A stretch of DNA of 64,000 nucleotides, from the NCBI RefSeq assembly GCF_003387475.1, contig NZ_QUNO01000009.1, positions 310,001 to 374,000 of the forward strand. Direction: 5' to 3'. Source of the stretch: Kutzneria buriramensis (lineage in GTDB: Bacteria; Actinomycetota; Actinomycetes; Mycobacteriales; Pseudonocardiaceae). This document shows positions 1 to 64,000 of this stretch, one piece after another; within the stretch, counting starts at the first letter, position 1; every line of letters begins with the position of its first letter. The translations under genes were made by a program, and so were the position numbers. The notes under the pieces are model-generated. The model searched no databases. It worked only from the letters and a program-made list of their open reading frames with translations, and was not told where the DNA came from.

Positions 1-91
1 CGATCCGCGCCGCGATCTGGTCCCGCACCTGCCGCCACGGGGCGACGCCGCTCTCCGGCTCCACCACGATCTGGGCGGCGGGATCAGCCAT
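1..91 (-). CDS. GntR-family transcriptional regulator, N-terminal fragment
   Basis: Only the first 30 codons are inside the window; the gene continues beyond the left edge. The visible protein starts MADPAAQIVVE and runs into PWRQVRDQIAARI, the usual opening of a GntR-type winged-helix domain, where the segment around W-x-Q-V-x-D-Q-I forms the first helix. The start ATG overlaps the stop of the preceding membrane-protein gene, so the two are probably translationally coupled in one leftward operon. Small GntR proteins of the YtrA type are often paired with membrane proteins, which fits this neighbour. The effector-binding part cannot be seen, so the subfamily is open. Confidence 0.75.
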   Translation of the reverse strand, partial: MADPAAQIVVEPESGVAPWRQVRDQIAARI

Positions 92-884
92 TGCCGGCGG
101 GCACCTGGCCGCGGAAACCCATCCAGAACGCCGACACGCTGACCATCACACCCCACAGCACCAGGCCGATTCCCTGCACGAACAGGGCGATCACCCCCAG
201 GTCCGCGCTGTGCTGCCAGTCGCCGAGGATGCTCAGCGCGGCCCCGAGCACGGTCGCCGCGAACATCGTGCCGAGACCGATCGGCACCCGGGCGCTGCGC
301 AGGCGGAGCGCCCGGTCGAGCTCCGCGTCGCTGCGGGCCGGCCGCGCCACCGCGCACCACGCCGCGGCGTAGACCGCCGCCGCGCTGGCGACGACTTCCG
401 CCACCGCGACCCACGCGTCCGGCAGATTCCCCTCGACGCCCACGACCGTCATGACGGCCGCCGCCGCCACGACCATCACCAGGTGCGCCGCCATCATCCA
501 GCGCGGCAGCACGTCGCCGACGCGTCGCCGGGCCAGTGTGGCCACCCGGACCTGGCCGCGCACCGGCCGCAGCACCGCGATCGCCTCCGCCGCCAGCAGC
601 GCGAAGAGCAGCCAGCCCACGTAGGAGAAGTACGCGCGGCCCGAGTACAGGGAGGTCAGCAGGTCCAGCGGGACCGCCAGCACGAGGAACACCACGTACA
701 GCACGCGGCGCTCGAGCAGGTAGAGCCGCGCGAGACGGCCCTGCTCCTGGGTGGCCTGCGCCACGCCCCAGTTGCGCAGCAGCCGCGGGCCGCTGCGGGC
801 CGTGGGCCACAGCACCACCAGCAGCAGGGCGATGCCCACCACCAGGAAGCCGAACATCACTACCAGGTGTGCCAAGCCGATCAT
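84..884 (-). CDS. seven-helix integral membrane protein of unknown function
   Basis: 266 residues with about seven hydrophobic segments: near residues 7-27, 61-81, 86-104, 129-150, 156-180, 200-220 and 227-255. I see no catalytic motif, nucleotide-binding site or known transporter signature, so no function is assigned. A purine-rich GAGGGA lies before the ATG. The 3' end overlaps the first codons of a GntR-type regulator, so the pair forms a regulator/membrane-protein operon. An inverted repeat about 20 bp upstream of the start is a likely operator for that regulator. The protein could be a permease-like or sensory component under GntR control, but that is inference from context. Confidence 0.8.
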   Translation of the reverse strand: MIGLAHLVVMFGFLVVGIALLLVVLWPTARSGPRLLRNWGVAQATQEQGRLARLYLLERRVLYVVFLVLAVPLDLLTSLYSGRAYFSYVGWLLFALLAAEAIAVLRPVRGQVRVATLARRRVGDVLPRWMMAAHLVMVVAAAAVMTVVGVEGNLPDAWVAVAEVVASAAAVYAAAWCAVARPARSDAELDRALRLRSARVPIGLGTMFAATVLGAALSILGDWQHSADLGVIALFVQGIGLVLWGVMVSVSAFWMGFRGQVPAGNG

Positions 885-901
885 GTGTCGTCCCTCGACT
901 T

Positions 902-923
902 TGTATCAAGTGGTCGACACAAT
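902..923. promoter_or_regulatory. imperfect inverted repeat, probable GntR operator
   Basis: A 22-bp dyad with half-sites TTGTATCAAGT and (other strand) TTGTGTCGACC, matching at 8 of 11 positions. It lies about 18 bp upstream of the membrane-protein ATG and about 73 bp upstream of the divergent L11-like gene. The size and TTGT(A/G)TC(A/G)A half-site resemble GntR/YtrA-type operators, so autoregulation of the leftward operon is likely. Whether it also touches the rightward genes is open. Confidence 0.5.
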
Positions 924-956
924 GCTGGCACAAGCCGGCGGCGCCCGCAAATGGCG

Positions 957-987
957 TTGACTCTCCAGTTACGTCAGTTCCTACCGT
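957..987 (+). promoter_or_regulatory. candidate promoter of the L11-like gene
   Basis: TTGACT (957-962), a 19-bp spacer and TACCGT (982-987) lie directly before the ATG at 996. No Shine-Dalgarno sequence is visible in the few bases between. If this promoter is used, the transcript would begin at or within two bases of the ATG and be leaderless. The spacer is longer than ideal, so confidence is moderate. Confidence 0.35.
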
Positions 988-995
988 CTGCCGGC

Positions 996-1424
996 ATGGC
1001 ACGCTCGAAGAAGCAGACGCACCAGGTCACGCTGCACCTGGAGGGCGGCAACGCCGCCATGATGGACCTCGGCAAGATGCTGGGCCAGACCGGCGTCAAC
1101 CTGGTCGAGGTCAAGCGGAGCTACGACCAGGCCACCGCGGACCAGCGGGGCGACATCGTGCCGGTCGTCGTCAGCGTCGCCGACGACCGGTCGTTCGAGC
1201 TGCGCCTCAAGACGCCGCCGACGTCTCACCTGATCCGCAAGGCGTTGGGCGGCAAGGGATCCGCCCGCCCCGGCCACGTGACCGCCGGCCGGCTCAGCGC
1301 CGCCCAGCTCCGCACCGTCGCCCAGCGCAAGCTGCCCGACCTCAACACGACCGACGTCGCGGTCGCCATGCGCATCGTCGCGGGCACCGCCCGATCCATG
1401 GGAGTCGCCGTGGACGTCGAGTGA
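996..1424 (+). CDS. divergent ribosomal protein L11 paralog
   Basis: 142 residues, full L11 length, aligning with bacterial L11 end to end. The core matches L11 at LGQTGVNLVEVKRSYD, ATADQRGDIVPVVVSV, DRSFELRLKTPP, KLPDLNTTDVAVAMR and the C-terminal GTARSMGV. The striking difference is near residues 17-30. Normal L11 has a proline-rich PAPPVGPALG segment that contacts thiostrepton and the GTPase centre; here it reads AAMMDLGKMLG with every proline lost and one residue deleted. The gene is not beside rplA, secE or nusG, so it is not the housekeeping operon copy. It overlaps the next gene by GTGA. Possible roles are a condition-specific L11, thiopeptide tolerance, or altered stringent-response signalling, all inference. 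The ATG at 996 fits the L11 N-terminus. Confidence 0.85.
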   Translation: MARSKKQTHQVTLHLEGGNAAMMDLGKMLGQTGVNLVEVKRSYDQATADQRGDIVPVVVSVADDRSFELRLKTPPTSHLIRKALGGKGSARPGHVTAGRLSAAQLRTVAQRKLPDLNTTDVAVAMRIVAGTARSMGVAVDVE

Positions 1425-1774
1425 GTACCCACGTGCCGCCCTTCCGGCTGCTCGAACCGGCCCTGACCGTCGCGGAAGCGCTGCTGGCGCGGGGGTTCCT
1501 GGCCGACGTCGCCGCCGCCCTGCCCGACGAGCGGGCGGCGGCGGCGCGGCTCAACGCCGCCTTGACCGGTTCCCTTCGTCTGCAACGGAATCCGTGGCGC
1601 CTCGCCGCCGACGGCGACCTCGCCACCGCCGCTCTCGGGCTCGCCCTGCTGGTGGTCGTCGACGGCTGGCGTCGGCTCAAACGCTGCGAGGTCTGCGCGG
1701 CGGCGTTCGTCGACCGCACCAACGGCTGCTCCCGTCGCCGGTGCACGGTGCACCGACACCTCACGCGCCGCTAG
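1421..1774 (+). CDS. small CGNR-type zinc-finger protein
   Basis: 117 residues. The C-terminal part RLKRCEVCAAAFVDRT...CSRRRC matches the CGNR zinc-finger pattern of putative stress-related actinobacterial regulators: Cys89-x2-Cys92, an F-x-D segment, then R-R-x-C108. In the family the fourth ligand is the Cys of CGNR; here that position holds His113 in CTVHRHLTRR, so the site would be C3H or degenerate. The N-terminal domain is also shorter than in typical family members. The GTG start overlaps the TGA of the L11 paralog, so the two are translationally coupled and probably act together. The last 14 bases overlap the converging oxidoreductase gene. Confidence 0.65.
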   Translation: MSTHVPPFRLLEPALTVAEALLARGFLADVAAALPDERAAAARLNAALTGSLRLQRNPWRLAADGDLATAALGLALLVVVDGWRRLKRCEVCAAAFVDRTNGCSRRRCTVHRHLTRR

Positions 1775-4058
1775 CGATCAGCTCCCGGATCACCGCCGCA
1801 TCCCGTTCCGCCGCCTCGATCTCGTCGGGAATGGCGGGTTCCAGGCGCACAGGCATGTCCTTGTGGTGCGGAGTGCCGGCGATCGGGTCGCGGTCGTGGG
1901 CGTCGGTGATGAGGTTGATGCGCGGGCCGTGCCAGACGCGGCCGCCGTGGCCGTCGGGCACGGACATGCCGAAACCGTGCGGCAACGCGACCTGGGCCTT
2001 ACGGAGGGAGTCGTCGATCTCGGCGCGGACGACGATGCGGCCGACGCGCGTCACGACGGCCACCCAGTCGCCTTCGGCGGCGCCGATGGCGGCCAGGTCG
2101 TCGGTACGGACGTGCAGCGCGCCCTCCTGATCGGTGCGCCGCCAGCTCGGCGGCCGCAGGATCTGGTTGGCGTTGTGCCGGCGGCGCTGGCCGTTGATCA
2201 GCGACAGCGGGTACTCGGGGTCGGGACGGTCCCGCGCCGGGTCGAGCTTTTCCAGCCACGACAGCAGTTCCGGCACGGCCAAGTGCACGCGGTCGTGCCG
2301 CATGAGCTGCCAGACCTCGTCGTACTCGTGCTTGGTGAAGGCCAGACCGCTGGGGCTGCGGAGAATCCGGTCGAACAGCTCGGCCGCCAGCGCCGGCCCC
2401 TCGAGGTCCGTTTCCAAAGCCCGTTGCACGGCAACGGACATCCGCTTGACGAGGGTCAGGCAGGCCGGCCACAGCACGGCCACCGACGCGGCCCCGTTGG
2501 GCAGCGTGGCGCCGAGCGTCCGGTACAGCAGCACCGGCGCGATCGCCGGATTCTCTTGCAGCAAAGGCGCTGCCGCCTTCAGCAGGTGTGCCGGGTCGAC
2601 GTTCCGCAACGGCTCGATGTCCGGCATGACGCCGAGTTCCTCGAACAGGCGCGCGTAGATCTCCGCCTCGACGAGGGTGCCCGGCAGCGGCTCGAACAGC
2701 GGCGGCCGCAGGTGGAAGTAGTTGGTGGGGAACTCGAAGTCGAAGAACGTGAATTCCCACTTCTCGTGTTGGGACGCGGCCGGCAGCACGTAATCGGCGA
2801 GCGCGGCGGTCTCGGTGTAGGCCACGTCGATCACCACGGACAGCTCCGCGGCGCGGATCGCCCGCTCGGTGGCCAGGGTGTCGGCGGCGGTGTTGGCGGG
2901 ATTGGAGGATTCCACCCACAGCACCCGCGCCCGGTGCGGATGATCGGCGAGGATCTCCTCGGCCAGCGTGTTCAGCGGCAGCATGCCGCCGATGTACTCG
3001 AAGCCGGTGATCTCCGAGCGGTCGCCGCGGGATTCGCTCCACAGCGGCATCAGCCACGTGTGCAGCGCGTTGGTGCCGGGCCGGCCGAAATTGCCGGTCA
3101 CCAGGTAGAGCAGCTTCTCCAGGTAGCTGTTCAGCGTCGAGTTGCGCCCCTGCTGGATGCCCAGCTCCACACGCACGGTCATCGCCTCGGCGGCGAGAAT
3201 CAGATCCACCGCCTGGTCGACGTCGGCGCGGTCCACCTCGGCGTGCGCGATCCACTCGTCCACGGGAATCTTGCGCAGCGAGGCCGCGACCTCGTCGAAG
3301 CCCCCGGTGTGCTGCGCCAGGAACGCCTCGTCCTGGCCGCCGCGCTGCACGATCAGGGCCAGCATCGCGCCGAGCAGGTAGGCGTCGGTGCCCGGGCGCA
3401 GCGGCAGGTGCACGTCCGCGACCTCGGCCGTTTCCGTGCGCCGCGGATCCACCACGATCATCCGGCGCGCCGGGTCGTTCTTGATGTCGTTGACGGCGCT
3501 GCGGGCCCGGTTGAACCCGTTGGCCAGCCACGGGTTGCAGCCGATCACCAGCAGCAGGTCGCACTCGTCGACGCCTTCGGCGGTGTGGTTGGTCTGGCCG
3601 CCGAACATCTTGCCGTTGACCCAGAAGTCGCCGGTCTTCTCCTGCGACAGCGCGCCGAAGAACCGCTTCGAGTTCATCCAGTTCCGCAGCGCGAGGCCGT
3701 ACCCGCCGCCGGAGTGGTTGCCCTGGCCGCCGCCGCCCACGTACGCCAGCGACCCCGGCCGGTTCGCGGCGAGGTCCTCGTCCCGCACCGACCGCAGCTT
3801 CGCCGCGATCTCCCCCAGCGCCGTCTCCCAGCTCACCGCCTCGTGCGTGCCGTCCTCGCGGCGGCGAAGCGGCGTCGTCAGTCGGTCGCCGTGATCGCCG
3901 TACCAGGTCAGCCGCTGCGCCTTCTGGCACAGATACCCCCGCGACCTCGGGTTCTCCCGGTCGCCGCGGACGCGCGTGATCGCCCTGCCCTCCGTCTGCA
4001 CCTCGATGCCGCAGTTGACGTAGCAGAGGCTGCACGCGGTCTTGTGCCAGTCCGTCAC
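1761..4058 (-). CDS. molybdopterin-dependent oxidoreductase (formate dehydrogenase/nitrate reductase superfamily)
   Basis: 765 residues. An N-terminal 4Fe-4S site is formed by Cys9-x2-Cys12-x3-Cys16-x27-Cys44, followed by the large molybdopterin domain (GGGGQGNHSGGG, CDLLLVIGCNPW, VVDPRRTETA, ADVHLPLRPGTDA) and a C-terminal dinucleotide-binding domain (INGQRRRHNANQ, LPHGFG). This is the BisC/FdhA-like class binding bis-MGD. No Cys or Sec is evident at the formate dehydrogenase active-site position, so the substrate is unclear. No electron-transfer subunit, chaperone or cofactor gene lies nearby, so it may act alone with a soluble partner. GTG start. It converges with the zinc-finger gene, overlapping it by 14 bp. 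Confidence 0.85.
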   Translation of the reverse strand: MTDWHKTACSLCYVNCGIEVQTEGRAITRVRGDRENPRSRGYLCQKAQRLTWYGDHGDRLTTPLRRREDGTHEAVSWETALGEIAAKLRSVRDEDLAANRPGSLAYVGGGGQGNHSGGGYGLALRNWMNSKRFFGALSQEKTGDFWVNGKMFGGQTNHTAEGVDECDLLLVIGCNPWLANGFNRARSAVNDIKNDPARRMIVVDPRRTETAEVADVHLPLRPGTDAYLLGAMLALIVQRGGQDEAFLAQHTGGFDEVAASLRKIPVDEWIAHAEVDRADVDQAVDLILAAEAMTVRVELGIQQGRNSTLNSYLEKLLYLVTGNFGRPGTNALHTWLMPLWSESRGDRSEITGFEYIGGMLPLNTLAEEILADHPHRARVLWVESSNPANTAADTLATERAIRAAELSVVIDVAYTETAALADYVLPAASQHEKWEFTFFDFEFPTNYFHLRPPLFEPLPGTLVEAEIYARLFEELGVMPDIEPLRNVDPAHLLKAAAPLLQENPAIAPVLLYRTLGATLPNGAASVAVLWPACLTLVKRMSVAVQRALETDLEGPALAAELFDRILRSPSGLAFTKHEYDEVWQLMRHDRVHLAVPELLSWLEKLDPARDRPDPEYPLSLINGQRRRHNANQILRPPSWRRTDQEGALHVRTDDLAAIGAAEGDWVAVVTRVGRIVVRAEIDDSLRKAQVALPHGFGMSVPDGHGGRVWHGPRINLITDAHDRDPIAGTPHHKDMPVRLEPAIPDEIEAAERDAAVIRELIASGA

Positions 4059-4170
4059 GCCGTCAGAGTTGCATAACGAGACTTAGCCGGTCAAGGCGGC
4101 GCGGCAATCCGTGCCGGCGATCGGGGAGAAACGCACTACCCTCGAACGCGCACCGGGGGGAGTTGATCAC

Positions 4171-4581
4171 ATGAGCCAGTATTTCGAGTTGGGCGACCGC
4201 ACGCTCTGGAACCCGTCGAACGGGGTCGGACTGCTGTTCGTCCGGACGGCCAAGGCGATGGAGCCGGTGGTGGACCTGCCGTGCGGCATCGAGCCGTCTG
4301 TCACCGACGAGTGGGCCATCAACCTGCCGACGTTCGAACGATTCGTGCACGCGCTGGCGGATCGCTACCAACGCTCGACGCACCTGATCCTGCGCGGACT
4401 GACGGAGGGCTTCATCGCGACGGCGATGGTCGTCCTCGAACGTGCGGGCGGCGAAGCACCGCCGGAGCCGGCGGCCGACGCGCCGATGGACAATCGCGAC
4501 GTCAGCCCTGGGGGCGCACGCGCCGAGTCGGGGCGACTGGTGGACCTGAGGGACCGCTACGACCGGGTGATGCCGAGCTGA
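4171..4581 (+). CDS. DUF6086-like protein of unknown function
   Basis: 136 residues beginning MSQYFELGDRTLWNPSNGVG. The opening, with a short Y-F-x-x-G-D then L-W-N-P-S-N, resembles the actinobacterial DUF6086 family, whose function is unknown. A strong GGGGGGAG precedes the ATG by about eight bases, which fixes the start. There is no signal peptide or membrane segment, and the last 40 residues are polar and low in complexity. The 3' end overlaps the converging TetR gene by 25 bp. The gene appears to stand alone. Confidence 0.6.
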   Translation: MSQYFELGDRTLWNPSNGVGLLFVRTAKAMEPVVDLPCGIEPSVTDEWAINLPTFERFVHALADRYQRSTHLILRGLTEGFIATAMVVLERAGGEAPPEPAADAPMDNRDVSPGGARAESGRLVDLRDRYDRVMPS

Positions 4582-5231
4582 TCACACCCGCCGAGGCCGC
4601 CGACAAGCAGGTCGGCGGCCCGGCGGACATCCGCGGTGACTGCGTCGACGAGCTCGGACGCCGGGCGGCCGTCGACATAGCGGGCCAGGGCGGCGAACTG
4701 CACTCGCCATAGGCCGACCAGCGCGATGGCGACTATCTGCGGTTCGGGATCGTCTGAGGGCACGCCGGCGCGAGCGGCGATGGCCTCGGCGATGACGCCG
4801 ACGAGCCGGCCGGCCATCTCCCGTTGGTACGCGCGCAGCGGAGGGGTGGCGTCGATCAGGGCGGCGAAGCGGGCAAACCGCTCGACGGCGTCAGGCTGCG
4901 AGGCAAGCCAGGAGGCGACGGCGCGCAGCTCGCCGGCAAGGACGGTGAGGACCGCGTCCACTGGGGACTTCGCCGAGGCGAGGGCCGGACGGAGGGTGGC
5001 GATGGCGGTGTCGGGATGGTCGACGACCAGGGATTCCTTGGTCGGGAAGTAGTTGTAGACGGTTTTCTCCGACACTCCGCAGGCGGCGGCGACCTCGGCG
5101 ACCCGCACGGCGTCGAAGCCGCGGTCGAGGAACATCTCGGTGGCGGTGTCGGTGAGCAGCTGCCGGGTCTGCCGCTTCTTGCGCTCACGCAGCCCCTCGC
5201 CGCCGGGGTCGGTCCAATCCACGGTGATCAT
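4557..5231 (-). CDS. TetR-family repressor, probably controlling the divergent DUF1772 gene
   Basis: 224 residues from the ATG at 5231 (MITVDWTDPGG); an upstream in-frame ATG would add 15 unconserved residues and run into the operator region. The N-terminus carries the TetR helix-turn-helix (RQLLTDTATEMFLDRGFDAV then VAAACGVSEKTVYNYFPTKE). The C-terminal helical domain is of the kind that binds a small ligand. The divergent DUF1772 membrane-protein gene starts 72 bp away, with two matching dyads between them. The simplest model is autoregulation plus repression of that gene. The inducer is unknown. Confidence 0.85.
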   Translation of the reverse strand: MITVDWTDPGGEGLRERKKRQTRQLLTDTATEMFLDRGFDAVRVAEVAAACGVSEKTVYNYFPTKESLVVDHPDTAIATLRPALASAKSPVDAVLTVLAGELRAVASWLASQPDAVERFARFAALIDATPPLRAYQREMAGRLVGVIAEAIAARAGVPSDDPEPQIVAIALVGLWRVQFAALARYVDGRPASELVDAVTADVRRAADLLVGGLGGCDQLGITRS

Positions 5232-5242
5232 GTCGCCAGCAT

Positions 5243-5296
5243 AGTTCAGTGGCTGTAACTTTGCTGTTGCTATCAACTTTCAGTGACTGTAAAGTT
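5243..5296. promoter_or_regulatory. two TetR operator-like dyads and a promoter in the divergent intergenic region
   Basis: Site 1 (5243-5260) reads AGTTCAG-TGG-CTGTAACT and site 2 (5275-5296) AACTTTCAG-TGA-CTGTAAAGTT. They share the core TTCAGTG(G/A)CTGTAA, and each is a near-palindrome with one extra base in one arm. TTGCTA (5267-5272), a 17-bp spacer and TAAAGT (5290-5295) form a plausible promoter for the gene starting at 5304. Site 2 covers its spacer and -10, so binding would block transcription. Confidence 0.6.
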
Positions 5297-5303
5297 CGCC
5301 CGC

Positions 5304-5759
5304 ATGAAGGCCGCCGAGTTGCTGAGCATCGTGCTGAACGCCCTGGTCATGGGCGTGTTCTGGGGACCGTGGATCGGACTGACCCGCTCGCTCGCGACAT
5401 TCGAGCCGGCGGCATTCCTGGCCATCGGCCACCGACTCAACCTCAACCTCGCGCCGCTGATGACCGTCCTGATGCCGGCCGCACTCCTGTCGACGGCGCC
5501 GACACTCGTGCTGTCGTACGGCAACCAGCCGACGACGTTCGCGGCGACACTGGCCGGGGCGGCGCTGTTCGCGGTGGCGCTGACCGTCACGGTCGCCGTC
5601 GAGGTGCCGATCGCCGTCCGGATCAAGTCCTGGTCGACGACCACGCTGCCGGCCGACTGGCGCCGGCACCGCGACCGCTGGGCCGCCGTGCACGTGATCC
5701 GCGTGGTGGCCGGCGTCCTCGGACTGGCACTGCTCGTCGCCGGCGCGCTCTACGGCTGA
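5304..5759 (+). CDS. DUF1772 family membrane protein
   Basis: 151 residues from the ATG at 5304, with four hydrophobic segments (about residues 5-25, 45-65, 74-96 and 125-148). The layout and the WGPWIGLTRS and HRLNLNLAP segments fit the DUF1772 family, small membrane proteins of unknown role that often sit beside a TetR or SDR gene. A GTG at 5283 is also in frame but lies inside the operator. The ATG has no Shine-Dalgarno sequence and sits eight bases after a -10-like hexamer, so the message is probably leaderless. It overlaps the converging LacI-type gene by 10 bp. Confidence 0.75.
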   Translation: MKAAELLSIVLNALVMGVFWGPWIGLTRSLATFEPAAFLAIGHRLNLNLAPLMTVLMPAALLSTAPTLVLSYGNQPTTFAATLAGAALFAVALTVTVAVEVPIAVRIKSWSTTTLPADWRRHRDRWAAVHVIRVVAGVLGLALLVAGALYG

Positions 5760-6814
5760 GGCAGCCGGGGTGCGACGGACCGCCGCACGACGATGTGGGT
5801 GCCCAGGACCACGTGCTGCTCCGGCGCGTCGGGGTCGTCGCGGTGCAGGGCAAGGCGCAGCGCTGTCCGCCCCAACTCGTCGTGCGGGATGTGCACGGTG
5901 GTCAGCGCGGGGTGGACGTCCTCGGCCGGGCTGAGGTCGTCGTAGCCGATGACCGACACCTCCCGCGGCACGTCCACGCCGGCGTCGCGCAGCGCCGCGA
6001 CGGCGCCGGCGGCGACGAGGTCGTCGCAGCCGAAGATGGCGGTGAACTCGACGCCGTCGGCCAGCAACCGTTGCGTGGCCTGGTAACCGAAGCGCCGGAT
6101 CAGCGCGCCGGGGACGATGAGCTCGGGCGGCATGGACAGCCCGTACGCCGACATAGCCCGCTTCACGCCGGCGAGGCGCTCGTTGGTGGTGGTGTTGCCC
6201 TCGACCCCGCCGAGGAACACGATCCGCCGGTGCCCGTTGGACAGCAGGTGGCTGGTGGCGGCGAACGCCCCGCCCTCGTTGTCGTACTCCACGACCGTGA
6301 CGGGAAGGTCGGGGCCGGGCGACGGCCGTCCACACAGGACCAGCCGGGAATCGGCGCTGTGCAGGGCATGCGCGAGGGTCGCCATCCGCTCGCGGTACTC
6401 GGGCGTGTCGAGCACGCCGCCGATCAGGCACACGGCCCCGGTGTTCTGCTCCCGCAGCATGGTCACGATGGCCAGCTCGCGGTCGGGATCCCCGTCGGTG
6501 GAGGAGATCAGGCACAGCCGCTGCTCCAGCGCGGCCTGCCGCTCGATGCCGCGGGCGACGGTGTTGAAGAACGGCGCGGAGACGTCGGTGAGGATGATCG
6601 CCACGGTCTTGGGCTGGCCGCCGGACAGCGCCCGCGCGTGCGCGTTGACGACGTAGTCCAGCTCGCGGATGGCGCGTAGCACCTTGGTCCGGGTGGCGCC
6701 GGCGACGGGGTGGTTGCCGCTGAGCACCCGCGACACGGTCGCCGGCGAGACGCCCGCCTGCCGCGCCACGTCGCTGACCGTCGCCTTCGGAGTGCCACTG
6801 CCGCTGCGGGCCAT
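5750..6814 (-). CDS. LacI-family transcriptional regulator
   Basis: 354 residues. The N-terminal LacI headpiece is complete: ATVSDVARQAGVSPATVSRVLSG, followed by a hinge helix region near residues 55-65. The periplasmic-binding-like domain follows (VAIILTDVSAPFFNTVARGIE, AIFGCDDLVAAGA, VSVIGYDDL). A GAGGGA element precedes the ATG. The divergent neighbour encodes a sugar-isomerase-like TIM-barrel protein, so this regulator probably senses a sugar or related metabolite and controls that gene. The ligand cannot be read from the sequence. Confidence 0.9.
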   Translation of the reverse strand: MARSGSGTPKATVSDVARQAGVSPATVSRVLSGNHPVAGATRTKVLRAIRELDYVVNAHARALSGGQPKTVAIILTDVSAPFFNTVARGIERQAALEQRLCLISSTDGDPDRELAIVTMLREQNTGAVCLIGGVLDTPEYRERMATLAHALHSADSRLVLCGRPSPGPDLPVTVVEYDNEGGAFAATSHLLSNGHRRIVFLGGVEGNTTTNERLAGVKRAMSAYGLSMPPELIVPGALIRRFGYQATQRLLADGVEFTAIFGCDDLVAAGAVAALRDAGVDVPREVSVIGYDDLSPAEDVHPALTTVHIPHDELGRTALRLALHRDDPDAPEQHVVLGTHIVVRRSVAPRLPQP

Positions 6815-6880
6815 CGCCCCGTCCCTCGTCGCCCGATGAAACCGAATTCACACTATCTCACCGCGCCGTCGACGGTGTCG

Positions 6881-6909
6881 TTGACCGCGGGATGGCAACC
6901 GATTACCGT
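6881..6909 (+). promoter_or_regulatory. candidate leaderless promoter for the TIM-barrel gene
   Basis: TTGACC (6881-6886), a 17-bp spacer and TACCGT (6904-6909) stand eight bases before the GTG start at 6918, with no ribosome-binding site between. A perfect 10-bp palindrome CCGTCGACGG lies just upstream at 6866-6875 and could be part of the regulator's site, though it is short. Confidence 0.45.
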
Positions 6910-6917
6910 CCCCCGAC

Positions 6918-7679
6918 GTGGTCCGATACGGGTTCTCGACGCTCGGGCTGCCGGGCGCGTCCCTCGACGCCGTGCTCGCGCTGGCCGCGGAGGCCGGCTG
7001 CCAGGGGGTCGAGCTGCGGTGCGCCGAGGACGAGCCGGTCCGCCCCGACCTGGGTCTGACGGACCGCCGCGCGGTGGTGCGCAGATTCCAGCAGACCGGC
7101 ATCGAGCCGCTGGGGCTCGCCTCGTACGTGAGGATCGGGCAGCCCGGCGACGACGCGCCGGTGATCGACGACGTGGTCCGGCACATCGCGCTGGCCGCCG
7201 ACCTCGGCATCCCCGCGGTGCGAGTGTTCCCCGGCGGCGCGACCGCCGAAGCGGTGCGGCGTCTGAGCGCGATCGCCCCTACGGCCGCCGCGAACGGTGT
7301 GCGGATCCTGGTCGAGACCCACGACTCGCACCGGAACGCGCAAGCCGTCGCCGAGCTGCTCGATCTGGTCGACTCCCCCGCCGTCGGCGCCATCTGGGAC
7401 GTCCTGCACACGCACCTCGGCGGCGACGCCCCGGCCGACGCACTGAACCTGCTGTGGCCGCGTCTGGGCTACGTGCAAGTGAAGGACGCCGTCGACGACC
7501 TCACCCCGGTCCGTCTCGGCGCCGGCACGCTGCCGCTCGAAACCACGGTCGACGCGCTGCTCGACGCCGGCTACGACGGCTGGCTGGTCTGGGAGTACGA
7601 GGCGCGCTGGTACCCCGACGCGACGCCGCTGCCGGCCGTGCTGGCGGAAGGCATCGGCTGGCTCGACCGTTCCTCGTAG
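6918..7679 (+). CDS. sugar phosphate isomerase/epimerase-like TIM-barrel protein
   Basis: 253 residues with the xylose-isomerase-like/AP-endonuclease-2 barrel pattern: FSTLGLPGASLDAVLALAAEAGCQGVELR, then RILVETHDSH, GAIWDVLHTH, YVQVKDAV and a C-terminal WLVWEYEARW. The conserved Glu, Asp, His and Glu residues of these strands normally bind a divalent metal. Members interconvert sugars, inosose or related polyols; the exact substrate is unknown. It is transcribed away from a LacI-type gene, which suggests sugar-responsive control. The GTG at 6918 gives the expected short N-terminus before the first strand. Confidence 0.8.
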   Translation: MVRYGFSTLGLPGASLDAVLALAAEAGCQGVELRCAEDEPVRPDLGLTDRRAVVRRFQQTGIEPLGLASYVRIGQPGDDAPVIDDVVRHIALAADLGIPAVRVFPGGATAEAVRRLSAIAPTAAANGVRILVETHDSHRNAQAVAELLDLVDSPAVGAIWDVLHTHLGGDAPADALNLLWPRLGYVQVKDAVDDLTPVRLGAGTLPLETTVDALLDAGYDGWLVWEYEARWYPDATPLPAVLAEGIGWLDRSS

Positions 7680-7770
7680 TGGGACGCGGCGTGACCTTCC
7701 GGCCGGTTTCGACACCGGTTCCGGGCAGCTCCACCCGTCCTGAACAGGAAGAACGCACCCGGTGTGACCC

Positions 7771-7800
7771 TTGACACTAAATAGGAAACTTTCCTAACTT
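7771..7800 (+). promoter_or_regulatory. promoter with a symmetric operator before the acid phosphatase gene
   Basis: TTGACA (7771-7776), an 18-bp spacer and TAACTT (7795-7800) precede the ATG at 7807 by six bases, so the transcript is probably leaderless. A perfect dyad TAGGAAA-C-TTTCCTA (7782-7796) fills the spacer and touches the -10. A protein bound there would compete with RNA polymerase. No regulator gene lies next to it. Confidence 0.55.
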
Positions 7801-7806
7801 ATTGAC

Positions 7807-9351
7807 ATGCCAGAGACACCTGGAGTTCACCTCACGTTGGCCGAGCAACATGAGCTGTACACGGCTCGCTACTCGCGCCGGTCGCTGTTCCGCGCGGGCG
7901 CCGTCGGCGGCGCGGCACTGGCCGTGGGCGGGGTGTTACCCGCGACCGGTTCCGCCGCAACGGAAAAGGTCGCCGGCGCGGCGGTGCGGCCGTTCGGGCG
8001 GCACATCGCGTTCGGCGTGGATCCGTCGCAGCAGGTCGTGGTGTCCTGGCAGGTGCCGGCGGCGGTCACCGCGCCGTTCGTCCGCATCGGACTGAGCCCG
8101 ACCGATCTGGGCCAGCCCATCACCCCCGAGGTGCGCACGCTGACCAGCCAGCTGTCCTGGCAGAAGCCGCTGGAGGACGAGCCGCTGGTCAAGCCGAAGA
8201 CCGTGACGCAGTACTACCTGCACGCCCGGCTGGATCAGCTGGTGCCGGACACGACCTACTTCTACGTGGTGGGGCACCAGGGTTTCGACCCCGCCGGCAC
8301 GCTGGAGGGCGTGGCCACGTTCCACACCGCGCCGGCGGTGGGCCGGCCCGCGGCCTTCGGCTTCACCGCGTTCGGCGACCAGGGCGTCGGCTACAACGCG
8401 ACGGCGACCACCGGCCTGATCTCCAGCCTGGCGCCGGCCTTCCACCTGCACATGGGCGACCTCAGCTACGCCAACCGCGACGGCGGCGGCGACACCACCG
8501 ACGCGTACGACGCCCGGGTGTGGGACCAGTTCTTCGCGCAGAACGAGTCGGCGTCCGCCCAGATCCCGTGGATGATGGCGATCGGCAACCACGAGATGGA
8601 GCCGTGGTACGCGGCCGACGGCTACGGCGGCGTGCGGGCCCGGTTCACCATGCCGGACAACGCCTGGGGCGGATCCACCGGCATCTACTCGTGGCGGTAC
8701 CAGAACGTCGGCCTGGTCAGCCTGGACGGCAACGACATCTGCTACAACACCGCGACGAACCTCAACTACACCAAGGGAAAGCAGCTCGCCTGGCTGAAGG
8801 CGACGCTCGCCGCGATGCGGGCCGACAAGACCGTCGACTTCATCGTCGTCTACTTCCACCAGTGCGCGTACTCCACCTGCCACTCCAACGGCGCGGAGCT
8901 CGGCGCGCAGCAGCAGTGGACACCGCTGTTCGACACGTACAAGGTGGATCTGGTCCTCAATGGACACAACCACATCTACGAGCGCACGGACCCGATCCGG
9001 GCCGGCAAGGCGACGAGGAAGCTGGCCTCGGGCGACACGGTGACGCCGGCGAAGGACGGCACCACGTACGTGGTCGCGGGCGGCGGCGGTGGCGGCGTGT
9101 ACACGTTCCCGGCTTCCGACACCTACATGGGGCACGAGACGAGCAACGACAAGCCGGTGCCGATGCAGATCTCCGACGAGAGCGGCAAGGACCACATCGT
9201 CAACGTCACCTGGTCGCGGGTGCGGTACACGGGCTACTGCCTGGTGTCGGTGAACGTGGCCGCCGCGACGGGCACCACGCCGGCGAAGATGACCGTGCGG
9301 GCGCTGACCGAGGACGGCACGGCCGTGGACCAGTTCACGGTGTCCAAGTAG
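7807..9351 (+). CDS. Tat-exported purple acid phosphatase-like metallophosphoesterase
   Basis: 514 residues. Residues 20-50 form a twin-arginine signal (SRRSLFRAG, then a hydrophobic stretch and an Ala-rich cleavage region), so the folded enzyme is exported. A fibronectin-III-like N-terminal domain (FGVDPSQQVVVSW...TTYFYVVG) precedes a metallophosphoesterase domain with the metal-binding blocks GDQGVGYN, MGDLSYAN, GNHEME, a His in the YFHQ segment, and NGHNHIYER. This layout is that of plant-like purple acid phosphatases that release phosphate from esters outside the cell. The dyad promoter just upstream suggests regulated expression, perhaps linked to nutrient supply. A strong terminator follows. 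Confidence 0.9.
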   Translation: MPETPGVHLTLAEQHELYTARYSRRSLFRAGAVGGAALAVGGVLPATGSAATEKVAGAAVRPFGRHIAFGVDPSQQVVVSWQVPAAVTAPFVRIGLSPTDLGQPITPEVRTLTSQLSWQKPLEDEPLVKPKTVTQYYLHARLDQLVPDTTYFYVVGHQGFDPAGTLEGVATFHTAPAVGRPAAFGFTAFGDQGVGYNATATTGLISSLAPAFHLHMGDLSYANRDGGGDTTDAYDARVWDQFFAQNESASAQIPWMMAIGNHEMEPWYAADGYGGVRARFTMPDNAWGGSTGIYSWRYQNVGLVSLDGNDICYNTATNLNYTKGKQLAWLKATLAAMRADKTVDFIVVYFHQCAYSTCHSNGAELGAQQQWTPLFDTYKVDLVLNGHNHIYERTDPIRAGKATRKLASGDTVTPAKDGTTYVVAGGGGGGVYTFPASDTYMGHETSNDKPVPMQISDESGKDHIVNVTWSRVRYTGYCLVSVNVAAATGTTPAKMTVRALTEDGTAVDQFTVSK

Positions 9352-9354
9352 GAC

Positions 9355-9390
9355 GAGGGCCCCGGACGACGACCGTCGTCCGGGGCCCTC
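9355..9390. terminator. bidirectional terminator hairpin between converging genes
   Basis: A perfect 16-bp stem, GAGGGCCCCGGACGAC with its exact complement, closes on the 4-base loop GACC. It lies three bases after the phosphatase stop and 13 bases beyond the stop of the converging PIG-L gene. No clear T-run follows on either strand, but stem strength and position support a shared terminator. Confidence 0.8.
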
Positions 9391-9403
9391 TCAGCGCGAT
9401 GGA

Positions 9404-11320
9404 TCAGCCCGCCGGCTGCCAGGCGGCGAACGCGTTGTTCGTCCCCTGCTGCGAGTAGTACAGCTTGCCGTCGTAGTTGACGGCCATCAGCTGGGTACGG
9501 CCGTTGGGGCCGGTGATGCCCGCCGCGTCGTCGACGGCGACGCCGCTGATGTCGGTCCAGCCGCCGAAGGCGTTGTTCGGGGCCGTCTGCTCCGAGAAGC
9601 TGATGCCGCCGTTGGCGTTGTGCTCGGCCGCCAGCACCCGACCCGACGTGTCCGTCACGACGGTGATGTTGCCGATGCCGCCCTGGCCGCCGAAGGCGCC
9701 CGGACCGGCCCAGCTGCCGCCGACGCTGACCTGGTACGTCGTCGTCACGTTGGCGGTGCCGGCCTGGCGCGTGAGCAGCTCGAACCGGCCGTCCTGGTCC
9801 TTCGCCACGGTCAGCCCGCTGGCCGCCGCGGCCTGCGGGAAGGTGGTGTCGGTGTTGAAGCCGCCGTTGGCGGTGGGCTGGTACCAGTGCAGGATGCCGG
9901 TCACCGTCGGCGCGAACAGCTCGATGCGGCCGTCGTTGGTCATCAGCGCCGACGGCTGGCCCTGCGCGTTGGTGCCGCCCATGTCGCCCCAGCTGCCGAC
10001 GAACCCGCCGTTGATCGCCACCTGCCACTTGGAGCAGATGCCGCCGTTGCCGTTGCGGACGAAGATCTGGAGGCGGCCGTCGCCGTTGGTGGTCACCGCC
10101 GGCGTGCTGACCCGCTGGGCGGCGTCCGATCCGGTGTTGGGGTTGCCCACGTCGGCCCAGGACCAGCTGCTGCCGCTCTGATAGAGCGAGATGATGTTGT
10201 AGCTGTCCAGGCGCTGGCCGAACACCTCCATGCGGCCGTCCTGGTCGTGGGCGACGAACACGCCGTTGGCCAGCGGGGCGCCGGGGTTGCCGTGGTTGAT
10301 CGGCGCCGCCCAGGTGCCGTCCGGATGCTCGACCCACTCGTACAGGCTGCCGCCCTGGACCACGAACGCGTGGATGTTGTTGGCGCCGTCGGTGGTGACC
10401 CAGTTGGTGCCGCGCGGGTCGCGCTCGTACTCGCGCTGCTCCCACTTCGCGTACGTGTCGTTGAAGGCGGCGCCGTACTGCACGAAGACGTCGTTGGGCA
10501 TGTACTGGTTCTCGAAGATGTTCTTCTTGGCCGCCTGCTGCGCCGCGTTCATGTTGATCGCCAGGTCGGCGATGTTGTAGTCGTGGTAGTCCTCCAGCAT
10601 CACCCGCGGCTTGGTGGCGCTGTAGGCGGCCTCCGCCGCCCCCGCGAACAGCGAGGCGGGCGTGTGGTCCTCGTGGTCGGGCCGCAGCTGGAGGTCGGGC
10701 GCCGGGTCCTGGGCCCGCACGACCGTCGCCGAGTACGCCGTCATCACGGCGTTCAGCACGTCGATGAGCTGGCCGCGGGTGTAGTTCTGCACCGGGGCCG
10801 CGCTCACCGCGAGCGTGTTGGTGTTGGGGATGGTGCTGGCCCAGAGCTTGGCCAGGGTCCCGCCGCTGTTGTACCGCGTGTCGGCGTTCTCCGGCAGGTT
10901 CAGGAAGATCACCCGGACGTTGGGCCGCGACGTCAGGGAGTACTGCTGGACCTGGTGGTTGGCGAACGTCTGGGTGGTCAGGGTCCAGCAGCCGCTCGCG
11001 CCCGCCGCGCCGACGGCGCAGCCCGTCACGCCGGCCATGGTCGCGTACGCGCTGAGCACGCCGACCTGCCGGGAGGTCGCGTACAGCTCCGGGCTCTGCG
11101 TGGCGCCCGGCGCGTTCTCCCCGGCCGTGATGTAGACGGTCGTGGTGTCGATGTTGCGGGTGATCTGGGTGATCAGGTCCGGGCTCAGGAAGAGCGTGTC
11201 GTCGTCCTCGTGGGCGACGACGTCCACCACGGCCTGCGCCGGTGGCGTGTCGGCTCTGGCCACCGGCCCGATCATTCCCAGCGACACCACCACTGTCAGC
11301 GTCGTCGCCAAACGTTGCAC
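9404..11320 (-). CDS. secreted PIG-L family deacetylase with propeller/lectin-like C-terminus
   Basis: 638 residues from the GTG at 11320, chosen because AAGGGGGG stands 10 bases upstream and the product opens with a good signal peptide (VQRLATTLTVVVSLGMIG ending ARA). The catalytic domain (about residues 25-270) shows the PIG-L metal motif in a variant form, AHEDDD instead of AHPDDE, plus RPDHEDHTPA. PIG-L enzymes are zinc amide hydrolases acting on N-acetyl sugars. Residues 290-638 hold repeated blades with D-G-R motifs (QDGRMEVF, NDGRIELF, QDGRFELL) like the PLL-type beta-propeller lectin fold. The enzyme probably acts on extracellular glycans. An open frame continues upstream through the antisense of kup but is not coding. 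Confidence 0.85.
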   Translation of the reverse strand: MQRLATTLTVVVSLGMIGPVARADTPPAQAVVDVVAHEDDDTLFLSPDLITQITRNIDTTTVYITAGENAPGATQSPELYATSRQVGVLSAYATMAGVTGCAVGAAGASGCWTLTTQTFANHQVQQYSLTSRPNVRVIFLNLPENADTRYNSGGTLAKLWASTIPNTNTLAVSAAPVQNYTRGQLIDVLNAVMTAYSATVVRAQDPAPDLQLRPDHEDHTPASLFAGAAEAAYSATKPRVMLEDYHDYNIADLAINMNAAQQAAKKNIFENQYMPNDVFVQYGAAFNDTYAKWEQREYERDPRGTNWVTTDGANNIHAFVVQGGSLYEWVEHPDGTWAAPINHGNPGAPLANGVFVAHDQDGRMEVFGQRLDSYNIISLYQSGSSWSWADVGNPNTGSDAAQRVSTPAVTTNGDGRLQIFVRNGNGGICSKWQVAINGGFVGSWGDMGGTNAQGQPSALMTNDGRIELFAPTVTGILHWYQPTANGGFNTDTTFPQAAAASGLTVAKDQDGRFELLTRQAGTANVTTTYQVSVGGSWAGPGAFGGQGGIGNITVVTDTSGRVLAAEHNANGGISFSEQTAPNNAFGGWTDISGVAVDDAAGITGPNGRTQLMAVNYDGKLYYSQQGTNNAFAAWQPAG

Positions 11321-11433
11321 TCTCGTCTTGCCCCCCTTGGCCGCCGCGGCCGGGGCCGCGGAACCTGTCTCACTCAATTGTGCGGCAGACCGGACTCCGC
11401 CTCGACCAGATATCCCCGAAAACGGCTGTGTCG

Positions 11434-13338
11434 TTACAGCTCGACCCGGGTGCCCATGACCACGGTCCGCTCCACCGGCAACCGGAAGTACACGGCCGGA
11501 TTCGCCGCGTTGTGGGCCAGCCCGATGAACAGCAGCTTCTGCCACTTCGGCAGCCCGTCGCCGGATCCGAGTTCGATGTTCACCCGGGAGAGGTAGTAGA
11601 AGGCGCGGTCCGCGTCGACCTCCAGCTCGGAGGTCAGCATGAAGGCGTCGCGCAGCGCCGCCGGGATGTTCTGGTCGTCCTGGAAGCCGAAGCGAACGGT
11701 CAGGTGCACGATGCCGTCGTCGGTGTGGTCGAGGGAGTCCACGGTCAGCCGCTCGTTTCGGGACACGTGCGGCACGTTCTCCGGCACCACCGTCACGATC
11801 ACGACGTGCTCGTGCACCACCCCGTTGAACTCGAAGTTCGCCCGCAGCGCCAACGGAACCGTCTGCTTGGACGGGTGCGGGAACACGGCGACGCCCGGCA
11901 CCCGGACCGTCCCGCTGTCCCGCAGCTCGTCCACGAACTCCGCCATGGAGCCCTCGATCTCGTCGCGGCGCCGGGTCACCACCCGCCGGCCGCGCTGCCA
12001 CGTGAGCATCACCGTCACGACCAGCGCCCCGAGCAGCAGCGGCAGCCAGCCGCCGTGCACGACCTTGGTCAGGTTGCCGGCGAGGAAGACCAGCTCCAGC
12101 CCGCCGAACACCACCCCGACCAGGGCGACCTGCCACCACTTCCAGTGCCACGCGGCGGAGGCCAGCACCAGGAACAGCGCCGTCGTCAGCAGCAGGGTGC
12201 CGGTGACCGCCAGCCCGTAGGCCGTGGCCAGCGACTGGGAGGACCCGAACGTCACGGTCAGGATCAGCACGCCGGCCAGCAGCAGCCAGTTGATGGCCGG
12301 CACGTAGATCTGGCCGCTCTCCTCGCGCGAGGTGTGCCTGACGGTCAGGTGCGGCAGGAACCCGAGCTGCACCGCCTGCCGCGACATGGAGAACGCCCCG
12401 GAGATCACCGACTGTGAGGCGATCACCGTCGCCGCGGTGGCGAGCACGATCAGCGGGATCTGCGCCCAGCCCGGCGCCATGATGAAGAACGGGTTCGCGA
12501 CGGAGTCCGGGCGGCTGAGGATCAGCGCCCCCTGCCCGAGGTAGTTCAGGGTCAGCGCCGGGAACACCACGAAGAACCAGGCCCGGCTGATCGCCGGCCG
12601 TCCGAAGTGGCCCATGTCGGCGTACAGCGCCTCGGCGCCGGTGATGGCCAGCACCACCGCGCCCATCGCGACGAACGCCAGCAGCGGCCGGTCCACGAAG
12701 AACGCCGCCGCCGAGGTCGGCGACAGCGCCAGCAGGATGCCCGGCTTGGCCACGATCCACGGCAGCCCGAGCAGGGCGATCACCGCGAACCAGAGCAGCA
12801 TGACCGGCCCGAACAGCCGCCCGACCCGGTGCGTGCCGAAGCGCTGCACGAGGAACAGCACCACCAGGATGGTGACGCCGATCGGCAGCACGGCCTCCTT
12901 GATCTCCGGCGACACCACCTCGATGCCCTCGACCGCGGACAGCACCGAGATCGCCGGCGTGATCACGCTGTCGCCGAAGAACAGGGACGCGCCGATCACC
13001 CCGAACAGCACGGCCGTGGCCACCATCTTGGCCCGCCCAGTGACGCGGCGGCGGATCAGCGCGGCCAGCGCCATGATGCCGCCCTCGCCGTCGTTGTCGG
13101 CGCGCATCACGAAGCCGACGTACTTCACCGAGACGATGATGAGCACCGCCCAGAACACCAGCGAGATGACGCCGTACACGTCGGACGCCACCGGGCGGAT
13201 CGCGCCGCCGTCGATGGCGAACACCGTCTGCAACGAGTACAGCGGGCTGGTGCCGATGTCGCCGAAGACGACGCCGAGCGCGGTCACCGCCAGGGCCGCC
13301 ATGCCGGTACGGTGCTGTGCCACTTTCTCCACGGGCAC
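11434..13338 (-). CDS. kup: Kup-family low-affinity potassium uptake protein
   Basis: 634 residues, the usual Kup size, with about 12 membrane helices in residues 12-440 and a cytoplasmic C-terminal domain. Typical blocks are ALGVVFGDIGTSPLYSLQT, DNDGEGGIMALAAL, FFGDSVITPAISVLSAVEG and GAEALYADMGHFG. It would carry K+ inward with H+. The N-terminus is uncertain: GTG codons at 13338, 13332 and 13323 are all in frame, and a GGAGAAA sits close to the last. The first is given here. The gene runs leftward and its upstream region is shared with a divergent SnoaL-like gene. Confidence 0.9.
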   Translation of the reverse strand: MPVEKVAQHRTGMAALAVTALGVVFGDIGTSPLYSLQTVFAIDGGAIRPVASDVYGVISLVFWAVLIIVSVKYVGFVMRADNDGEGGIMALAALIRRRVTGRAKMVATAVLFGVIGASLFFGDSVITPAISVLSAVEGIEVVSPEIKEAVLPIGVTILVVLFLVQRFGTHRVGRLFGPVMLLWFAVIALLGLPWIVAKPGILLALSPTSAAAFFVDRPLLAFVAMGAVVLAITGAEALYADMGHFGRPAISRAWFFVVFPALTLNYLGQGALILSRPDSVANPFFIMAPGWAQIPLIVLATAATVIASQSVISGAFSMSRQAVQLGFLPHLTVRHTSREESGQIYVPAINWLLLAGVLILTVTFGSSQSLATAYGLAVTGTLLLTTALFLVLASAAWHWKWWQVALVGVVFGGLELVFLAGNLTKVVHGGWLPLLLGALVVTVMLTWQRGRRVVTRRRDEIEGSMAEFVDELRDSGTVRVPGVAVFPHPSKQTVPLALRANFEFNGVVHEHVVIVTVVPENVPHVSRNERLTVDSLDHTDDGIVHLTVRFGFQDDQNIPAALRDAFMLTSELEVDADRAFYYLSRVNIELGSGDGLPKWQKLLFIGLAHNAANPAVYFRLPVERTVVMGTRVEL

Positions 13339-13419
13339 AGTCTGCCCGGACGAAGTGGATCAGGCTCGCCGACGAGCCGTACGACACACCCCGGAGCGGG
13401 ACCACAGGAGGGCACCACC

Positions 13420-13806
13420 GTGCGGGAGATCTTCGGACGGTATCTGCGGGCCGGCGCCATGTCGCACGACGCCGACGCGCTGGCCGAGCTGTTCACCGAG
13501 GACGGCGTGTACGAGGCGCCGCTGGTGCCGCCGGGCCACGCCTTCCCGAACCGGCTCGAAGGCCGGGAGGCGATTCGCGCCGCCATGGCCGCGTACTACG
13601 CGCGGGCGACCGGCCCGGACGGCGCCGTCGACGCCGAGAAGACGCGGCTCGTGCTGCACGACACCGCCGACCCGGACGTGTTCATGGCCGAGATCGACAC
13701 CGTGTTCGACACCGGGGTCACCGTCTCGCTGGTCCAGATCTTCCGGCTCCGCGACGGCCGGATCGCCCTGTTGCGTGACTACTTCGCACCGGACGTGGTG
13801 GGCTGA
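13420..13806 (+). CDS. SnoaL/NTF2-like fold protein
   Basis: 128 residues from the GTG at 13420, placed eight bases after AGGAGG. The pattern of an N-terminal helix (FGRYLRAGAMSHDADALAELF), then TEDGVYEAP, FPNRLEGREAIRAAM and a beta-rich C-terminus ending IALLRDYFAP is that of the NTF2-like/SnoaL superfamily. Such small proteins are ligand-binding or isomerase/cyclase-like enzymes. No catalytic dyad can be assigned with confidence. It is followed closely by a methyltransferase gene in the same direction and may be co-transcribed with it. Confidence 0.75.
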   Translation: MREIFGRYLRAGAMSHDADALAELFTEDGVYEAPLVPPGHAFPNRLEGREAIRAAMAAYYARATGPDGAVDAEKTRLVLHDTADPDVFMAEIDTVFDTGVTVSLVQIFRLRDGRIALLRDYFAPDVVG

Positions 13807-13840
13807 TGCGCCGCCGCGGGTTTCGTGGTGCCCTGGGGGG

Positions 13841-14410
13841 ATGAACGGTCTCCTGGACGCCGCGTTCGGCCACCCTCGCGGCGTGCTCGGTCGGCTGGGT
13901 GGCGCGATCATGGCCCGCGCGAACCGCCAGCAGGAGCGGGACGCGATCGAGCTGGCGGCGCTGACCAGGGGCGAGCAGGTGCTGGTCGTCGGCCACGGGC
14001 CGGGCATCGGCGTGGAGCTGGCGGCCGAGGCGGTGTCGCCGGGCGGTCACGTGGTCGGCGTCGACCCGTCGGACGCGATGCGGGCGATGGCCACGGCCCG
14101 GTGCCGACGGTTCAACGTCGAGCTGCGGGCCGGCGGCGCGGAGCGCACGGGGTGCCCCGAGGGCAGCGTCGACGTGGCGATCTCCGTCAACAACGTCATG
14201 CTCTGGGACCGCGGAGCCGGCTTCGCGGAGCTGCGCCGGGTGCTCAAGCCCGGTGGACGGCTGGTGATCACCGTCCACCGGCACGTCCTCGACGTCGAGC
14301 CGGACCGGCTCCGCGAGGAGGCGGAGCAGGCCGGCTTCAGCACCGTCCGGCTGACGACGAGGGAACGCCGTCACAACAGCCCGGCGGTGGAGCTAGTCGC
14401 CCGTCGCTGA
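13841..14410 (+). CDS. class I SAM-dependent methyltransferase
   Basis: 189 residues with a run of G directly upstream of the ATG. The SAM-binding motif I is VLVVGHGPGIGVEL (the usual Gly-rich loop), the acidic end of strand 2 is GGHVVGVDPSD, and motif IV lies at SVDVAISVNNVMLW. RRVLKPGGRLVIT is the typical post-I element of UbiE/COQ5-like enzymes. The protein is short, lacking a clear substrate cap, so the substrate is unknown. Its 3' end overlaps the converging TetR gene by 18 bp. Confidence 0.85.
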   Translation: MNGLLDAAFGHPRGVLGRLGGAIMARANRQQERDAIELAALTRGEQVLVVGHGPGIGVELAAEAVSPGGHVVGVDPSDAMRAMATARCRRFNVELRAGGAERTGCPEGSVDVAISVNNVMLWDRGAGFAELRRVLKPGGRLVITVHRHVLDVEPDRLREEAEQAGFSTVRLTTRERRHNSPAVELVARR

Positions 14411-14995
14411 GCCCAGGTACTGCTGCGTCGCCCGCGCCAGGCGGGCCTCGATGCCCGCGGCGTCGGGCGCGGTGGCGCGCCGAAACCGTTGCGAGGCAAC
14501 GAGAGACAGCAGCCACCAGGCGCCGGCCTCGGGGTCGAGGTGCGGGCCGAGCTCGCCGGCGTCACGGCCGCGGGCGAGGATGCCGGTGAGGGTCGTCGCG
14601 AACCGCTGCGTGGCGTCCCGGGCGGCCGCCTCGACCTCGGGATCGTCGACGACGCTCGCGGCCTCGGCGAACAGCGAGCCGACGTTGCCGGCGTCGTGCA
14701 CGTGGGCCAGATGCCCCGGATCCAGGAACATCGCGAGCACCTTGGCCGCCGGCAGGTCGGCCAGCGCGTCGAGCTCGCCGCAGACCTGGTCGGCGGCGCG
14801 CCGCACCACGGCCGCGAACAGCGCCGACTTCGTGCCGAAGTTCTGGAACACCACCGGCTCGCTGACGCCCAGCCGGGCCGCCACGACGGCGGTCTTCCCC
14901 CGCAGGTAGCCGAACTCGACGAACACCTCGGTGGCCGCCGCGAGGATCGACTCGCGGCGCTGCTCGGCGCTCATGCGGGTGCGCTTGGTGGTCAC
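14393..14995 (-). CDS. TetR-family repressor of the adjacent methyltransferase operon
   Basis: 200 residues. The helix-turn-helix is clear: RRESILAAATEVFVEFGYLRGKT followed by VVAARLGVSEPVVFQNFGTKSALF. The C-terminal ligand domain is unremarkable. The start is GTG at 14995 or the ATG seven codons later. The divergent methyltransferase gene begins at 15078, and two excellent palindromes lie between, so this protein probably represses both itself and the methyltransferase/two-component operon. The signal is unknown. Confidence 0.85.
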   Translation of the reverse strand: MTTKRTRMSAEQRRESILAAATEVFVEFGYLRGKTAVVAARLGVSEPVVFQNFGTKSALFAAVVRRAADQVCGELDALADLPAAKVLAMFLDPGHLAHVHDAGNVGSLFAEAASVVDDPEVEAAARDATQRFATTLTGILARGRDAGELGPHLDPEAGAWWLLSLVASQRFRRATAPDAAGIEARLARATQQYLGSATGD

Positions 14996-15024
14996 CCGCC
15001 GATCGTAGCCACCTTGCCAGCCAA

Positions 15025-15066
15025 CTTAGTCGCGACTAAGCTTCTAACTTAGTCACCACTAAGTTA
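15025..15066. promoter_or_regulatory. twin TetR operators
   Basis: Site 1 (15025-15040) is the perfect palindrome CTTAGTCGCGACTAAG. Site 2 (15045-15066) is TAACTTAGT-CACC-ACTAAGTTA with perfect 9-bp arms. Both share CTTAGT(n4)ACTAAG, and their centres are 23 bp apart, about two helical turns. Site 2 ends at the Shine-Dalgarno of the methyltransferase gene, so binding could block both transcription directions. Confidence 0.75.
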
Positions 15067-15077
15067 AGGAGACGGTC

Positions 15078-15698
15078 ATGGTCCTCCAGCACCTCCTGCA
15101 CGGTCACCAGGCGCCCGGCGTGATCGGCCGGGCCCGCGGCTACGAAGCGCTGACCGCACTCGTGTTGAACCGCCGACGCCTCTACGGCCGGCTCGTCACG
15201 CTCGCCGACATCCGCCCGGGCGAGCGCGTGCTCGACATCGGCTGCGGCCCCGGCTACCTCACCGCCCTGGCGGCACGGAAAGGCGCACACACCGTCGGTG
15301 TCGACCCGGCGGAGTCGATGATCCAGCTGGCCCAACGGTTACGCGGCGCCGACGACTGCGAGTTCCGGGTCGGCCGGGCGGAAAGCCTCGACCTGCCGGA
15401 CGAATCGTTCGACGTGGTGGTGTCCAGCTTCGCCGTGCACCACATCCCCGAGCCGGTCCGCGCCGCCGCGTTCGCCGAGATGCACCGGGTGCTCAGGCCC
15501 GGCGGCCGGCTGCTGGTCGCGGACTTCCCGCCGCCGCGCGGCCGCGTCGCCCGGCACCTGATCGGCGCGATGACCGGCGAGGCGATGAGCGCCAACCCGG
15601 TCGAGCGGATCGCGCCGATGGTCGGCGAGGCAGGCTTCACTGCCGTCACGTCCGGCGAGCACCGGCCTTTCCTCCACCACGTCAGGGCGGTGAAGTAG
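15078..15698 (+). CDS. class I SAM-dependent methyltransferase
   Basis: 206 residues; AAGGAG stands seven bases before the ATG. Motif I is RVLDIGCGPGYLTALAA, followed by VGVDPAESMI, SFDVVVSSFAVHH and RVLRPGGRLLVADFPPP, all typical of UbiE-like methyltransferases. The N-terminal HLLHGHQAPGVIGRARGYEAL is shared by many actinobacterial small-molecule methyltransferases beside TetR genes. The gene is controlled by twin operators, and a histidine kinase begins 10 bp after it. The acceptor could be a xenobiotic or antibiotic-like compound, which is inference. Confidence 0.85.
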   Translation: MVLQHLLHGHQAPGVIGRARGYEALTALVLNRRRLYGRLVTLADIRPGERVLDIGCGPGYLTALAARKGAHTVGVDPAESMIQLAQRLRGADDCEFRVGRAESLDLPDESFDVVVSSFAVHHIPEPVRAAAFAEMHRVLRPGGRLLVADFPPPRGRVARHLIGAMTGEAMSANPVERIAPMVGEAGFTAVTSGEHRPFLHHVRAVK

Positions 15699-15708
15699 CC
15701 TTCCGCGC

Positions 15709-16800
15709 ATGCCGCTGCCGAGGGTGTTGCGTCCGCGGGATCATGAACTCGCCCTCGGCCTCACGGCGCTGGCGTTCATCCCGCCGCTGCAGACCCTCGG
15801 CGGCGAGTTCGGCGATCTCCCGACCCGCCCCGCCGACGCGCTCGCCGTCGTCCTGGTGCTGGGGCAGACCGCGCCGCTGGCGTTCCGGACCCGCTGGCCG
15901 GCGCTTTGCCTTGCCGTGTCAGGGATTTCCTTCGCGGCGTACGCGTCGTTCGGCTACCCGCAGACGCTCGCCGCCGCCGGTCTGTATCTCGCGCTGTACG
16001 GCGTCGGCGCGCACCAGCAACGGCATCGGGTGCTGGTGGCGGTCGTCGCGACCGCCGGCTACCTCGCGATGTCGGTCGTCCTGCACGAGCTGGGCTCGCC
16101 CGACCGGTTCCCCGACCACTTCGCGTTCTACCTGGCACTGGCGGCGTGTTGGCTGCTCGGCGCCTACGTCCGGCGGCGGCGCGCCGACGAGGCCGAGCGG
16201 CAGCGGTTGGCCGAGGCGGCGGCCGCCGTGAACGAGCGGGCGCGGATCGCCCGGGAGCTGCACGACGTCGTCACGCACCACGTGACCGCCATGGTGGTGC
16301 AGGCCGACGCCGCGCAGTTCCTGCCGGAGAAGGATCCGGCGTTGACGGCGATCAGCGGCTCCGGCAGGTTGGCGTTGAAGGAATTACGCCACCTGCTGGA
16401 CGTGCTGGAGGCGACCGGCTCCCCCGGCACCGTGCGGGACCTGGTCGAGCAGACCCGGGCCGGCGGCCAGCCGGTGGAGCTGATCGAGGACGGCGACCGT
16501 GTGCCGCTACCCGCCGGCTCGGAGCTGGCCGCATACCGTGTCGTGCAGGAAGCCCTGACCAACGCGGTGAAGTACGCCGCCGGCAACCCCACCACCGTCC
16601 TCATTGGATACTCGCCGGACCGGCTGGACGTCGAGGTCGCCACCGAGGGGTCCCGCACGCATCCCGAGGCGCAGGGCGGCGGGCGGGGCCTCGCCGGGCT
16701 GCGGGACCGGGTGGCGAAGGTCGGCGGCGAGCTCGACGCCGTCGAGGACAACGGGCGGTTCGTGGTCAGGGCCCGCATCCCCACCGGAGGAACGCCGTGA
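15709..16800 (+). CDS. NarL-class sensor histidine kinase
   Basis: 363 residues. Four or five membrane helices fill residues 12-155. A HisKA_3 dimerisation domain follows with the phospho-acceptor His185 in ARELHDVVTHHV, then a GHKL ATPase domain (N box AYRVVQEALTNAVKYA, G box GGGRGLAGLRDRV). There is no large extracellular loop, so it probably senses a membrane or cytoplasmic signal as DesK-like kinases do. It overlaps the response regulator gene by four bases and lies 10 bp after the methyltransferase gene, so these form one operon. Confidence 0.9.
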   Translation: MPLPRVLRPRDHELALGLTALAFIPPLQTLGGEFGDLPTRPADALAVVLVLGQTAPLAFRTRWPALCLAVSGISFAAYASFGYPQTLAAAGLYLALYGVGAHQQRHRVLVAVVATAGYLAMSVVLHELGSPDRFPDHFAFYLALAACWLLGAYVRRRRADEAERQRLAEAAAAVNERARIARELHDVVTHHVTAMVVQADAAQFLPEKDPALTAISGSGRLALKELRHLLDVLEATGSPGTVRDLVEQTRAGGQPVELIEDGDRVPLPAGSELAAYRVVQEALTNAVKYAAGNPTTVLIGYSPDRLDVEVATEGSRTHPEAQGGGRGLAGLRDRVAKVGGELDAVEDNGRFVVRARIPTGGTP

Positions 16801-17444
16801 TCCGGATGCTGATCTGCGAGGACCAGGCGCTGGTGCGCGCCGGCTACGTGACGATCTTCAACGCCCAGCCGGACATGGCAGTCGTCGGCGAGGCGGCGGA
16901 CGGCGAGGAGGCGGTCGCCAAGGCCCGCGAGCTGCGGCCGGACGTCGTCGTGATGGACATCCGAATGCCGCGGCTGGACGGCATCGAGGCCACCCGCCAG
17001 TTGGCCGGCCCCGCGGCGTCGGACCCGATGAAGATCCTCGTCGTCACCACGTTCAACGTCGACCAGTACGTCTACGAGGCGCTGAAGGCCGGCGCGAGCG
17101 GCTTCCTGCTCAAGGACGCCCCGCCGCCGGAACTGGTCGACGGTGTGCGGACGGTCGCGCGCGGCGAATCCCTGCTGTCGCCGGCCGTCACGCGCGCCCT
17201 GATCGGCCGGTTCGCCGACCGGATCCGGCCGGCGGCCGAGCCGGTCACCGCGCTGACCGCCCGCGAGCGGGAGGTGGCCGTGCTCATCGCCGAGGGCCTG
17301 TCCAACGCCGAGATCGCCGAGCGGCTGGTGATCGGCGCGGAGACCGTGAAGACCTACGTCTCACGCATCCTGACCAAGCTGGATCTCCGCGACCGGGTGC
17401 AGATCGTGGTGCTGGCCTACCGCTCCGGCCTGGTCAGCGTGTAG
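16797..17444 (+). CDS. NarL/FixJ-family response regulator
   Basis: 215 residues from the GTG at 16797, which overlaps the kinase stop as GTGA. The receiver domain has the acidic pair Glu8-Asp9, the phosphorylation site Asp54 in VVMDIRMP, and the conserved Thr and Lys in VVTTF and FLLKDAPP. The C-terminal LuxR-type helix-turn-helix (about residues 150-205) reads LTAREREVAVLIAEGLSNAEI and the ETVKTYVSRILTKL recognition region. It is the partner of the overlapping kinase. Target genes are unknown. Confidence 0.93.
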   Translation: MIRMLICEDQALVRAGYVTIFNAQPDMAVVGEAADGEEAVAKARELRPDVVVMDIRMPRLDGIEATRQLAGPAASDPMKILVVTTFNVDQYVYEALKAGASGFLLKDAPPPELVDGVRTVARGESLLSPAVTRALIGRFADRIRPAAEPVTALTAREREVAVLIAEGLSNAEIAERLVIGAETVKTYVSRILTKLDLRDRVQIVVLAYRSGLVSV

Positions 17445-17517
17445 CTCTCGCGGGGGACGCCGGATTGTCCCCGCCAAGGGGACGATCTCGATCACGCGTC
17501 GGCAATACCGTTGGCGC

Positions 17518-18363
17518 ATGGCGGAAAAACCCGTGTCGGCCTGGATCCGACTGCCCGTGATGTTCGTGCTGCTGCTGATCGCCGACATCGTCGCCGAGGC
17601 GATCATCTCGACCGTCGACGACGTGCCGATCGTGGGCCTGGTGGTCGGCCTGGTCATCGGCTGCCTCGTGCTGCTGGTGTACGTCGGCCTCGTGCGCTGG
17701 TTGGAGCACCGGCGCACCCCGGCCGAGCTCGCCCTCGCCGACGCGTTGCCCGGGCTGGGCAAGGGAGTGCTGCTGGGGTTCGGCCTGTTCGTAGCCACGC
17801 TCGCCGTGATCGCGCTGTTCGGCGGCTACCACGTGCTCGGCTACGGCTCGGTCTTCGGCATGCTCAACGCACTCGGCCTGATGTGGACCGTCGCCGTCGG
17901 CGAGGAACTGGTGTTCCGCGGCGCGCTGTACCGGATCCTGGAGGAGAAGACCGGCACCTACTGGGCGATCGTGATCTCCGGCCTCGTGTTCGGCGGCGTG
18001 CACGTGGTCAACCCGCACGGCACCGTCATCGGCGCGCTGGCCATCGCCATCGAGGCCGGCCTGCTGACCGGCGCCGCCTACGCCGCGACCCGCTCGCTGT
18101 GGCTGGTCATCGGCTTCCACATGGCGTGGAACCTGGCGGAGGGCGGCATCTTCGGCACCTCCGTCTCCGGTTCCGGCGCGGGCCCGGCGGTCGGCCTGCT
18201 CCGCGCCGCCACCACCGGACCGGAGCTGCTCACCGGCGGCCAGTTCGGCCCCGAGGCGAGCATCGTCGCCGTCATCGTCTGCGGCGTGCCGGCGATCCTG
18301 TTCCTGCGACTCGCCAAGCGCCGCGGGCGCTTGATCAGCCGACGCCAGCCCGTAGCCTCTTAG
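17518..18363 (+). CDS. CPBP-family intramembrane metalloprotease
   Basis: 281 residues, seven or eight membrane helices. The CAAX-protease/bacteriocin-processing (CPBP, ABI) motifs are present: GEELVFRG with Glu129, Glu130 and Arg134, a second-motif His in FGGVHVVNPH, and FHMAWNLAEGG near the C-terminus. These residues form the metalloprotease active site in the membrane. In bacteria such proteins process peptides, give bacteriocin immunity or cleave membrane regulators; the substrate here is unknown. The next gene starts three bases after the stop. Confidence 0.85.
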   Translation: MAEKPVSAWIRLPVMFVLLLIADIVAEAIISTVDDVPIVGLVVGLVIGCLVLLVYVGLVRWLEHRRTPAELALADALPGLGKGVLLGFGLFVATLAVIALFGGYHVLGYGSVFGMLNALGLMWTVAVGEELVFRGALYRILEEKTGTYWAIVISGLVFGGVHVVNPHGTVIGALAIAIEAGLLTGAAYAATRSLWLVIGFHMAWNLAEGGIFGTSVSGSGAGPAVGLLRAATTGPELLTGGQFGPEASIVAVIVCGVPAILFLRLAKRRGRLISRRQPVAS

Positions 18364-18366
18364 GAC

Positions 18367-19311
18367 ATGGGAATCGTGCCGGTCCGCGCCAGCCGCACCC
18401 TGCCCGGCGAGGGCTACCACACCCGGCCGTGGGCCGGCGGATTCGTGGCCGTCGACCGGGACGGCCACGCCACCGTCCTCGACGGCGAGCTCGGCATCGT
18501 CGACGAGCTGGATGTCGGTCCCACCAACGACCTCAGCCGCGACGGCGCCACCTGGGCCTGGCACGCCGACGGCGCGCTGTCGGTGGGCGATCCGCGCGGC
18601 GAGCACGCCAGCACGCCCTTGCCGGACATCGACCACTGCGCCTGGTCCGGCGACACCCTCTGGGTGGTGCACCGGTCCCCGGCGGAATTCACCGTCGAGC
18701 TGCGGGATCGGGGCAACCGGATGCTGCGGAGCACGAGCTTCCCCGACCCGCTGGAAGGCGCGAGCGCCCTGCTGGAGCCGCATCCCAGCGACCACCGGAT
18801 GGTGCTCTGGTTCGCCGACGGCGGCGTCAGCGACCCGGTCAGCTGGCTGTTCGACGACGACCTCACGCGGGTCGAGCTGCCCACCGAGTACGAGGCCGGG
18901 CCGCCGGTGTTCGGCGGCGACTGGTTCGTCTACGGAAACGAGGAGGCCCTGGTCAAGGTGGCCTGGCCGCACGGCGAGGAGCTGCGTCGGCTGGCCTGGC
19001 GGGCGATCGAGCCGGACGAGGACGTCGACGACAGCCTGGACCTGGACGTGCTCCTGCTGCCCGACCACCACGTCCTCTGGCACACCTCCAACGGCCTCAC
19101 CCACGTGGTGGACCTCGGCGACATGTCCTGGCGCAGCGTCGCCGTCGACGGCCATCCCGCCGGCCCGACCAGCGACTTCTTCCCCAGCCTGGCCGGCGAC
19201 TCCACCCCGTACACCGACTTCGGGTCGGCGGTGCGCGGCCCGCACGGCCTGCTCGCCACCTATGGCCGCCGCGAGCTGGTGCTCACCGACCCGCTGGACT
19301 GGATTCGCTGA
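18367..19311 (+). CDS. conserved hypothetical protein, possibly propeller-like
   Basis: 314 residues without signal peptide or membrane helix. I do not recognise a family. The sequence shows a recurring alternation of short beta strands with Trp or Gly-Asp turns (AWHADGALSVGD, CAWSGDTLWVVHR, GGDWFVYGNEEALVKVAW, LWHTSNGLTHVVDLGDMSW), which suggests a beta-propeller. It is rich in Asp and Glu. It starts three bases after the CPBP protease and is probably co-transcribed with it. The 3' end overlaps a converging hydrolase gene by 29 bp. Confidence 0.7.
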   Translation: MGIVPVRASRTLPGEGYHTRPWAGGFVAVDRDGHATVLDGELGIVDELDVGPTNDLSRDGATWAWHADGALSVGDPRGEHASTPLPDIDHCAWSGDTLWVVHRSPAEFTVELRDRGNRMLRSTSFPDPLEGASALLEPHPSDHRMVLWFADGGVSDPVSWLFDDDLTRVELPTEYEAGPPVFGGDWFVYGNEEALVKVAWPHGEELRRLAWRAIEPDEDVDDSLDLDVLLLPDHHVLWHTSNGLTHVVDLGDMSWRSVAVDGHPAGPTSDFFPSLAGDSTPYTDFGSAVRGPHGLLATYGRRELVLTDPLDWIR

Positions 19312-20041
19312 GGAAGTCCAGGATCGCGGCGCCGAACTCCGGGTTCGTCCAGGCGCCCCAGTGGTCGCCGGCGAGGCTCAGGTAACGGCCGTTGGGCAGC
19401 GCCTCGGCCAGCTTGTCGGCCGAGGCCCGCTCCCGGTCGTCCGCACCGAAGATCACCAGCGTGGGGACGTCGATCGCGGCCAGGTCCTCGATCGGCGTGG
19501 CCACGTGCGTGTCCGGGACGTTGCGCAGGGCCAGCGGGTCGCCGCCGAGCTGCTCGAGCCAGTACGCCGTCCGCCGCTGGCCGCCGTCGAGTTCGCCGCC
19601 CTCGGCGATCGCGGTCAGCGTGGCCCGGATGCCGCCGGTCCGGCCGGTCGCCGCGTCCAGCGCGTCAAGGCCCTGACCTGCGATGATGGCCCGCCGAGGC
19701 CGAGCGCCGCGGACCAGCATCCGCAGCACCACGCGGCCGCCCAGCGAGTAGCCGCCGAGGTCGTAGTCGTCCAGGCCCAGGTGCTCGATCAGGGCCAGGC
19801 CGTCCTCGGCGAGCACGTCCGGCGGATAGCACGCCGGATCGTGCGGGCGGGCGCTGTCACCGTGACCGCGCAGGTCGGGCAGGATCACCCGGTAGCCGCG
19901 CTCGGCGATCGCCCTCGCCGGGCCCTGGTCGATCCACTGCGATCCCAGGCCCATCACGCCGTGGAGCAGCACCACGGGTCGCCCCTCCCCCAGTTCCCGG
20001 TACGCCAGTTCGAGGCCGTCCCGGCCGTGAAATCGTTGCAT
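19283..20041 (-). CDS. alpha/beta-fold hydrolase
   Basis: 252 residues. The oxyanion segment VVLLHGVMGLGSQW, the LPDLRGHGDS strand, the nucleophile elbow GGYSLGG with Ser99, an Asp in IFGADDRE and a His in AGDHWGAW give a complete catalytic triad. The cap region is short. The enzyme is cytosolic and could hydrolyse esters or similar small molecules; the substrate is unknown. It stands alone on the minus strand, 65 bp downstream of an SDR gene, and may share its transcript. Confidence 0.85.
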   Translation of the reverse strand: MQRFHGRDGLELAYRELGEGRPVVLLHGVMGLGSQWIDQGPARAIAERGYRVILPDLRGHGDSARPHDPACYPPDVLAEDGLALIEHLGLDDYDLGGYSLGGRVVLRMLVRGARPRRAIIAGQGLDALDAATGRTGGIRATLTAIAEGGELDGGQRRTAYWLEQLGGDPLALRNVPDTHVATPIEDLAAIDVPTLVIFGADDRERASADKLAEALPNGRYLSLAGDHWGAWTNPEFGAAILDFLSESSPAGR

Positions 20042-20105
20042 TGGGCGGATTCTGGCACGAAGGCGCCGGCGGCGCGCGGGGGTTTTCGCGCCGCCGGCCG
20101 GCTTG

Positions 20106-20870
20106 TCACTTGCCGTGCGGGTCGGAGTGGTTGAGCGCCGCCACGACCTGGTCGTAGTCGCCCCGGGCCTCGCCGTAGCGGAGGAACTTCACCCGCTCGA
20201 CCTGGATCTCCTTGGCGTCCGGCTGCGTCTCGATCAGCGTCATGACCTCGTCGACGAACTCCTCCAGCGGCATCGCGTGCTCGTTGGTCTCCTGCCCCGG
20301 CATCAGCGGCGTCCGCACCGACGGCGGCACCAGCTCCACCACCTTCACCGACGTGTCGGCGAGCTGGAGGCGCAGCGACTCGCTGAGCATGTGGATCGCC
20401 GCCTTGGACGCGTTGTAGCTGGGCGTGACCTTCAGCGGCGTGAACGCCAGGCCCGAGGAGACGGTGACGATGGTGGCGTCCGGGCGGGTCTGGAGGTGCT
20501 CGACGAACGCCGCGATCAGGCGGATCGGGCCGAGCAGGTTGGTGGTGACCACGGCCTCGGCGGAGGCGAGGAAGCCCTCCGGGCGGTGCCAGTCCTCGGC
20601 GGTCATGATGCCGGCCATCGTCAGCAGCACGTTCAGCTCGGGGTGCCGGGCCAGCACCTCCTTGGCCGCCGTCTCGATGCTGCCGGGGTCGGCGGTGTCG
20701 ATCGGGACGGTGTCGATCTCCGGGTGGTCGGCGGCGATCCGCTCCAGCACGGCGACGCGGCGCCCGCCGACGATGACCTTGTTGCCGCGCTCCGTCAGGG
20801 CCAGCGCCAGGGCGAGGCCGATGCCGCTGGTCCCGCCGGGGATGAAGACGGTGTTTCCGGTGATGTCCAT
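20106..20870 (-). CDS. short-chain dehydrogenase/reductase (DltE-like)
   Basis: 254 residues from the ATG at 20870. The nucleotide-binding motif is GGTSGIG (residues 12-18), NMAG is replaced by TMAG (residues 84-87), and the catalytic Ser139, Tyr152 and Lys156 are present in VSSGLAF and SYNASK. This is a classical SDR of the group often named DltE-like oxidoreductases. It diverges from a MmyB-type regulator, the usual arrangement for these SDRs, and is probably repressed or activated by it. An open frame extends upstream but overlaps the regulator gene and is not used. Confidence 0.85.
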   Translation of the reverse strand: MDITGNTVFIPGGTSGIGLALALALTERGNKVIVGGRRVAVLERIAADHPEIDTVPIDTADPGSIETAAKEVLARHPELNVLLTMAGIMTAEDWHRPEGFLASAEAVVTTNLLGPIRLIAAFVEHLQTRPDATIVTVSSGLAFTPLKVTPSYNASKAAIHMLSESLRLQLADTSVKVVELVPPSVRTPLMPGQETNEHAMPLEEFVDEVMTLIETQPDAKEIQVERVKFLRYGEARGDYDQVVAALNHSDPHGK

Positions 20871-20921
20871 GGCACAGAGCCTGGCCGGTCTTCCGGGACG
20901 TGTGCAGAGAGCACTCATCGG

Positions 20922-20965
20922 GGGATCGGCGATCCCTGGCTGGCGTCGCAGCCGGGTCGGATACT
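20922..20965. promoter_or_regulatory. inverted repeat and candidate promoter between the SDR and MmyB-type genes
   Basis: A perfect dyad GGGATCG-G-CGATCCC (20922-20936) is a candidate operator. GATACT (20960-20965) sits seven bases before the ATG at 20973, in the position expected for the -10 of a leaderless message. No good -35 is seen. Intergenic length is 102 bp. Confidence 0.45.
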
Positions 20966-20972
20966 TCAACGT

Positions 20973-21818
20973 ATGGATCGAGCCGCACTCGCCGCCTTCC
21001 TGCGCACCCGACGCGAGGCCCTGCAACCCGAGGACATCGGGCTGCCGGCCGGCGCCCGGCGGCGCACGCGGGGGCTGCGCCGGGAGGAGGTCGCCACTCT
21101 CGCGGCGATGTCCACCGACTACTACACGCGGCTGGAGCAGGAGCGGGGGCCGCAGCCCAGCGAGCAGATGCTGGCGTCGCTGGCCCGGGCGCTGCGGCTG
21201 TCCACCGACGAGCGGGACTACCTGTTCCGGGTCGCCGGCCGCAACGCGCCGTCGTCGGTCTCCGCCGCCCCGCACGTCGCCCCGGCGCTGCTGCGCGTGC
21301 TGGACCGGCTCGACGACACCCCCGCGTTGATCATCTCCGACCTCGCCGAGACGCTGGTCCAGAACCGCATGGCCAAGGCCCTGTTCGGCGATCTCACCAG
21401 GTACACCGGGCACGCCCGCAGCGAGATCTACCGCTGGTTCACCGACCCCGAGCAGCGCGTCGTGTACCCCGAGGACTACCGGCCGCACCACAGCCGCGCG
21501 CTGGTCGCCAACCTGCGCGTCGTCTACGGGCAGCTGGGGCCGAAGTCCCGGGCCGGCGAGCTGGTCGCCGTGCTGTGCAAGCTCAGCGCCGAGTTCGCCG
21601 AGCTGTGGGAACGGCAGGAGGTCGCCAAGCGGTTCGCCGACCACAAGACGCTGCTGCACCCCGAGCTGGGTCCGATCGAGGTCGACTGCCAGGTCCTGTT
21701 CACCGAGGACCAGTCCCAGGCGCTGCTCGTGCTGACCGCTCCCCCGCGCAGCGAGGGGCACGAGAAGCTCCAGCTGCTGAACGTGCTGGGCAACGAGCGG
21801 TTCCCCGTCACCAGTTGA
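20973..21818 (+). CDS. XRE-type regulator with MmyB-like ligand-binding domain
   Basis: 281 residues. The N-terminal helix-turn-helix (LAAFLRTRREALQP...GLRREEVATLAAMSTDYYTRLEQERG) and the C-terminal domain (LDDTPALIISDLAETLVQNRMAKALFGD) match the actinobacterial HTH/MmyB family. The C-terminal domain resembles PAS-like folds thought to bind fatty-acid-like ligands. These regulators are characteristically divergent from an SDR gene, as here, and control it. There is no Shine-Dalgarno before the ATG. The 3' end overlaps the converging nuclease-like gene by 11 bp. Confidence 0.88.
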   Translation: MDRAALAAFLRTRREALQPEDIGLPAGARRRTRGLRREEVATLAAMSTDYYTRLEQERGPQPSEQMLASLARALRLSTDERDYLFRVAGRNAPSSVSAAPHVAPALLRVLDRLDDTPALIISDLAETLVQNRMAKALFGDLTRYTGHARSEIYRWFTDPEQRVVYPEDYRPHHSRALVANLRVVYGQLGPKSRAGELVAVLCKLSAEFAELWERQEVAKRFADHKTLLHPELGPIEVDCQVLFTEDQSQALLVLTAPPRSEGHEKLQLLNVLGNERFPVTS

Positions 21819-22482
21819 TCGTCGCGCGCACCGGCCGGTGGTCGGACAGGCCGTCCGCCTCGAGCACCCTCGCCTCGGTGGCGGTGACGCCGTTGGTGAT
21901 CACGTGGTCGATGGTCTGGTCGTGCCGGGTCGTGGCTCCCCACGGCAGCTCGGCCAGCTCGTAGCCCGGCCCGAGGTCACGCAGCACGGTGGCGCCGTCG
22001 GCGTTGAAGTCGCCGAGCAGCACCGCCGGCTCGTACTCCCGGAGCAAGGCCAGCTGCGTAGGGCGCTTGGTGTCGCCCCAGCTCACGTGGGTGGCGACGA
22101 TCGTGTGGCCCTGCACCTCGACCGCCAGCGCGCCCTTGCCGGCGTCGTTGGGGAACGGATCCCAGTCGATCTCCTCGCTCGGGCCGTTCACCAGCAGCAC
22201 CAGGTATTCGCGCGAGTCGTAGAGCGGCGACGGCACCCGCCGCGCGCTGGGCGTTCGCGGATAGCGCATGGCGTGCACCGTCCGGTTCGGGATGACCTTC
22301 AGCGCCCAGAGCAGGTCGCCGCTGACCTCTTGCAGCGCGACGACCTGCTCCTCCAGCTCCGCCACCCGGTCGGCGACGGCCTTGATCCGCTTCGACTCGT
22401 CCGGCCACTGGCCGACGACGTCCTCGGCCCAGTTGTCGGCGTGGACGCGGTGCAGCACGTTCCAGGTGGCCACGGTGATCAC
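21808..22482 (-). CDS. endonuclease/exonuclease/phosphatase superfamily protein
   Basis: 224 residues from the GTG at 22482, where the product begins VITVATWNVLHRV, the standard first strand of the fold. Further motifs are a Glu in VALQEVSG, a His in ATHVSWGDTK, LLGDFNADG and the terminal GLSDHRPV. These bind Mg2+ and catalyse phosphoester hydrolysis in DNase I-like enzymes. Small proteins of this type can act on nucleic acids or phospho-sugars or lipids, and the substrate is not clear here. No signal peptide is seen. The gene lies 11 bp after the upstream hydrolase gene on the same strand. Confidence 0.82.
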   Translation of the reverse strand: MITVATWNVLHRVHADNWAEDVVGQWPDESKRIKAVADRVAELEEQVVALQEVSGDLLWALKVIPNRTVHAMRYPRTPSARRVPSPLYDSREYLVLLVNGPSEEIDWDPFPNDAGKGALAVEVQGHTIVATHVSWGDTKRPTQLALLREYEPAVLLGDFNADGATVLRDLGPGYELAELPWGATTRHDQTIDHVITNGVTATEARVLEADGLSDHRPVRATINW

Positions 22483-22493
22483 AGGCCGCGATG

Positions 22494-23873
22494 TTAGTGG
22501 GCGGCGTCCTGCACGATCAGGGCCGCGTCGAGCGGCAGCAGGAATCCGTCCAGCGTGTCCTTCGCCGCGGCCTTCGTCACAGCGGCCGGGTAGTCGCCGT
22601 GCGTGGGGTACAGCTGCTGGAGCTGTTGGGCGGTGAACGGCGTCGTCGTGCCCCACAGCGCGCAGAACGGGCTGCTGCCGGTGTTTCCGGTACCGGTGAG
22701 GGTCGACGCCGGCGCTTGCAGGGCCGGCGTGCGGATACCGCCCAGCGCGTTGCCGTACTGGTCACGCAGCATGGCCGGCGGGTCGCCGGCGATGGCGATC
22801 CGGTCGGCCTTCGGCGGCGCGATGCCGTAGCGGACCCAGGCGTCGAGACGGGCCAGCGCCGAGTTCATCAGGTACCGCTCCTGGCCGTCGTTCGCCGGGA
22901 GCGCGCACTGCGGGAACGGGGCGTCCGGGAGGAACCGCTTGATCTCGATCTCCCCCAGCTGCTGCTGGTGCGCGTCCAGGTGCGAGGTACCGGGGATCTC
23001 CCACAGCCGGAACTCCGGATTGTCCGGCTGGGTCGCCGGGAAGTAGTCCACGGGCGCCAGCACGTCGGTCTCGGTCTGCACGGTCAGCACCGGCACGTCC
23101 AGGTCGGTCCGGGTCCAGGTCGACAGCCCCGGCTGATCCGCCTGCGGCGCCTGGGAGATCGGCGCGACGACCGCGCGCCGGCTGTGCACCAGGAAGCCGT
23201 CGTAGAGGTGCTGTCGGGGCTGGATCGCGTTGGCGTAGGTGACCATTCGCAGGGACGACTGGGATTCACCGTCCGCGATCAGGGCTTTCGGCTTGAGGCC
23301 GCCCAGCGGATCGACACCGCCGGGATGCTTCAGCGCCTCCGCCGCCTGCGAGAAGATGTCGTACGAGAAGGTGTCGCCCGGGTGGCTCAGCGTGCCGTAG
23401 CGGGCCGGGTCGATGTGCTGGAGCGCCGTGACGCCGACCGCCTGCGCCGAGATGCCCACCCAGGCGTAGCCGGCACGGAGCAGTTCCGCGTTGTAGTACT
23501 GGAAATCCGGATCGACGTCGATGCCAGCGGTGACGTTGAGCCATTCCACGACCACCGTGCCGTTGAACCTGTGTGGATCGGTCGGTCGCCGCACCAGCAT
23601 TCGGGTCTCGTACGGGGCCTGCTCCGCCGGCGTCACGTCCCAGCGGCCGTCATCCGTCCACGTGCCCTGTTGGACGTAACCCGTCGCCGTGCCGCCGAAG
23701 AAGAACTCCTGCTCCGTGTAGCCCGGCATCGGCACCGGCGACGAGGTGAACGGGATGCCGAAGTGGCCGCCCGTCACCGGCCCGATCACCTGCGGCGACG
23801 GCGTTTCCGCGCTCGCTGCCGGGGCCAGCGTGACCACCAGCGCCGCGGCAAGGACTGCTCCCAGTTTGCGCAC
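22494..23873 (-). CDS. secreted alpha/beta-hydrolase domain protein
   Basis: 459 residues. A clean signal peptide (MRKLGAVLAAALVVTLAPA, cleavage near ASA) is followed by a large alpha/beta-hydrolase-domain protein of the class with FNGTVVVEWLNVTAGID, YAWVGISAQAVGV, the nucleophile GESQSS and a late His in IPGTSHLDAH. In this family the elbow G-E-S-Q-S is typical and the substrate is generally unknown. The enzyme acts outside the cell or at its surface. It precedes the nuclease-like gene by 11 bp and is likely in the same transcript. Confidence 0.82.
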   Translation of the reverse strand: MRKLGAVLAAALVVTLAPAASAETPSPQVIGPVTGGHFGIPFTSSPVPMPGYTEQEFFFGGTATGYVQQGTWTDDGRWDVTPAEQAPYETRMLVRRPTDPHRFNGTVVVEWLNVTAGIDVDPDFQYYNAELLRAGYAWVGISAQAVGVTALQHIDPARYGTLSHPGDTFSYDIFSQAAEALKHPGGVDPLGGLKPKALIADGESQSSLRMVTYANAIQPRQHLYDGFLVHSRRAVVAPISQAPQADQPGLSTWTRTDLDVPVLTVQTETDVLAPVDYFPATQPDNPEFRLWEIPGTSHLDAHQQQLGEIEIKRFLPDAPFPQCALPANDGQERYLMNSALARLDAWVRYGIAPPKADRIAIAGDPPAMLRDQYGNALGGIRTPALQAPASTLTGTGNTGSSPFCALWGTTTPFTAQQLQQLYPTHGDYPAAVTKAAAKDTLDGFLLPLDAALIVQDAAH

Positions 23874-23906
23874 GGGCCCCAGTGCTACTCCGCTTTCCCC
23901 GTCGCC

Positions 23907-24515
23907 TCAACGCAATTTCGGGTCGAGCTGCACCGGGTATCCGGCCTTGAGCACCGTGACCGTCGACGGCGGCGTGATCACCGTTGCCGTGCCCTGTTTC
24001 GGTGCCTTGGTGCGGTTCTGGTACCCCTGTCTGGTCCACAGCACCAGCTCGTCACCCAGAACGAGCATCGGATTCCCGTCCTTGTGGACGAAAGTTCCCG
24101 TCGGCAGGTCGTTCCAGCGCATCCGGTGGTGCCGCCTGGTGTGCGTGCCGCGGATGATCCGCTCCCCGTGCAGCTGGTGGTTCATCTCCTTGGCCGACGG
24201 TCTGTTTCCGGCCGCTTCCGCCCAGGCGTCCCGATATGCCGTGTAACTCCCGTGTCGGCATTCCCCGCACGGCCGGTGGCCCGCCGCGAACGACACCGCC
24301 TCGTCGTGGAAGTACAGGTGCGTCCACCGGTTCGGCAGCCACTGTTCCCGCCACCGGCCCCGGAACTCCAACGCGCACGTGATCCACAGGTCGCTCGCGT
24401 GGAACCGGACGATCTCCCGCCCGGCGTGGATGATCCCGCGGTTGCCCGTCCACGCCCCGCGCAACGGGAACGCCTCGATCTCCCCCGTCGGCGTGACCCG
24501 ATTCCGTTCCGTCAC
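23907..24515 (-). CDS. conserved protein of unknown function with an Ada-like CxxC knuckle
   Basis: 202 residues from the GTG at 24515, seven bases after GGAGG. The family is recognisable as a widespread uncharacterised protein: the segments LRGAWTGNRGIIH, CALEFRGRWREQW and LYFHDEAVSFAAGHRPCGECR are its core. The last resembles the second half of the Ada N-terminal zinc site (AAGFRPC-x2-CRP), with Cys83 and Cys86. The C-terminal half ends with a beta-rich TFVHKDGNPMLVLGDELVLW. The first Cys pair of Ada is missing, so methyl transfer like Ada is not shown. It diverges from an IclR-like gene. Confidence 0.7.
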   Translation of the reverse strand: MTERNRVTPTGEIEAFPLRGAWTGNRGIIHAGREIVRFHASDLWITCALEFRGRWREQWLPNRWTHLYFHDEAVSFAAGHRPCGECRHGSYTAYRDAWAEAAGNRPSAKEMNHQLHGERIIRGTHTRRHHRMRWNDLPTGTFVHKDGNPMLVLGDELVLWTRQGYQNRTKAPKQGTATVITPPSTVTVLKAGYPVQLDPKLR

Positions 24516-24649
24516 CGCGGTTCCTCCCTGTGACCGGCCGACTCCCACCGTAACAACGTTTCGTGACCGTTTCGGTCGTTCGGACAGTGATGGCGCGAAT
24601 CCGCGACACTCGCCGCCCCGACCCCGTATCCGCACGTCATGCTGGGTGC

Positions 24650-25267
24650 ATGGAGGCAGGTCGGGGCGTGGTCGAGGCGGCGTTCGCGGTGCTGGACGAG
24701 GTGCGGGAGCAGGAGCCGGCGCGGCTGCTGGACCTGGCCGCCGCCACCGGCATCCCGCGACCGACCGTGCATCGCCTGCTGGGCCAGCTGGTCGCCGTCG
24801 GCGCGGTTCGGCGCGACGGCAGCCGGTACCGGCTGGGCGCCGGCCTGCTCAATTTCACCGCCGGCGGCCGGGTCGAGCGGCAGCTGCGCACTGCCGCCGC
24901 GCGGCCGGTCGCGGAGCTGGCGGCCCGCACGGGCGCAGGGGTCACGTTGACGATCAGGATCGGCGGCGACGCCGTGTGCCTGGACATGATCGACGCCCAG
25001 CGGCCGCTCGGCGTCAGCGCGGAGCCCGGCGAGTCCCTTCCCGACGGCACCGCGCAGGCCCGGGCGCTGATGCACGGCCGGCCATGTATCGACGCGGGCG
25101 GCGTGCTGCGGGGTTTGTCGTGCGTGGCGGTGCCGATCCGACTGAGCGGCGGTGCGACCGCAGCGATCACGACCCTGGTTCACGGCTCCCAGCCGTCGCC
25201 CGCACTGGTTGACGCCACCCGGGCCACCGCGGCTCGGATCACCGGGCGGATGGCCGCAGGGCAATAG
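24650..25267 (+). CDS. IclR-family regulator, short form
   Basis: 205 residues. The N-terminal winged helix (AAFAVLDEV, LLDLAAATGIPRPTVHRLLGQLVAVGAVRRDG, YRLGAGLL) is typical IclR. The C-terminal effector domain is present but about 40-50 residues shorter than usual, with the segment normally following the TAQARALM region compressed before VLRGLSCVAVPIRL. It may be a naturally reduced form. The next gene, a FAD oxidoreductase, starts 55 bp downstream and is a plausible target. The start at 24650 is the best ATG; no strong Shine-Dalgarno is seen. Confidence 0.8.
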   Translation: MEAGRGVVEAAFAVLDEVREQEPARLLDLAAATGIPRPTVHRLLGQLVAVGAVRRDGSRYRLGAGLLNFTAGGRVERQLRTAAARPVAELAARTGAGVTLTIRIGGDAVCLDMIDAQRPLGVSAEPGESLPDGTAQARALMHGRPCIDAGGVLRGLSCVAVPIRLSGGATAAITTLVHGSQPSPALVDATRATAARITGRMAAGQ

Positions 25268-25322
25268 TCCACTGACCGGAATTCGCCTGGCCGCCCGCCG
25301 AACCCGGTCCTAGCCTCCGGTC

Positions 25323-26888
25323 ATGGCGTCATTCGATGTGATTTTCGTGGGGGCCGGGCACAATGCGCTGGTCGCGGCCGCCTACCTGGCCAGGGCCGGG
25401 CGCAGCGTGTGCCTGCTGGAGCAGGGCGACCGGCCCGGTGGCGCGGTGCGCAGCGAGGAGCTCACGCTGCCCGGGTTCGTGCACGACACGTACTCCGCGC
25501 TGCACCCCATCTTCGCCGGCGGCCCCGCGTTCGCCGAGCTGCGCGACGACCTCGGCCGACACGGTCTTCAGTACGTCCAAAGTGGAGTAAGCAGCGGATC
25601 GTCCCTTCCGGACGGTCGAAGCGCGGTCATCGCCACCGATCCGTCGGAGCTTCAGGCCGAGTTGGACCGGCTGGGCGAGGGCCTGGGCTGGTCGGGGCTG
25701 CTCGGCGACCTGACGCCGCACCTTGAGTCGCTGATGCCGCTGCTGGGCATGGACCTGACGTCGCCGGCGGCCGCGCCGCTGCTCCAGGGCCTGGACCGCG
25801 ACCGGACGTCCGCGCTGCCCTTCGCCTCGCTGCTGACCGGCAGCGGCCATGAGCTCGTGCTGGAACGCTTTCGTACGGAGGAAATGCGGACGGCGCTGCT
25901 TCCGTGGCTGCTGCACGTCGGCATCGGGCCGCAGGACGCGATCGGCGCGCTGTGGGTGGCGCTGTTCGGGCTCATCCTGCCCGGCGGCAACCCGCAACCC
26001 GTCGGCGGCAGCGGCAAACTCGCCGAGACCCTGGCCGCCTTGGTCGCCGAGCACGGCGGCGAGATCCGCACGGGCGTCCGTGTCGACGCCGTTCTCACCG
26101 CTGACGGCCGGGCCGTCGGCGTACGGACCGCTGACGGCGAGGTTGTCACCGCCACGACGGCCGTGATCGCCAGTACCACCCCCGGCGACCTCTACGGCAA
26201 CCTCCTCCGCGACGCGCCCGAGGTCAGCGGCGCCGTCCGCGCGCAGGCCGCCCGCTACCAGTTCCGGCGCGGCTGCTTCCAGCTCAACCTCGCGCTGTCG
26301 GCCCGCCCGCGGTTCGCCGATTCGCGCCTTGACCAGGGCGGTTGCCACAACCTCGGCCGCGGTGTCGACGCGCTGCTCCGGTCCGTGCACCAGGCCGAGG
26401 CCGGCTACTTGCCCGAGCATCCGACGCTCTCCTGGCATGAGCCCACCGCCGTCGACCCGGGCCGCGCCCCCGCCGGCCATGCCGTCGTACGCATCCAGGT
26501 CCTGGATGTCCCCCTGGCACCTCTGGGCGATGCCGCCGACGCCATCACCGCCGACGGCACCTGGACCTCGTCGGTCGCCGAGGCCTTCGCCGACCGTGTC
26601 GTCGCCGAGGCCGCCGGGCACCTCAAGGGCCTGGACGACCTCGTGCTGGCGCGGCACATCCTCACCCCCGCCGACCTCGCCCGGCGCAACCCCAACCTCG
26701 GCCCCGGCGATCACGCCTCCGGGCACAACGCGCTGTCGCAGGGCTTCACACAGCGACCGATTCCCGCCCACGGCGGCGGCTACGCCACCACCGTGCCGGG
26801 CCTCTACCTGATCGGCGCCGCCACCTGGCCCGGCCCCGGCGTCAGCGGCTCCTCCGGCCGCGCGGTCGCGCAGGCCCTGCTGTCCTGA
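25323..26888 (+). CDS. FAD-dependent oxidoreductase, phytoene desaturase-like
   Basis: 521 residues. The N-terminal dinucleotide-binding motif is VGAGHNALVAAAYLARAGRSVCLLEQ, the family's GG doublet is DRPGGAVRSEEL, and the C-terminal FAD motif is PGLYLIGAATWPGPGVSGSSGRAVAQAL. This is the layout of the CrtI/amine-oxidase-like NAD(P)/FAD oxidoreductases. No phytoene synthase or other carotenoid gene is in the window, so a role in carotenoid synthesis is not implied. An IclR-type gene directly upstream may control it. The substrate is unknown. Confidence 0.85.
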   Translation: MASFDVIFVGAGHNALVAAAYLARAGRSVCLLEQGDRPGGAVRSEELTLPGFVHDTYSALHPIFAGGPAFAELRDDLGRHGLQYVQSGVSSGSSLPDGRSAVIATDPSELQAELDRLGEGLGWSGLLGDLTPHLESLMPLLGMDLTSPAAAPLLQGLDRDRTSALPFASLLTGSGHELVLERFRTEEMRTALLPWLLHVGIGPQDAIGALWVALFGLILPGGNPQPVGGSGKLAETLAALVAEHGGEIRTGVRVDAVLTADGRAVGVRTADGEVVTATTAVIASTTPGDLYGNLLRDAPEVSGAVRAQAARYQFRRGCFQLNLALSARPRFADSRLDQGGCHNLGRGVDALLRSVHQAEAGYLPEHPTLSWHEPTAVDPGRAPAGHAVVRIQVLDVPLAPLGDAADAITADGTWTSSVAEAFADRVVAEAAGHLKGLDDLVLARHILTPADLARRNPNLGPGDHASGHNALSQGFTQRPIPAHGGGYATTVPGLYLIGAATWPGPGVSGSSGRAVAQALLS

Positions 26889-26975
26889 CGGCCGTGTCCG
26901 AAAAAATCTTGGCGGGGTGGTGAACCACGGGACCGGTGACGCTCGTGTGTGGGGGCGTACCGATTGGAGGATCCC

Positions 26976-28298
26976 GTGACCACCATCCAGAACCGTACGG
27001 TCCAGGCACCGCGGACGACGGACCGGCGCCACATCGCGCGGCTCGCGCTGTTGCTGGGGCTCGGCGTGAACGTGCTCATCGTCGCCGCGCTGGTGGTGGT
27101 CACGGGCACGTCGCCAAACCCGCTGATCACGCTGGGAAGGGTCGCGGGTTTGGTGGCGGGCCTGCTGATGGCCTGCCAGTTCCTGCTCATCGCGCGCCTG
27201 CCGTGGCTGGACGAGCGGTTGGGCATGGACCGGCTGACCGCCTACCACCGGTGGACCGGCATGAGTCTGATGTGGGCACTGCTGGCGCACGTGGTGCTGA
27301 TCGTGGCCGGTTACGCCGAACACGACGCCCATGACGTGATCTCCGAGGTTTTCGTGCTCTCGGACAACTTCACCGGCGTGTTCCTGGCGATCATCGCCTT
27401 CCTGCTGGTGGTCGTGGTCGGCGCGACGTCGGCGAAGGTGGCGCGCAAGCGGTTGCCGTACGAGACGTGGCACGCGATCCACCTGCTGACGTACGCGATC
27501 GTCGGCCTGGCGTTCACGCACCAGTTCATCTCCGGCACGACACTCGCGTCCACCGGCGGCCGCATCTACTGGATCCTGTTGTGGGGCACGGCGATCGGCG
27601 TGCTGATCACCGGCCGGCTGATCCGCCCGCTGCTGCGCAACCGCCGCTACCAGCTGCGCGTCGCCGGCGTGGTGGCGGAGTCGCCGAACGTCGCATCCGT
27701 CTACATCTCCGGCCGCAACCTGCACGAACTTCCGGCTCGAGCGGGCCAGTTCTTCGTGTGGCGCTTCCTCGCCAAGGGAATGTGGCACCGTGCCAACCCG
27801 TTCTCGCTGTCGGCCGCGCCGGACGGCCGGTACCTGCGGCTGACCGCCAAGGCCGTCGGCACCGCCAGCGCCGCGCTGCGCGACCTCAAGCCCGGCACCC
27901 GCGTCTACGCCGAGGGCCCGTACGGCGCTTTTACCACCGCCAACCAGGTCCACCCGCACGCCCTGCTCATCGCCGGCGGCGTCGGCGTCACCCCGATCCG
28001 CGCCCTGCTGGAGGAGATCCGCGGCCACGTCGTGGTGCTGTACCGGGTCCGTGACGAGCGGGATGCCGTGCTGCTCAACGAGATCCGCAACCTTGCCCCG
28101 GTCGTTCGGGTCCTCAGTGGACCTTCCAATGGCCAGTTCAGCCCGGAGGCCCTGCGCTACATGGTGCCCGACGTCTGGGCCCGGGACGTGTTCGTCTGCG
28201 GCCCCGCCGCCATGACCAACGCGGTGCTGTCCAGCATGCGGGCCCTGAAGGTGCCGGACCGCCAGGTCCACGCCGAGAAGTTCAGCCTCGGCGGCTGA
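26976..28298 (+). CDS. ferric reductase-like transmembrane flavocytochrome oxidoreductase
   Basis: 440 residues from the GTG at 26976, preceded by GGAGG. Six membrane helices fill residues 20-215, with the haem-ligand His pairs expected of ferric reductase-like domains in YHRWTGMSLMWALLAHVVL and ETWHAIHLLTYAIVGLAFTHQF. A FAD-binding domain (RAGQFFVWRFL, RANPFSLSAAP) and a NAD(P)-binding domain (LLIAGGVGVTPIRALLEE, DVFVCGPAAMTNAV) follow. The enzyme would move electrons from NAD(P)H through FAD and haem across the membrane. It may reduce ferric chelates or another acceptor. The 3' end overlaps the converging DJ-1-like gene by 17 bp. Confidence 0.88.
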   Translation: MTTIQNRTVQAPRTTDRRHIARLALLLGLGVNVLIVAALVVVTGTSPNPLITLGRVAGLVAGLLMACQFLLIARLPWLDERLGMDRLTAYHRWTGMSLMWALLAHVVLIVAGYAEHDAHDVISEVFVLSDNFTGVFLAIIAFLLVVVVGATSAKVARKRLPYETWHAIHLLTYAIVGLAFTHQFISGTTLASTGGRIYWILLWGTAIGVLITGRLIRPLLRNRRYQLRVAGVVAESPNVASVYISGRNLHELPARAGQFFVWRFLAKGMWHRANPFSLSAAPDGRYLRLTAKAVGTASAALRDLKPGTRVYAEGPYGAFTTANQVHPHALLIAGGVGVTPIRALLEEIRGHVVVLYRVRDERDAVLLNEIRNLAPVVRVLSGPSNGQFSPEALRYMVPDVWARDVFVCGPAAMTNAVLSSMRALKVPDRQVHAEKFSLGG

Positions 28299-28896
28299 GT
28301 TCCCAGGCGGCGCGCCACACGGTCCCCCGGCGCTCGTGCGCGATCATCCGCTCGGTCTCGAGGGCGACCTCGGGGCCGAGTTCGCGTTCCAGCAGGTACA
28401 GCGCGAGGTCGATGCCGCACGTCACGGACGACGAGCTGACGAGATCGCCGTCATCGACGACGCGGGTACCGACCACCTGAACCCCGTTGGCCGCCAACGC
28501 ATCCAGCCCGAGCCGGTGCGTGGTCGCGTGACGGCCCTCGATCAGGCCGGCCATGCCGAGGATCATCGAACCGCCGCAGACGGTGGCGACAGTGCATTCC
28601 GGCCGGGACATGGCCTCGGCCAGCAGCGCGGGCAACGGAGTGCTCAGCGTGGCGGCGAGAATCGTCGGGATGCCGTCGGGCAGCGGCCCCAAAGCCCCTG
28701 GCACCACAACGATGTCGGCACTAGTCGGGTCCAACCGGGACACTGCCCGCAGCGACAGCAGACCGTTGCCGCTGGGCACGTCACGAGGCCCTTCGGCGGA
28801 CACGAGCTCGGCTGTCATGGCAGTGCCGAGAATCTCGTACGGGGCGACGACATCGAGCGGGTCGAAGCCGTCGAACAGCACAACCTGCACCAGCAT
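28282..28896 (-). CDS. DJ-1/PfpI family protein
   Basis: 204 residues. The start VQVVLFDGFDPLDVVAPYEIL and the nucleophile region TVATVCGGSMILGMAGLIEGRHATTH match the GATase1-like domain of GlxA/DJ-1-type proteins; the reactive Cys lies in TVCGGS. There is no AraC-type DNA-binding tail. Members act as isonitrile hydratases, glyoxalase-like enzymes or stress proteins; no specific reaction can be assigned. The ATG lies only about 25 bp downstream of the T-run of the GluRS terminator, so the gene must use its own very close promoter or read-through. Confidence 0.85.
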   Translation of the reverse strand: MLVQVVLFDGFDPLDVVAPYEILGTAMTAELVSAEGPRDVPSGNGLLSLRAVSRLDPTSADIVVVPGALGPLPDGIPTILAATLSTPLPALLAEAMSRPECTVATVCGGSMILGMAGLIEGRHATTHRLGLDALAANGVQVVGTRVVDDGDLVSSSSVTCGIDLALYLLERELGPEVALETERMIAHERRGTVWRAAWELSRRG

Positions 28897-28918
28897 CGGC
28901 GGAGGTCCCTTCAGGCGA

Positions 28919-28961
28919 CGAAAAAGTAGGTGCGGCGAACGCTATTCGCGTCCGCCGCACC
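28919..28961 (-). terminator. Rho-independent terminator of the GluRS gene
   Basis: Reading leftward, GGTGCGGCGGACGC pairs with GCGTTCGCCGCACC around the loop GAATA (14 bp, one G-U pair), followed by TACTTTTTC. The T-run is rare in this GC-rich DNA and marks a strong intrinsic terminator, 36 bp after the GluRS stop. It ends about 25 bp before the next leftward gene. Confidence 0.9.
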
Positions 28962-28996
28962 CCAGAAGGATCCGCCTCGCCAATACCCGACGGGTT

Positions 28997-30637
28997 TCAG
29001 CCAGCGACGGCGCCCACCCGGCGCAGCACCTCGTCGGCGCCCAGGGTCCGCGCCACCGCGAACAGATCGGGGCTGCGGGTGGAGCCGGTCAGCGCCACCC
29101 GGATGATCTGCGACGCCTCGCGGATCGAGCCGGGGTAGGCGTCCGGGTTCTTCTTGTACTCCTTGGCGTTCGGCGCGAAGCCGTGCTTGGTGGCCAGGTC
29201 GCGGATCTGCCCGAACCACTCCTGCCCGTCGTCCAGGTGCTGGTAGCCGGCCACGAAGTCGGCGGCGAAGGCGCGGATCAGGGCCGGGTCGACGCCCTGG
29301 ATGCGCTCGTCGTCGGCGGTGACGAGGGTGAACAGCTCCGGGAAGAAGAAGCCGTAGGCGGTGCGGAAATCCGACCACTTGCGCAGGTCCTTGCGCGGGT
29401 TCTCGACGCCCTCGCGCTCCACCGCCAGCGCCGCCAGCGCCAGCTCCGGGTTGGCGTCGATGACCGGCACCAGGTCGGCGTCGTGGTCGGCGGCCCACAC
29501 CCGCACCGCGGCGAGGATCTCGGGGCCGCTCAGCGTGGCGATGTGGTCGGCGCTGATGTCGTCCAGCTTGACCAGGTCGACCAGCGGGCCGGCGACGCCG
29601 AACTCGGCCAGCTCGATCGGCGCCTCCAGCGCCTCGGCCAGCGGCAGCTCGGCCAGCCGCCCGTTGGCCAGGCCGCGCAGGTAGTACAGCATCGCGGCGG
29701 CCGGATAGCCCTCGGCGACGTAGAAGTCGACGGAGGCCTCCGGGTCCTTGCGCTTGGACAGCTTGCGCTTGCCGCCGGAGATCTGCTTCATCAGCGGCGC
29801 GATGTGCGCGTAGGTCGGCTGCTCGAAGCCGAGCGCCGCGAACAGCTGGAGGTGGGTGGGCACCGAGGAGATCCACTCCTCGGCCCGGATCACCAGGTTG
29901 ACCCGCATCAGGTGGTCGTCGACCGCGTGCGCGAAGTGGTAGGTGGGCAGCCGCACGGCATTGGCCGACGACTTGACGATGACCACGTCGTTGCGGTTGT
30001 CCTCGTGCTCCAGCCGGCCGCGGATGGCGTCGGTGAACACGGCCCGGCCGTTGACCTCGCCCGGCGAGCGGAACCGGATCACGTAGGGCGCGCCCTCGTC
30101 CAGCTTGGCCTGCACGTCCGCGTCGTCCCGGTCGCGCCAGATCGCCCAGCCGCCGTAGTAGCCGGGCGGGATCTTGCTGGCGTCCTGCCGGCGGCGGATG
30201 TCGGCCAGCTCGTCCTCGGTGGCGAAGCACAGGTACGCCTTGCCCTCGCGCAGCAGCTCCCGCGCGTAGGTCAGGTAGATCGCCTCGCGCTCCGACTGCT
30301 TGTACGGCCCGTAGTCGCCGACGCCGTCGAACTCGTCGGCCGGCAGCCCGAAGTAGTCGAAGGCCCGCTGGAACTGGTCGACCGCGCCCGCCAGCTCGCG
30401 GGCCTGGTCCGTGTCCTCGATGCGCAGCAGGTAGCGGCCGCCGGTGCGGTGCGCGATGTCCCGGTTGATCATCGCCACGTACAGCGCGCCGATGTGCAGC
30501 CAACCCGTCGGCGAGGGCCCGATCCGCGTGACCAGGGCGCCCGCGGGCAGCTGCCGCTCGGGGTAGCGTTGCTCCAGTTCCGCCGGTTCGGGCAGGTCGG
30601 CGGGGAACAACGCGTCGATGACGGCACGGTCAAGCAT
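28997..30637 (-). CDS. gltX: glutamyl-tRNA synthetase, long form
   Basis: 546 residues, longer than the usual actinobacterial enzyme of about 490. The class I HIGH motif is in RIGPSPTGWLHIGAL, the KMSKS equivalent is GKRKLSKRKDPEA, and the Glu-recognition region LLRIEDTDQ is present. The N-terminus has an extra 35 residues before the HIGH strand, and the catalytic core carries inserts (KIPPGYYGGWAIWRD) that resemble long-form GltX of Firmicutes. The C-terminal anticodon-binding domain is intact. It charges tRNA-Glu; it may be a second copy in this genome, which cannot be tested here. It is monocistronic, with a strong terminator after it. Confidence 0.9.
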   Translation of the reverse strand: MLDRAVIDALFPADLPEPAELEQRYPERQLPAGALVTRIGPSPTGWLHIGALYVAMINRDIAHRTGGRYLLRIEDTDQARELAGAVDQFQRAFDYFGLPADEFDGVGDYGPYKQSEREAIYLTYARELLREGKAYLCFATEDELADIRRRQDASKIPPGYYGGWAIWRDRDDADVQAKLDEGAPYVIRFRSPGEVNGRAVFTDAIRGRLEHEDNRNDVVIVKSSANAVRLPTYHFAHAVDDHLMRVNLVIRAEEWISSVPTHLQLFAALGFEQPTYAHIAPLMKQISGGKRKLSKRKDPEASVDFYVAEGYPAAAMLYYLRGLANGRLAELPLAEALEAPIELAEFGVAGPLVDLVKLDDISADHIATLSGPEILAAVRVWAADHDADLVPVIDANPELALAALAVEREGVENPRKDLRKWSDFRTAYGFFFPELFTLVTADDERIQGVDPALIRAFAADFVAGYQHLDDGQEWFGQIRDLATKHGFAPNAKEYKKNPDAYPGSIREASQIIRVALTGSTRSPDLFAVARTLGADEVLRRVGAVAG

Positions 30638-30726
30638 CGGGTCTCGGTCTCCAGCGCACGGGTCGGCAGTTTCCGCCCAGGCTAGCAGCGCCGGTCGCCC
30701 GCTTTTCCGCAGATGGGGGGACGGCT

Positions 30727-31158
30727 GTGACGTGGGAGGAGGGGGTCGGCGGGGTGCTTCGACTGCCGTCCGGACGGCTCGTCCGCGGCCGTGGCCTGCG
30801 CAATCCGCTGCCGCCGGGACCGGAGCCCCGGTTCGGCCTCTACCTGCGGGGTTCCGACCCCGGCACGATGCCGTGGGACAGCCGATGGATCCGCTGGCCC
30901 GACTTCTGGCTGCCGACCGACCGTTCCGGCTTCCGGCAGGCCGCTGCCGAGGCGTTGGAGCGGGCGTCGCGTGAGCGGGTGGAGATCGCCTGCGGCGGCG
31001 GCTTCGGCCGTACCGGCACGGCCCTGGCGTGCCTCGCCGTGCTGGACGGCGTGCCCGGCGACCAGGCCGTCTCGTACGTCCGCGAGGGGTATCACCGTCG
31101 GGCGGTGGAGACGCCGTGGCAACGGCGCTTCGTGGTTCGGTTCGCGGCGTCCACTTAG
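30727..31158 (+). CDS. protein-tyrosine-phosphatase-like small protein
   Basis: 143 residues from the GTG at 30727, with GGGGGGA upstream. The P-loop of cysteine phosphatases is present as Cys89-GGGFG-Arg95-T in IACGGGFGRTGTALACLAVL. Upstream, a Trp-rich segment (WIRWPDFWLPTD) occupies the place where the general-acid Asp loop is expected. The Gly-rich loop is unusual, since most enzymes have HCxAGxxR. It could act on phosphotyrosine or on a phospho-metabolite. The gene overlaps a converging membrane-protein gene by four bases. Confidence 0.75.
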   Translation: MTWEEGVGGVLRLPSGRLVRGRGLRNPLPPGPEPRFGLYLRGSDPGTMPWDSRWIRWPDFWLPTDRSGFRQAAAEALERASRERVEIACGGGFGRTGTALACLAVLDGVPGDQAVSYVREGYHRRAVETPWQRRFVVRFAAST

Positions 31159-31709
31159 GACGGTTTGGCCTCCTCCTCGTCCGGCAGGCCGCGGGCGAGC
31201 ATCGTCAGCGAGGAGAGCAGACCGGTGTCGTGCATGTTCACCAGCTGCCAGGACCGGGCGATGCCGATCGCGAACTCGCCGATGATCACGTAGTCCAGGA
31301 TCGGGAGGGCGTCGGTGTCGCCGGCCAGGAGGCGAACGCCCGCCCAGAACTGGAAGCCGGCCACCCCGAGCAGCACCGCGACCAGGCTCAACGCCGACCA
31401 GTGGCCGTTGCCGCGCAGCGCCGCGGTCACCACGACGCGGGCGATCGCCAGCGTGAATATCGCCAGGATGGTGCTCGCGCCGACCGCCCAGCCGCCGACG
31501 GACGTGCCCGGCACCAGGAAGGCGAGGGACATCACCAGGGCGTTGGTGAACACGACCAGGGCCGTCGAGGCGCGGGTCTGGTACTCGATGCGCGTCTCCG
31601 TCCGCTGGCCGCGCTCGGGGAACACCGACACGGCGACGAACAGCAGGCCGATCAGCGCACCACTGGCGCCGGCCGCGGCGATGGCGAAGTCGTGGAAGTC
31701 CTCGGGCAC
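31155..31709 (-). CDS. small integral membrane protein of unknown function
   Basis: 184 residues with five hydrophobic segments (about 8-30, 48-68, 73-96, 104-124 and 138-156). The N-terminus FHDFAIAAAGASGALIGLLFVAVSVF recurs in an uncharacterised actinobacterial membrane-protein group. The tail GLPDEEEAKPS is cytosolic-like and acidic. No active site or transport motif is seen. It overlaps the phosphatase-like gene by four bases at its 3' end and lies 33 bp after the aldo/keto reductase gene on the same strand. Confidence 0.75.
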   Translation of the reverse strand: MPEDFHDFAIAAAGASGALIGLLFVAVSVFPERGQRTETRIEYQTRASTALVVFTNALVMSLAFLVPGTSVGGWAVGASTILAIFTLAIARVVVTAALRGNGHWSALSLVAVLLGVAGFQFWAGVRLLAGDTDALPILDYVIIGEFAIGIARSWQLVNMHDTGLLSSLTMLARGLPDEEEAKPS

Positions 31710-31742
31710 GGTGCGGAAGGATACGGGGAGCGGGTCGGGAGC

Positions 31743-32606
31743 CTAGCCACCGATCGCGTCGAGCTCGGCGACGACCTCGGCGGGCAGCGACAGCTCGGCC
31801 ACCGCGAGGTTCTCGTTCAGGTGAGCCACCGACGACGTGCCGGGGATCAAGGCGATCGACGGCGAGCGCTGGAGCAGCCAGGCCAGGGCGACCTGCTGCC
31901 GGGAAGCGCCGGCGCGGGTGGCGACGGCAGTCAGGGCGTCCGACTGGATCGGGCTGAACCCGCCCAGCGGGAAGAACGGCACGAAGGCGATGTTCTCGCG
32001 CTCGCACTGCGCCAGCACCGCCTCGTGACGACGGTCGGCGATGTTGTACAGGTTCTGCACGGTCACCACCGGGGCGATCGACTGGGCCTCGGCCAGCTGC
32101 TTGAGCGACACGCCGCTCAGCCCGAGGTGCCGGATCAGGCCCTGGTCGCGGAGCTCGGCCAGCGCGGCGAACTGGTCCGACAGCGGCTCGTCGTCGGACT
32201 CGTCGTGGCCGGCGACCCGCAGGTTCACCACATCCAGCACGTCCAGGCCCAGATTGCGCAGGTTGTCGTACACCTGCGCCTTCACGTCGGCCGGATGCAG
32301 CGACGGTACCCACGCGCCGTCGGCCGAACGGCGAGCGCCGACCTTCGTGACGATGTGCAGCTTCTCCGGGTACGGGTGCAGCGCCTCCCGGATCAGCTCG
32401 TTCGTGACGGCGGGACCGTAGAAGTCGGCGGTGTCGATGTGCGTGACGCCGGCGGCCACGGCCGCCTGCAACACCGCGACGGCCGCGTCATGGTCCTTCG
32501 GCGGCCCGAACACGTGCGGCCCCGCCAGTTGCATCGCGCCGTAGCCGATCCGGGTGAGGGTCGGCCCCTCGACCGGGGTGATGGTTCCGCCGAGATTCGC
32601 GGGCAT
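31743..32606 (-). CDS. aldo/keto reductase
   Basis: 287 residues from the ATG at 32606, preceded by GAGAGG. The AKR barrel is clear: RIGYGAMQLAGP, the Asp/Tyr motif THIDTADFYGPAVTNELI, the Lys in IVTKVG, and the NADPH-binding C-terminus (IALIPGTSSVAHLNENL). At the position of the usual catalytic His the sequence reads VVNLRV, as in a known AKR subgroup that lacks it. The enzyme would reduce aldehydes or ketones with NADPH. A membrane-protein gene follows after 33 bp. Confidence 0.88.
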   Translation of the reverse strand: MPANLGGTITPVEGPTLTRIGYGAMQLAGPHVFGPPKDHDAAVAVLQAAVAAGVTHIDTADFYGPAVTNELIREALHPYPEKLHIVTKVGARRSADGAWVPSLHPADVKAQVYDNLRNLGLDVLDVVNLRVAGHDESDDEPLSDQFAALAELRDQGLIRHLGLSGVSLKQLAEAQSIAPVVTVQNLYNIADRRHEAVLAQCERENIAFVPFFPLGGFSPIQSDALTAVATRAGASRQQVALAWLLQRSPSIALIPGTSSVAHLNENLAVAELSLPAEVVAELDAIGG

Positions 32607-32718
32607 CTCGTACCTCTCGTTCGTGTCGGCCGCACCCTGCGGCCTCCACGTGACAGCCTGCGGCCGCGGCCCGCACGATGGATTCGCCCCGCCTTTCCTG
32701 GGAGTGGCAGGGCTAGCC

Positions 32719-33369
32719 TCAGCCCAACCGGCCGTCCTCGATGCGTAGGACGCGGTCGGCCAGGTCGAGGGCACGTTCGTCATGGGTGCACACCAGAACG
32801 GCGGCGTTGCGCTCGTGGGCGTGCCGGGCGAGCAGTTCCATCACCGCGCGGCCTCGATGGCGGTCGAGTGCGGCCGTCGGCTCGTCGGCGAGAATCACCG
32901 GCGCCTGCGTGTAGAGCGCCGCCGCGACGGCCGCGCGTTGACGTTCGCCGCCGGAGAGTTGGGACGGATAGCGATCGGCCTTGCTGCGCAGGTCAACGGC
33001 GTCGAGAAGGTCGGCGGCTCGTTCTCGGTCGGCATCGGTGGTGCGCCGGCCGGCGGTGATGTCCCGCACCAGCAGGTTGTCGCGCACGGTGAGGAACCCG
33101 ATCAGGGACGACGCCTGGAGGACGTAGGCGGTGTCGCCGGCGGCCTTTCTGTCGACCTTTCCGTCCACGTAGAGCGGCGCCTCGTTGATGTGCACGGTCC
33201 CGCCGGTCGGGGTGAGCAGGCCGCCGGCGATGGCCAGCAGCGTGGTCTTTCCCGAGCCGCTCGGGCCCAGCAGCGCGACGAGTTCGCCGGCCGGCAGGTC
33301 GAGGTCGACGCCGTGCAGGACTTCGACGTCGCCGTAGCCGTGGCGGATGTCGTTCAGGGTGGCGGTCAT
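32719..33369 (-). CDS. ABC transporter ATP-binding protein (LolD/MacB type)
   Basis: 216 residues. Walker A is LLGPSGSGKTTLL, the signature is LSGGERQRAAVA, Walker B is PVILADEPTAALD and the His switch is VLVCTHDE. Size and motifs fit the LolD/MacB/DevA class that energises FtsX-like permeases. It starts two bases after the stop of the permease gene, so the two are co-transcribed and probably form one exporter. The substrate is unknown; a divergent TetR gene suggests inducible expression. Confidence 0.92.
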   Translation of the reverse strand: MTATLNDIRHGYGDVEVLHGVDLDLPAGELVALLGPSGSGKTTLLAIAGGLLTPTGGTVHINEAPLYVDGKVDRKAAGDTAYVLQASSLIGFLTVRDNLLVRDITAGRRTTDADRERAADLLDAVDLRSKADRYPSQLSGGERQRAAVAAALYTQAPVILADEPTAALDRHRGRAVMELLARHAHERNAAVLVCTHDERALDLADRVLRIEDGRLG

Positions 33370-33371
33370 GA

Positions 33372-34421
33372 TCAGGCGGTCCTTCCCAGGCTCAGCAACG
33401 GATCCACGGTGAACAGGCGGCGGATCGACGCCGCCGCGCCGACCAGCGCGACCGCCAGCAGCAACGCGCCGGCGGCGGCGACCTCGCCGGGCGGCAGCAC
33501 GAACACCGTCGGCGGCATCACCACGCCCATCGCCACGCCGGCCACCGCGCCGACGAGCACGCCCGCGAGGGCCGTCGCCAGCACCTGCGCCACGTACGCA
33601 CCGATCAGCAGCCGCCTTGACGCACCCGTCGCCCGCAACACGGCGAGCGGGCCTTCCTTCTGCAGCGTGAGGATCCAGAACACGACACCGATCAGGAGCG
33701 CGGCGCCGGCGTAGAGGAAGGCTCGGATCATGCCGATGGTGCCGGTTTCCGCCTGGTAGCCCGGAACCGCGTTGATCGCGGCCGCCTTGGTGACCGGCTC
33801 CGTGTCCGGCACGGCCTGCTCGATCGCCGCCAACGCCGCGTCGCTCCGCGTCGTCACGGCGAAGGCGCTCACGCCCTCGGCGTTGCGCAGCCGCTGCCAG
33901 TCCGCCAGCGGCAGGTAGGCCACCGCCGCGTGCTGGATGCTGCCCAGATCCGCGAAGCCGGCGATCTTCAGCGCCACGTTTCCCGGCTGCGCTCGCACCG
34001 TGTCGCCGGGGTTCAGGCCCTTGCCACGGGCCTGGTTGTCCAGCACTACGCCGTCGCGCTTCGGCCCGAACGGCGCCGTCGGGTCCATCGCCAGCAGCGC
34101 CGCCGACACGCTGTTCTGGCCCTCCGTCAGGTCGGCCATGGTGAATCCGATCGGCTGCACGTCCTCGACGCCGTCGACCTTGGCGATCAGCGCTCGGTCA
34201 CCGGCCGGCAGGCCGCTCCGGGACAGGTCGCTGGCCGCGCCTTTCGCGTACACGATCCCGTCGACCGGCAGCTTCTCCAGGCCGGAGACGTCCGCCGCGC
34301 CGAGGCCGACCGTCAGGCCGGTCAGCACGAACACCAGGAAGGCCGTCAGCGCGACCAGGCCCGCGATCAGGCCGAACCTGACCGGCGAGTGCCGCACCTC
34401 CCGCCAGGCGAGAAACCGCAT
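33372..34421 (-). CDS. FtsX-like ABC transporter permease
   Basis: 349 residues from the ATG at 34421 (MRFLAWREVRHSPVRFGLI), with AGAGG upstream. One N-terminal helix (residues 15-38) is followed by a large extracytoplasmic domain (40-215) and three C-terminal helices (about 235-255, 278-305 and 315-335), the MacB/DevC arrangement. The FWILTLQKEGPLAVLRATGAS segment is the conserved FtsX coupling region. With the downstream ATPase it would make an exporter or a mechanotransmission complex. A TetR gene diverges from it. Confidence 0.88.
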   Translation of the reverse strand: MRFLAWREVRHSPVRFGLIAGLVALTAFLVFVLTGLTVGLGAADVSGLEKLPVDGIVYAKGAASDLSRSGLPAGDRALIAKVDGVEDVQPIGFTMADLTEGQNSVSAALLAMDPTAPFGPKRDGVVLDNQARGKGLNPGDTVRAQPGNVALKIAGFADLGSIQHAAVAYLPLADWQRLRNAEGVSAFAVTTRSDAALAAIEQAVPDTEPVTKAAAINAVPGYQAETGTIGMIRAFLYAGAALLIGVVFWILTLQKEGPLAVLRATGASRRLLIGAYVAQVLATALAGVLVGAVAGVAMGVVMPPTVFVLPPGEVAAAGALLLAVALVGAAASIRRLFTVDPLLSLGRTA

Positions 34422-34466
34422 CCCACACCTCTTTCCGACACCTTGTCGGCAACTATTCCAACACAC

Positions 34467-34496
34467 CGTCGGGAACCTTCGGGACGCTTCCCGACG
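34467..34496. promoter_or_regulatory. inverted repeats in the exporter/TetR intergenic region
   Basis: CGTCGGGAA (34467-34475) and TTCCCGACG (34488-34496) form a perfect 9-bp inverted repeat with a 12-bp spacer. Nearby, TTGTCGGCAAC (34443-34453) and GTTGGCAACAA (34501-34511) are related, each itself symmetric (TTG-n4-CAA and GTTG-G-CAAC), and could be the true TetR sites flanking it. TAGACT at 34516-34521 could be the -10 of the TetR gene. Confidence 0.5.
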
Positions 34497-34528
34497 TGAC
34501 GTTGGCAACAACCGCTAGACTGGGTCCC

Positions 34529-35104
34529 GTGCCGAAGATCAGCGCGCCCACCGTGGCCGAACACCGCGCCCAGCGCCTGCGCGCGCTGCTGGAGGCCGCG
34601 CGGGTGCTCGTCGCCGAGGCGGGGCCCGACGCGCTGACCCTCACCGCGCTCGCCGCCCAGGTCGGCCTGTCCCGGCCCAGCCTCTACGAGTACTTCCGGT
34701 CCCGCGACGACCTCGTAGCGGCGATGGTCGAGGACGAGCTCCCGCGCTGGATCGCCGAGCTCGAGGCCGAGGTCGCCCGGCACGCCGACCCCGCCGACCG
34801 GATCGCCGCCTTCGTCCGGACCCAGCTGCGCATGCTCACCGACGGCCGCCACTCCGCCGCCGTCGTGCTCGCCGGCCACGCCCTCGGGCCCGCCGCCCAG
34901 GAGCGGATCATGGCCGAGCACGCCCGCCTGTTCGCCCCGCTCGTCGACGCCCTCGCCGACCTCGACGTCGACCACCCCGAGCTCCGCGCCCGCCTCATCC
35001 AGGGCGTCGTCACCGCCGCCAGCCCCATGCTCGGCGCCGACGAGCTCGCCAACCGCCGCATCCTCGACGCCGCCGTCCACCAGGTCCTGCACGGCCTGCG
35101 CTAG
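34529..35104 (+). CDS. TetR-family repressor, probably of the divergent ABC exporter
   Basis: 191 residues from the GTG at 34529 (VPKISAPTVAEHRAQRLRALL). The helix-turn-helix is ALTLTALAAQVGLSRPSLYEYFRSRDDLV. The C-terminal domain is of the common multidrug-type TetR fold. The divergent permease/ATPase operon begins 107 bp away, with several dyads between. The arrangement predicts repression of an exporter relieved by its substrate. Confidence 0.85.
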   Translation: MPKISAPTVAEHRAQRLRALLEAARVLVAEAGPDALTLTALAAQVGLSRPSLYEYFRSRDDLVAAMVEDELPRWIAELEAEVARHADPADRIAAFVRTQLRMLTDGRHSAAVVLAGHALGPAAQERIMAEHARLFAPLVDALADLDVDHPELRARLIQGVVTAASPMLGADELANRRILDAAVHQVLHGLR

Positions 35105-35182
35105 TCCCGGATCTGCGGGACACCTTCGTCCATTCGGGTCGAGACGGCCCAGGGTTTCCTTGCCCTGCGGCAGTATCTCCGG

Positions 35183-38100
35183 GTGGCGCACGACGACGAT
35201 CAGCCAACCCCGGTCGACTTCACCAACGCCGCCGAGAACCACGGCGTGCAGGCCAACATCATCCACGGCGACGTGCACATCGGAGTCCCCGAACCGAAAA
35301 AGCCGATGGACGGCGTGTGGTCGCTGCTCCGCGCCCAGGTGCAGGCCGCTCAGGAGCTGCCCCGGATGCTGCCCGGCGCCCGCCGCCCCGCGCTCGCCGA
35401 CGTGTACGTGCGCCAGGACCTGGGCAGCGGCGTCGACACGTCACAGGCCGAGCCGACGCGACCGACGCCGATCCTGGACGGCCACGGCCAACTCGTCGAA
35501 GTGCTCGGACCGCCCAAGGTGCGGATCGCCGTGCGGCCGCCGGCCCGCACCGTCCGGGAAGCGTTGGACCTCGCCGACCACCTCGTCGTCACCGGCGGAG
35601 CCGGTCAGGGCAAGTCCACGCTGTCGCTGCGACTCGCGGCCGAAGCCGCGGCCCGCTGGCTCGACGGCGCCGCCGATCCCCTGTCGGAACCGGTCTTCCC
35701 GCTGCGCCTGACGGCACGGGCCCTCGCCGCCCGGCTGCACATGCCGTTCGCCGACGCGCTCGCCGACAGCGTCCGCGCCGACTACGGGGCCCTCCTGCAC
35801 AAGCCCGTCTCCGCCGGCGTGCTGTCCGACCGTGTCAACGGCTGTCGGTGGCTGCTGCTGGTCGACGGCCTCGACGAGGTCGCGGACGGCGATGACCGCG
35901 ACCGGCTCGTGCAGGTTCTCGCCGCCGCGCAGTCCCCGTACCGGGTCGTGCTGACGACCCGTCCGATCGAGGGCGCGGTGCTCGCGCCGTTGCACCGGAT
36001 CGGCGCGGTCCGGTACGAGCTCCAGTCCTTCGACGACGAGGCGCTGCGCCGCTTCGCGACCAACTGGTTCGCCGCCGAAGGCCCCGAGCTGGCCGACCGC
36101 CTCCTGCGCCAGATCCGCGCCGCGCACCTGGAGGACATGGTCCGGGTGCCGCTGCTGGCCACCATCGCCGCGATCGTGTTCCAGCAGCGCATCGACCTTC
36201 CCCTGCCGGACAACCAGTACGAGCTCTACGAGGCCTACTTCTCCTTCCTCCGCGCCAGCCGGCCCGCCGACAGTCCCTTCGAGCCGCACCGGGTGCGCCT
36301 ACTCGAGCGTCTCGGCGTCGAGAGGGCCGAGACCGACTCGTCCCTGGTCACCGCCGCCCGACAGTGGATCCGCGACCACGTCGAACCGTCTGACCTGCCG
36401 ATCGGCTGGCCCGACCGGCTCACCGAGTTCCTCGTCGCCGCCGGCCCGCTGGTGATCCGCGGCGACGACATGGTGTTCCTGCACCACAGCTTCGCCGAGC
36501 ACCTCGCCGCCACCGCCGCCGCCCGCGAGCTGCCGGCGGTGTTCGACGCCGATCACGAGAAGTTCGCGCGTCTCCTGCACACCGCCCAGGCCGGCGACCG
36601 CGGCCGCCACGCCCGGGCCGTCGCCCTGCACTACACCCGCCTGCACCCCGACCAGGCTGACGCACCGCTGCGATCCCTGCACGTCGGCGGCGCCGACCAG
36701 CACCTGCTGATGGCCCGCCTGCTGGCCGGGCGAATGCCGGCCAGCACCGATGTCGTCGACGCTTTCCTTGTCACCGTCCGGGATTGGGCCGCCACTGACA
36801 ACTACCGCGCCAGTGACATCCTCTACTACGCCTGCCGAGCCACCCAGCATCCCGGCTTGGCCGGCTGGCTCACCGGCGTCCTGCGTGACGAGAGCCTGCC
36901 GACATCGGCACGGACCACGTCCGCATCGGCGCTGGCTGAGCGGGTACGCGGCGAGCACGAGGCCGAGGCGCTCCAGTTCCTGCTCAAGCTCGTCGAAAAC
37001 GAGGACGCCGACATCGACGAGCGCCTCACCGCCGCCGAGGCGCTATCGGAAAGCGGAACCGCCGAACGCGGGGCGGCTGAGCGAGGACTCCGTACCATCC
37101 TCGACGACCCGAACGGCACCGGTGACAACTACCGCACCGCCGCCGTGCTGCTGGCCACCTTCGACGGCGATGCCCGCGATTTCGCGGTCGCGGCCCTGAC
37201 GTGCCGGCTCGACGACCCGGCCGCGGCGCCGACGATCACGGTCGAGGCGGCGAACGGCCTGATCGAGATCGGCGCCGAGTTCCACACCCGGGCGATCGAG
37301 GCGTTCCGAGTCGTGCTGCACGACCCGGTGCACAACGAGAACTTTCGCGGGGACGCCGCTCTGGGCATCGCTTCCCTGGGCCCCACCTACGTCGAAGAGG
37401 CCGCTAGCGCACTCGCCGCGGTGACCGGTGATCTCCGGCGGACCCGGGTCGACCGGATCTCGGCGGCCAAGGTGCTCGGTCGGTTGGGGCCTCAGTATCG
37501 ACAGGCCGCCGGCGACATCGTGCTGGCGATGTTCGACGAACCCGACTTCGACGTCAGCGACGAAGGCGACACGGCCGCTGCACTCGCCGACTTCGGGCCG
37601 ACGTTCCGCGACGAGTCGAAGCGACTGTTGCGGGCGCTGATCGCGAACCCCTCGGCATCCGCGGCGCAGGTGATCACGGCGCTGGGCGCGTTGGGCAAGC
37701 ACGGGCCCGAGCATCTGTCCGAGGTCGCCCAGGGGTTGTGGGCGATCGTCGACGAAACGTCGCCGAACGCGCCCGAGCACATCACCGCACTCGGGCAGCT
37801 CGCCGCCTTGCCGGAACCAGACCGCTCGGCGGCAATCCGGCGGTTGCGCGCACTGCTCGTCGATCCCGCCGCGCCGCCGGAGCGGCGCTGCCAGGCGGCG
37901 ACCCCGCTGATCGACGCCGGGCCCGAGTTCCACGCCGAGGTCGCCGCCCACATGAGAACCATCGCCGACACCGCCACCGAGCCCAACGCGGCCGCCGAGG
38001 CCTGGGACCGGCGGTTGGACGTGGAGCCACACTGCCGCGCGGAAGGATGGGCGACCTTCCTGAGGCTGTTCGGCGAACCAGGCGTCCAAGTGCACGTCTG

Positions 38101-40360
38101 GTTGGTCCACGCACGGTCGTTCGCGGAATCCGATCGCGATCGCGACGTGCTCGCAGGTGCTCTCATCGGGGTGGCCCAGGCGGAGGATCGGTCCCTCCAG
38201 GAGCGACAGATGGCGCTGTTCGCGCTGTTCTTGCTGGGAACCCGGTTCTACCGGCGCGCAATGGCAGAGCTGGGCCCCTTGTTCCGGTCTGTCACGGTCA
38301 TGGATTTCAATTTCGTCTACCTGGCGCTTCAGGCAAGCCTCACCAGCCTCGCGCTCCGTCGGGATCTCGCCGGCGTCTTGTACGAGCTGCTCGGTGATCC
38401 ACGCGCCGACATCAGTCGACTGTGTTCGATAGTGCAGGGGCTCGAGCAGATCGGCTTCGCCGACGGACCCGAGGTCATCCAGGCGCTGCACACGATCGTC
38501 GACCACGCCGACGACATCGCCGACCGCTTGTTCGCCCAACGCATGCTGCTCGCTATCGACCCGGCGGCCGCGCCGGCGGTCGCGAACGACGTGCTCGCCC
38601 AGCATGGTTACGTGCCTGAATACAGCTGGACCGCTACTGTGGACCAGTTGGCCCAGTGTGGCGTCGACCTGGTACCGAGGCTGCGGATCGTGCTCACTAG
38701 TCCCGACGTTGACGGCCGTGTCCGCCGCTGGAGCGCGCGTTATCTGCACAAGCGCCACCCGGAGCACCGGGCCGAGGCTCTCGCCGAAGTCCACCGGCAG
38801 CTCACGGACAGCCACAGCCGACCCACCGCCTACACGTTGTCCCTCCGGAATCTCACTGCCATCGAGCCGGCCGCGGCCGGGCGTGCCCTCGATGAAATGA
38901 CCGCCTTGCTGACCGACGAGCGCCTGAAGATCGTCGAACGGTGCAACGTCGCCAAAGACCAGACGCAATTGGACCGCTCGTCGATCCCGTCCGTGCTCGC
39001 TCTGCTCCAACGCCTGATCGATAACAGTCTGCTCACGCCGGGCGAGCGCCGGCTGATTGTCGACACCTGCCGTCGAATTGACCCGGAACGTTCCGGCCTG
39101 CGCTTCTACTTCCTGGCCGCAGCGGCCGAGGAGTCCACCAACCACGCCCACTATCGGTCGCTGCGCGATGCCCTGCCCCGAGGACTGCGCACGCACGTGG
39201 AACGCAATCGCCTCGCCGACCGTACGCAGCGGATCACGCGTCGACTACCCCAATCGGATCGGTGGGGCGCGGTGCCGCTGGTCGACGAGGCAACCGCCGA
39301 GATCCGCGAGGTCATGACCGCGCCGGAGTTCAGCCCGACCGCGCGCATCGACGCCGCGCTGGCCTTGGCGCGACTGGACATCCGCACGGTGCCGGAGATG
39401 ACCGCCTACCTGGAAGACATGCGCCGATCCTCCCTCCCGAACCGTGCGACGACGACGCTGATAAAGCTCCGCACCGCACGAGGTCGAGAGGTGCTGGCCG
39501 AGACCGAGCGGGTCGCGCTGGACACGTCGCTGCCGCTGCGTACGCGACGAATCGCCGCCGATACGGTGTTGTCGGCACTCCCCAGGACGCCGCCGTCGTT
39601 GGTGACGCTTTTGCGCGAGGTAGCCGACGACGCCACTTCGTCATGGCGGGTACGGAGTGAGGCCCTCTCCAAACTCCCGCCGACCGACGGCGTGACGGCA
39701 CTGCGCGCCTTGCGTGACAACGAAGCCATGACCTCCGTCGTGCGCCGCCGCGCGTCTGGCTACCTACTCGAGTACCGTCATGACGATCGGGCGGCGAACT
39801 TCCGGCTACTTCGCGCGATTGCCGCCGACCCTCGGGAACGGCCCGCGTTGCGCTGGCGCGCGGCGGAGGACCTTGCCGCTCGCGGCCGCGAAGGCCGGGA
39901 GGCAGCGGTCGACTCGCTGCGGGAAATGGCCCACGACGAGCAACTGCCGGTCAGCGCTCGGGCGCGAGCGGCGGAAGTGCTGGGGGACGTCTCGCCGAAC
40001 ACGCGACGGGAGGTGCTCGCGGTGCTGCGCTCACTGCTGTCGACGGACAAGCCCTTGCTGAGGTTGAGAGTTCTACTATCCCTTGGCGATATCCGCCCCC
40101 AGGAAGCCGCCCTCGAGTTGATGGTCATGGCGAAGGACGGGCGCCACGGGCCGGTGGTGCGGGTGCGGTGCGCGGATGCGGCGGTACGGCTGCGGCCGGA
40201 GTCGACGGACGGGGCGGCCGCGGTCGTGCGGACGGTGGCGAACGACGACGGGGTGCCGTGGCACGTGCGGCGGAAGGCGGCGTGCTACCTCGCCCGCTGG
40301 AGCGAGGTGTGCCGGGAGGAAGCGCGGCAGCTGATCCGACGATTGGATGACCGACACTGA
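35183..40360 (+). CDS. giant NACHT NTPase with HEAT-like repeats and an amyloid-like N-terminal motif
   Basis: 1725 residues. Residues 19-34 read NHGVQANIIHGDVHIG, similar to the RHIM/BASS-type amyloid signalling motifs seen at the ends of bacterial NLR-like proteins and their effectors. A NACHT ATPase follows: Walker A GGAGQGKST (138-146), Walker B WLLLVDGLDEVADGD (223-237), sensor RVVLTTRP (254-261), and a helical end with HHSFAEHLAATAAA near 430-445. From about 600 to the C-terminus come degenerate HEAT-like helical repeats of about 35-45 residues, many with LGP/GPEF-type turns. No effector domain such as nuclease, TIR or protease is fused. Bacterial NACHT proteins include anti-phage sensors, so defence is plausible but inferred. 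GTG start; codon use from about 38 to 40.1 kb looks less GC-biased than its neighbours. Confidence 0.85.
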   Translation: MAHDDDQPTPVDFTNAAENHGVQANIIHGDVHIGVPEPKKPMDGVWSLLRAQVQAAQELPRMLPGARRPALADVYVRQDLGSGVDTSQAEPTRPTPILDGHGQLVEVLGPPKVRIAVRPPARTVREALDLADHLVVTGGAGQGKSTLSLRLAAEAAARWLDGAADPLSEPVFPLRLTARALAARLHMPFADALADSVRADYGALLHKPVSAGVLSDRVNGCRWLLLVDGLDEVADGDDRDRLVQVLAAAQSPYRVVLTTRPIEGAVLAPLHRIGAVRYELQSFDDEALRRFATNWFAAEGPELADRLLRQIRAAHLEDMVRVPLLATIAAIVFQQRIDLPLPDNQYELYEAYFSFLRASRPADSPFEPHRVRLLERLGVERAETDSSLVTAARQWIRDHVEPSDLPIGWPDRLTEFLVAAGPLVIRGDDMVFLHHSFAEHLAATAAARELPAVFDADHEKFARLLHTAQAGDRGRHARAVALHYTRLHPDQADAPLRSLHVGGADQHLLMARLLAGRMPASTDVVDAFLVTVRDWAATDNYRASDILYYACRATQHPGLAGWLTGVLRDESLPTSARTTSASALAERVRGEHEAEALQFLLKLVENEDADIDERLTAAEALSESGTAERGAAERGLRTILDDPNGTGDNYRTAAVLLATFDGDARDFAVAALTCRLDDPAAAPTITVEAANGLIEIGAEFHTRAIEAFRVVLHDPVHNENFRGDAALGIASLGPTYVEEAASALAAVTGDLRRTRVDRISAAKVLGRLGPQYRQAAGDIVLAMFDEPDFDVSDEGDTAAALADFGPTFRDESKRLLRALIANPSASAAQVITALGALGKHGPEHLSEVAQGLWAIVDETSPNAPEHITALGQLAALPEPDRSAAIRRLRALLVDPAAPPERRCQAATPLIDAGPEFHAEVAAHMRTIADTATEPNAAAEAWDRRLDVEPHCRAEGWATFLRLFGEPGVQVHVWLVHARSFAESDRDRDVLAGALIGVAQAEDRSLQERQMALFALFLLGTRFYRRAMAELGPLFRSVTVMDFNFVYLALQASLTSLALRRDLAGVLYELLGDPRADISRLCSIVQGLEQIGFADGPEVIQALHTIVDHADDIADRLFAQRMLLAIDPAAAPAVANDVLAQHGYVPEYSWTATVDQLAQCGVDLVPRLRIVLTSPDVDGRVRRWSARYLHKRHPEHRAEALAEVHRQLTDSHSRPTAYTLSLRNLTAIEPAAAGRALDEMTALLTDERLKIVERCNVAKDQTQLDRSSIPSVLALLQRLIDNSLLTPGERRLIVDTCRRIDPERSGLRFYFLAAAAEESTNHAHYRSLRDALPRGLRTHVERNRLADRTQRITRRLPQSDRWGAVPLVDEATAEIREVMTAPEFSPTARIDAALALARLDIRTVPEMTAYLEDMRRSSLPNRATTTLIKLRTARGREVLAETERVALDTSLPLRTRRIAADTVLSALPRTPPSLVTLLREVADDATSSWRVRSEALSKLPPTDGVTALRALRDNEAMTSVVRRRASGYLLEYRHDDRAANFRLLRAIAADPRERPALRWRAAEDLAARGREGREAAVDSLREMAHDEQLPVSARARAAEVLGDVSPNTRREVLAVLRSLLSTDKPLLRLRVLLSLGDIRPQEAALELMVMAKDGRHGPVVRVRCADAAVRLRPESTDGAAAVVRTVANDDGVPWHVRRKAACYLARWSEVCREEARQLIRRLDDRH

Positions 40361-40437
40361 CGGGCCGGCAAGCTGGGCAAAGGGCCCGGCGAGTCCGGTG
40401 TGGCGGCGGGAAACTCGGGGCGTAAGCTGCCGCGGCG

Positions 40438-40971
40438 ATGGAACCGTTCGAACCATTCGACTCCGTGCCGCCCGGCGGCGACGGGCATCGTGGGGACCGG
40501 CTGCTGGTGTGGGCGTCCACGGCCGGCGCCCTGGCGTGCTCGCTGCTGATCTTCCTGGTGACCAACGTGTCCGAGCCGGACCCGGTGGCGGAACCGGTGC
40601 CGTCGCCGACCACGGCCCAGCCGCTGGCGCAGTCGACGACGATCACGACGACGATTGCGACGACGACAACGACCACCACCACGACGGTCCAGACGACGAC
40701 GCAGGCTCCGCCGCCGGTGACTACTACGACCACGACGCGGCGGACGACCACGACCCTTCGGACGACGCCGCCGCCTCAGACCACGGTCCAGACCACGACG
40801 ACAACGCCGACGCGGCGGTGTGTCGTGTCGACCTGGCAGTGGGACACGGCCTACGACGGCGGCGCGATGGTGTCCTGGAACGGCTCGCTGTGGGTGGCGA
40901 AGTGGTGGAACTACAACGCGATCCCCGGCGCGAACCAGGAAGGGGTCTGGGACCGCGCCCGGTCCTGCTGA
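40438..40971 (+). CDS. membrane-anchored Thr-rich protein with chitin-binding-like end
   Basis: 177 residues. One membrane helix at residues 22-43 (LLVWASTAGALACSLLIFLV) acts as an N-terminal anchor. Residues 65-122 are almost entirely Thr with Pro, Gln and Arg, a stalk-like linker encoded by an ACG/ACC-rich tract. The last 50 residues (VSTWQWDTAYDGGAMVSWNGSLWVAKWWNYNAIPG) match the CBM5/12-type fold, where Trp residues bind chitin or similar glycans. It would display a carbohydrate-binding module at the cell surface. It lies 77 bp after the NACHT gene in the same direction; a functional link is unproven. Confidence 0.75.
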   Translation: MEPFEPFDSVPPGGDGHRGDRLLVWASTAGALACSLLIFLVTNVSEPDPVAEPVPSPTTAQPLAQSTTITTTIATTTTTTTTTVQTTTQAPPPVTTTTTTRRTTTTLRTTPPPQTTVQTTTTTPTRRCVVSTWQWDTAYDGGAMVSWNGSLWVAKWWNYNAIPGANQEGVWDRARSC

Positions 40972-41049
40972 TCACGGCGCGACAATGGCCGACCGGGCCG
41001 TGACCGCGCGACCATCAGACGGTGCGAGCAGCCCGCTCAGCTGCGAACC

Positions 41050-41063
41050 TAGAACTGGTTCTA
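41050..41063. promoter_or_regulatory. perfect palindrome upstream of the phosphotriesterase-family gene
   Basis: TAGAAC-TG-GTTCTA is a perfect 14-bp dyad ending 22 bp before the ATG at 41085. It fits the pattern TnnAACnnGTTnnA described for the KstR group of TetR regulators, but related TetR proteins use similar sites. The TetR gene that converges with this gene has different sites of its own. Confidence 0.5.
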
Positions 41064-41084
41064 CCTCCGCCGACAGGAGTGACC

Positions 41085-42014
41085 ATGTCTCAGGTGCAGA
41101 CCGTCCGCGGCCCCGTCGACAGCGACCAGCTCGGGCCGACCCTGATGCACGAGCACATCTTCGTGCTGACCGCCGACGTGCAGGCCAACTTCCCGAGCGA
41201 ATGGGGCGACGAGGACGAGCGCGTCGCCGACGCCGTCACGAAGCTGAAAGCGCTGTACGACACGGGAATCCGCACGATCGTCGATCCGACGGTGGTCGGC
41301 CTGGGCCGCTGCCTGCCGCGAATCCGACGGGTCGCGAAGCAGGTGCCGCTGAACATCGTGGCGGCGACCGGGATCTACACCTACCACGAGCTTCCCACGT
41401 ACTTCTGGTACCGCGACCCGGATCCCATGGCGGACATGTTCATCGACGACGTCCGCGCCGGCAACGCCGGCATGCTCAAGTGCGCCATCGACGAGCCGGG
41501 CCCCACCCCGGGCGTGGAGCGGGTGATGCGGGCGATCGCCAAGGCGCACCGGGAAACCGGCGTGCCGATCACCGTGCACACGCATCCCGGCACGAAGACC
41601 GGCTGGCACGTCAAGCGGATCATGTGCGACGAGGAGGGCGTCGATCCGGCGCGAATCGTGTTGGGGCACAGCGGGGACACCACCGACGCCGATCACCTGA
41701 GCCAGCTCGCGGACGCCGGTTTCGTGCTGGGTATGGACCGTTTCGGCCTGAACCTGGGCACCACGTTCGAGGCCCGCGCGCAGACGCTGGTGGAGATGGT
41801 CCGGCGCGGCTACGCGGAGCGGATGGTGCTGTCACATGACGCTTGCTGCTACATCGACTGGATCCAGCCGGCGGCGCGGGCGGCGGCGCTGCCGCAGTGG
41901 CACTACACGCACCTGCACGACGAGGTGATCCCGTGGGTGCTGGCCCACGGGATCACACAGCGGCAGATCGACACGATGCTGGTCGACGTCCCCCGCCGGT
42001 TCTTCGAGACTTAG
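41085..42014 (+). CDS. phosphotriesterase-family metal-dependent hydrolase
   Basis: 309 residues from the ATG at 41085, with AGGAGTG upstream. The binuclear metal centre of the amidohydrolase superfamily is complete: His22 and His24 in LMHEHIF, the bridging Lys132 in GMLKCAIDE, His165 in ITVHTHPG, His195 in VLGHSGD and Asp252 in VLSHDACC. These belong to the phosphotriesterase-like subfamily whose real substrates are often lactones. No organophosphate role should be assumed. A strong palindrome upstream implies TetR-type control. The 3' end overlaps the TetR gene 42011-42586 by four bases. Confidence 0.9.
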   Translation: MSQVQTVRGPVDSDQLGPTLMHEHIFVLTADVQANFPSEWGDEDERVADAVTKLKALYDTGIRTIVDPTVVGLGRCLPRIRRVAKQVPLNIVAATGIYTYHELPTYFWYRDPDPMADMFIDDVRAGNAGMLKCAIDEPGPTPGVERVMRAIAKAHRETGVPITVHTHPGTKTGWHVKRIMCDEEGVDPARIVLGHSGDTTDADHLSQLADAGFVLGMDRFGLNLGTTFEARAQTLVEMVRRGYAERMVLSHDACCYIDWIQPAARAAALPQWHYTHLHDEVIPWVLAHGITQRQIDTMLVDVPRRFFET

Positions 42015-42586
42015 AGCGCGGCGTCCAGCAGCGCGCCGGCCGCAGTTTTGGCAAAGGGAGTGCTGCCCGGGCCGCGGTCGCTACGGGTGGCCATGCCGTT
42101 GCCGTCGAAGATCATGTGCAGTTGGGTCGCCAGTGCGGCCGGGTCGGCGGCGCCGGCCCGCACGGCCAGGTCGGTGAACAGCTCCCGCACCCAAGCCCGG
42201 TACTCCTTGGTGGCCAGGTCGATCCGGTCGCCGGGGTGGGCCTCGGCGTTGGCCCGGTGGAAGGCGCAGCCCTGGTAGCCGGCCTCGGCGTACATCGCGG
42301 TCTGCCCGTCGAACACGGCCAGCACCTTCTCCCGCGGCGTGCCGGCGGCGTCCACCGCGGCCATCACGTGCCGCGCCACCAGGTCCTGCCGGCCCTTGAG
42401 GTACGCCCGGATCAGCTCGTCCTTGCTGCCGAACGTGTTGTACAGCGAGGCCTTCGCGACGCCGGCGTGCTCGATCACGCGGTCGATGCCGACCGAGCGC
42501 ACGCCCTCGTTGTAGAACAGCTCGTCGGCAGCGGCCAGCAGACGCTCACGCGCGGACAGCTTGCCCGTGGTCGTCGCCATTGACAT
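42011..42586 (-). CDS. TetR-family repressor of an MFS efflux gene
   Basis: 191 residues. The helix-turn-helix is RERLLAAADELFYNEGVRSVGIDRVIEHAGVAKASLYNTFGSKDELI, typical of the group with GCAFHRANAEA in the ligand domain. It lies 27 bp downstream of the MFS gene on the same strand, and an operator copy sits 15 bp before its start. Two further copies precede the MFS gene. It therefore probably represses the transporter and itself. The ATG at 42586 or the one two codons later could be used. Confidence 0.9.
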   Translation of the reverse strand: MSMATTTGKLSARERLLAAADELFYNEGVRSVGIDRVIEHAGVAKASLYNTFGSKDELIRAYLKGRQDLVARHVMAAVDAAGTPREKVLAVFDGQTAMYAEAGYQGCAFHRANAEAHPGDRIDLATKEYRAWVRELFTDLAVRAGAADPAALATQLHMIFDGNGMATRSDRGPGSTPFAKTAAGALLDAAL

Positions 42587-42600
42587 CCACTCCTTCGCAC

Positions 42601-42616
42601 CAGACAGGTCTGTTCA
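42601..42616. promoter_or_regulatory. operator copy 1 before the TetR gene
   Basis: CAGACAGGTCTGTTCA, whose core ACAG-(n2)-CTGT is symmetric, lies 15 bp upstream of the TetR start and overlaps the stop codon of the MFS gene. It is the same 16-mer, apart from one base, as the copy at 43883-43898. Confidence 0.7.
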
Positions 42617-43861
42617 GTTTACCGCGGCGGGGTTGCGGCGCGCCCGGACCAGGGCGGCCAGCGCCAGCAGCGACAGCACCATGACGGCCACACCGTAGAC
42701 CTGGGCCGCGCCGACGAGGCCGAGGCCGTGCACGGCCAGGAAACCGGCCGCCACCGCGGGAACGCCCAGCCCCACGTACGACACCACGTACAGCAGCGAC
42801 AGCACGCCGGCCCGCTGGTGCGGCGCGACCTGCGGCACGACGATCCGGATGCCGCCCTGGAAGCCGCCGCCGAAGCCCGCGCCGGCGATCACCGTGCCGA
42901 CGAAGAACAGCACGACCGAACCGGCGCCGAGGGCGACCAGCGTGACCGCAACCCCGACGAACAGGGCGCTCACGCCGGTCAGCATCACCGCGAACGGCGT
43001 CATCTTCTGCAACGTGATCACCAGGGCGGTGGAGACGCCGGCGAAGGCGAACATCAGCACCCCGGCGAGCACGGTGTTGTTGTGGCCCAACAGCTTGCCC
43101 AGCAGGGCCGGGCTGAGCGCGCCGTAGAGGCCGGCAAGCGACCACGCCGCCAACAGCACCGGGGCCGCAGCAAGCATGTGCGCACGGACGTTGCGCGGCA
43201 GGCTGATCTCCGGCTTGAGGCTGGCCAGCGCGCCGGGGGCGCGCGTCACCGTCTCCGGCATGAAGACGACTCCCAGCGCCTGCAACAGGAACACCGCCAG
43301 CAGCACGTAGTAGACAAGTTGGGTGGGCGCCGGCAGGAACGTCACCAGCAGCGCCGAGAGCAGCGCGCCGGTTCCGGTGCCGATGCCGGGCGTGAGGGCG
43401 TTGGTCAGCTGGCCGCGCTTGGCGTCGATGTCGAGCATGGCCGCGCCGATCGCCCCGATCGCGGCGCCGGTCGCCACGCCCTGGATCGCCCGGGCGACCA
43501 GCAGCGCCGGCACGCCGCCGGCCGTCGCCAGGATGATCATCGTGCCCGCCTGGACCAGCAGCGACACCACCAGCACCGGCTTGCGGCCGACGTGGTCGGA
43601 CAGCTTGCCCAGGGTCAGCAGCGACACCAGGACGGACACGGCGTAGATGCCGAAGATGATCGTCGTGGTGATCGGCGAGAAGCCCCATTCCGCCTGGTAG
43701 ATGGCGTAGATGGGGGTCGGTGCGCTGGACGCCGACAGCAGCGACACCACCAGCGAGGCGAGCAGCAGCAGCGCCGCCGTGCCGGGCCGCCGTCTGGTCC
43801 CCGACCGCGCGACCTCGGCGACGCGGTGCTGGCCGACGGTCCGGGTGATGGCCTGGGTCAT
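42614..43861 (-). CDS. MFS efflux transporter
   Basis: 415 residues from the ATG at 43861, with 12 membrane helices. The MFS motif A appears as GKLSDHVGRKPVLVVSLL in the loop between helices 2 and 3. The N-terminal domain (SLLSASSAPTPIYAIYQAEWGFSP) is characteristic of actinobacterial drug:H+ antiporters that pair with a TetR gene. The substrate is unknown. Two operators lie 22-68 bp upstream, and the TetR gene follows after 27 bp, so expression is likely induced by a transported compound. Confidence 0.9.
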   Translation of the reverse strand: MTQAITRTVGQHRVAEVARSGTRRRPGTAALLLLASLVVSLLSASSAPTPIYAIYQAEWGFSPITTTIIFGIYAVSVLVSLLTLGKLSDHVGRKPVLVVSLLVQAGTMIILATAGGVPALLVARAIQGVATGAAIGAIGAAMLDIDAKRGQLTNALTPGIGTGTGALLSALLVTFLPAPTQLVYYVLLAVFLLQALGVVFMPETVTRAPGALASLKPEISLPRNVRAHMLAAAPVLLAAWSLAGLYGALSPALLGKLLGHNNTVLAGVLMFAFAGVSTALVITLQKMTPFAVMLTGVSALFVGVAVTLVALGAGSVVLFFVGTVIAGAGFGGGFQGGIRIVVPQVAPHQRAGVLSLLYVVSYVGLGVPAVAAGFLAVHGLGLVGAAQVYGVAVMVLSLLALAALVRARRNPAAVN

Positions 43862-43882
43862 GACGCACACTCCGAAGCTGAG

Positions 43883-43929
43883 TAGACAGGTCTGTTCAAT
43901 CCCTGGTCGAGACTAGACAGACCTGTTCA
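43883..43929. promoter_or_regulatory. operator copies 2 and 3 upstream of the MFS gene
   Basis: Copy 2 (43883-43898) is TAGACAGGTCTGTTCA and copy 3 (43914-43929) is TAGACAGACCTGTTCA. Both fit T(A/G)(A/G)ACAG(n2)CTGTTCA, and their centres are 31 bp apart, three helical turns. With copy 1 at 42601 they mark the whole TetR/MFS unit. Confidence 0.7.
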
Positions 43930-43950
43930 CTCGGTCAAGTGGGCTGCCTC

Positions 43951-44889
43951 TCAGTCCAGCAAGTCGCGCAGGCGCATGCGGAGCACGTCGTTGAGCTCCA
44001 CCGGTTCCAGTACGCGAAGGGGCGTGCCGAGGCGGATCAGGCGGACCGCCAACTCGTCGAGGTCGACGCCGCCGAGCGTGATCACGGTGGCATCGGCGCC
44101 GTCGGGCTCGTGCAGGCCGGCCCCGGGCGGCACCAGCCGGCGGGCCTCGTCCAGGCCGGCGGGGATACGCACCCGGGCGTACACCGGGTAGTCGCTGATC
44201 AGCATCTCCGACACGAGACGGCCGGCGTCCGGCGGATCGGTGATCACGGCGGGGCGGCCGGTGCGATGGGCCTCGACGACACGGTCGGCGCGGAAGATCC
44301 GCCAGTCCGACCTCGACATGTCGAAAGCGACCAGGTACCAACGGTTTCGGGTGCGCACGAGCCGGTACGGCGACACCTCGCGCACGGACTCCCGGCCGAG
44401 GCGGTCCCGATAGGACAGTCGGAGGTTGTCCCCCGCCCGGCACGCGCCGGCCAGGGAAAGCAGCACGGTGGCGGAAACGGGCTCCAAAGCCACGCGAGGG
44501 GTGTGCACGACGGCGTCGGTGAAACCCTCCAGCCGCGCGGCGATCCGGTTGGGCAGCAGGCGTTGCAGCTTGGCCAGGGCGGTGAGCGCGGCCTGGTCGC
44601 CGCCGAGCACGCCGGTGAGGGCGGCCTCCCGCAGCGCGACGACCACCGCGAGGGTCTCCTCGTCGTCCAGCGGCAGCGGCGGCACCGCGCTGCCTTGGCC
44701 CAGCCGGTATCCGCCCCACGGCCCCGGATCGGAGTCGATGCCGTAGCCGAGCTCCCGCAGCTTGGCGACGTCCCGCCGCACGGTCCGCTCGGTCACGCTC
44801 AGGTGCTCGGCCAGCTCGCGGTTCGTCCACGACGGGCGGCTGGCCAGCACGGACACCAGCCGCATCAGCCGCGCCGACGGAGAGGTCAC
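43951..44889 (-). CDS. WYL-domain transcriptional regulator (DeoR-like HTH)
   Basis: 312 residues from the GTG at 44889, which overlaps the stop of the EamA gene as GTGA. The N-terminal winged helix is LMRLVSVLASRPSWTNRELAEHLSVTERTVRRDVAKLRELGY. The WYL domain follows at about residues 135-220 (LRLSYRDRLGRESVREVSPYRLVRTRNRWYLVAFD, with the W-Y-L triad), and the C-terminal WCX-like part ends the protein. WYL proteins sense nucleotides or DNA damage products or act as sugar-type repressors. Translation coupled to EamA suggests that it regulates or responds with that exporter. Confidence 0.9.
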   Translation of the reverse strand: MTSPSARLMRLVSVLASRPSWTNRELAEHLSVTERTVRRDVAKLRELGYGIDSDPGPWGGYRLGQGSAVPPLPLDDEETLAVVVALREAALTGVLGGDQAALTALAKLQRLLPNRIAARLEGFTDAVVHTPRVALEPVSATVLLSLAGACRAGDNLRLSYRDRLGRESVREVSPYRLVRTRNRWYLVAFDMSRSDWRIFRADRVVEAHRTGRPAVITDPPDAGRLVSEMLISDYPVYARVRIPAGLDEARRLVPPGAGLHEPDGADATVITLGGVDLDELAVRLIRLGTPLRVLEPVELNDVLRMRLRDLLD

Positions 44890-45776
44890 GTCGACGAGCG
44901 TAACCGCGACCAGGACAGGATCCGTCTTGGTCGCAGCCGCGGCTGCCCCAGCAGCAGCCCGACCAGCACCAACGCGATGCCGAGCAGCTGGCGCACGGTC
45001 AGGCTGTCGCCGGCGGCGAGGGTGCCGAGCAGCACGCCGGTGACGGGATTGAGCAGGCCGAGGAGCCCGACGGTGCCGGCGGGCAGGTGCTTGAGGCCGG
45101 CGAACCAGGCGGCGAAGGCGACCGCGGTGGCGACGACGGTGACGTAAGCGAAGGCAATAAGACCTTCCGAACCCAGCGCCGGCGGCGGCCCCTCGACCAG
45201 CAGCGCCGGCGGCACGAGCAGCAGCCCGCCGAACGTGAGCTGCCAGGACGTGGACGCCAGCACGTCGACCTCGCCGGCCCACCGCTTGGCCAGGATGTAC
45301 CCGACCGAGGACAGCAGCATCGCCCCGACGGACGCGAACACGCCGAGGAAGTCGATCCGCGCGGCCGCGGTGAGCAGCATCAGGCACGCCCCGCCGATGC
45401 CGATCGCCGCTCCGGCAAGGGCACCGGCACCTGGGCGTTCGGCCGTCAGCAGCCACGCCAGCAGCATCAGCACGACCGGCGAGGTGGCCATGATCATCGC
45501 CGCCAGGCTGGTCGGCAGCAGCTGCGCGGAGACGTAGATCAGGGTGAAGAAGACGCTGGTGTTCAACGCCCCGAGCAGCAGCGACTTCCACCACCACGAC
45601 CCGTGCGGCCGCCGGCGGCGCACCGCGAGCAGCAGCAAGCCGGCGGGTAAGGCCCGCAGCACCCCGCCCCACAGCGGGAAGCCGGCGGGCAGGTGCTCGT
45701 GGGTGACGAAGTAGTTGGTGCCCCACGCGATCGGCGCGACCGCCGTGACCAGGCTCCACCGCAAATTACCTTCCAT
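44886..45776 (-). CDS. EamA/DMT-family transporter
   Basis: 296 residues from the ATG at 45776 with ten membrane helices in two EamA repeats (VAPIAWGTNYFVTHEHLPAG and the C-terminal LLGLLNPVTGVLLGTLAAGD). Such carriers export amino acids, nucleobases or drugs; the substrate is unknown. Its start codon lies inside the left palindrome of a compound operator, and TATCGT eight bases upstream could be a -10 of a leaderless message. The MarR gene diverges 40 bp away and is its probable repressor. The stop overlaps the WYL gene start, so both are in one operon. Confidence 0.88.
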   Translation of the reverse strand: MEGNLRWSLVTAVAPIAWGTNYFVTHEHLPAGFPLWGGVLRALPAGLLLLAVRRRRPHGSWWWKSLLLGALNTSVFFTLIYVSAQLLPTSLAAMIMATSPVVLMLLAWLLTAERPGAGALAGAAIGIGGACLMLLTAAARIDFLGVFASVGAMLLSSVGYILAKRWAGEVDVLASTSWQLTFGGLLLVPPALLVEGPPPALGSEGLIAFAYVTVVATAVAFAAWFAGLKHLPAGTVGLLGLLNPVTGVLLGTLAAGDSLTVRQLLGIALVLVGLLLGQPRLRPRRILSWSRLRSST

Positions 45777-45806
45777 GGAAGCTAACGATAGCTTCCATGG
45801 AAGGTA
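45767..45806. promoter_or_regulatory. nested palindromic MarR operator covering both start regions
   Basis: TACCTTCCATGGAAGCTA (45767-45784), spacer ACGA, and its exact reverse complement (45789-45806) make a perfect 18-bp inverted repeat. Each arm contains the perfect 12-bp palindrome CTTCCATGGAAG, so two MarR dimers could bind side by side, 22 bp apart centre to centre. The ATG of the EamA gene is the ATG in the left CCATGG. TATCCT (45805-45810) fits a -10 for the MarR gene at 45817. Confidence 0.8.
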
Positions 45807-45816
45807 TCCTCCAACC

Positions 45817-46302
45817 ATGGACCACGTGGCACGGATCCAGGCGGAATGGCGGCGCGAGCGCCCGGACGTCGACGTCGGCCCGCAGGGCGTGATCGGCCGC
45901 CTGCACCGGGTCGGTGTGCTGCTGACCGACCAGCTCAACGCCGTCTACCGGCGGTTCGGCCTCAGTGAGGGCGAGTTCGACGTGCTGGCCACGCTCCGCC
46001 GCGTCGGCGACCCCTACGAACGCGCCCCCGGCGAGCTGGCCGCCTTCACCATGGTCACGACGGGAGCGATGACCAAGCGCCTGGACCGGCTGGAGAACGC
46101 CGGCCTGGTCACCCGCCGCCCCAGCACCATCGACGGCCGCGGCCGGGTGGTGGCGCTGACGCCGGCCGGGCGGGAGCTCATCGACCAGGCCTTCACCGCC
46201 CACATGCACAACGAGCGGCGGCTGCTCGAGGCCCTGTCCGCCGACGAGGCCGGCCGGCTGGAGGAGGTGCTGACGATCTGGCTGAACCGGCTCGAAGGCT
46301 AG
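45817..46302 (+). CDS. MarR-family regulator
   Basis: 161 residues from the ATG at 45817. The winged helix is FGLSEGEFDVLATLRRVG...TMVTTGAMTKRLDRLENAGLVTRRPSTIDGRGRVVALTPAG, a textbook MarR domain with its D-x-R wing. It diverges from the EamA transporter across a perfect nested palindrome, so it probably represses both genes. No Shine-Dalgarno precedes the ATG and the -10-like TATCCT is six bases before it, so the transcript is likely leaderless. It overlaps the converging GNAT gene by four bases. Confidence 0.92.
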   Translation: MDHVARIQAEWRRERPDVDVGPQGVIGRLHRVGVLLTDQLNAVYRRFGLSEGEFDVLATLRRVGDPYERAPGELAAFTMVTTGAMTKRLDRLENAGLVTRRPSTIDGRGRVVALTPAGRELIDQAFTAHMHNERRLLEALSADEAGRLEEVLTIWLNRLEG

Positions 46303-47018
46303 GCCGGCTCCAGGCAGGGCACGCGGGTCGCCACGAAGACCGGCCGCCGGTGCACGCGGAAGCCCAACGACTCGTACAGGCCGACCGCCGGGTTGGTGGC
46401 GGTGGCGTGCAGGAACGGGGTGTCGCCGCGCTCCCTGATCACAGCGGCGACCGCCCGCACCAGCCGGCCGCCCAGGCCCTGCCCGCGAAACGCCGGATCG
46501 GTGCACACGGCGCTGATCTCGGTCCACCCCGGCGGCCGCATCCGCTCCCCCGCCATCGCGGCCAGCTTGCCGTCCCGGCGAATGCCCAGGTACGTGCCCA
46601 GCTCGATGGTCCGCTCCCGGAACGGGCCGGGCTCCGTGCGTTTCACCAGGTCGAGCATCTCCGGCACGTCGTCCGGGCCCAACCGGACGGCCTCGTCGTC
46701 GGGCGCGGCGACGACGCCGTCGTCGATCATCTGGACGGCCTGAAACTCCGCCAGGACCTCCCAGTCGGCCGGCGGTGCGACCGTGCCGGCGGTGACGACG
46801 ACCTCGGCGCCGGGCCCGGCGAACTCCGCCAGGTCCCGCCAGGTGGTCTCGTCGGGCCGGTCCGGCAGCGCGAGGAACGGCCCGATCTCGGCCGGGTACC
46901 GCAGCACCTGTCCATGCCGCTCGGCGAACCGGGCGTGCGGTCCCGTCAGCGCGGACAGGACGGGGTTGTCGAGCACCGAGAAGTCAGTCAATGCACCGGC
47001 CTTTGCTGTGAGATCCAC
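46299..47018 (-). CDS. GNAT-family N-acetyltransferase
   Basis: 239 residues from the GTG at 47018; the exact start is uncertain because no clear ribosome-binding site is present. The C-terminal GNAT domain (about residues 130-235) has motif A in ISAVCTDPAFRGQGLGGRLVRAVAAVI and the FLHATATNPAVGLYESLGFRVHRR segment that ends FR47-like acetyltransferases. The N-terminal half (RYPAEIGPFLALPD...) resembles the pseudo-GNAT half of double-domain members. The acceptor is unknown. It follows the sugar permease gene by 53 bp but is probably not part of sugar transport. Confidence 0.85.
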   Translation of the reverse strand: MDLTAKAGALTDFSVLDNPVLSALTGPHARFAERHGQVLRYPAEIGPFLALPDRPDETTWRDLAEFAGPGAEVVVTAGTVAPPADWEVLAEFQAVQMIDDGVVAAPDDEAVRLGPDDVPEMLDLVKRTEPGPFRERTIELGTYLGIRRDGKLAAMAGERMRPPGWTEISAVCTDPAFRGQGLGGRLVRAVAAVIRERGDTPFLHATATNPAVGLYESLGFRVHRRPVFVATRVPCLEPA

Positions 47019-47071
47019 GGCAATCGTGCGCCGCGACCGGCGACCGCTGCCACCCGGTCCCACGATCCGGA

Positions 47072-48067
47072 CTATCGGCGCTCCCGGTTGCGAGCCAGCA
47101 CCCGCTGCACGACCACGACCGCCAGCAGGAAGCCGCCGCTGACCACCGCCTGGTAGTTGCTGTCGAGGGTGCCGATCTGGTTGATGATGTTCTGGATCAC
47201 GTCCCGCAGCAGCACGCCGACCACGGTCCCGAGCACGCTGCCGGCGCCGCCGGTCAGCAGCGTGCCGCCGATCACCACCACGGAGATGGCGTCCAGCTCG
47301 GTGCCGACGCCGATCACCGTGACGCCCGATTCCAGGTACGCCGCGGTGAGCGCCCCGGCGAAGCCGGCCAGCACGCCGCTCATCGTGTAGACGGCCATCT
47401 TGGTGCGCGCCACCGGCAACCCCATCAGCAGCGCCGAGTTCTCCGCGCCGCCGGTGGCGAACACCGTGTCGCCGAAGGCGGTGCGCCGCAGCACGATGCC
47501 GCCGACGACGAACAGGATCGCGGCGATGTAGACGGGATAGCCGATGCCCAGGAACGTGCCGCGACCGAGCGTGAGGAACGCCGAATCCGCCGCGATCTTG
47601 TACGTCGTCGAGCCCTCGTGGGAAATCGCCAGCAGCAGGCCGCGGGCGAACAGCAGCGTCGCCAGCGTGACGATGAACGGCGCCATGCCGGTCTTGGCCA
47701 CCAGGAACCCGTTGATCAACCCGATCAGTCCACAGGCGACCAGCGGCAGCAGCAACGCGCCGAAGAAGCCCCACTGCGAGCCGTAAGCCGCCAGCACGCC
47801 GCCCAGCGCGTACACGGATCCGACGGACAGGTCGATGCCGCCGGTGATGATCACGAACGTCATGCCGAGCGCGATCACCGCCAGGAACGAGCTCTGCAAG
47901 GCGAGGTCGCGCAGGTTGTCCACAGTACCGAAGTTCGGGAACGTCAGCCAGGACACCGCGACCACGAGCACCAACACCACGGCCGCACCCTGGCGTTGCA
48001 GCACCGTGGCGAACAGCTGCTTCGACGCCACGGAACGAGTCCGGGTTGGACGGTCCACAGTAATCAT
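47072..48067 (-). CDS. yjfF: furanose ABC transporter permease, YjfF-like
   Basis: 331 residues, about nine or ten membrane helices. GMTFVIITGGIDLSVGSV is the hallmark of the RbsC/YtfT/YjfF permeases, and GVGTELDAISVVVIGGTLLTGGAGSVLGT closely matches YjfF. It is the last of four importer genes in the same order as ytfQ-ytfR-ytfT-yjfF of enteric bacteria, which carry galactofuranose. Unlike the other junctions, 181 bp separate it from the preceding permease gene, and that gap holds a large inverted-repeat element. Confidence 0.87.
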   Translation of the reverse strand: MITVDRPTRTRSVASKQLFATVLQRQGAAVVLVLVVAVSWLTFPNFGTVDNLRDLALQSSFLAVIALGMTFVIITGGIDLSVGSVYALGGVLAAYGSQWGFFGALLLPLVACGLIGLINGFLVAKTGMAPFIVTLATLLFARGLLLAISHEGSTTYKIAADSAFLTLGRGTFLGIGYPVYIAAILFVVGGIVLRRTAFGDTVFATGGAENSALLMGLPVARTKMAVYTMSGVLAGFAGALTAAYLESGVTVIGVGTELDAISVVVIGGTLLTGGAGSVLGTVVGVLLRDVIQNIINQIGTLDSNYQAVVSGGFLLAVVVVQRVLARNRERR

Positions 48068-48083
48068 CCGATGCTCCACCTTC

Positions 48084-48230
48084 GCGAGGCCCCGCCGCTG
48101 CCTGGAACGGTTGCTGGATTTCGATCGCCCGCCACCCGAAGCACCCATCCGAAAGCTTGATGCGGACGATCGGAATCCAGCAAGCGAAGGCAGCGGGCCC
48201 GAGGGGCCTCGCCCCGCGCGGAACGCGCGG
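48084..48230. repeat. 147-bp inverted-repeat element between the two permease genes
   Basis: The left arm (48084-48127) contains GCGAGGCCCC, CCGCTGCCT and TTGCTGGATTTCGATCG. The right arm (48167-48212) contains their reverse complements in mirror order, with one mismatch in the inner block and small unmatched spacers (GGAACGG against GCGA, and a short CCCGA bulge). The 39-base loop is 48128-48166. A second hairpin, CCGCGCG-GAA-CGCGCGG (48214-48230), follows. It has no coding capacity. It may be a MITE-like or palindromic dispersed repeat that entered the operon, or an RNA structure that lowers expression of the last gene. Confidence 0.65.
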
Positions 48231-48248
48231 CAAAGGCGCGACGCCGTG

Positions 48249-49211
48249 TCACCGCCTGCTCCGCTCGCGTGCCGCGTAGACCGCCGCGACGATGATCGCC
48301 GCCTGGACCATCTGCGCGGTCGAGTCCGGCAGGTTGTGCTTGATCAGGGTGGCCCGCACGAGCTGCATCAGCAGCGCGCCCATCACGGTGCCGAGCACGC
48401 GGATCCGCCCGCCGGTCAACGGAGTTCCGCCGACGACCACGGCGGTGATCGCGGAAAGCTCCATCAGCAGGCCGACATTGGCGGGGTCGCTCGCGCTCAG
48501 CCGCGACGTCGCCAGCACGCCGGCTATCGCCGCCAGCACACCACATATCGCATACACGCCGACGAGCACCCGCCGCACAGGCAGGCCGGCGAGCCGGCTC
48601 GCGGCGCGGTTGCCGCCGATGGCCACGATCCGGCGGCCGAAAGTCGTGCGCTGCACGAGAAGTCCCGCCGCAACGGCCAGCACCGCGGCGACCACCACGC
48701 TGATCGGGATCCCCAGCAGGTCGCCGCTGCCCAGTGACAGGAAGGTCGGGTTGTAGAGCTGCACCAGCTGCCCGTGCGCGATGACCAGCGCCAAGCCGCG
48801 GCCGCCGACCAGCAACGCCAGCGTGGCGACGATCGGTTGGATTCCCAGGTAGGCCACCAGGAATCCGTTGAACACGCCACACGCCAGCCCGGCGACGACG
48901 GCGACGATCACTGCCGTCAGGGCGTTGTAGCCGAGGTAGAGCGGCACCAGCGCGGCCGACAACGCCATCACCGCGCCGACCGACAGGTCCACGCCCTCGG
49001 TGCCGATCACCAGCGCCATGCCCAGCGCGACGATGCACACCGGCGCGGCCTCGACGAGCTGGGTGCGGAAGTTGGCCACCGACAGGAAGTTCGCCGTGAA
49101 GGCCACGTTGAACACCAGCAGCACGGCCACCGCGAGATACACGCCGTAGTCCTGCAGCCAACCCGCCACCCGCGTCCGGTCGACGGTCGGCCGAGCCGTC
49201 GTCACCGCCAT
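48249..49211 (-). CDS. ytfT: furanose ABC transporter permease, YtfT-like
   Basis: 320 residues with about ten membrane helices. GMALVIGTEGVDLSVGAVMAL is the permease motif, and the late segment AITAVVVGGTPLTGGRIRVLGT is the cytoplasmic coupling region of RbsC-like permeases. The ATG overlaps the stop of the ATPase gene as ATGA, so both are coupled. It pairs with the YjfF-like permease to form a heterodimeric channel, as expected for the YtfQRT-YjfF type. Confidence 0.87.
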   Translation of the reverse strand: MAVTTARPTVDRTRVAGWLQDYGVYLAVAVLLVFNVAFTANFLSVANFRTQLVEAAPVCIVALGMALVIGTEGVDLSVGAVMALSAALVPLYLGYNALTAVIVAVVAGLACGVFNGFLVAYLGIQPIVATLALLVGGRGLALVIAHGQLVQLYNPTFLSLGSGDLLGIPISVVVAAVLAVAAGLLVQRTTFGRRIVAIGGNRAASRLAGLPVRRVLVGVYAICGVLAAIAGVLATSRLSASDPANVGLLMELSAITAVVVGGTPLTGGRIRVLGTVMGALLMQLVRATLIKHNLPDSTAQMVQAAIIVAAVYAARERSRR

Positions 49212-50734
49212 CAACGGCTCCCTTCGGCGGCGATCGCCGCCAGCACGTTGTCCTCGGTCACCTGATCGCCGGCCAGTTCGCCGATGGCGACGCCGTCCCG
49301 CAGCACCACCAGCCGGTCCGCGCCGTCGATCAGCTCTTCCATGTCCGACGACACCAGCAGCACCGCGAGCCCCTCCGCGGCGAGTTCGTCGATCAGGGCC
49401 TGCACCTCCGCCTTCGCGCCGACGTCGATGCCGCGCGTCGGCTCGTCCAGCAGCAACAGTTTCGGCTGTGTGCAGAGCCATCGGGCCAGCAGCACCTTCT
49501 GCTGGTTGCCGCCGGACAGCTCGGCGACCTTCTGGTCCGGGCTGGACGCCTTGATGCGCAGGCGTTCCATGAAGGTCCGCACGATCCGGTCCTGCTTGGC
49601 CCGGCTGACCAGCCCGAACCGGGACAACCGGGGCAGCGCGGCCAGCACGATGTTCTCCCGCACGGACAGGTTCGGGATGATGCCGTCGGATTTGCGGTCC
49701 TCGGCCAGCATGCTGATGCCGGCGCGCATCGCCGCCGGCACGCTCCCGGACGGCACCACCGTGCCGGCGACGGTGATCGTCCCGCCGTCCAGCGGCAGGT
49801 CGCCCAGGATCGCCCGCACGGTCTCGGTGCGGCCGGAGCCGAGCAGTCCGGCGAGTCCCACCACCTCGCCGGGCCGGACGTCCAGGCTCACCCCGGCGAG
49901 CCGACGTCCGCTGACGAGGTTCTCCGCGCGCAGCAAGGGTTCCTTGGAGGCGTGATGCTCCGCGCCGAAGCCGGTCGCGCCGTGCGCGCGGATGTCCCCG
50001 ACCTCCCGACCCAGCATCATCGACACCAGCTCGATGCGGGGCAGGTCGGCCAGCGGGCCGGTGTGCACCAGGCGGCCGTCGCGCAGCACGGTCACGCGGT
50101 CGCAGATCCGGTACAGCTCGTCCATCCGGTGGCTGACGTAGACGATGGCGATCCCCTTGCGGTGCAAGGTCTCGATCACCCCGAACAGCGTCTCCACCTC
50201 GCGCGGCTCCAGCGAGGACGTGGGCTCGTCCATGATCACCACGTCCGCGTCGGCGGACACCGCGCGGGCCAGCGCCACCATCTGCTGCGCGCCGACGGCC
50301 AGCTCGCCCAGCGGCCGCCGGACGTCCTCCTCGATGCCGTACTCGGCGAGCACCTCCGCCGCCATGGCGTTCATGCGGTTGGTGTCGACCAGGCCGAGCC
50401 GGTTGCGCGGCTGCCGCCCGAGGAACACGTTGGCCGCCACGCTCATCAGCGGGACGAGGTTGACCTCCTGGTAGATGGTGGAGATGCCGGCCTGCTGCGC
50501 CTGCACCGGCCGGTGGAACACCACCGGCTTGCCGCGATGGGTGAGCGCGCCCTCGTCCGGCTGGTACACGCCGGTCAGCACCTTGATCAGCGTGGACTTG
50601 CCGGCGCCGTTCTCGCCGACCAACGCGTGCACCTCGCCGGCGTGCAGGGAGAAGGTGACGAAGTCGAGGGCCTTGACGCCGGCGAAGTGCAAGCTGGCGC
50701 CGAAGGCCTCGAGCACGACGGCGTCAGTACGCAT
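49211..50734 (-). CDS. ytfR: sugar ABC transporter ATP-binding protein, YtfR/RbsA-like
   Basis: 507 residues with two tandem ATPase modules, as in RbsA. Module 1 has Walker A LVGENGAGKSTLIKV, signature LAVGAQQMVALARA and Walker B VVIMDEPTSSL. Module 2 has the degenerate Walker A LAGLLGSGRTET, signature ELSGGNQQKVLLARWL and Walker B LLLLDEPTRGIDVGAKAEV. Such proteins energise import of pentoses and hexoses. The gene overlaps the binding-protein gene by 11 bp upstream and the YtfT-like permease downstream by one base. Confidence 0.92.
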   Translation of the reverse strand: MRTDAVVLEAFGASLHFAGVKALDFVTFSLHAGEVHALVGENGAGKSTLIKVLTGVYQPDEGALTHRGKPVVFHRPVQAQQAGISTIYQEVNLVPLMSVAANVFLGRQPRNRLGLVDTNRMNAMAAEVLAEYGIEEDVRRPLGELAVGAQQMVALARAVSADADVVIMDEPTSSLEPREVETLFGVIETLHRKGIAIVYVSHRMDELYRICDRVTVLRDGRLVHTGPLADLPRIELVSMMLGREVGDIRAHGATGFGAEHHASKEPLLRAENLVSGRRLAGVSLDVRPGEVVGLAGLLGSGRTETVRAILGDLPLDGGTITVAGTVVPSGSVPAAMRAGISMLAEDRKSDGIIPNLSVRENIVLAALPRLSRFGLVSRAKQDRIVRTFMERLRIKASSPDQKVAELSGGNQQKVLLARWLCTQPKLLLLDEPTRGIDVGAKAEVQALIDELAAEGLAVLLVSSDMEELIDGADRLVVLRDGVAIGELAGDQVTEDNVLAAIAAEGSR

Positions 50735-51803
50735 CCGCGACCTTCTGCGCCGCGTTGGTCTCGTCGTACTGGCTGTCGGAGATCACCACGTTCTGCGCCA
50801 CCGGCTTGCCGCCCTCGAAGTCGGTCAGCACCTGGAAGGCCAGCGGCCCGAAGCGCGGGTTGGACTCGATCACGGCGTTGTAGCCGCCGTTGGCGATCAG
50901 CTGCACGGCGTTGCGCGTGCCGTCCACCGAGACGATCTTGACGTCCTTGCCGGGCTGCTTGCCGGCGGCCTTGAGCGCGTTGGCCGCGCCGATGCCCATC
51001 TCGTCGTTCTCGGCGTAGACGGCGGTGATGTCCGGGTTGCTCTGGATCAGCTGCTCCATCACGGTCTGGCCCTTGGACCGGTCGAAGTCGCCGGTCTGCT
51101 CGGCGACCACCGACAGCCCCTTGGCCGAGGCGATGCCGTCCTTGAAGCCCTGCGTGCGGTCGGTCGTGACGTTGTTGCCGGAGGAACCGAGCAGGATCGC
51201 GACCTTGCCGGTGCCGCCGGTCACCCGCACCATCTCCGCGGCGGCCCGCTGGCCCTGCTGCACGAAGTTGGAGCCGATGAAGGTCAGGTAGTCGGTGCAC
51301 GGGGTCGAGGTGACCTTGCGGTCGATGGTCACCACCGGCACCTTCTTGGCCTTGGCCGCGTCGAACGCCGGCTGGAGGCCGTCGGAGTTGAGCGGGGCCA
51401 CGATCAGCAGCTGCGCGCCCCGGTCCAGCAGCGACTTGATGTCGCTGATCTGCTTGTTCAGGTCGCTCTGGGCGTTGGTGGTGAGCAGGTGGTCGCTCGC
51501 GATGCCCAGCTTGGCCGCCTGGTCCTTGATGGACTGGGTCTCGGCGATGCGGAACGGGTTGTCCTCCTTCTCCGACTGGGAGAAGCCGATCACCGCCGAC
51601 CTGGGGTCGATCTTGGGGTAGCCGGCCTGGTCGATCGAGCAGGTCGGGCCCGCGGCCTGGGACGCGGCGGCCGAGGCGGCCGGCCCGCCGCCGGCGGGCG
51701 CGGAGTTCTGCGACTCGGAGCGTGCGCAGCCGGTCAGGGCGAGCGACACGGCGGCGGTGGTGGACACGGCCAACACGGCCGTACGGCGGGCGGTCGAAGC
51801 CAT
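50724..51803 (-). CDS. ytfQ: lipoprotein sugar-binding protein, YtfQ-like (furanose-specific)
   Basis: 359 residues. The signal ends in LTGC with lipidation at Cys26, then a Gly/Ala/Ser linker. The binding domain follows YtfQ of enteric bacteria closely: VIGFSQSEKEDNPFRIAETQS, LLIVAPLNSDGLQPAFDAA, VVTIDRKV, TDRTQGFKDGI, GDFDRSKGQTVMEQLIQ and VYAENDEMGIGA. YtfQ binds galactofuranose rather than pyranose sugars. With GH54 arabinofuranosidase encoded next door, arabinofuranose or galactofuranose is the likely ligand. A perfect LacI palindrome lies 79 bp upstream. Confidence 0.88.
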   Translation of the reverse strand: MASTARRTAVLAVSTTAAVSLALTGCARSESQNSAPAGGGPAASAAASQAAGPTCSIDQAGYPKIDPRSAVIGFSQSEKEDNPFRIAETQSIKDQAAKLGIASDHLLTTNAQSDLNKQISDIKSLLDRGAQLLIVAPLNSDGLQPAFDAAKAKKVPVVTIDRKVTSTPCTDYLTFIGSNFVQQGQRAAAEMVRVTGGTGKVAILLGSSGNNVTTDRTQGFKDGIASAKGLSVVAEQTGDFDRSKGQTVMEQLIQSNPDITAVYAENDEMGIGAANALKAAGKQPGKDVKIVSVDGTRNAVQLIANGGYNAVIESNPRFGPLAFQVLTDFEGGKPVAQNVVISDSQYDETNAAQKVADAY

Positions 51804-51881
51804 GGAACGCTCCTGGGTTCGCGGGACGTCGTTACCGGGTCCTGGCGGTGATCCGGGTCACGCTCTCTCGACCGCCGGATT

Positions 51882-51908
51882 TTTACATCGTTGGCACAAC
51901 GATGTAAA
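51882..51908. promoter_or_regulatory. LacI operator in the importer/LacI divergent region
   Basis: TTTACATCGTTG-GCA-CAACGATGTAAA, a perfect dyad with 12-bp arms. It lies 79 bp upstream of the binding-protein gene and 94 bp upstream of the LacI gene, so it can control both. It matches the site at 53056-53082 apart from one arm base and the 3-base centre. Confidence 0.88.
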
Positions 51909-52001
51909 CAGGTCTCGGCGAAGTGGCGCGTGGCTCGCCCGAACGGCCCGCCCCGCCGCGTATCGTCGTCGGCGCACAGGTCGGATGACAGGGGCATGTG
52001 A

Positions 52002-53012
52002 ATGGCCGTGACGCTCAGAGACGTGGCCCGGTTGGCCGGCGTGTCGATCAAGACCGCGTCCAACGTCGTCAACGGATACGAGTTCGTCAAACCGGAGAAT
52101 CGGCGCCGCGTCGAGGAGGCCCTGGCCGCCACCGGCTACCGGCCAAACATCGGAGCGCGCAACCTGCGCCGGGGCCGCACCGGCTTCATCGCCCTGGTCG
52201 TCCCCGAGCTGGGCATTCCGTACTTCGGCGAGCTGGCCAGCCTGGTCATCACCGCCGGCCGCGAGCAGGGCTGGAACGTGCTCATCGAGCAGACCATGGC
52301 CACGCGGGAGGCGGAGCGGGCGGTGCTCACCGCGCTCGGGCCGCACATGATCGACGCCGCGGTGATCAGCCCGGAGGCCCTGCACGCCGAGGACTTCGCC
52401 GAACTGGACCCCGGCGTGCCGCTGGTGATGATCGGCGAGCACTCGGTCGACGTGCGTATCGACCACGTCGCCATCGACAACGTGCTGGCCGCGCGGACCG
52501 CTGTCGGACACCTGGTGGCGATCGGCCGCCGACGCATCGCGGCGATCGGCGCGCACCCGCACCGGGGCACGGCGGCGCTGCGACTCGCCGGCTACCACGA
52601 GGCCCTGGCCGCGGCCGGGCTGCCGCAGCGGCCCGAGCTCGTGCGGGAGGCGCTGCGCTACCACCGGCAGAACGGCGCCGAGGCCATGGCGCAGCTCCTC
52701 GCCCTGCCGGAACCCCCGGACGCGGTGTTCTGCTTCAACGACCTGCTCGCCGTCGGCGCGCTGCGGTCCATCGCCGAGCGGGGCCTGCGCGTGCCGGAGG
52801 ACATCGCCGTGGTGGGCTTCGACAACACCGAGGAGGGCGCGTACAGCCGGCCCTCGCTGACCAGCGTCGCCCCGGACAAGCTGGCGATCGCCCGGACGGC
52901 GGTCGACCTGGTGCGGCGGCGGACCGGTGGGACGGACGCGGAGTTCGTGCCGGAGGAGATCCAGACGCCGTTCACGCTGGAGATCCGCGAGAGCAGCCTG
53001 CCCCGGTTCTGA
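52002..53012 (+). CDS. LacI-family regulator of the furanose utilisation locus
   Basis: 336 residues from the ATG at 52002. The LacI headpiece is AVTLRDVARLAGVSIKTASNVVNGYEFVKPENRRRVEEAL, and the sugar-binding core includes IALVVPELGIPYFGELASLVI, FCFNDLLAVGAL and IAVVGFDNTEEGAYSRPSLTSV. The gene lies between the importer operon (leftward) and the three-enzyme operon (rightward), with one copy of the same 27-bp palindrome before each. It therefore probably represses both arms until a pentose or furanose ligand binds. Confidence 0.92.
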   Translation: MAVTLRDVARLAGVSIKTASNVVNGYEFVKPENRRRVEEALAATGYRPNIGARNLRRGRTGFIALVVPELGIPYFGELASLVITAGREQGWNVLIEQTMATREAERAVLTALGPHMIDAAVISPEALHAEDFAELDPGVPLVMIGEHSVDVRIDHVAIDNVLAARTAVGHLVAIGRRRIAAIGAHPHRGTAALRLAGYHEALAAAGLPQRPELVREALRYHRQNGAEAMAQLLALPEPPDAVFCFNDLLAVGALRSIAERGLRVPEDIAVVGFDNTEEGAYSRPSLTSVAPDKLAIARTAVDLVRRRTGGTDAEFVPEEIQTPFTLEIRESSLPRF

Positions 53013-53055
53013 GCGCCACTTGCGAGTGGCCCTGTCCGGTTCCGGACACCTGGGG

Positions 53056-53082
53056 TTTACAACGTTGTGCCAACGATGTAAA
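53056..53082. promoter_or_regulatory. LacI operator before the exported-enzyme operon
   Basis: TTTACAACGTTG-TGC-CAACGATGTAAA, with one arm mismatch compared with the copy at 51882-51908. It ends 54 bp before the GTG of the first enzyme gene and 44 bp after the LacI stop. Confidence 0.88.
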
Positions 53083-53136
53083 ACCAGATCGCCACGTGGT
53101 GTCCCCTTTCCCCTCCAGCGACTTCGGGAGACCCTT

Positions 53137-55248
53137 GTGCCCGACACCCCCTTCCTCGGCGACCCCGTTCTCGGCCGCCGCGACCTGTTCCGGTTCGGCG
53201 GCGCCGCCGGCCTCACCGTCGCCGCGTCCTCCCTGCTGACACCGGATGCCTCGGCGGAGGTCGCAACGGCGACTTCGCCCTCGGCCGCGCACCCGGTCCG
53301 GCCGCCGGCGACGCCGCTCGCGGTCCGGTCGCCGTACCTGAGCACCTGGCTCGCCGGCGACTACCTGGCCGGGGAATGGGCCGGCTTCTGGACCGGGCGC
53401 ACCACCGCCATGACCGGCCTCGCGCGGATCGACGGCGTGTCCTACGTCTTCATGGGCCAGCCGGGGCTGCCCGACGGCGGGGTCGAGCTGCGCGGGATGA
53501 TCCAGACCGACGTCACCGTGACGCCGACGAAGTCTCGATTCACCCTGCACGCGGGGGGAATCGAGCTGGCGGTGACGTTCCTGTCCCCCATCGAGCCCGG
53601 TGACCTGCGCCGGCAGTCGGCGCCGCTCTCCTATGTGTCGGCCCAGGTCCGGAGCCTGGACGGGGCGGCCCACAAGGTCTCGCTCTACCTGGAGATCAGC
53701 GCCGAGTGGGCGCACGGCGACTCGAACACGCTGGTCGGCTGGAATTCGGCGTCCACCCTGGGGGTGCGGACGCTGTCGGTCAGCCCGACCAATCCCGGCG
53801 TGCTCGCGGAGAACGGCGACATGGCCTCGTGGGGCACCGTCGCCTGGAGCACTCCCGAGCGGGCCGGTCTGACCTGGCAGATCGGCCAGGACACGGTCGT
53901 ACGGCAGGCCGCGGCCGGCAACGGAGCACTGAGCGGCGCGTCGGATTCGGCTCAACCGCGCCGGATCAGCGACAGATGGCCGGTGTTCGGGCTCAACCTG
54001 GACCTCGGCTCCGTGCGCGGTCCGTCGGAACCGTTCGTGGTGTCGGTGGGGCACATCCGCACGCCGGCGGTGAGCTACCTCGGCACGCCTCTGAGTCCAC
54101 TGTGGACCTCCTACTGGCCTTCCTCCCAACAGATGATCGCCGACTTCCACACCGACTTCCCGGCGGCCACGCAGCGGTCGGACCGGTTGGACGACCGCGT
54201 GACCGGCGACGCGCGGCGGGCCGGCGGCGACAAGTACGCCGCCCTGTGCGCGCTGGCGCTGCGTCAGGCCTACGCCGGCACGGAACTCGTGGTGCGCGAC
54301 GGCAAGCCGTGGGCGTTCCTCAAGGAGATCTCCAGCGACGGCAACGTGTCCACGATCGACGTGCTGTACCCGGCGATGCCGGTCTTCGCCTACCTGGACC
54401 CGCAGTACCTGCGCCTGCTGCTGGAGCCGGTGCTGGACTACGCCGAGACCGGCGGCTGGCCCAAGGCCTTCGCCGAGCACGACCTCGGCTCCAGCTACCC
54501 GAACGCCAGCGGCCACAACGACGGCAACGAGGAGGACATGCCGGTCGAGGAGTCGGCCAACGCGCTCATCATGGCCGCCGCCTCAGGCGTGACCGGGCAC
54601 TACGCGATCCTCAAGCAGTGGGCCGACTACCTCGTCGACAACGCGCTGGATCCCGGCTACCAGAACCAGACCGACGACTTCACCGGCTTCATCGCGCACA
54701 GCTCCAACCTCGCGCTCAAGGGCATCGTCGCGATCGGCGCGATGAGCAAACTCGCCACCGCCGCCGGTAATTCCGCCGATGCCGCCCGCTATCTCGCCGT
54801 CGCCCGTGACTACATCGCGCAGTGGCAGACGAAGGCGACCGACACCACCGGCCAGCTCAAGCTCGCCTACGACCGTCCCGGCACGTGGAGCCTGAAGTAC
54901 AACGGTTTCGCCGACGCGCTGCTCGGTCTGAACCTGGTGCCCGCCGCCGTGACGGCCGAGGAGGGCGCCTGGTATCTGGCCCACCGCAACCAGTTCGGCG
55001 TGCCGTTGGACCCGCGGCACTCCTACACCAAGGCTGACTGGGTGCTGTGGACCGCCGCCTGGCAGCACGACCATCCGCAGGTGCGGGACGCGTTGATCGA
55101 AGGCGTGTACAACTTCGTCACGACCAGCGCCAGCCGCGTGCCGTTCACCGACTGGTACGACACCATTTCCGCACGGCAGGCAGGATTCCAGGCGCGTCCG
55201 GTCGTCGGCGGCATCTTCTCGCTGCTGGCGCTGCCCGGAAAGCACTGA
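53137..55248 (+). CDS. Tat-exported DUF4965/DUF1793-family protein (annotated glutaminase A-like)
   Basis: 703 residues from the GTG at 53137, with GGGAG upstream. A twin-arginine signal (GRRDLFRFGGAAG) indicates export. The N-terminal part is beta-rich, matching DUF5127. The DUF4965 core is clear: YAALCALALRQAYAGTELV, FLKEISSDGNVSTIDVLYPAMPVF, WPKAFAEHDLGSSYPNA, MPVEESANALIMAAA, TDDFTGFIAHSSNLALKGI. The C-terminal DUF1793 part holds the remaining helices. Family names come from a fungal glutaminase, but the (alpha/alpha)6-type layout and the sugar locus argue for a carbohydrate-active role. It is first in a three-gene operon under the LacI operator. Confidence 0.85.
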   Translation: MPDTPFLGDPVLGRRDLFRFGGAAGLTVAASSLLTPDASAEVATATSPSAAHPVRPPATPLAVRSPYLSTWLAGDYLAGEWAGFWTGRTTAMTGLARIDGVSYVFMGQPGLPDGGVELRGMIQTDVTVTPTKSRFTLHAGGIELAVTFLSPIEPGDLRRQSAPLSYVSAQVRSLDGAAHKVSLYLEISAEWAHGDSNTLVGWNSASTLGVRTLSVSPTNPGVLAENGDMASWGTVAWSTPERAGLTWQIGQDTVVRQAAAGNGALSGASDSAQPRRISDRWPVFGLNLDLGSVRGPSEPFVVSVGHIRTPAVSYLGTPLSPLWTSYWPSSQQMIADFHTDFPAATQRSDRLDDRVTGDARRAGGDKYAALCALALRQAYAGTELVVRDGKPWAFLKEISSDGNVSTIDVLYPAMPVFAYLDPQYLRLLLEPVLDYAETGGWPKAFAEHDLGSSYPNASGHNDGNEEDMPVEESANALIMAAASGVTGHYAILKQWADYLVDNALDPGYQNQTDDFTGFIAHSSNLALKGIVAIGAMSKLATAAGNSADAARYLAVARDYIAQWQTKATDTTGQLKLAYDRPGTWSLKYNGFADALLGLNLVPAAVTAEEGAWYLAHRNQFGVPLDPRHSYTKADWVLWTAAWQHDHPQVRDALIEGVYNFVTTSASRVPFTDWYDTISARQAGFQARPVVGGIFSLLALPGKH

Positions 55249-55249
55249 C

Positions 55250-57715
55250 GTGTCCCGCTGGGTTGTTGCCGCGCTGGCGGCAGCGCTCGTCGCCGGGTCG
55301 GCTGCCTCCGCCGTCGGCAGCCAGGCCCCGGCGACGGGCGGGACATCCTTCCTCAACCACGCCGCGCTGCTGGGCTCGGCCGACGATCCCGGTTGGTACG
55401 AGGCCAACATCCCGTTCCTGGAGGTGCCGGACCGGCAGATCCAGGACGTCTACTACTACCGCTGGCAGACGTACAAGGAACACCTCGTCTACACCGGCCC
55501 GGAGTACGGCTGGCTGTCCAACGAGTTCCTCCAGCCGGTGAGCTACGGCGCCCCGTACGGCGGTGTGGTGGCGGCGGCCGGACACCAGATCACCGAGGGC
55601 CGCTGGCTGCGGGACCAGCAGTACACCCGTGACGACATCGACTACTGGCTCAACGGTCCCGGGCAGTTCGCCAAGCCCCGCACGGACGCCGTCAACCCGG
55701 ACACCGGCGACTGGGCGCACGAGTACAGCTTCTGGGCCGCGAGCGCGGTCTGGCAGCAGTTTCTGGCCGCCGGCGACCTGGGGTTCACCGGCGCCGAGAA
55801 ACAGGCGCTGATCCGCCAGTACGACGGTTGGGCCAACCATTTCGACGCCGGTTTGGGTCTGTACTGGCAGGTGCCGGTGTGGGACGCCACCGAGTTCTCG
55901 CCCTCGTCCTACGAGTCCAGCGACCCCTACCACGGCGGCGCGGGATTCCGGCCGACCATCAACGCCTACCAGTACGGCGACGCGACCGCCATCGCCCGGA
56001 TCGCCGCCCTGACCGGGGATTCCGCCACCGCGACGGACTTCGCCGGCCGGGCCGCCGGGCTTCGCAGCGCCGTGCAGGCCCACCTCTGGGACCCCTCGCG
56101 GCAGTTCTTCTACGACCTGCCCCGCGGCAGCAGCACGTTGCTGGACACCCGCGAGGAGATGGGGTTCGTGCCCTGGATGTTCGACATGCCGGCGGCTTCG
56201 GACACCAGCGCCTTCGCGCAGTTGAAGGATCCCAACGGTTTCGCCGCCGCGTACGGGCCGACCACCACCGAGCGGCGCAGCCAGTGGTTCATGCATGACG
56301 CCGGCCAGTGCTGCCGCTGGGACGGGCCGTCCTGGCCGTACGAGACGTCGCAAACGCTTACGGGGCTGGCGAACCTGCTCGACGACTATCCGCCGCAGCC
56401 GGTGATCTCCAACGGCGACTACGTGTCCGTGCTGCACACCTACGCCGCCACCCAGTACCGCAACGGGCAGCCGTACGTCGCCGAGGCGCACGACCCCGAC
56501 CAGCCGAGCTGGATCTACGACTCGTACGACCACAGCGAGGACTACAACCACTCCACCTTCAACGACAACGTCATCTCCGGCCTCATCGGGCTGCGGGGAC
56601 AAGCCGGCAACTCGCTGGTGGTCAAGCCGCTGGCCCCGGCGAGCTGGGACTACTTCGCGCTGGAGAACACGCCGTATCACGGGCACAACGTCACCGTGCT
56701 GTGGGACCGCACCGGGTCTCGCTACGGCCAGGGCGCCGGTCTGCACGTCTACATCGACGGCGCCCAGGTCGCCTCCCGGCCGACGCTCGAGTCTCTCACC
56801 GTCCCGGTCGGGCCGGCGATCACCCGGCCTGCCAACGGTTCCGTCGACATCGCCGCCAACGGGCAGCGCTTCGGCTATGGCCCGCAACCGTTTGCGTCCT
56901 ACACCTCGCCGTATGACAACCCGTGGAACGCGATCGACGGCATCGTCTACCGGGAGGGCATCCCGGAGAACAGCCGCTGGACCAGCTACGCCTCCCCCAA
57001 CGCCAGCGACTCCTACGGCGTCGACTTCCAGCGCAAGGTGTCGGTGAGCGACGTCCAGCTCTGGTTCTACGACGACGGCGGCGGCGTTCGCGTCCCCACC
57101 TCCTACGACCTCCAGTACGACACCGGCGACGGATGGGCCAGCGTGCCGGGGCAAAGCCACTCGACGCCGGCGGCCAACGCCCGCACCGAGATCACCTTCC
57201 CCGCGCTGACCACGTCCAGACTGCGGGTGGTCGCGCCGAACCGGGGCGGCGGCACCGGCTGGGGACTGTCGGAGCTGGAGGTGTGGAGCCCGCCCGTCCT
57301 CCAGATCCAGAACGTCAACAGCGGCCTGCTGATGGGCGTGTCGAACATGTCCACTCAGGACAGCGCGCCGGTGGTTCAGTTCCACGACAACGGCACCGCC
57401 GATCACCTCTGGCAGCTGGTGTCGGCCGGCGGCGGCCAGTACAAGATCCGGAACGTCAACAGCGGGCTGCTGCTCGGTGTCGCGAACATGTCCACACAGG
57501 ACAGCGCCCAGGTGGTCCAGTTCCACGACAACGGGACCCCCGACCACCTGTGGAGTCTGATCGACACCGGCGGCGGCCAGTTCCAGATCCGCGACGCCAA
57601 CAGCGGGCTGCTGCTCGGCGTGGCCGGCATGTCGGCCCAGGACAGCGCGTCAGTCGTTCAGTTCCACGACAACGGCACGGCCGATCACCTCTGGCGGCTG
57701 ATGCCGGCAAGCTGA
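55250..57715 (+). CDS. secreted MGH1-like glycoside hydrolase with discoidin and ricin-type domains
   Basis: 821 residues from the GTG at 55250, one base after the previous stop. A signal peptide (residues 1-21, AASAVGS) leads to an (alpha/alpha)6 glycoside hydrolase of the MGH1-like/GH63-related kind (VYYYRWQTYKEHLVYT, WAHEYSFWAASAVWQQFL, VPVWDATEFSPSSYESSDPYHGG, WDGPSWPYETSQTLTGL, NDNVISGLIGL). A discoidin-like carbohydrate-binding domain follows near residues 535-680. Three 47-residue ricin-type repeats (IQNVNSGLLMGVSNMSTQDS and similar) end the protein. The enzyme acts on plant or microbial glycans outside the cell. Exact specificity is unknown. Confidence 0.85.
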   Translation: MSRWVVAALAAALVAGSAASAVGSQAPATGGTSFLNHAALLGSADDPGWYEANIPFLEVPDRQIQDVYYYRWQTYKEHLVYTGPEYGWLSNEFLQPVSYGAPYGGVVAAAGHQITEGRWLRDQQYTRDDIDYWLNGPGQFAKPRTDAVNPDTGDWAHEYSFWAASAVWQQFLAAGDLGFTGAEKQALIRQYDGWANHFDAGLGLYWQVPVWDATEFSPSSYESSDPYHGGAGFRPTINAYQYGDATAIARIAALTGDSATATDFAGRAAGLRSAVQAHLWDPSRQFFYDLPRGSSTLLDTREEMGFVPWMFDMPAASDTSAFAQLKDPNGFAAAYGPTTTERRSQWFMHDAGQCCRWDGPSWPYETSQTLTGLANLLDDYPPQPVISNGDYVSVLHTYAATQYRNGQPYVAEAHDPDQPSWIYDSYDHSEDYNHSTFNDNVISGLIGLRGQAGNSLVVKPLAPASWDYFALENTPYHGHNVTVLWDRTGSRYGQGAGLHVYIDGAQVASRPTLESLTVPVGPAITRPANGSVDIAANGQRFGYGPQPFASYTSPYDNPWNAIDGIVYREGIPENSRWTSYASPNASDSYGVDFQRKVSVSDVQLWFYDDGGGVRVPTSYDLQYDTGDGWASVPGQSHSTPAANARTEITFPALTTSRLRVVAPNRGGGTGWGLSELEVWSPPVLQIQNVNSGLLMGVSNMSTQDSAPVVQFHDNGTADHLWQLVSAGGGQYKIRNVNSGLLLGVANMSTQDSAQVVQFHDNGTPDHLWSLIDTGGGQFQIRDANSGLLLGVAGMSAQDSASVVQFHDNGTADHLWRLMPAS
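57311..57712 (+). repeat. three tandem 141-bp coding repeats (ricin-type beta-trefoil)
   Basis: The sequence repeats with a 141-bp period, with AACGTCAACAGCGG at 57311 and 57452 and GACGCCAACAGCGG at 57593. Each unit encodes 47 residues with NSGLL, a Q-D-S-A/AQ-V-V-Q segment and FHDNGT-DHLW. Three units are what a beta-trefoil needs. High nucleotide identity suggests recent duplication or gene conversion. Confidence 0.85.
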
Positions 57716-57733
57716 ACAGGAGAAACCCCTGCC

Positions 57734-59251
57734 ATGAAACGCCTGTTGTCCCTCGCCGGGTTGATCGGCCTGGCGCTGAGCTTCCTGGTCGCCGCGCCGG
57801 CCCAGGCCGCCGGTTCGCTCCCCTGCGACATCTACGGCGCGGCCGGCACCCCCTGCGTCGCCGCGCACAGCACCGTCCGCGCCCTCTACTCCTCCTACAA
57901 CGGCCCCCTCTACCAGGTGAAACGGTCCGACGGGGCGCTGGCCGACATCGGCCTGCTCTCCCCCGGCGGCGTGGCCAACGCCGCCGCGCAGGATTCCTTC
58001 TGCCTCAACGCCACGTGCATCATCAACCAGATCTACGACCAGTCGCCGCGCCACAACGACCTCACCATCGAGGCCGCCGGCGGCGCGGGCGCGGCGGATG
58101 TCGGCGCGCCGGCCAACGCCCTGCCGGTCAGCGTCGGCGGGCACACGGCGTACGGGCTGGAGATCTCCTCCGGCATGGGCTACCGGAACAACCACACCTC
58201 CGGTGTCGCGGTGAACGGCCAGCCCGAGGGCATGTACATGGTCGCCTCGCCCACGCACGTCAACGGCGGCTGTTGCTTCGACTACGGCAACGCGGAAACC
58301 AACAACCAGGACACCGGCAACGGGCACATGGACGCCGTCTACCTGGGCCTGCGCTGCGAGTTCGGCGGCTGCAACGGCGGCGGCCCGTGGGTGGCGGCCG
58401 ACCTCGAGAACGGGCTGTACCAGTCGAACACCGGCACCCAGGCCTCCGATCCCGGTCCGGGCGCGATCCCGTACGTCACCGCGATGTTGAACAACAACGG
58501 CCAGAACCACTTCGCGTTGAAGCGCGGCAACTCCCAGACCGGCAGCCTCACCACCACATACTCCGGCTCCGAGCCGACGGTCAAGAGCGGCTACTCCCCC
58601 ATGCACCAGGAGGGCGCGATCGTCCTCGGCACCGGCGGCGACAACAGCAACGCCGACGTCGGCTCGTTCTTCGAGGGCGTCATGACGGCCGGCGTGCCGA
58701 GCGATGCTGCCGACAACGCCGTGCAGGCGAACATCGTGTCCGTCGGCTACGGCGGCTCCAACGGCGTTCCCGGCGGCACGCTCAACCCCGGATCGTCGAT
58801 CTCGCTGCGGGCCACCACCGCCTGTTGCACCACGCGGTACATCCGACACGCCAACGGCGACGCCGTCACGTCGGTGATCTCCGGGTCGAGCTCCACTTTG
58901 GACAAGAACGACGCCACCTGGATAATCCGTCCCGGCCTGGCCAACAGCTCCTGCGTCTCGTTCGAGTCCAAGAACTACCCGGGCGACTACCTGCGCCATT
59001 CCAACTACCAGCTGCACCGGCAGCCCTTCGACGGCAGCGCGTTGATGGCCAACGACGCCACCTTCTGCCCGGCTGCCGGCAACTCCGGCTCGTACACGTC
59101 TTTCCAGTCCTACAACTACCCCGGCTACTACATCCGCCACTACAACGCGACCGTCTACATCGCGCGTGACGGCGGCGGCACCAATCCCTGGGACACCCCG
59201 AACCTGTGGGCGGACGACACCACCTGGGAGGTCACCGGCCCCTGGGCGTGA
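57734..59251 (+). CDS. abfB: GH54 alpha-L-arabinofuranosidase with CBM42 (AbfB-like)
   Basis: 505 residues. AGGAG precedes the ATG by 11 bases. A signal peptide (residues 1-26, AQA) is followed by the GH54 catalytic domain: the vicinal Cys pair Cys180-Cys181 in GGCCFDYG, the nucleophile Glu225 in ADLENGLY, and the acid/base Asp303 in GGDNSN, all at the places known from fungal AbfB. A CBM42 arabinofuranose-binding domain fills residues 350-505 (SLRATTACCTTRYIRHAN, YIRHYNATVYIARDGG). It would remove terminal L-arabinofuranosyl groups from arabinan or arabinoxylan. This enzyme gives the locus its clearest substrate signal. Confidence 0.93.
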   Translation: MKRLLSLAGLIGLALSFLVAAPAQAAGSLPCDIYGAAGTPCVAAHSTVRALYSSYNGPLYQVKRSDGALADIGLLSPGGVANAAAQDSFCLNATCIINQIYDQSPRHNDLTIEAAGGAGAADVGAPANALPVSVGGHTAYGLEISSGMGYRNNHTSGVAVNGQPEGMYMVASPTHVNGGCCFDYGNAETNNQDTGNGHMDAVYLGLRCEFGGCNGGGPWVAADLENGLYQSNTGTQASDPGPGAIPYVTAMLNNNGQNHFALKRGNSQTGSLTTTYSGSEPTVKSGYSPMHQEGAIVLGTGGDNSNADVGSFFEGVMTAGVPSDAADNAVQANIVSVGYGGSNGVPGGTLNPGSSISLRATTACCTTRYIRHANGDAVTSVISGSSSTLDKNDATWIIRPGLANSSCVSFESKNYPGDYLRHSNYQLHRQPFDGSALMANDATFCPAAGNSGSYTSFQSYNYPGYYIRHYNATVYIARDGGGTNPWDTPNLWADDTTWEVTGPWA

Positions 59252-59257
59252 CCGGAC

Positions 59258-59287
59258 CGTGGTGGGCGGGAAACCTCGCCCACCACG
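59258..59287. terminator. terminator hairpin after the GH54 gene
   Basis: CGTGGTGGGCG (59258-59268) pairs perfectly with CGCCCACCACG (59277-59287) around an 8-base loop. It begins seven bases after the GH54 stop and stands before the converging tRNA cluster, so it may stop transcription from either side. There is no T-run. Confidence 0.7.
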
Positions 59288-59301
59288 TCGGTGTCAACGG
59301 G

Positions 59302-59388
59302 CGGAGGATGTAGGGATCGAACCCACGCGACGCTCTCGCGCCGACCACCGTTTTCGAGACGGCTGCCTTACCACTCGGCCAATCCTCC
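59302..59388 (-). tRNA. tRNA-Ser (anticodon CGA)
   Basis: Leftward 87-nt gene beginning GGAGGATTGGCCGAG. The acceptor stem GGAGGAT pairs with ATCCTCC, the anticodon loop is CT-CGA-AA between CCGT and ACGG, and a long variable arm typical of tRNA-Ser is present. The T-loop GTTCGATC is intact. No CCA is encoded. It reads UCG. Confidence 0.95.
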
Positions 59389-59406
59389 ATTGTGGAACGC
59401 AAGAAG

Positions 59407-59495
59407 CGGAGAGCGCGCGGATCGAACGCGCGCCGGGATGTGAGTCCCGGACCACGGATTAGCAATCCGGTGCCTTGCCACTCGGCCAGCCCTCC
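59407..59495 (-). tRNA. tRNA-Ser (anticodon GCT)
   Basis: Leftward 89-nt gene. The acceptor stem GGAGGGC pairs with GCTCTCC (one G-U), the anticodon stem-loop is CGGATTGCTAATCCG, and a long variable arm and the T-loop GTTCGATC are seen. It lies 11 bp from the tRNA-Gln gene and 18 bp from the other Ser gene. It reads AGC and AGU. Confidence 0.95.
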
Positions 59496-59506
59496 AGGAA
59501 CTTCCG

Positions 59507-59578
59507 CTGCCCGTGGAGGATTCGAACCTCGGCTTCCGGAATCAGAGTCCGGCGTCCTGCCGACTGGACCAACGGGCA
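59507..59578 (-). tRNA. tRNA-Gln (anticodon CTG)
   Basis: Leftward 72-nt gene beginning TGCCCGTTGGTCCAG. The acceptor stem TGCCCGT pairs with ACGGGCA, the anticodon loop contains CTG in CCGGACTCTGATTCCGG, and the T-arm GAGGTTCGAATCCTC is intact. It is the first gene of the cluster. It reads CAG. Confidence 0.95.
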
Positions 59579-59869
59579 TCGCTTGGACGGGTCCGGCCCG
59601 CCCCACACAGCAGGGGGCGGCCGGACCCACTGCTCGCGTCGGCCGCGACTGAGAGGCGGCGGAGACGAGCGTCGCGACAATGGCGTGAGAACACGAAAGC
59701 CGCCCCGACGGGGGGCTCCCGGGAGAAGTCCGGGTCAGGAGCCGCTGGATGAGCACGACACAACGCTGGCGGACTGAGTCCCGCGCTGTCGCATGCTGGT
59801 CATCACTGGCTCCCTCGGTTCGTGGTGTGGCGCAATCCTGTCCCACGCCACGACACTGCGTCAAAGCAA
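59579..59869. other. 291-bp leader region of the tRNA cluster with a strong hairpin
   Basis: No credible gene lies here. At 59589-59628, GGGTCCGGCC pairs with GGCCGGACCC and the stem continues through GCCCC/GGGGC, immediately upstream of tRNA-Gln in the transcription direction. A second small GC hairpin, GCCCC-GACG-GGGGC, lies near 59703-59718. The promoter of the leftward tRNA cluster is expected here, but I cannot place it with confidence. The hairpin may be a processing signal. Confidence 0.5.
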
Positions 59870-60859
59870 TTACACGGCGAGCAGGACCCGCCCGAAGGGA
59901 CCGCCCTCGATGAGGTGGCGCTGCGCGGCGGCGGCCTCGGCGAGCGGGAAAACCCGGTCGACGACGGGGGTGATCTCCTTGTGGGCCAACAGGTCCAGCA
60001 GTCTGGCGTCGATGGCGGCGACCTCTTCCGGGGTGAACAGGCCGAAGCTGAAGCCGCGCACGTGGGCCCGCTTCCAGATGAAGTCGGTCACATCGACGGT
60101 GGCGGTCGTGCCGGCGGCATAGCCGACGCTGACCAGCGTTCCGTTGAGGGCAAGGGAACCGATCGCCTCGCCGGTGATCGCGCCGCCGACGCCGTCCAGC
60201 ACGGCGTCGACGCCCTTGCCGTCGGTCAGCCGCGCGACGCCGTCCCGCAACGATTCCTGGGACAGGTCGATGACCTCGTAGCCGGCCTCACGGCCGCGCA
60301 AGGCCTTGGCGCTCGACGTGGCGGTGGTGATCGCCAGCGACGCGCCCAGCACGCGGGCGACCTCGACGCCGCCCTGCCCGACCGCGCCGCCCACGCCCGG
60401 CGCGAGAACCGTTTGCCCGGCCCGGAAATCGGCCAGCTCGGTCAACGCCAGCAGCGCCGTCGAGTACCCGGCGCCGGTGATCAGGGCGGCGGCCGCGGTG
60501 TCGTCGACGCCGTCCGGGATCGGCACGAGGTGCTGCGGGTCGACGGCCACCAGCTCTGCCCACGTGCCGTCGACGCCGAGCCCGTACCGGCCGCCGCTCA
60601 GCGCCACCCGGGCGCCGGCGGCCATCGGCGAGTCGCCGGGCGACACGAGGACGCCGACGCCGCCGAAGCCGGGGATCACCGGGAAGGGCTTGACCGCGCC
60701 GGCCGGCAGCTTGCCCTGGCGGGCGGTGTTCTCCAGCGGGCTGACGCCGGCCAGGGTCACCCGGACCAGGGCCCAGCCGGCCGGCGGCGTCGGGTCGGGC
60801 ACGGTGGCCAGGTCGAGGACGTCGTAGTCGCCGAAGCGCTCGTACCGAACGGCACGCAT
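59870..60859 (-). CDS. zinc-independent medium-chain dehydrogenase (quinone oxidoreductase-like)
   Basis: 329 residues from the ATG at 60859, nine bases after GGGAG. The MDR fold is clear: MRAVRYERFGDYDVLDL, PVIPGFGGVGVLVSPGD, AAALITGAGYSTALLAL and the NADPH-binding segment VLAPGVGGAVGQGGVEVARVLGASLA. The structural zinc Cys cluster and the catalytic Cys/His ligands of alcohol dehydrogenases are absent, as in QOR-type enzymes. It would reduce quinones or enones with NADPH. The gene diverges from a flavin monooxygenase gene. Confidence 0.9.
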   Translation of the reverse strand: MRAVRYERFGDYDVLDLATVPDPTPPAGWALVRVTLAGVSPLENTARQGKLPAGAVKPFPVIPGFGGVGVLVSPGDSPMAAGARVALSGGRYGLGVDGTWAELVAVDPQHLVPIPDGVDDTAAAALITGAGYSTALLALTELADFRAGQTVLAPGVGGAVGQGGVEVARVLGASLAITTATSSAKALRGREAGYEVIDLSQESLRDGVARLTDGKGVDAVLDGVGGAITGEAIGSLALNGTLVSVGYAAGTTATVDVTDFIWKRAHVRGFSFGLFTPEEVAAIDARLLDLLAHKEITPVVDRVFPLAEAAAAQRHLIEGGPFGRVLLAV

Positions 60860-60972
60860 GTGATCATCTCCCGGTTCGCAGGTCTGAAATAACCGTAGCA
60901 CGTTTACCTCTTACGGGCGGTCTGCCCGATCGTACGTTGCGGCCGACCGGCCGGTGCGCGACCGTGCTGGTC

Positions 60973-62319
60973 ATGACCGACGAGGTGGACGTCCTGATCG
61001 CCGGCGGCGGGCCGGTCGGGCTCACCGCCCGGGCCCTGCTCGCCCGCTGGGGCGTCCGCACGCTGCTGGTCGAGAAGCACCGGGAGCTGTCGCCGTTCCC
61101 CCGCTCCCGGCTGGTCAACGTGCGCTCGATGGAGATCTTCCGGCAGTTGGGCATCGCCGCCACCGTCCGCGACCGGGCGTTCCCGCCGGAGTTCGGCCGG
61201 GTCCGCTTCCGGGACCGGCTGTTCGACCCGGACCTCGGCTCAGCGGCGATGATCGGCGTGCACGCCCCGATCCCCGACAGCCCCGAGTACGGCGTGGTGA
61301 CCTCGCAGGACCGCCTGGAGCCGACGCTGCTCGCGGCGGCCGACACTCCCGTGGGGTTCGGGGTGGAGCTGGTCGCACTGTCCGAAGAGGACGACGGCGT
61401 GGTCGCGCACCTCAGCACCGGCGAGGTCCGCGCCCGCTACGTGATCGCCGCCGACGGCGCGAATTCCACCGTGCGCCAACTGCTCGGCATCGACATCGAC
61501 GGCCCGGGCGCGATGGCCCGCATGACCACCGTCGTGTTCGACGCCGACCTCCGGCAGTGGGCGGCCGAGCAGCCCGCCGGCGTGTACTTCACCGCCACCG
61601 GCATGTTCGCGCCGATCTACCCCGAGGGCGGCTGGGCCTGGTTCGTGCCCACGCCGGCGGAGCCAGGCGACTGGAAGAGCCTCGTCACCGACGCCATCGG
61701 GGTCGATGTGGCGGTGAAGGTCCTGCGGGTGCAGCAGTTCGTGTCGACCGGGTTCGTCGCCTCACATCTTCGCCGGGGCCGGGTCTTCCTGGCCGGCGAC
61801 GCCGCGCACACGGTCCCCGGACTCGGCGGCCTCGGCATGAACACCGGCCTCGCCGCCGTGCACAACCTGTGCTGGAAGCTCGCCGGGGTGCTCCACGGCT
61901 GGGCCGAACCGAGCCTGCTCGACACGTACGAGTCGGAGCGCAAGCCCGTCGCCCACCTGACGCTCCGGCAGGCGGTCGCCAACGCCCACCAGCTGCGGCG
62001 GGCCCAGCAGCGACAGGACGGCGAGCTCCCCTGGTCGGAGCGGTATTTCGCGCAGATGGGCCTGGTCCTGGGCGTCGATTACGTGACCACCGAGGACCCC
62101 GGCGCCGAGTACACCCCCACGACCGAGCCGGGCCACCGCATGCCGCACCTGCCGCTCGCCGACGGCCGCTCCACGCTCGATGCCGTCGGTGAATGGTTCA
62201 CGCTGTTCACCCCGACGCCCACGGTCTTCCATCACGGCGAGTGGCCGGTCCGCGTCGAACTCCTCGCCGACCAGCGCCAGGGCGCGCTGTTGGTCCGTCC
62301 GGATGGCTACGTCTCGTAG
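60973..62319 (+). CDS. FAD-dependent aromatic monooxygenase (PHBH fold)
   Basis: 448 residues from the ATG at 60973. The GxGxxG FAD motif is DVLIAGGGPVGLTARALLARWG, the DG motif is YVIAADGANSTVRQLLGI and the GD motif is VFLAGDAAHTVPGLGGLGMNTGLAAVHNL. These define class A flavoprotein hydroxylases of the UbiH/MhpA/PgaE type. The thioredoxin-like C-terminal domain is shortened; the protein ends at LLVRPDGYVS, where related polyketide hydroxylases end too or continue briefly. It could act on phenols or polyketides. The TetR gene 40 bp downstream may regulate it. Confidence 0.88.
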   Translation: MTDEVDVLIAGGGPVGLTARALLARWGVRTLLVEKHRELSPFPRSRLVNVRSMEIFRQLGIAATVRDRAFPPEFGRVRFRDRLFDPDLGSAAMIGVHAPIPDSPEYGVVTSQDRLEPTLLAAADTPVGFGVELVALSEEDDGVVAHLSTGEVRARYVIAADGANSTVRQLLGIDIDGPGAMARMTTVVFDADLRQWAAEQPAGVYFTATGMFAPIYPEGGWAWFVPTPAEPGDWKSLVTDAIGVDVAVKVLRVQQFVSTGFVASHLRRGRVFLAGDAAHTVPGLGGLGMNTGLAAVHNLCWKLAGVLHGWAEPSLLDTYESERKPVAHLTLRQAVANAHQLRRAQQRQDGELPWSERYFAQMGLVLGVDYVTTEDPGAEYTPTTEPGHRMPHLPLADGRSTLDAVGEWFTLFTPTPTVFHHGEWPVRVELLADQRQGALLVRPDGYVS

Positions 62320-62322
62320 CCG

Positions 62323-62359
62323 TTGACGCTGTTCGATCGATCGATCTAATCTTAGATCG
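62323..62359 (+). promoter_or_regulatory. leaderless promoter with TetR operator
   Basis: TTGACG (62323-62328), an 18-bp spacer and TAATCT (62347-62352) stand six bases before the GTG at 62359. The perfect dyad CGATCTAA-TC-TTAGATCG (62342-62359) covers the -10 and the first base of the start codon. The TetR protein could thus block its own transcription. Confidence 0.65.
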
Positions 62360-62982
62360 TGCGATCGAACGACGGCAGGACGTTCACCGAGACCGCCCGG
62401 CGGACCCAGATCACGCAGGCCGCGATCGACGTCATCGCCGAGATCGGATACGCCAAGGCCTCCATCCGCAAGATCGCGGAGCGGGTGGGCGTGGCGATGA
62501 GCGTCGTGCTGTACCACTTCGCCAGCAAGGACGAACTGGTGCAGGCGATCATCAACCACGCGTACCGGGAGGCGATCGACGCGATCGTGCCCGAGTTGGA
62601 GCTGGAGCGGACCGCCGCCGGCAAGCTGCGGACCTACATCCTGGCCAACGCGTTCTTCCTGCGCACGCACCGCACCCAGTACGCCGCGGTGATGGACATC
62701 GGCATGAGCTATCGGACCGCCGACGGCGACCTGGTCAACAGCCTGTCGATCGATCCGGAGCTGATGGCGGGCTTCACGAAACTCGACGTGGCCACGATTC
62801 TGCGGCAGGGGCAGGAATCCGGGGAGTTCTGCGACTTCGACGTGGAGCGGACCGCGACGGCGATCCGCGGCGCCGTGATCAACGGCCCGATCATGGAAGT
62901 GATGCTCAATCCGGAGTTCGACCTCGACGGCTACGCGGAGGAGTTGGTCGCTCTGTTCGACAGAGCAACAAGAAGGGGGTAG
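62359..62982 (+). CDS. TetR-family repressor
   Basis: 207 residues from the GTG at 62359. The helix-turn-helix reads QITQAAIDVIAEIGYAKASIRKIAERVGVAMSVVLYHFASKDELVQAII. The C-terminal domain has the common TetR fold. The start lies at the edge of a perfect 18-bp palindrome overlapping its promoter, which suggests autorepression. A glycosyltransferase gene begins three bases after the stop and is co-transcribed, so it is the most likely target. Confidence 0.9.
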   Translation: MRSNDGRTFTETARRTQITQAAIDVIAEIGYAKASIRKIAERVGVAMSVVLYHFASKDELVQAIINHAYREAIDAIVPELELERTAAGKLRTYILANAFFLRTHRTQYAAVMDIGMSYRTADGDLVNSLSIDPELMAGFTKLDVATILRQGQESGEFCDFDVERTATAIRGAVINGPIMEVMLNPEFDLDGYAEELVALFDRATRRG

Positions 62983-62985
62983 ATC

Positions 62986-64000
62986 ATGGCCAAGGTGGTG
63001 ATCACAGCGGTCGGCTCGCGGGGCGACACCGCGCCGCTGATCGCGATCGGCACCCGACTGCAAGACGCCGGACACGACGTGACGCTGTCCGCGATGACCA
63101 TCTTCGAAGACCTCATCACCGGCTGCGGGCTGCGTTTCGTGCCGCACGAGGTCGGCACGACCACGGCGGACCTGTCCGCGTTCGAAGAGATCGAGAATCC
63201 GGCCAAGCAGCTGATGGAGTTCATGTCCCCCAAGGGCATGCGCCTGGCCGGCGAGAATCTTCTCATCGCACTGAAGGACGAGCCGGCGGACGTCCTGCTG
63301 CTGTCGCCGTTCGCCGAACTGGCCGGGCATCCGCTGGCCGAGGCGCGGGGCATTCCCAGCATCGGGATCCGGCTCCAGCCGATGTCCACCACGGGGGCGT
63401 TCCCGCCCGCGCTGATGGGCACGTGGTCGGGCGGCCCGGCGATCAACCGCATGGCCGGCCGATTCGGGGCCGGCGTCATCGATCGCGTCTACAACAACAC
63501 GGTGGCGCATTTCCGTGCACAGCTCGGTTTGCCCAAGGTCTCGGCGAGGACGTTGCGCCGCAGGCGAACCGAGGCCGGATGGCCCATTCTGCACGGGTTC
63601 TCGCCGACGGTCGTGCCGCGGCCCGACGACTGGCGGCCCGGGATCGACGTGACCGGCTACTGGTGGCCGCCGCGGCCGCTGAACTGGGAGCCGCCGGCCG
63701 AACTGGCACGCTTCCTGGACGCCGGTCCCCCGCCGATGTACATCGGCTTCGGCAGCCTGCCGATGCCGAAGGCGGAGGCCGAACGGGTGTCCGCGCTGGT
63801 CGCGCTGGCCCTGCACAAGGCCGGCGTGCGCGGCATCGTGCAGGCCGGCTGGGCCAACCTGGACGTCGCCACCGACGACGTCATCACGATCGGCGAGGTC
63901 CCGCACGACTGGCTGTTCGACCGCGTCGGCGCGGTCGCGCACGCCTGCGGCGCCGGCACCACCGGGGCCGGCCTGCGCGCCGGGGTTCCGGCGGTCGCCA
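62986..64000 (+). CDS. MGT-type glycosyltransferase (GT1), 3' end outside the window
   Basis: The first 338 codons are visible, from the ATG at 62986 (AAGGGGGT upstream). The N-terminus KVVITAVGSRGDTAPLIAIGTRLQDAGHDVTL and the donor-binding region with MYIGFGSLPM and AHACGAGTTGAGLRAGVPAV are the hallmarks of the GT1 family of macrolide, glycopeptide and sterol glycosyltransferases, where the last segment binds UDP- or TDP-sugar. In the signature the usual HHGG is HACG, a minor variation. It would glycosylate a small molecule, perhaps for inactivation or biosynthesis. It is cotranscribed with the TetR gene. Confidence 0.9.
   Translation, partial: MAKVVITAVGSRGDTAPLIAIGTRLQDAGHDVTLSAMTIFEDLITGCGLRFVPHEVGTTTADLSAFEEIENPAKQLMEFMSPKGMRLAGENLLIALKDEPADVLLLSPFAELAGHPLAEARGIPSIGIRLQPMSTTGAFPPALMGTWSGGPAINRMAGRFGAGVIDRVYNNTVAHFRAQLGLPKVSARTLRRRRTEAGWPILHGFSPTVVPRPDDWRPGIDVTGYWWPPRPLNWEPPAELARFLDAGPPPMYIGFGSLPMPKAEAERVSALVALALHKAGVRGIVQAGWANLDVATDDVITIGEVPHDWLFDRVGAVAHACGAGTTGAGLRAGVPAVA

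Follow-up and report, generated by a model that had tools for sequence, protein, structure and literature searches.

The window, a stretch of 64,000 nucleotides from the 11.97-Mb genome of Kutzneria buriramensis, carries on its forward strand (positions 996–1424) a gene for a 142-residue paralog of ribosomal protein L11 (uL11 family). Both Pfam domains of that family lie above their curated cut-offs, Ribosomal_L11_N (PF03946) at E 1.1e-13 with 51.2 bits against 32.9 and Ribosomal_L11 (PF00298) at E 3.3e-21 with 75.9 bits against 21.4, which bears out the preliminary description of a protein that is L11 along its whole length. The best PDB matches of the AlphaFold model (27 sequences; pLDDT 83.5, pTM 0.57; predicted helix at residues 22–32) are L11 chains. 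Against the NCBIfam model for bacterial L11 (L11_bact, TIGR01632) the product scores 123.5 bits, below the cut-off of 141.85, and we classify it as an L11-family protein that is, by NCBI's line, not an equivalog. The closest named relatives at this gene are from Kutzneria sp. (91% and 87%). The preliminary description had placed the paralog away from the rplKA operon and proposed a search for a second, canonical rplK beside rplA; that gene is present at G000:C1:508640–509053, in the order nusG–rplK–rplA. Overlapping the paralog's stop codon through GTGA is a gene for a small zinc-finger-like protein of 117 residues (1421–1774, forward strand), with a weak zf-CGNR match (E 0.03, 14.5 bits, below the cut-off of 24). 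The coupling of these two genes, also described earlier, is thus real in the window and not fixed elsewhere: the zinc-finger-like gene adjoins the paralog in 23 of 53 loci and in none of six sole-copy loci, those of genomes in which the paralog type is the only L11 found. It is an optional partner, and as a key to the paralog the coupling is not general.

Residues 20–30 of the paralog (positions 1053–1085, forward strand) read AAMMDLGKMLG and, in an alignment with the genome's own rplK product (L001) and 41 canonical rows, replace the proline-rich segment that contacts thiopeptides. Where L001 has NPAPPVGPALG, the paralog has no proline and is one residue shorter, at the E. coli N19 column. 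The exchange of PAPPVGPALG for AAMMDLGKMLG with one residue fewer therefore stands for the window; the accompanying statement that all prolines are gone fails for the wider family, where 73% of the 51 other paralogs retain a proline at the E. coli P20 column. The full alignment set 41 canonical rows beside 51 other paralog rows and the 6 from sole-copy genomes; two rplK rows of genus g3 were omitted from the canonical set as aberrant themselves. The E. coli P26 column is lysine in 51/51 other paralogs and in 6/6 sole-copy proteins, the P23 column is aspartate in 88% of paralog rows, and the C39 column is lysine in all of them. In the six sole-copy proteins the segment is proline-free, but a proline stands just past it, at the Q30 column. 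The paralog resembles canonical uL11 in its fold, in both domains and in 44 columns that hold the same residue in ≥90% of canonical and of paralog rows; it differs in being only about 50% identical to the rplK product of the family, in the lost proline-rich segment, in lying outside the nusG–rplA operon and in falling below the TIGR01632 cut-off. A further 29 columns are conserved in both sets with different residues. The 51 other paralogs retain the motifs KTPP and GTARSMG, and most conserved columns of the RNA-binding domain are kept in the C-terminal domain. In five of the six sole-copy proteins this GTARSMG motif of the RNA-binding domain, invariant elsewhere, reads GCARSMG or GSARSMG, a change that would argue mildly against unchanged rRNA binding. 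Separately, the operon-borne L11 of genus g3 (L063 and L064, from G002 and G048) reads NPASVGQALG, without PP and with Q in place of P26, a change to canonical L11 that seems independent of the paralog, and genus g37 is likewise low-scoring.

The paralogs form a single family, concentrated in Pseudonocardiaceae. Scanning genome contigs with six peptide patterns gave 40 loci, every one from Pseudonocardiaceae by title, and canonical-strength L11 was also present in 27/27 named carriers searched (27 of the 40). Among 60 sampled genomes of Pseudonocardiaceae, where the types were split by identity to the query (57–100% for the paralog type, 43–47% for the canonical), 15 held both, 5 the paralog type only and 38 the canonical only, and 2 gave no match. 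Among 200 genomes of the order, the paralog is present outside Pseudonocardiaceae too (G063, G164, G206); at class level, with E<=1e-36, three of 296 genomes matched, namely the window's own and two of another family. An L11 tree was built, as the preliminary description had suggested for such paralogs. In this tree of 101 rows, which has few columns and 55 of 98 inner branches drawn open, a single branch (SH-aLRT 100, length 0.99) splits the 57 paralog rows from the 44 canonical ones, and all 57 are those with lysine in the P26 column. The family is under purifying selection, with dN/dS of 0.08–0.25 in 10 informative paralog pairs (not all independent) and 0–0.10 in canonical pairs. A decayed recent duplicate, raised earlier as an alternative, finds no support in view of the long stem branch, the single clade and these dN/dS values; no stop codons were seen inside the paralog matches listed from family and order genomes. 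Carriage on plasmids or phages was also rejected: all 78 plasmid and 19 phage matching records lie below 60% identity (best 46.1% and 45.3%), the same as canonical L11. Twelve of the 78 plasmid records are from Clostridioides difficile, at least 11 of them with a gene annotated rplK.

Upstream of the paralog gene lies a MerR-type promoter/operator (957–987, forward strand), composed of a −35 element TTGACT (957–962), a 19-nt spacer with the dyad CTCCAGTTACGTCAG (963–977) and a −10 element TACCGT (982–987) that ends 8 nt before the ATG, so that the window's transcript is possibly leaderless. According to a section of PMC9909328, MerR-family promoters have spacers of 19–20 bp; the window and its relatives agree with this, having 19 nt from −35 to −10 with the dyad inside, and the general arrangement is TTGACY or TTGAGY, a dyad such as CTCCAGTAACTGGAG in the spacer and a TAGCGT-like −10. 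The site occurs upstream of the paralog in all 47 loci outside the known sole-copy set, within 130 nt in 46 and about 165 nt away in one; 34 of these loci are in genomes checked to hold canonical L11, and the other 13 are from Amycolatopsis. Scored with a matrix built from other genus groups, it outranked every other site of its locus in 46/47 (the top site of L030 lies about 165 nt upstream), and it ends 6–8 nt before the start codon in 35/47 and 27–39 nt before it in 11/47. Two of the sites are weak (L031, score 13.4; L156, score 20.7) and count against the interpretation that we favor below. None of the six sole-copy paralogs has the operator upstream (best score 0.6, at L148; others −15 to −28), nor does any of the 10 regions tested upstream of canonical rplK (scores −13 to −25).

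When 22 carrier genomes were searched with the Amycolatopsis form of the operator at <=3 mismatches, 43 places were found, against one for a backward control. Assigned by position and, for the remainder, by reading the sequence, 21 of them are promoters of the paralog, 11 belong to MerR genes and 7 to DUF2268 genes, and the last 4 are the paralog palindrome read in reverse. The operator in these genomes thus marks only the paralog, a MerR gene and a DUF2268 gene; in G515 the paralog promoter was not found within 3 mismatches. All three operator-bearing kinds are present in the window's genome, on contigs C9, C4 and C6, and the distance from the MerR gene to the paralog is 17–20 kb in seven genomes of Amycolatopsis and Prauserella type. 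The DUF2268 gene, for a putative Zn-protease, bears the paralog's operator at L285 (G000:C6 near 280769), L286, L296 and L303–L306, and at L303 its start lies about 200 nt past the operator.

The operator-linked MerR proteins are about 300–330 residues long, with the MerR domain N-terminal. A comparable known system is TipA, an autoregulated MerR protein that senses thiopeptides, as summarized in part of PMC7762955. Like TipA, the operator-linked MerR gene shares its operator with a presumed target and encodes a large C-terminal domain, which resembles TipAS in 6 of 11 members at E<=1; the best match, at E 4e-4 and 21.3 bits, is below the cut-off of 23.8. The proteins accordingly fall outside the TipA class as defined by a TipAS domain over cut-off, and their presumed targets, unlike those of TipA, include a ribosomal protein. 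A profile search of the PDB with the C-terminal domain returned no TipAS chain. Relatives of this domain are frequent on Streptomyces plasmids (21 of 26 records), so the MerR subfamily is not L11-specific. The sub-threshold similarity, the PDB result and the abundance of the subfamily on Streptomyces plasmids all count against the interpretation favored below.

Only a paralog-type L11 was found in 12 of 297 family genomes, from six genera (one match each, E 1e-11 to 1e-12), comprising every sampled member of g9 (1), g23 (2), g34 (3), g40 (2) and g43 (3) and one of g45. For G008, G023, G034, G040, G043 and G211, scoring all candidates with an L11 N-domain model yielded one gene, of the paralog type. 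The gap between nusG and rplA in these six is 79–136 nt without any L11 match, and rplK lies between the two genes in 13/13 control loci (two of them from another family); the assemblies of G023, G034 and G043 are single contigs. The call for the other six (G543, G548, G571, G553, G555, G573) comes from one search in which the best 20 of 28–46 candidates were scored, a further point against our preferred interpretation. G620 (one match, E 9.8e-10) was excluded from the count, and G056 and G760 gave zero L11 matches in the 297-genome search. At L132 (G011:C318) nusG and rplA stand without rplK and neither L11 type was found, in an assembly that is 74% complete. On sequence alone, L11-free ribosomes would be a conceivable alternative account of the sole-copy genomes.

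The six sole-copy proteins are one group nested within the paralog clade (SH-aLRT 96; paralog clade 100). A single clade for the sole-copy genomes was rejected both on an RpoB/RpoC tree (AU p 1.3e-52; 21 rows, 4 sole-copy), which is without G008 and G040, whose operon contigs break off too soon, and without G027 and G016, whose stretches lack rpoB, and on a Rel tree (AU p 0.005; 13 rows, 7 sole-copy), which is without G043, whose 772-aa frame did not pass a motif filter. These two trees were used because a tree of RplA and NusG was poorly resolved, with one locus skipped. In the RpoB/RpoC tree, G211 falls together with two congeneric genomes that have canonical L11 only (100/99). The sole-copy genomes are not one clade, and replacement of rplK has therefore recurred; the simplest account is that one subtype was transferred and rplK was then lost separately in several lineages. 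No clustered neighbor is common to the six sole-copy loci.

Codon usage distinguishes the two situations as well. Judged against RplA and NusG of the same genome (a reference of about 1.3 kb), sole-copy paralogs outrank 48 of 51 neighboring ORFs in codon adaptation, and ranks in eight two-copy genomes are 46/49 (window), 5/8, 3/10, 3/11, 1/3, 8/9, 4/9 and 4/14. The excess over background is greater in the six sole-copy than in the eight two-copy genomes (p 0.005), and such ribosomal-type codon usage fits heavier use of the sole-copy genes. The window paralog is an exception, being highly codon-adapted despite the presence of rplK, and this too counts against the favored interpretation. The intermediate codon adaptation seen in most of the two-copy genomes, the zinc-finger-like neighbor of 23 of the 53 loci and the changed GTARSMG of five sole-copy proteins would each suit an L11-derived protein that has departed from the ribosome, perhaps to bind RNA in partnership with the zinc-finger protein. 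We consider this very improbable, as the paralog is the only L11 found in the 12 genomes above, some of them single-contig with rplK gone from the operon, the zinc-finger-like gene is missing from all six sole-copy loci examined, and most RNA-binding-domain columns are conserved. The earlier suggestion that the protein had left the ribosome altogether is thus a poor fit with these genomes; among the options then put forward, thiopeptide-resistant ribosomes would fit best.

The thiazoles of thiostrepton stack on the L11 prolines, and changes there or at A1067/A1095 cut binding and give resistance, as set out in passages of PMC5960728. The closest known system is TclQ, a micrococcin immunity protein described in part of PMC12724294 as an L11 paralog with a Pro-to-Thr change, encoded in a cluster that also holds a putative MerR gene, tclU; a B. 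cereus paper states that contact of TclQ/TclT with rRNA was not tested (section of PMC10704990). The window family is like TclQ/TclT of the micrococcin/thiocillin clusters in having a second L11 changed at E. coli P26 (in our own alignment, Thr in the pBac115 paralog in the column that is Lys here) and a MerR regulator in the system, and it answers the description of a TclQ-type protein, a second L11 altered at thiopeptide-contact prolines. However, the pBac115 protein retains PAPPVG with one proline changed, whereas most of the segment is replaced in the window family, and the pBac115 gene lies in a biosynthetic cluster, whereas the window-family gene is chromosomal among recurring core-like neighbors. 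The window family further differs in having the operator at the paralog gene itself with the MerR gene distant, and in having replaced rplK in several genera. We file the paralog as functionally a variant of the TclQ kind and not as a member of the cluster-borne type. That TclQ-type genes are located in micrococcin clusters, and that Amycolatopsis fastidiosa makes thiazomycins (from titles cited in PMC3917276), would accord with an immunity gene of, or left from, a producer's thiopeptide biosynthetic cluster instead of a stand-alone responder. This origin is highly improbable, given that the neighbors of Amycolatopsis paralog loci recur in fixed order and look core-gene-like (names read from sequences) and that a YcaO fragment of pBac115 (one divergent query) had no match in 61 loci.

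We propose that the paralog is, somewhat probably, an inducible, thiopeptide-evading alternative L11 that has replaced rplK in some genomes. Its rRNA-binding C-terminal domain would be mostly kept and its thiopeptide-stacking proline face remodeled, with P26 always lysine. In genomes with rplK, the paralog would be mostly off or low behind its MerR-type promoter, to be turned on by an autoregulated MerR activator with an effector domain that is at best distantly TipAS-like. On sensing a ribosome-targeting thiopeptide or similar drug, the activator would cause the spare L11 to be made and built into ribosomes, whose GTPase centres would then have low drug affinity. In at least six genera, a subtype of the paralog would have shed this control, been expressed constitutively and taken the place of rplK. 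Within this scheme we infer binding of rRNA, incorporation into ribosomes, action of the MerR protein on the paralog promoter, the nature of the inducer and the resulting resistance. The changed GTARSMG counts against it, as do reported L11 mutations: a review excerpted in PMC3917276 cites work in which rRNA mutations prevented thiostrepton binding and L11 mutations did not. The more specific version is a stand-alone drug-sensing switch in which a MerR protein, without a biosynthetic cluster, responds to an antibiotic of the GTPase centre by swapping L11 for a proline-free form; this resistance protein would repeatedly have taken over the housekeeping role, with deletion of canonical rplK. We rate this version at slightly under an even chance.

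The regulator might instead sense another cue. A stress- or stage-specific alternative L11, with a remodeled N-domain that alters contact with A/R-tRNA and blunts Rel activation, would draw on the response of MerR regulators to metals, redox stress and drugs (in part of PMC9909328) and on cryo-EM work, as reported in passages of PMC4974054, in which RelA activation depends on the N-terminus of L11, its contact being with the A/R-tRNA and not with RelA itself. Such a role would also suit the operator's presence at the DUF2268 gene, which has no known thiopeptide link. We regard this alternative as unlikely though by no means negligible: the conserved change covers the thiopeptide contact, the same column is altered in TclQ, for which thiopeptide immunity is proposed, and a full-length Rel frame (772–827 aa) is kept in 8/8 sole-copy genomes examined. 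Loss of the stringent synthetase in these genomes was thus not seen. The case for a co-evolved 23S rRNA is mixed. Among 10 sole-copy genomes with a 23S match, A1067 is kept in nine, and the GTPase centre of G008 (L173, L218) carries A1067G together with U1097A. U1078 was read in 10/10 sole-copy genomes and also in 3 of 14 others, and may reflect ancestry.

Thiopeptides bind at the proline-rich segment of L11, a segment also linked to the function of translation factors and of Rel, and genera apparently without rplK that live on a proline-less L11 constitute a natural experiment on the need for it. If the reading as a captured drug-sensing switch is true, whole genera run permanently on GTPase centres without the proline-rich L11 face. 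If the system is thiopeptide-driven, it would represent inducible resistance by ribosomal-protein exchange, outside a biosynthetic cluster. The named operator and MerR gene make the switch testable in culturable Amycolatopsis and Kutzneria. We recognized no description of this L11 paralog in the open-licence PMC literature, which is no proof of absence. In a portion of PMC9290621, rplK serves as an indicator gene for resistance and Amycolatopsis strains are given a minus, and a paralog below the TIGR01632 cut-off might be overlooked in such scoring.

A separate imperfect dyad, TTGTATCAAGTGGTCGACACAA, is present at positions 901–922 of the window, upstream of a divergent membrane-protein gene. 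At L003 a GntR-like gene (read from sequence) lies beside that membrane-protein gene, and the dyad may therefore be the latter's own operator.
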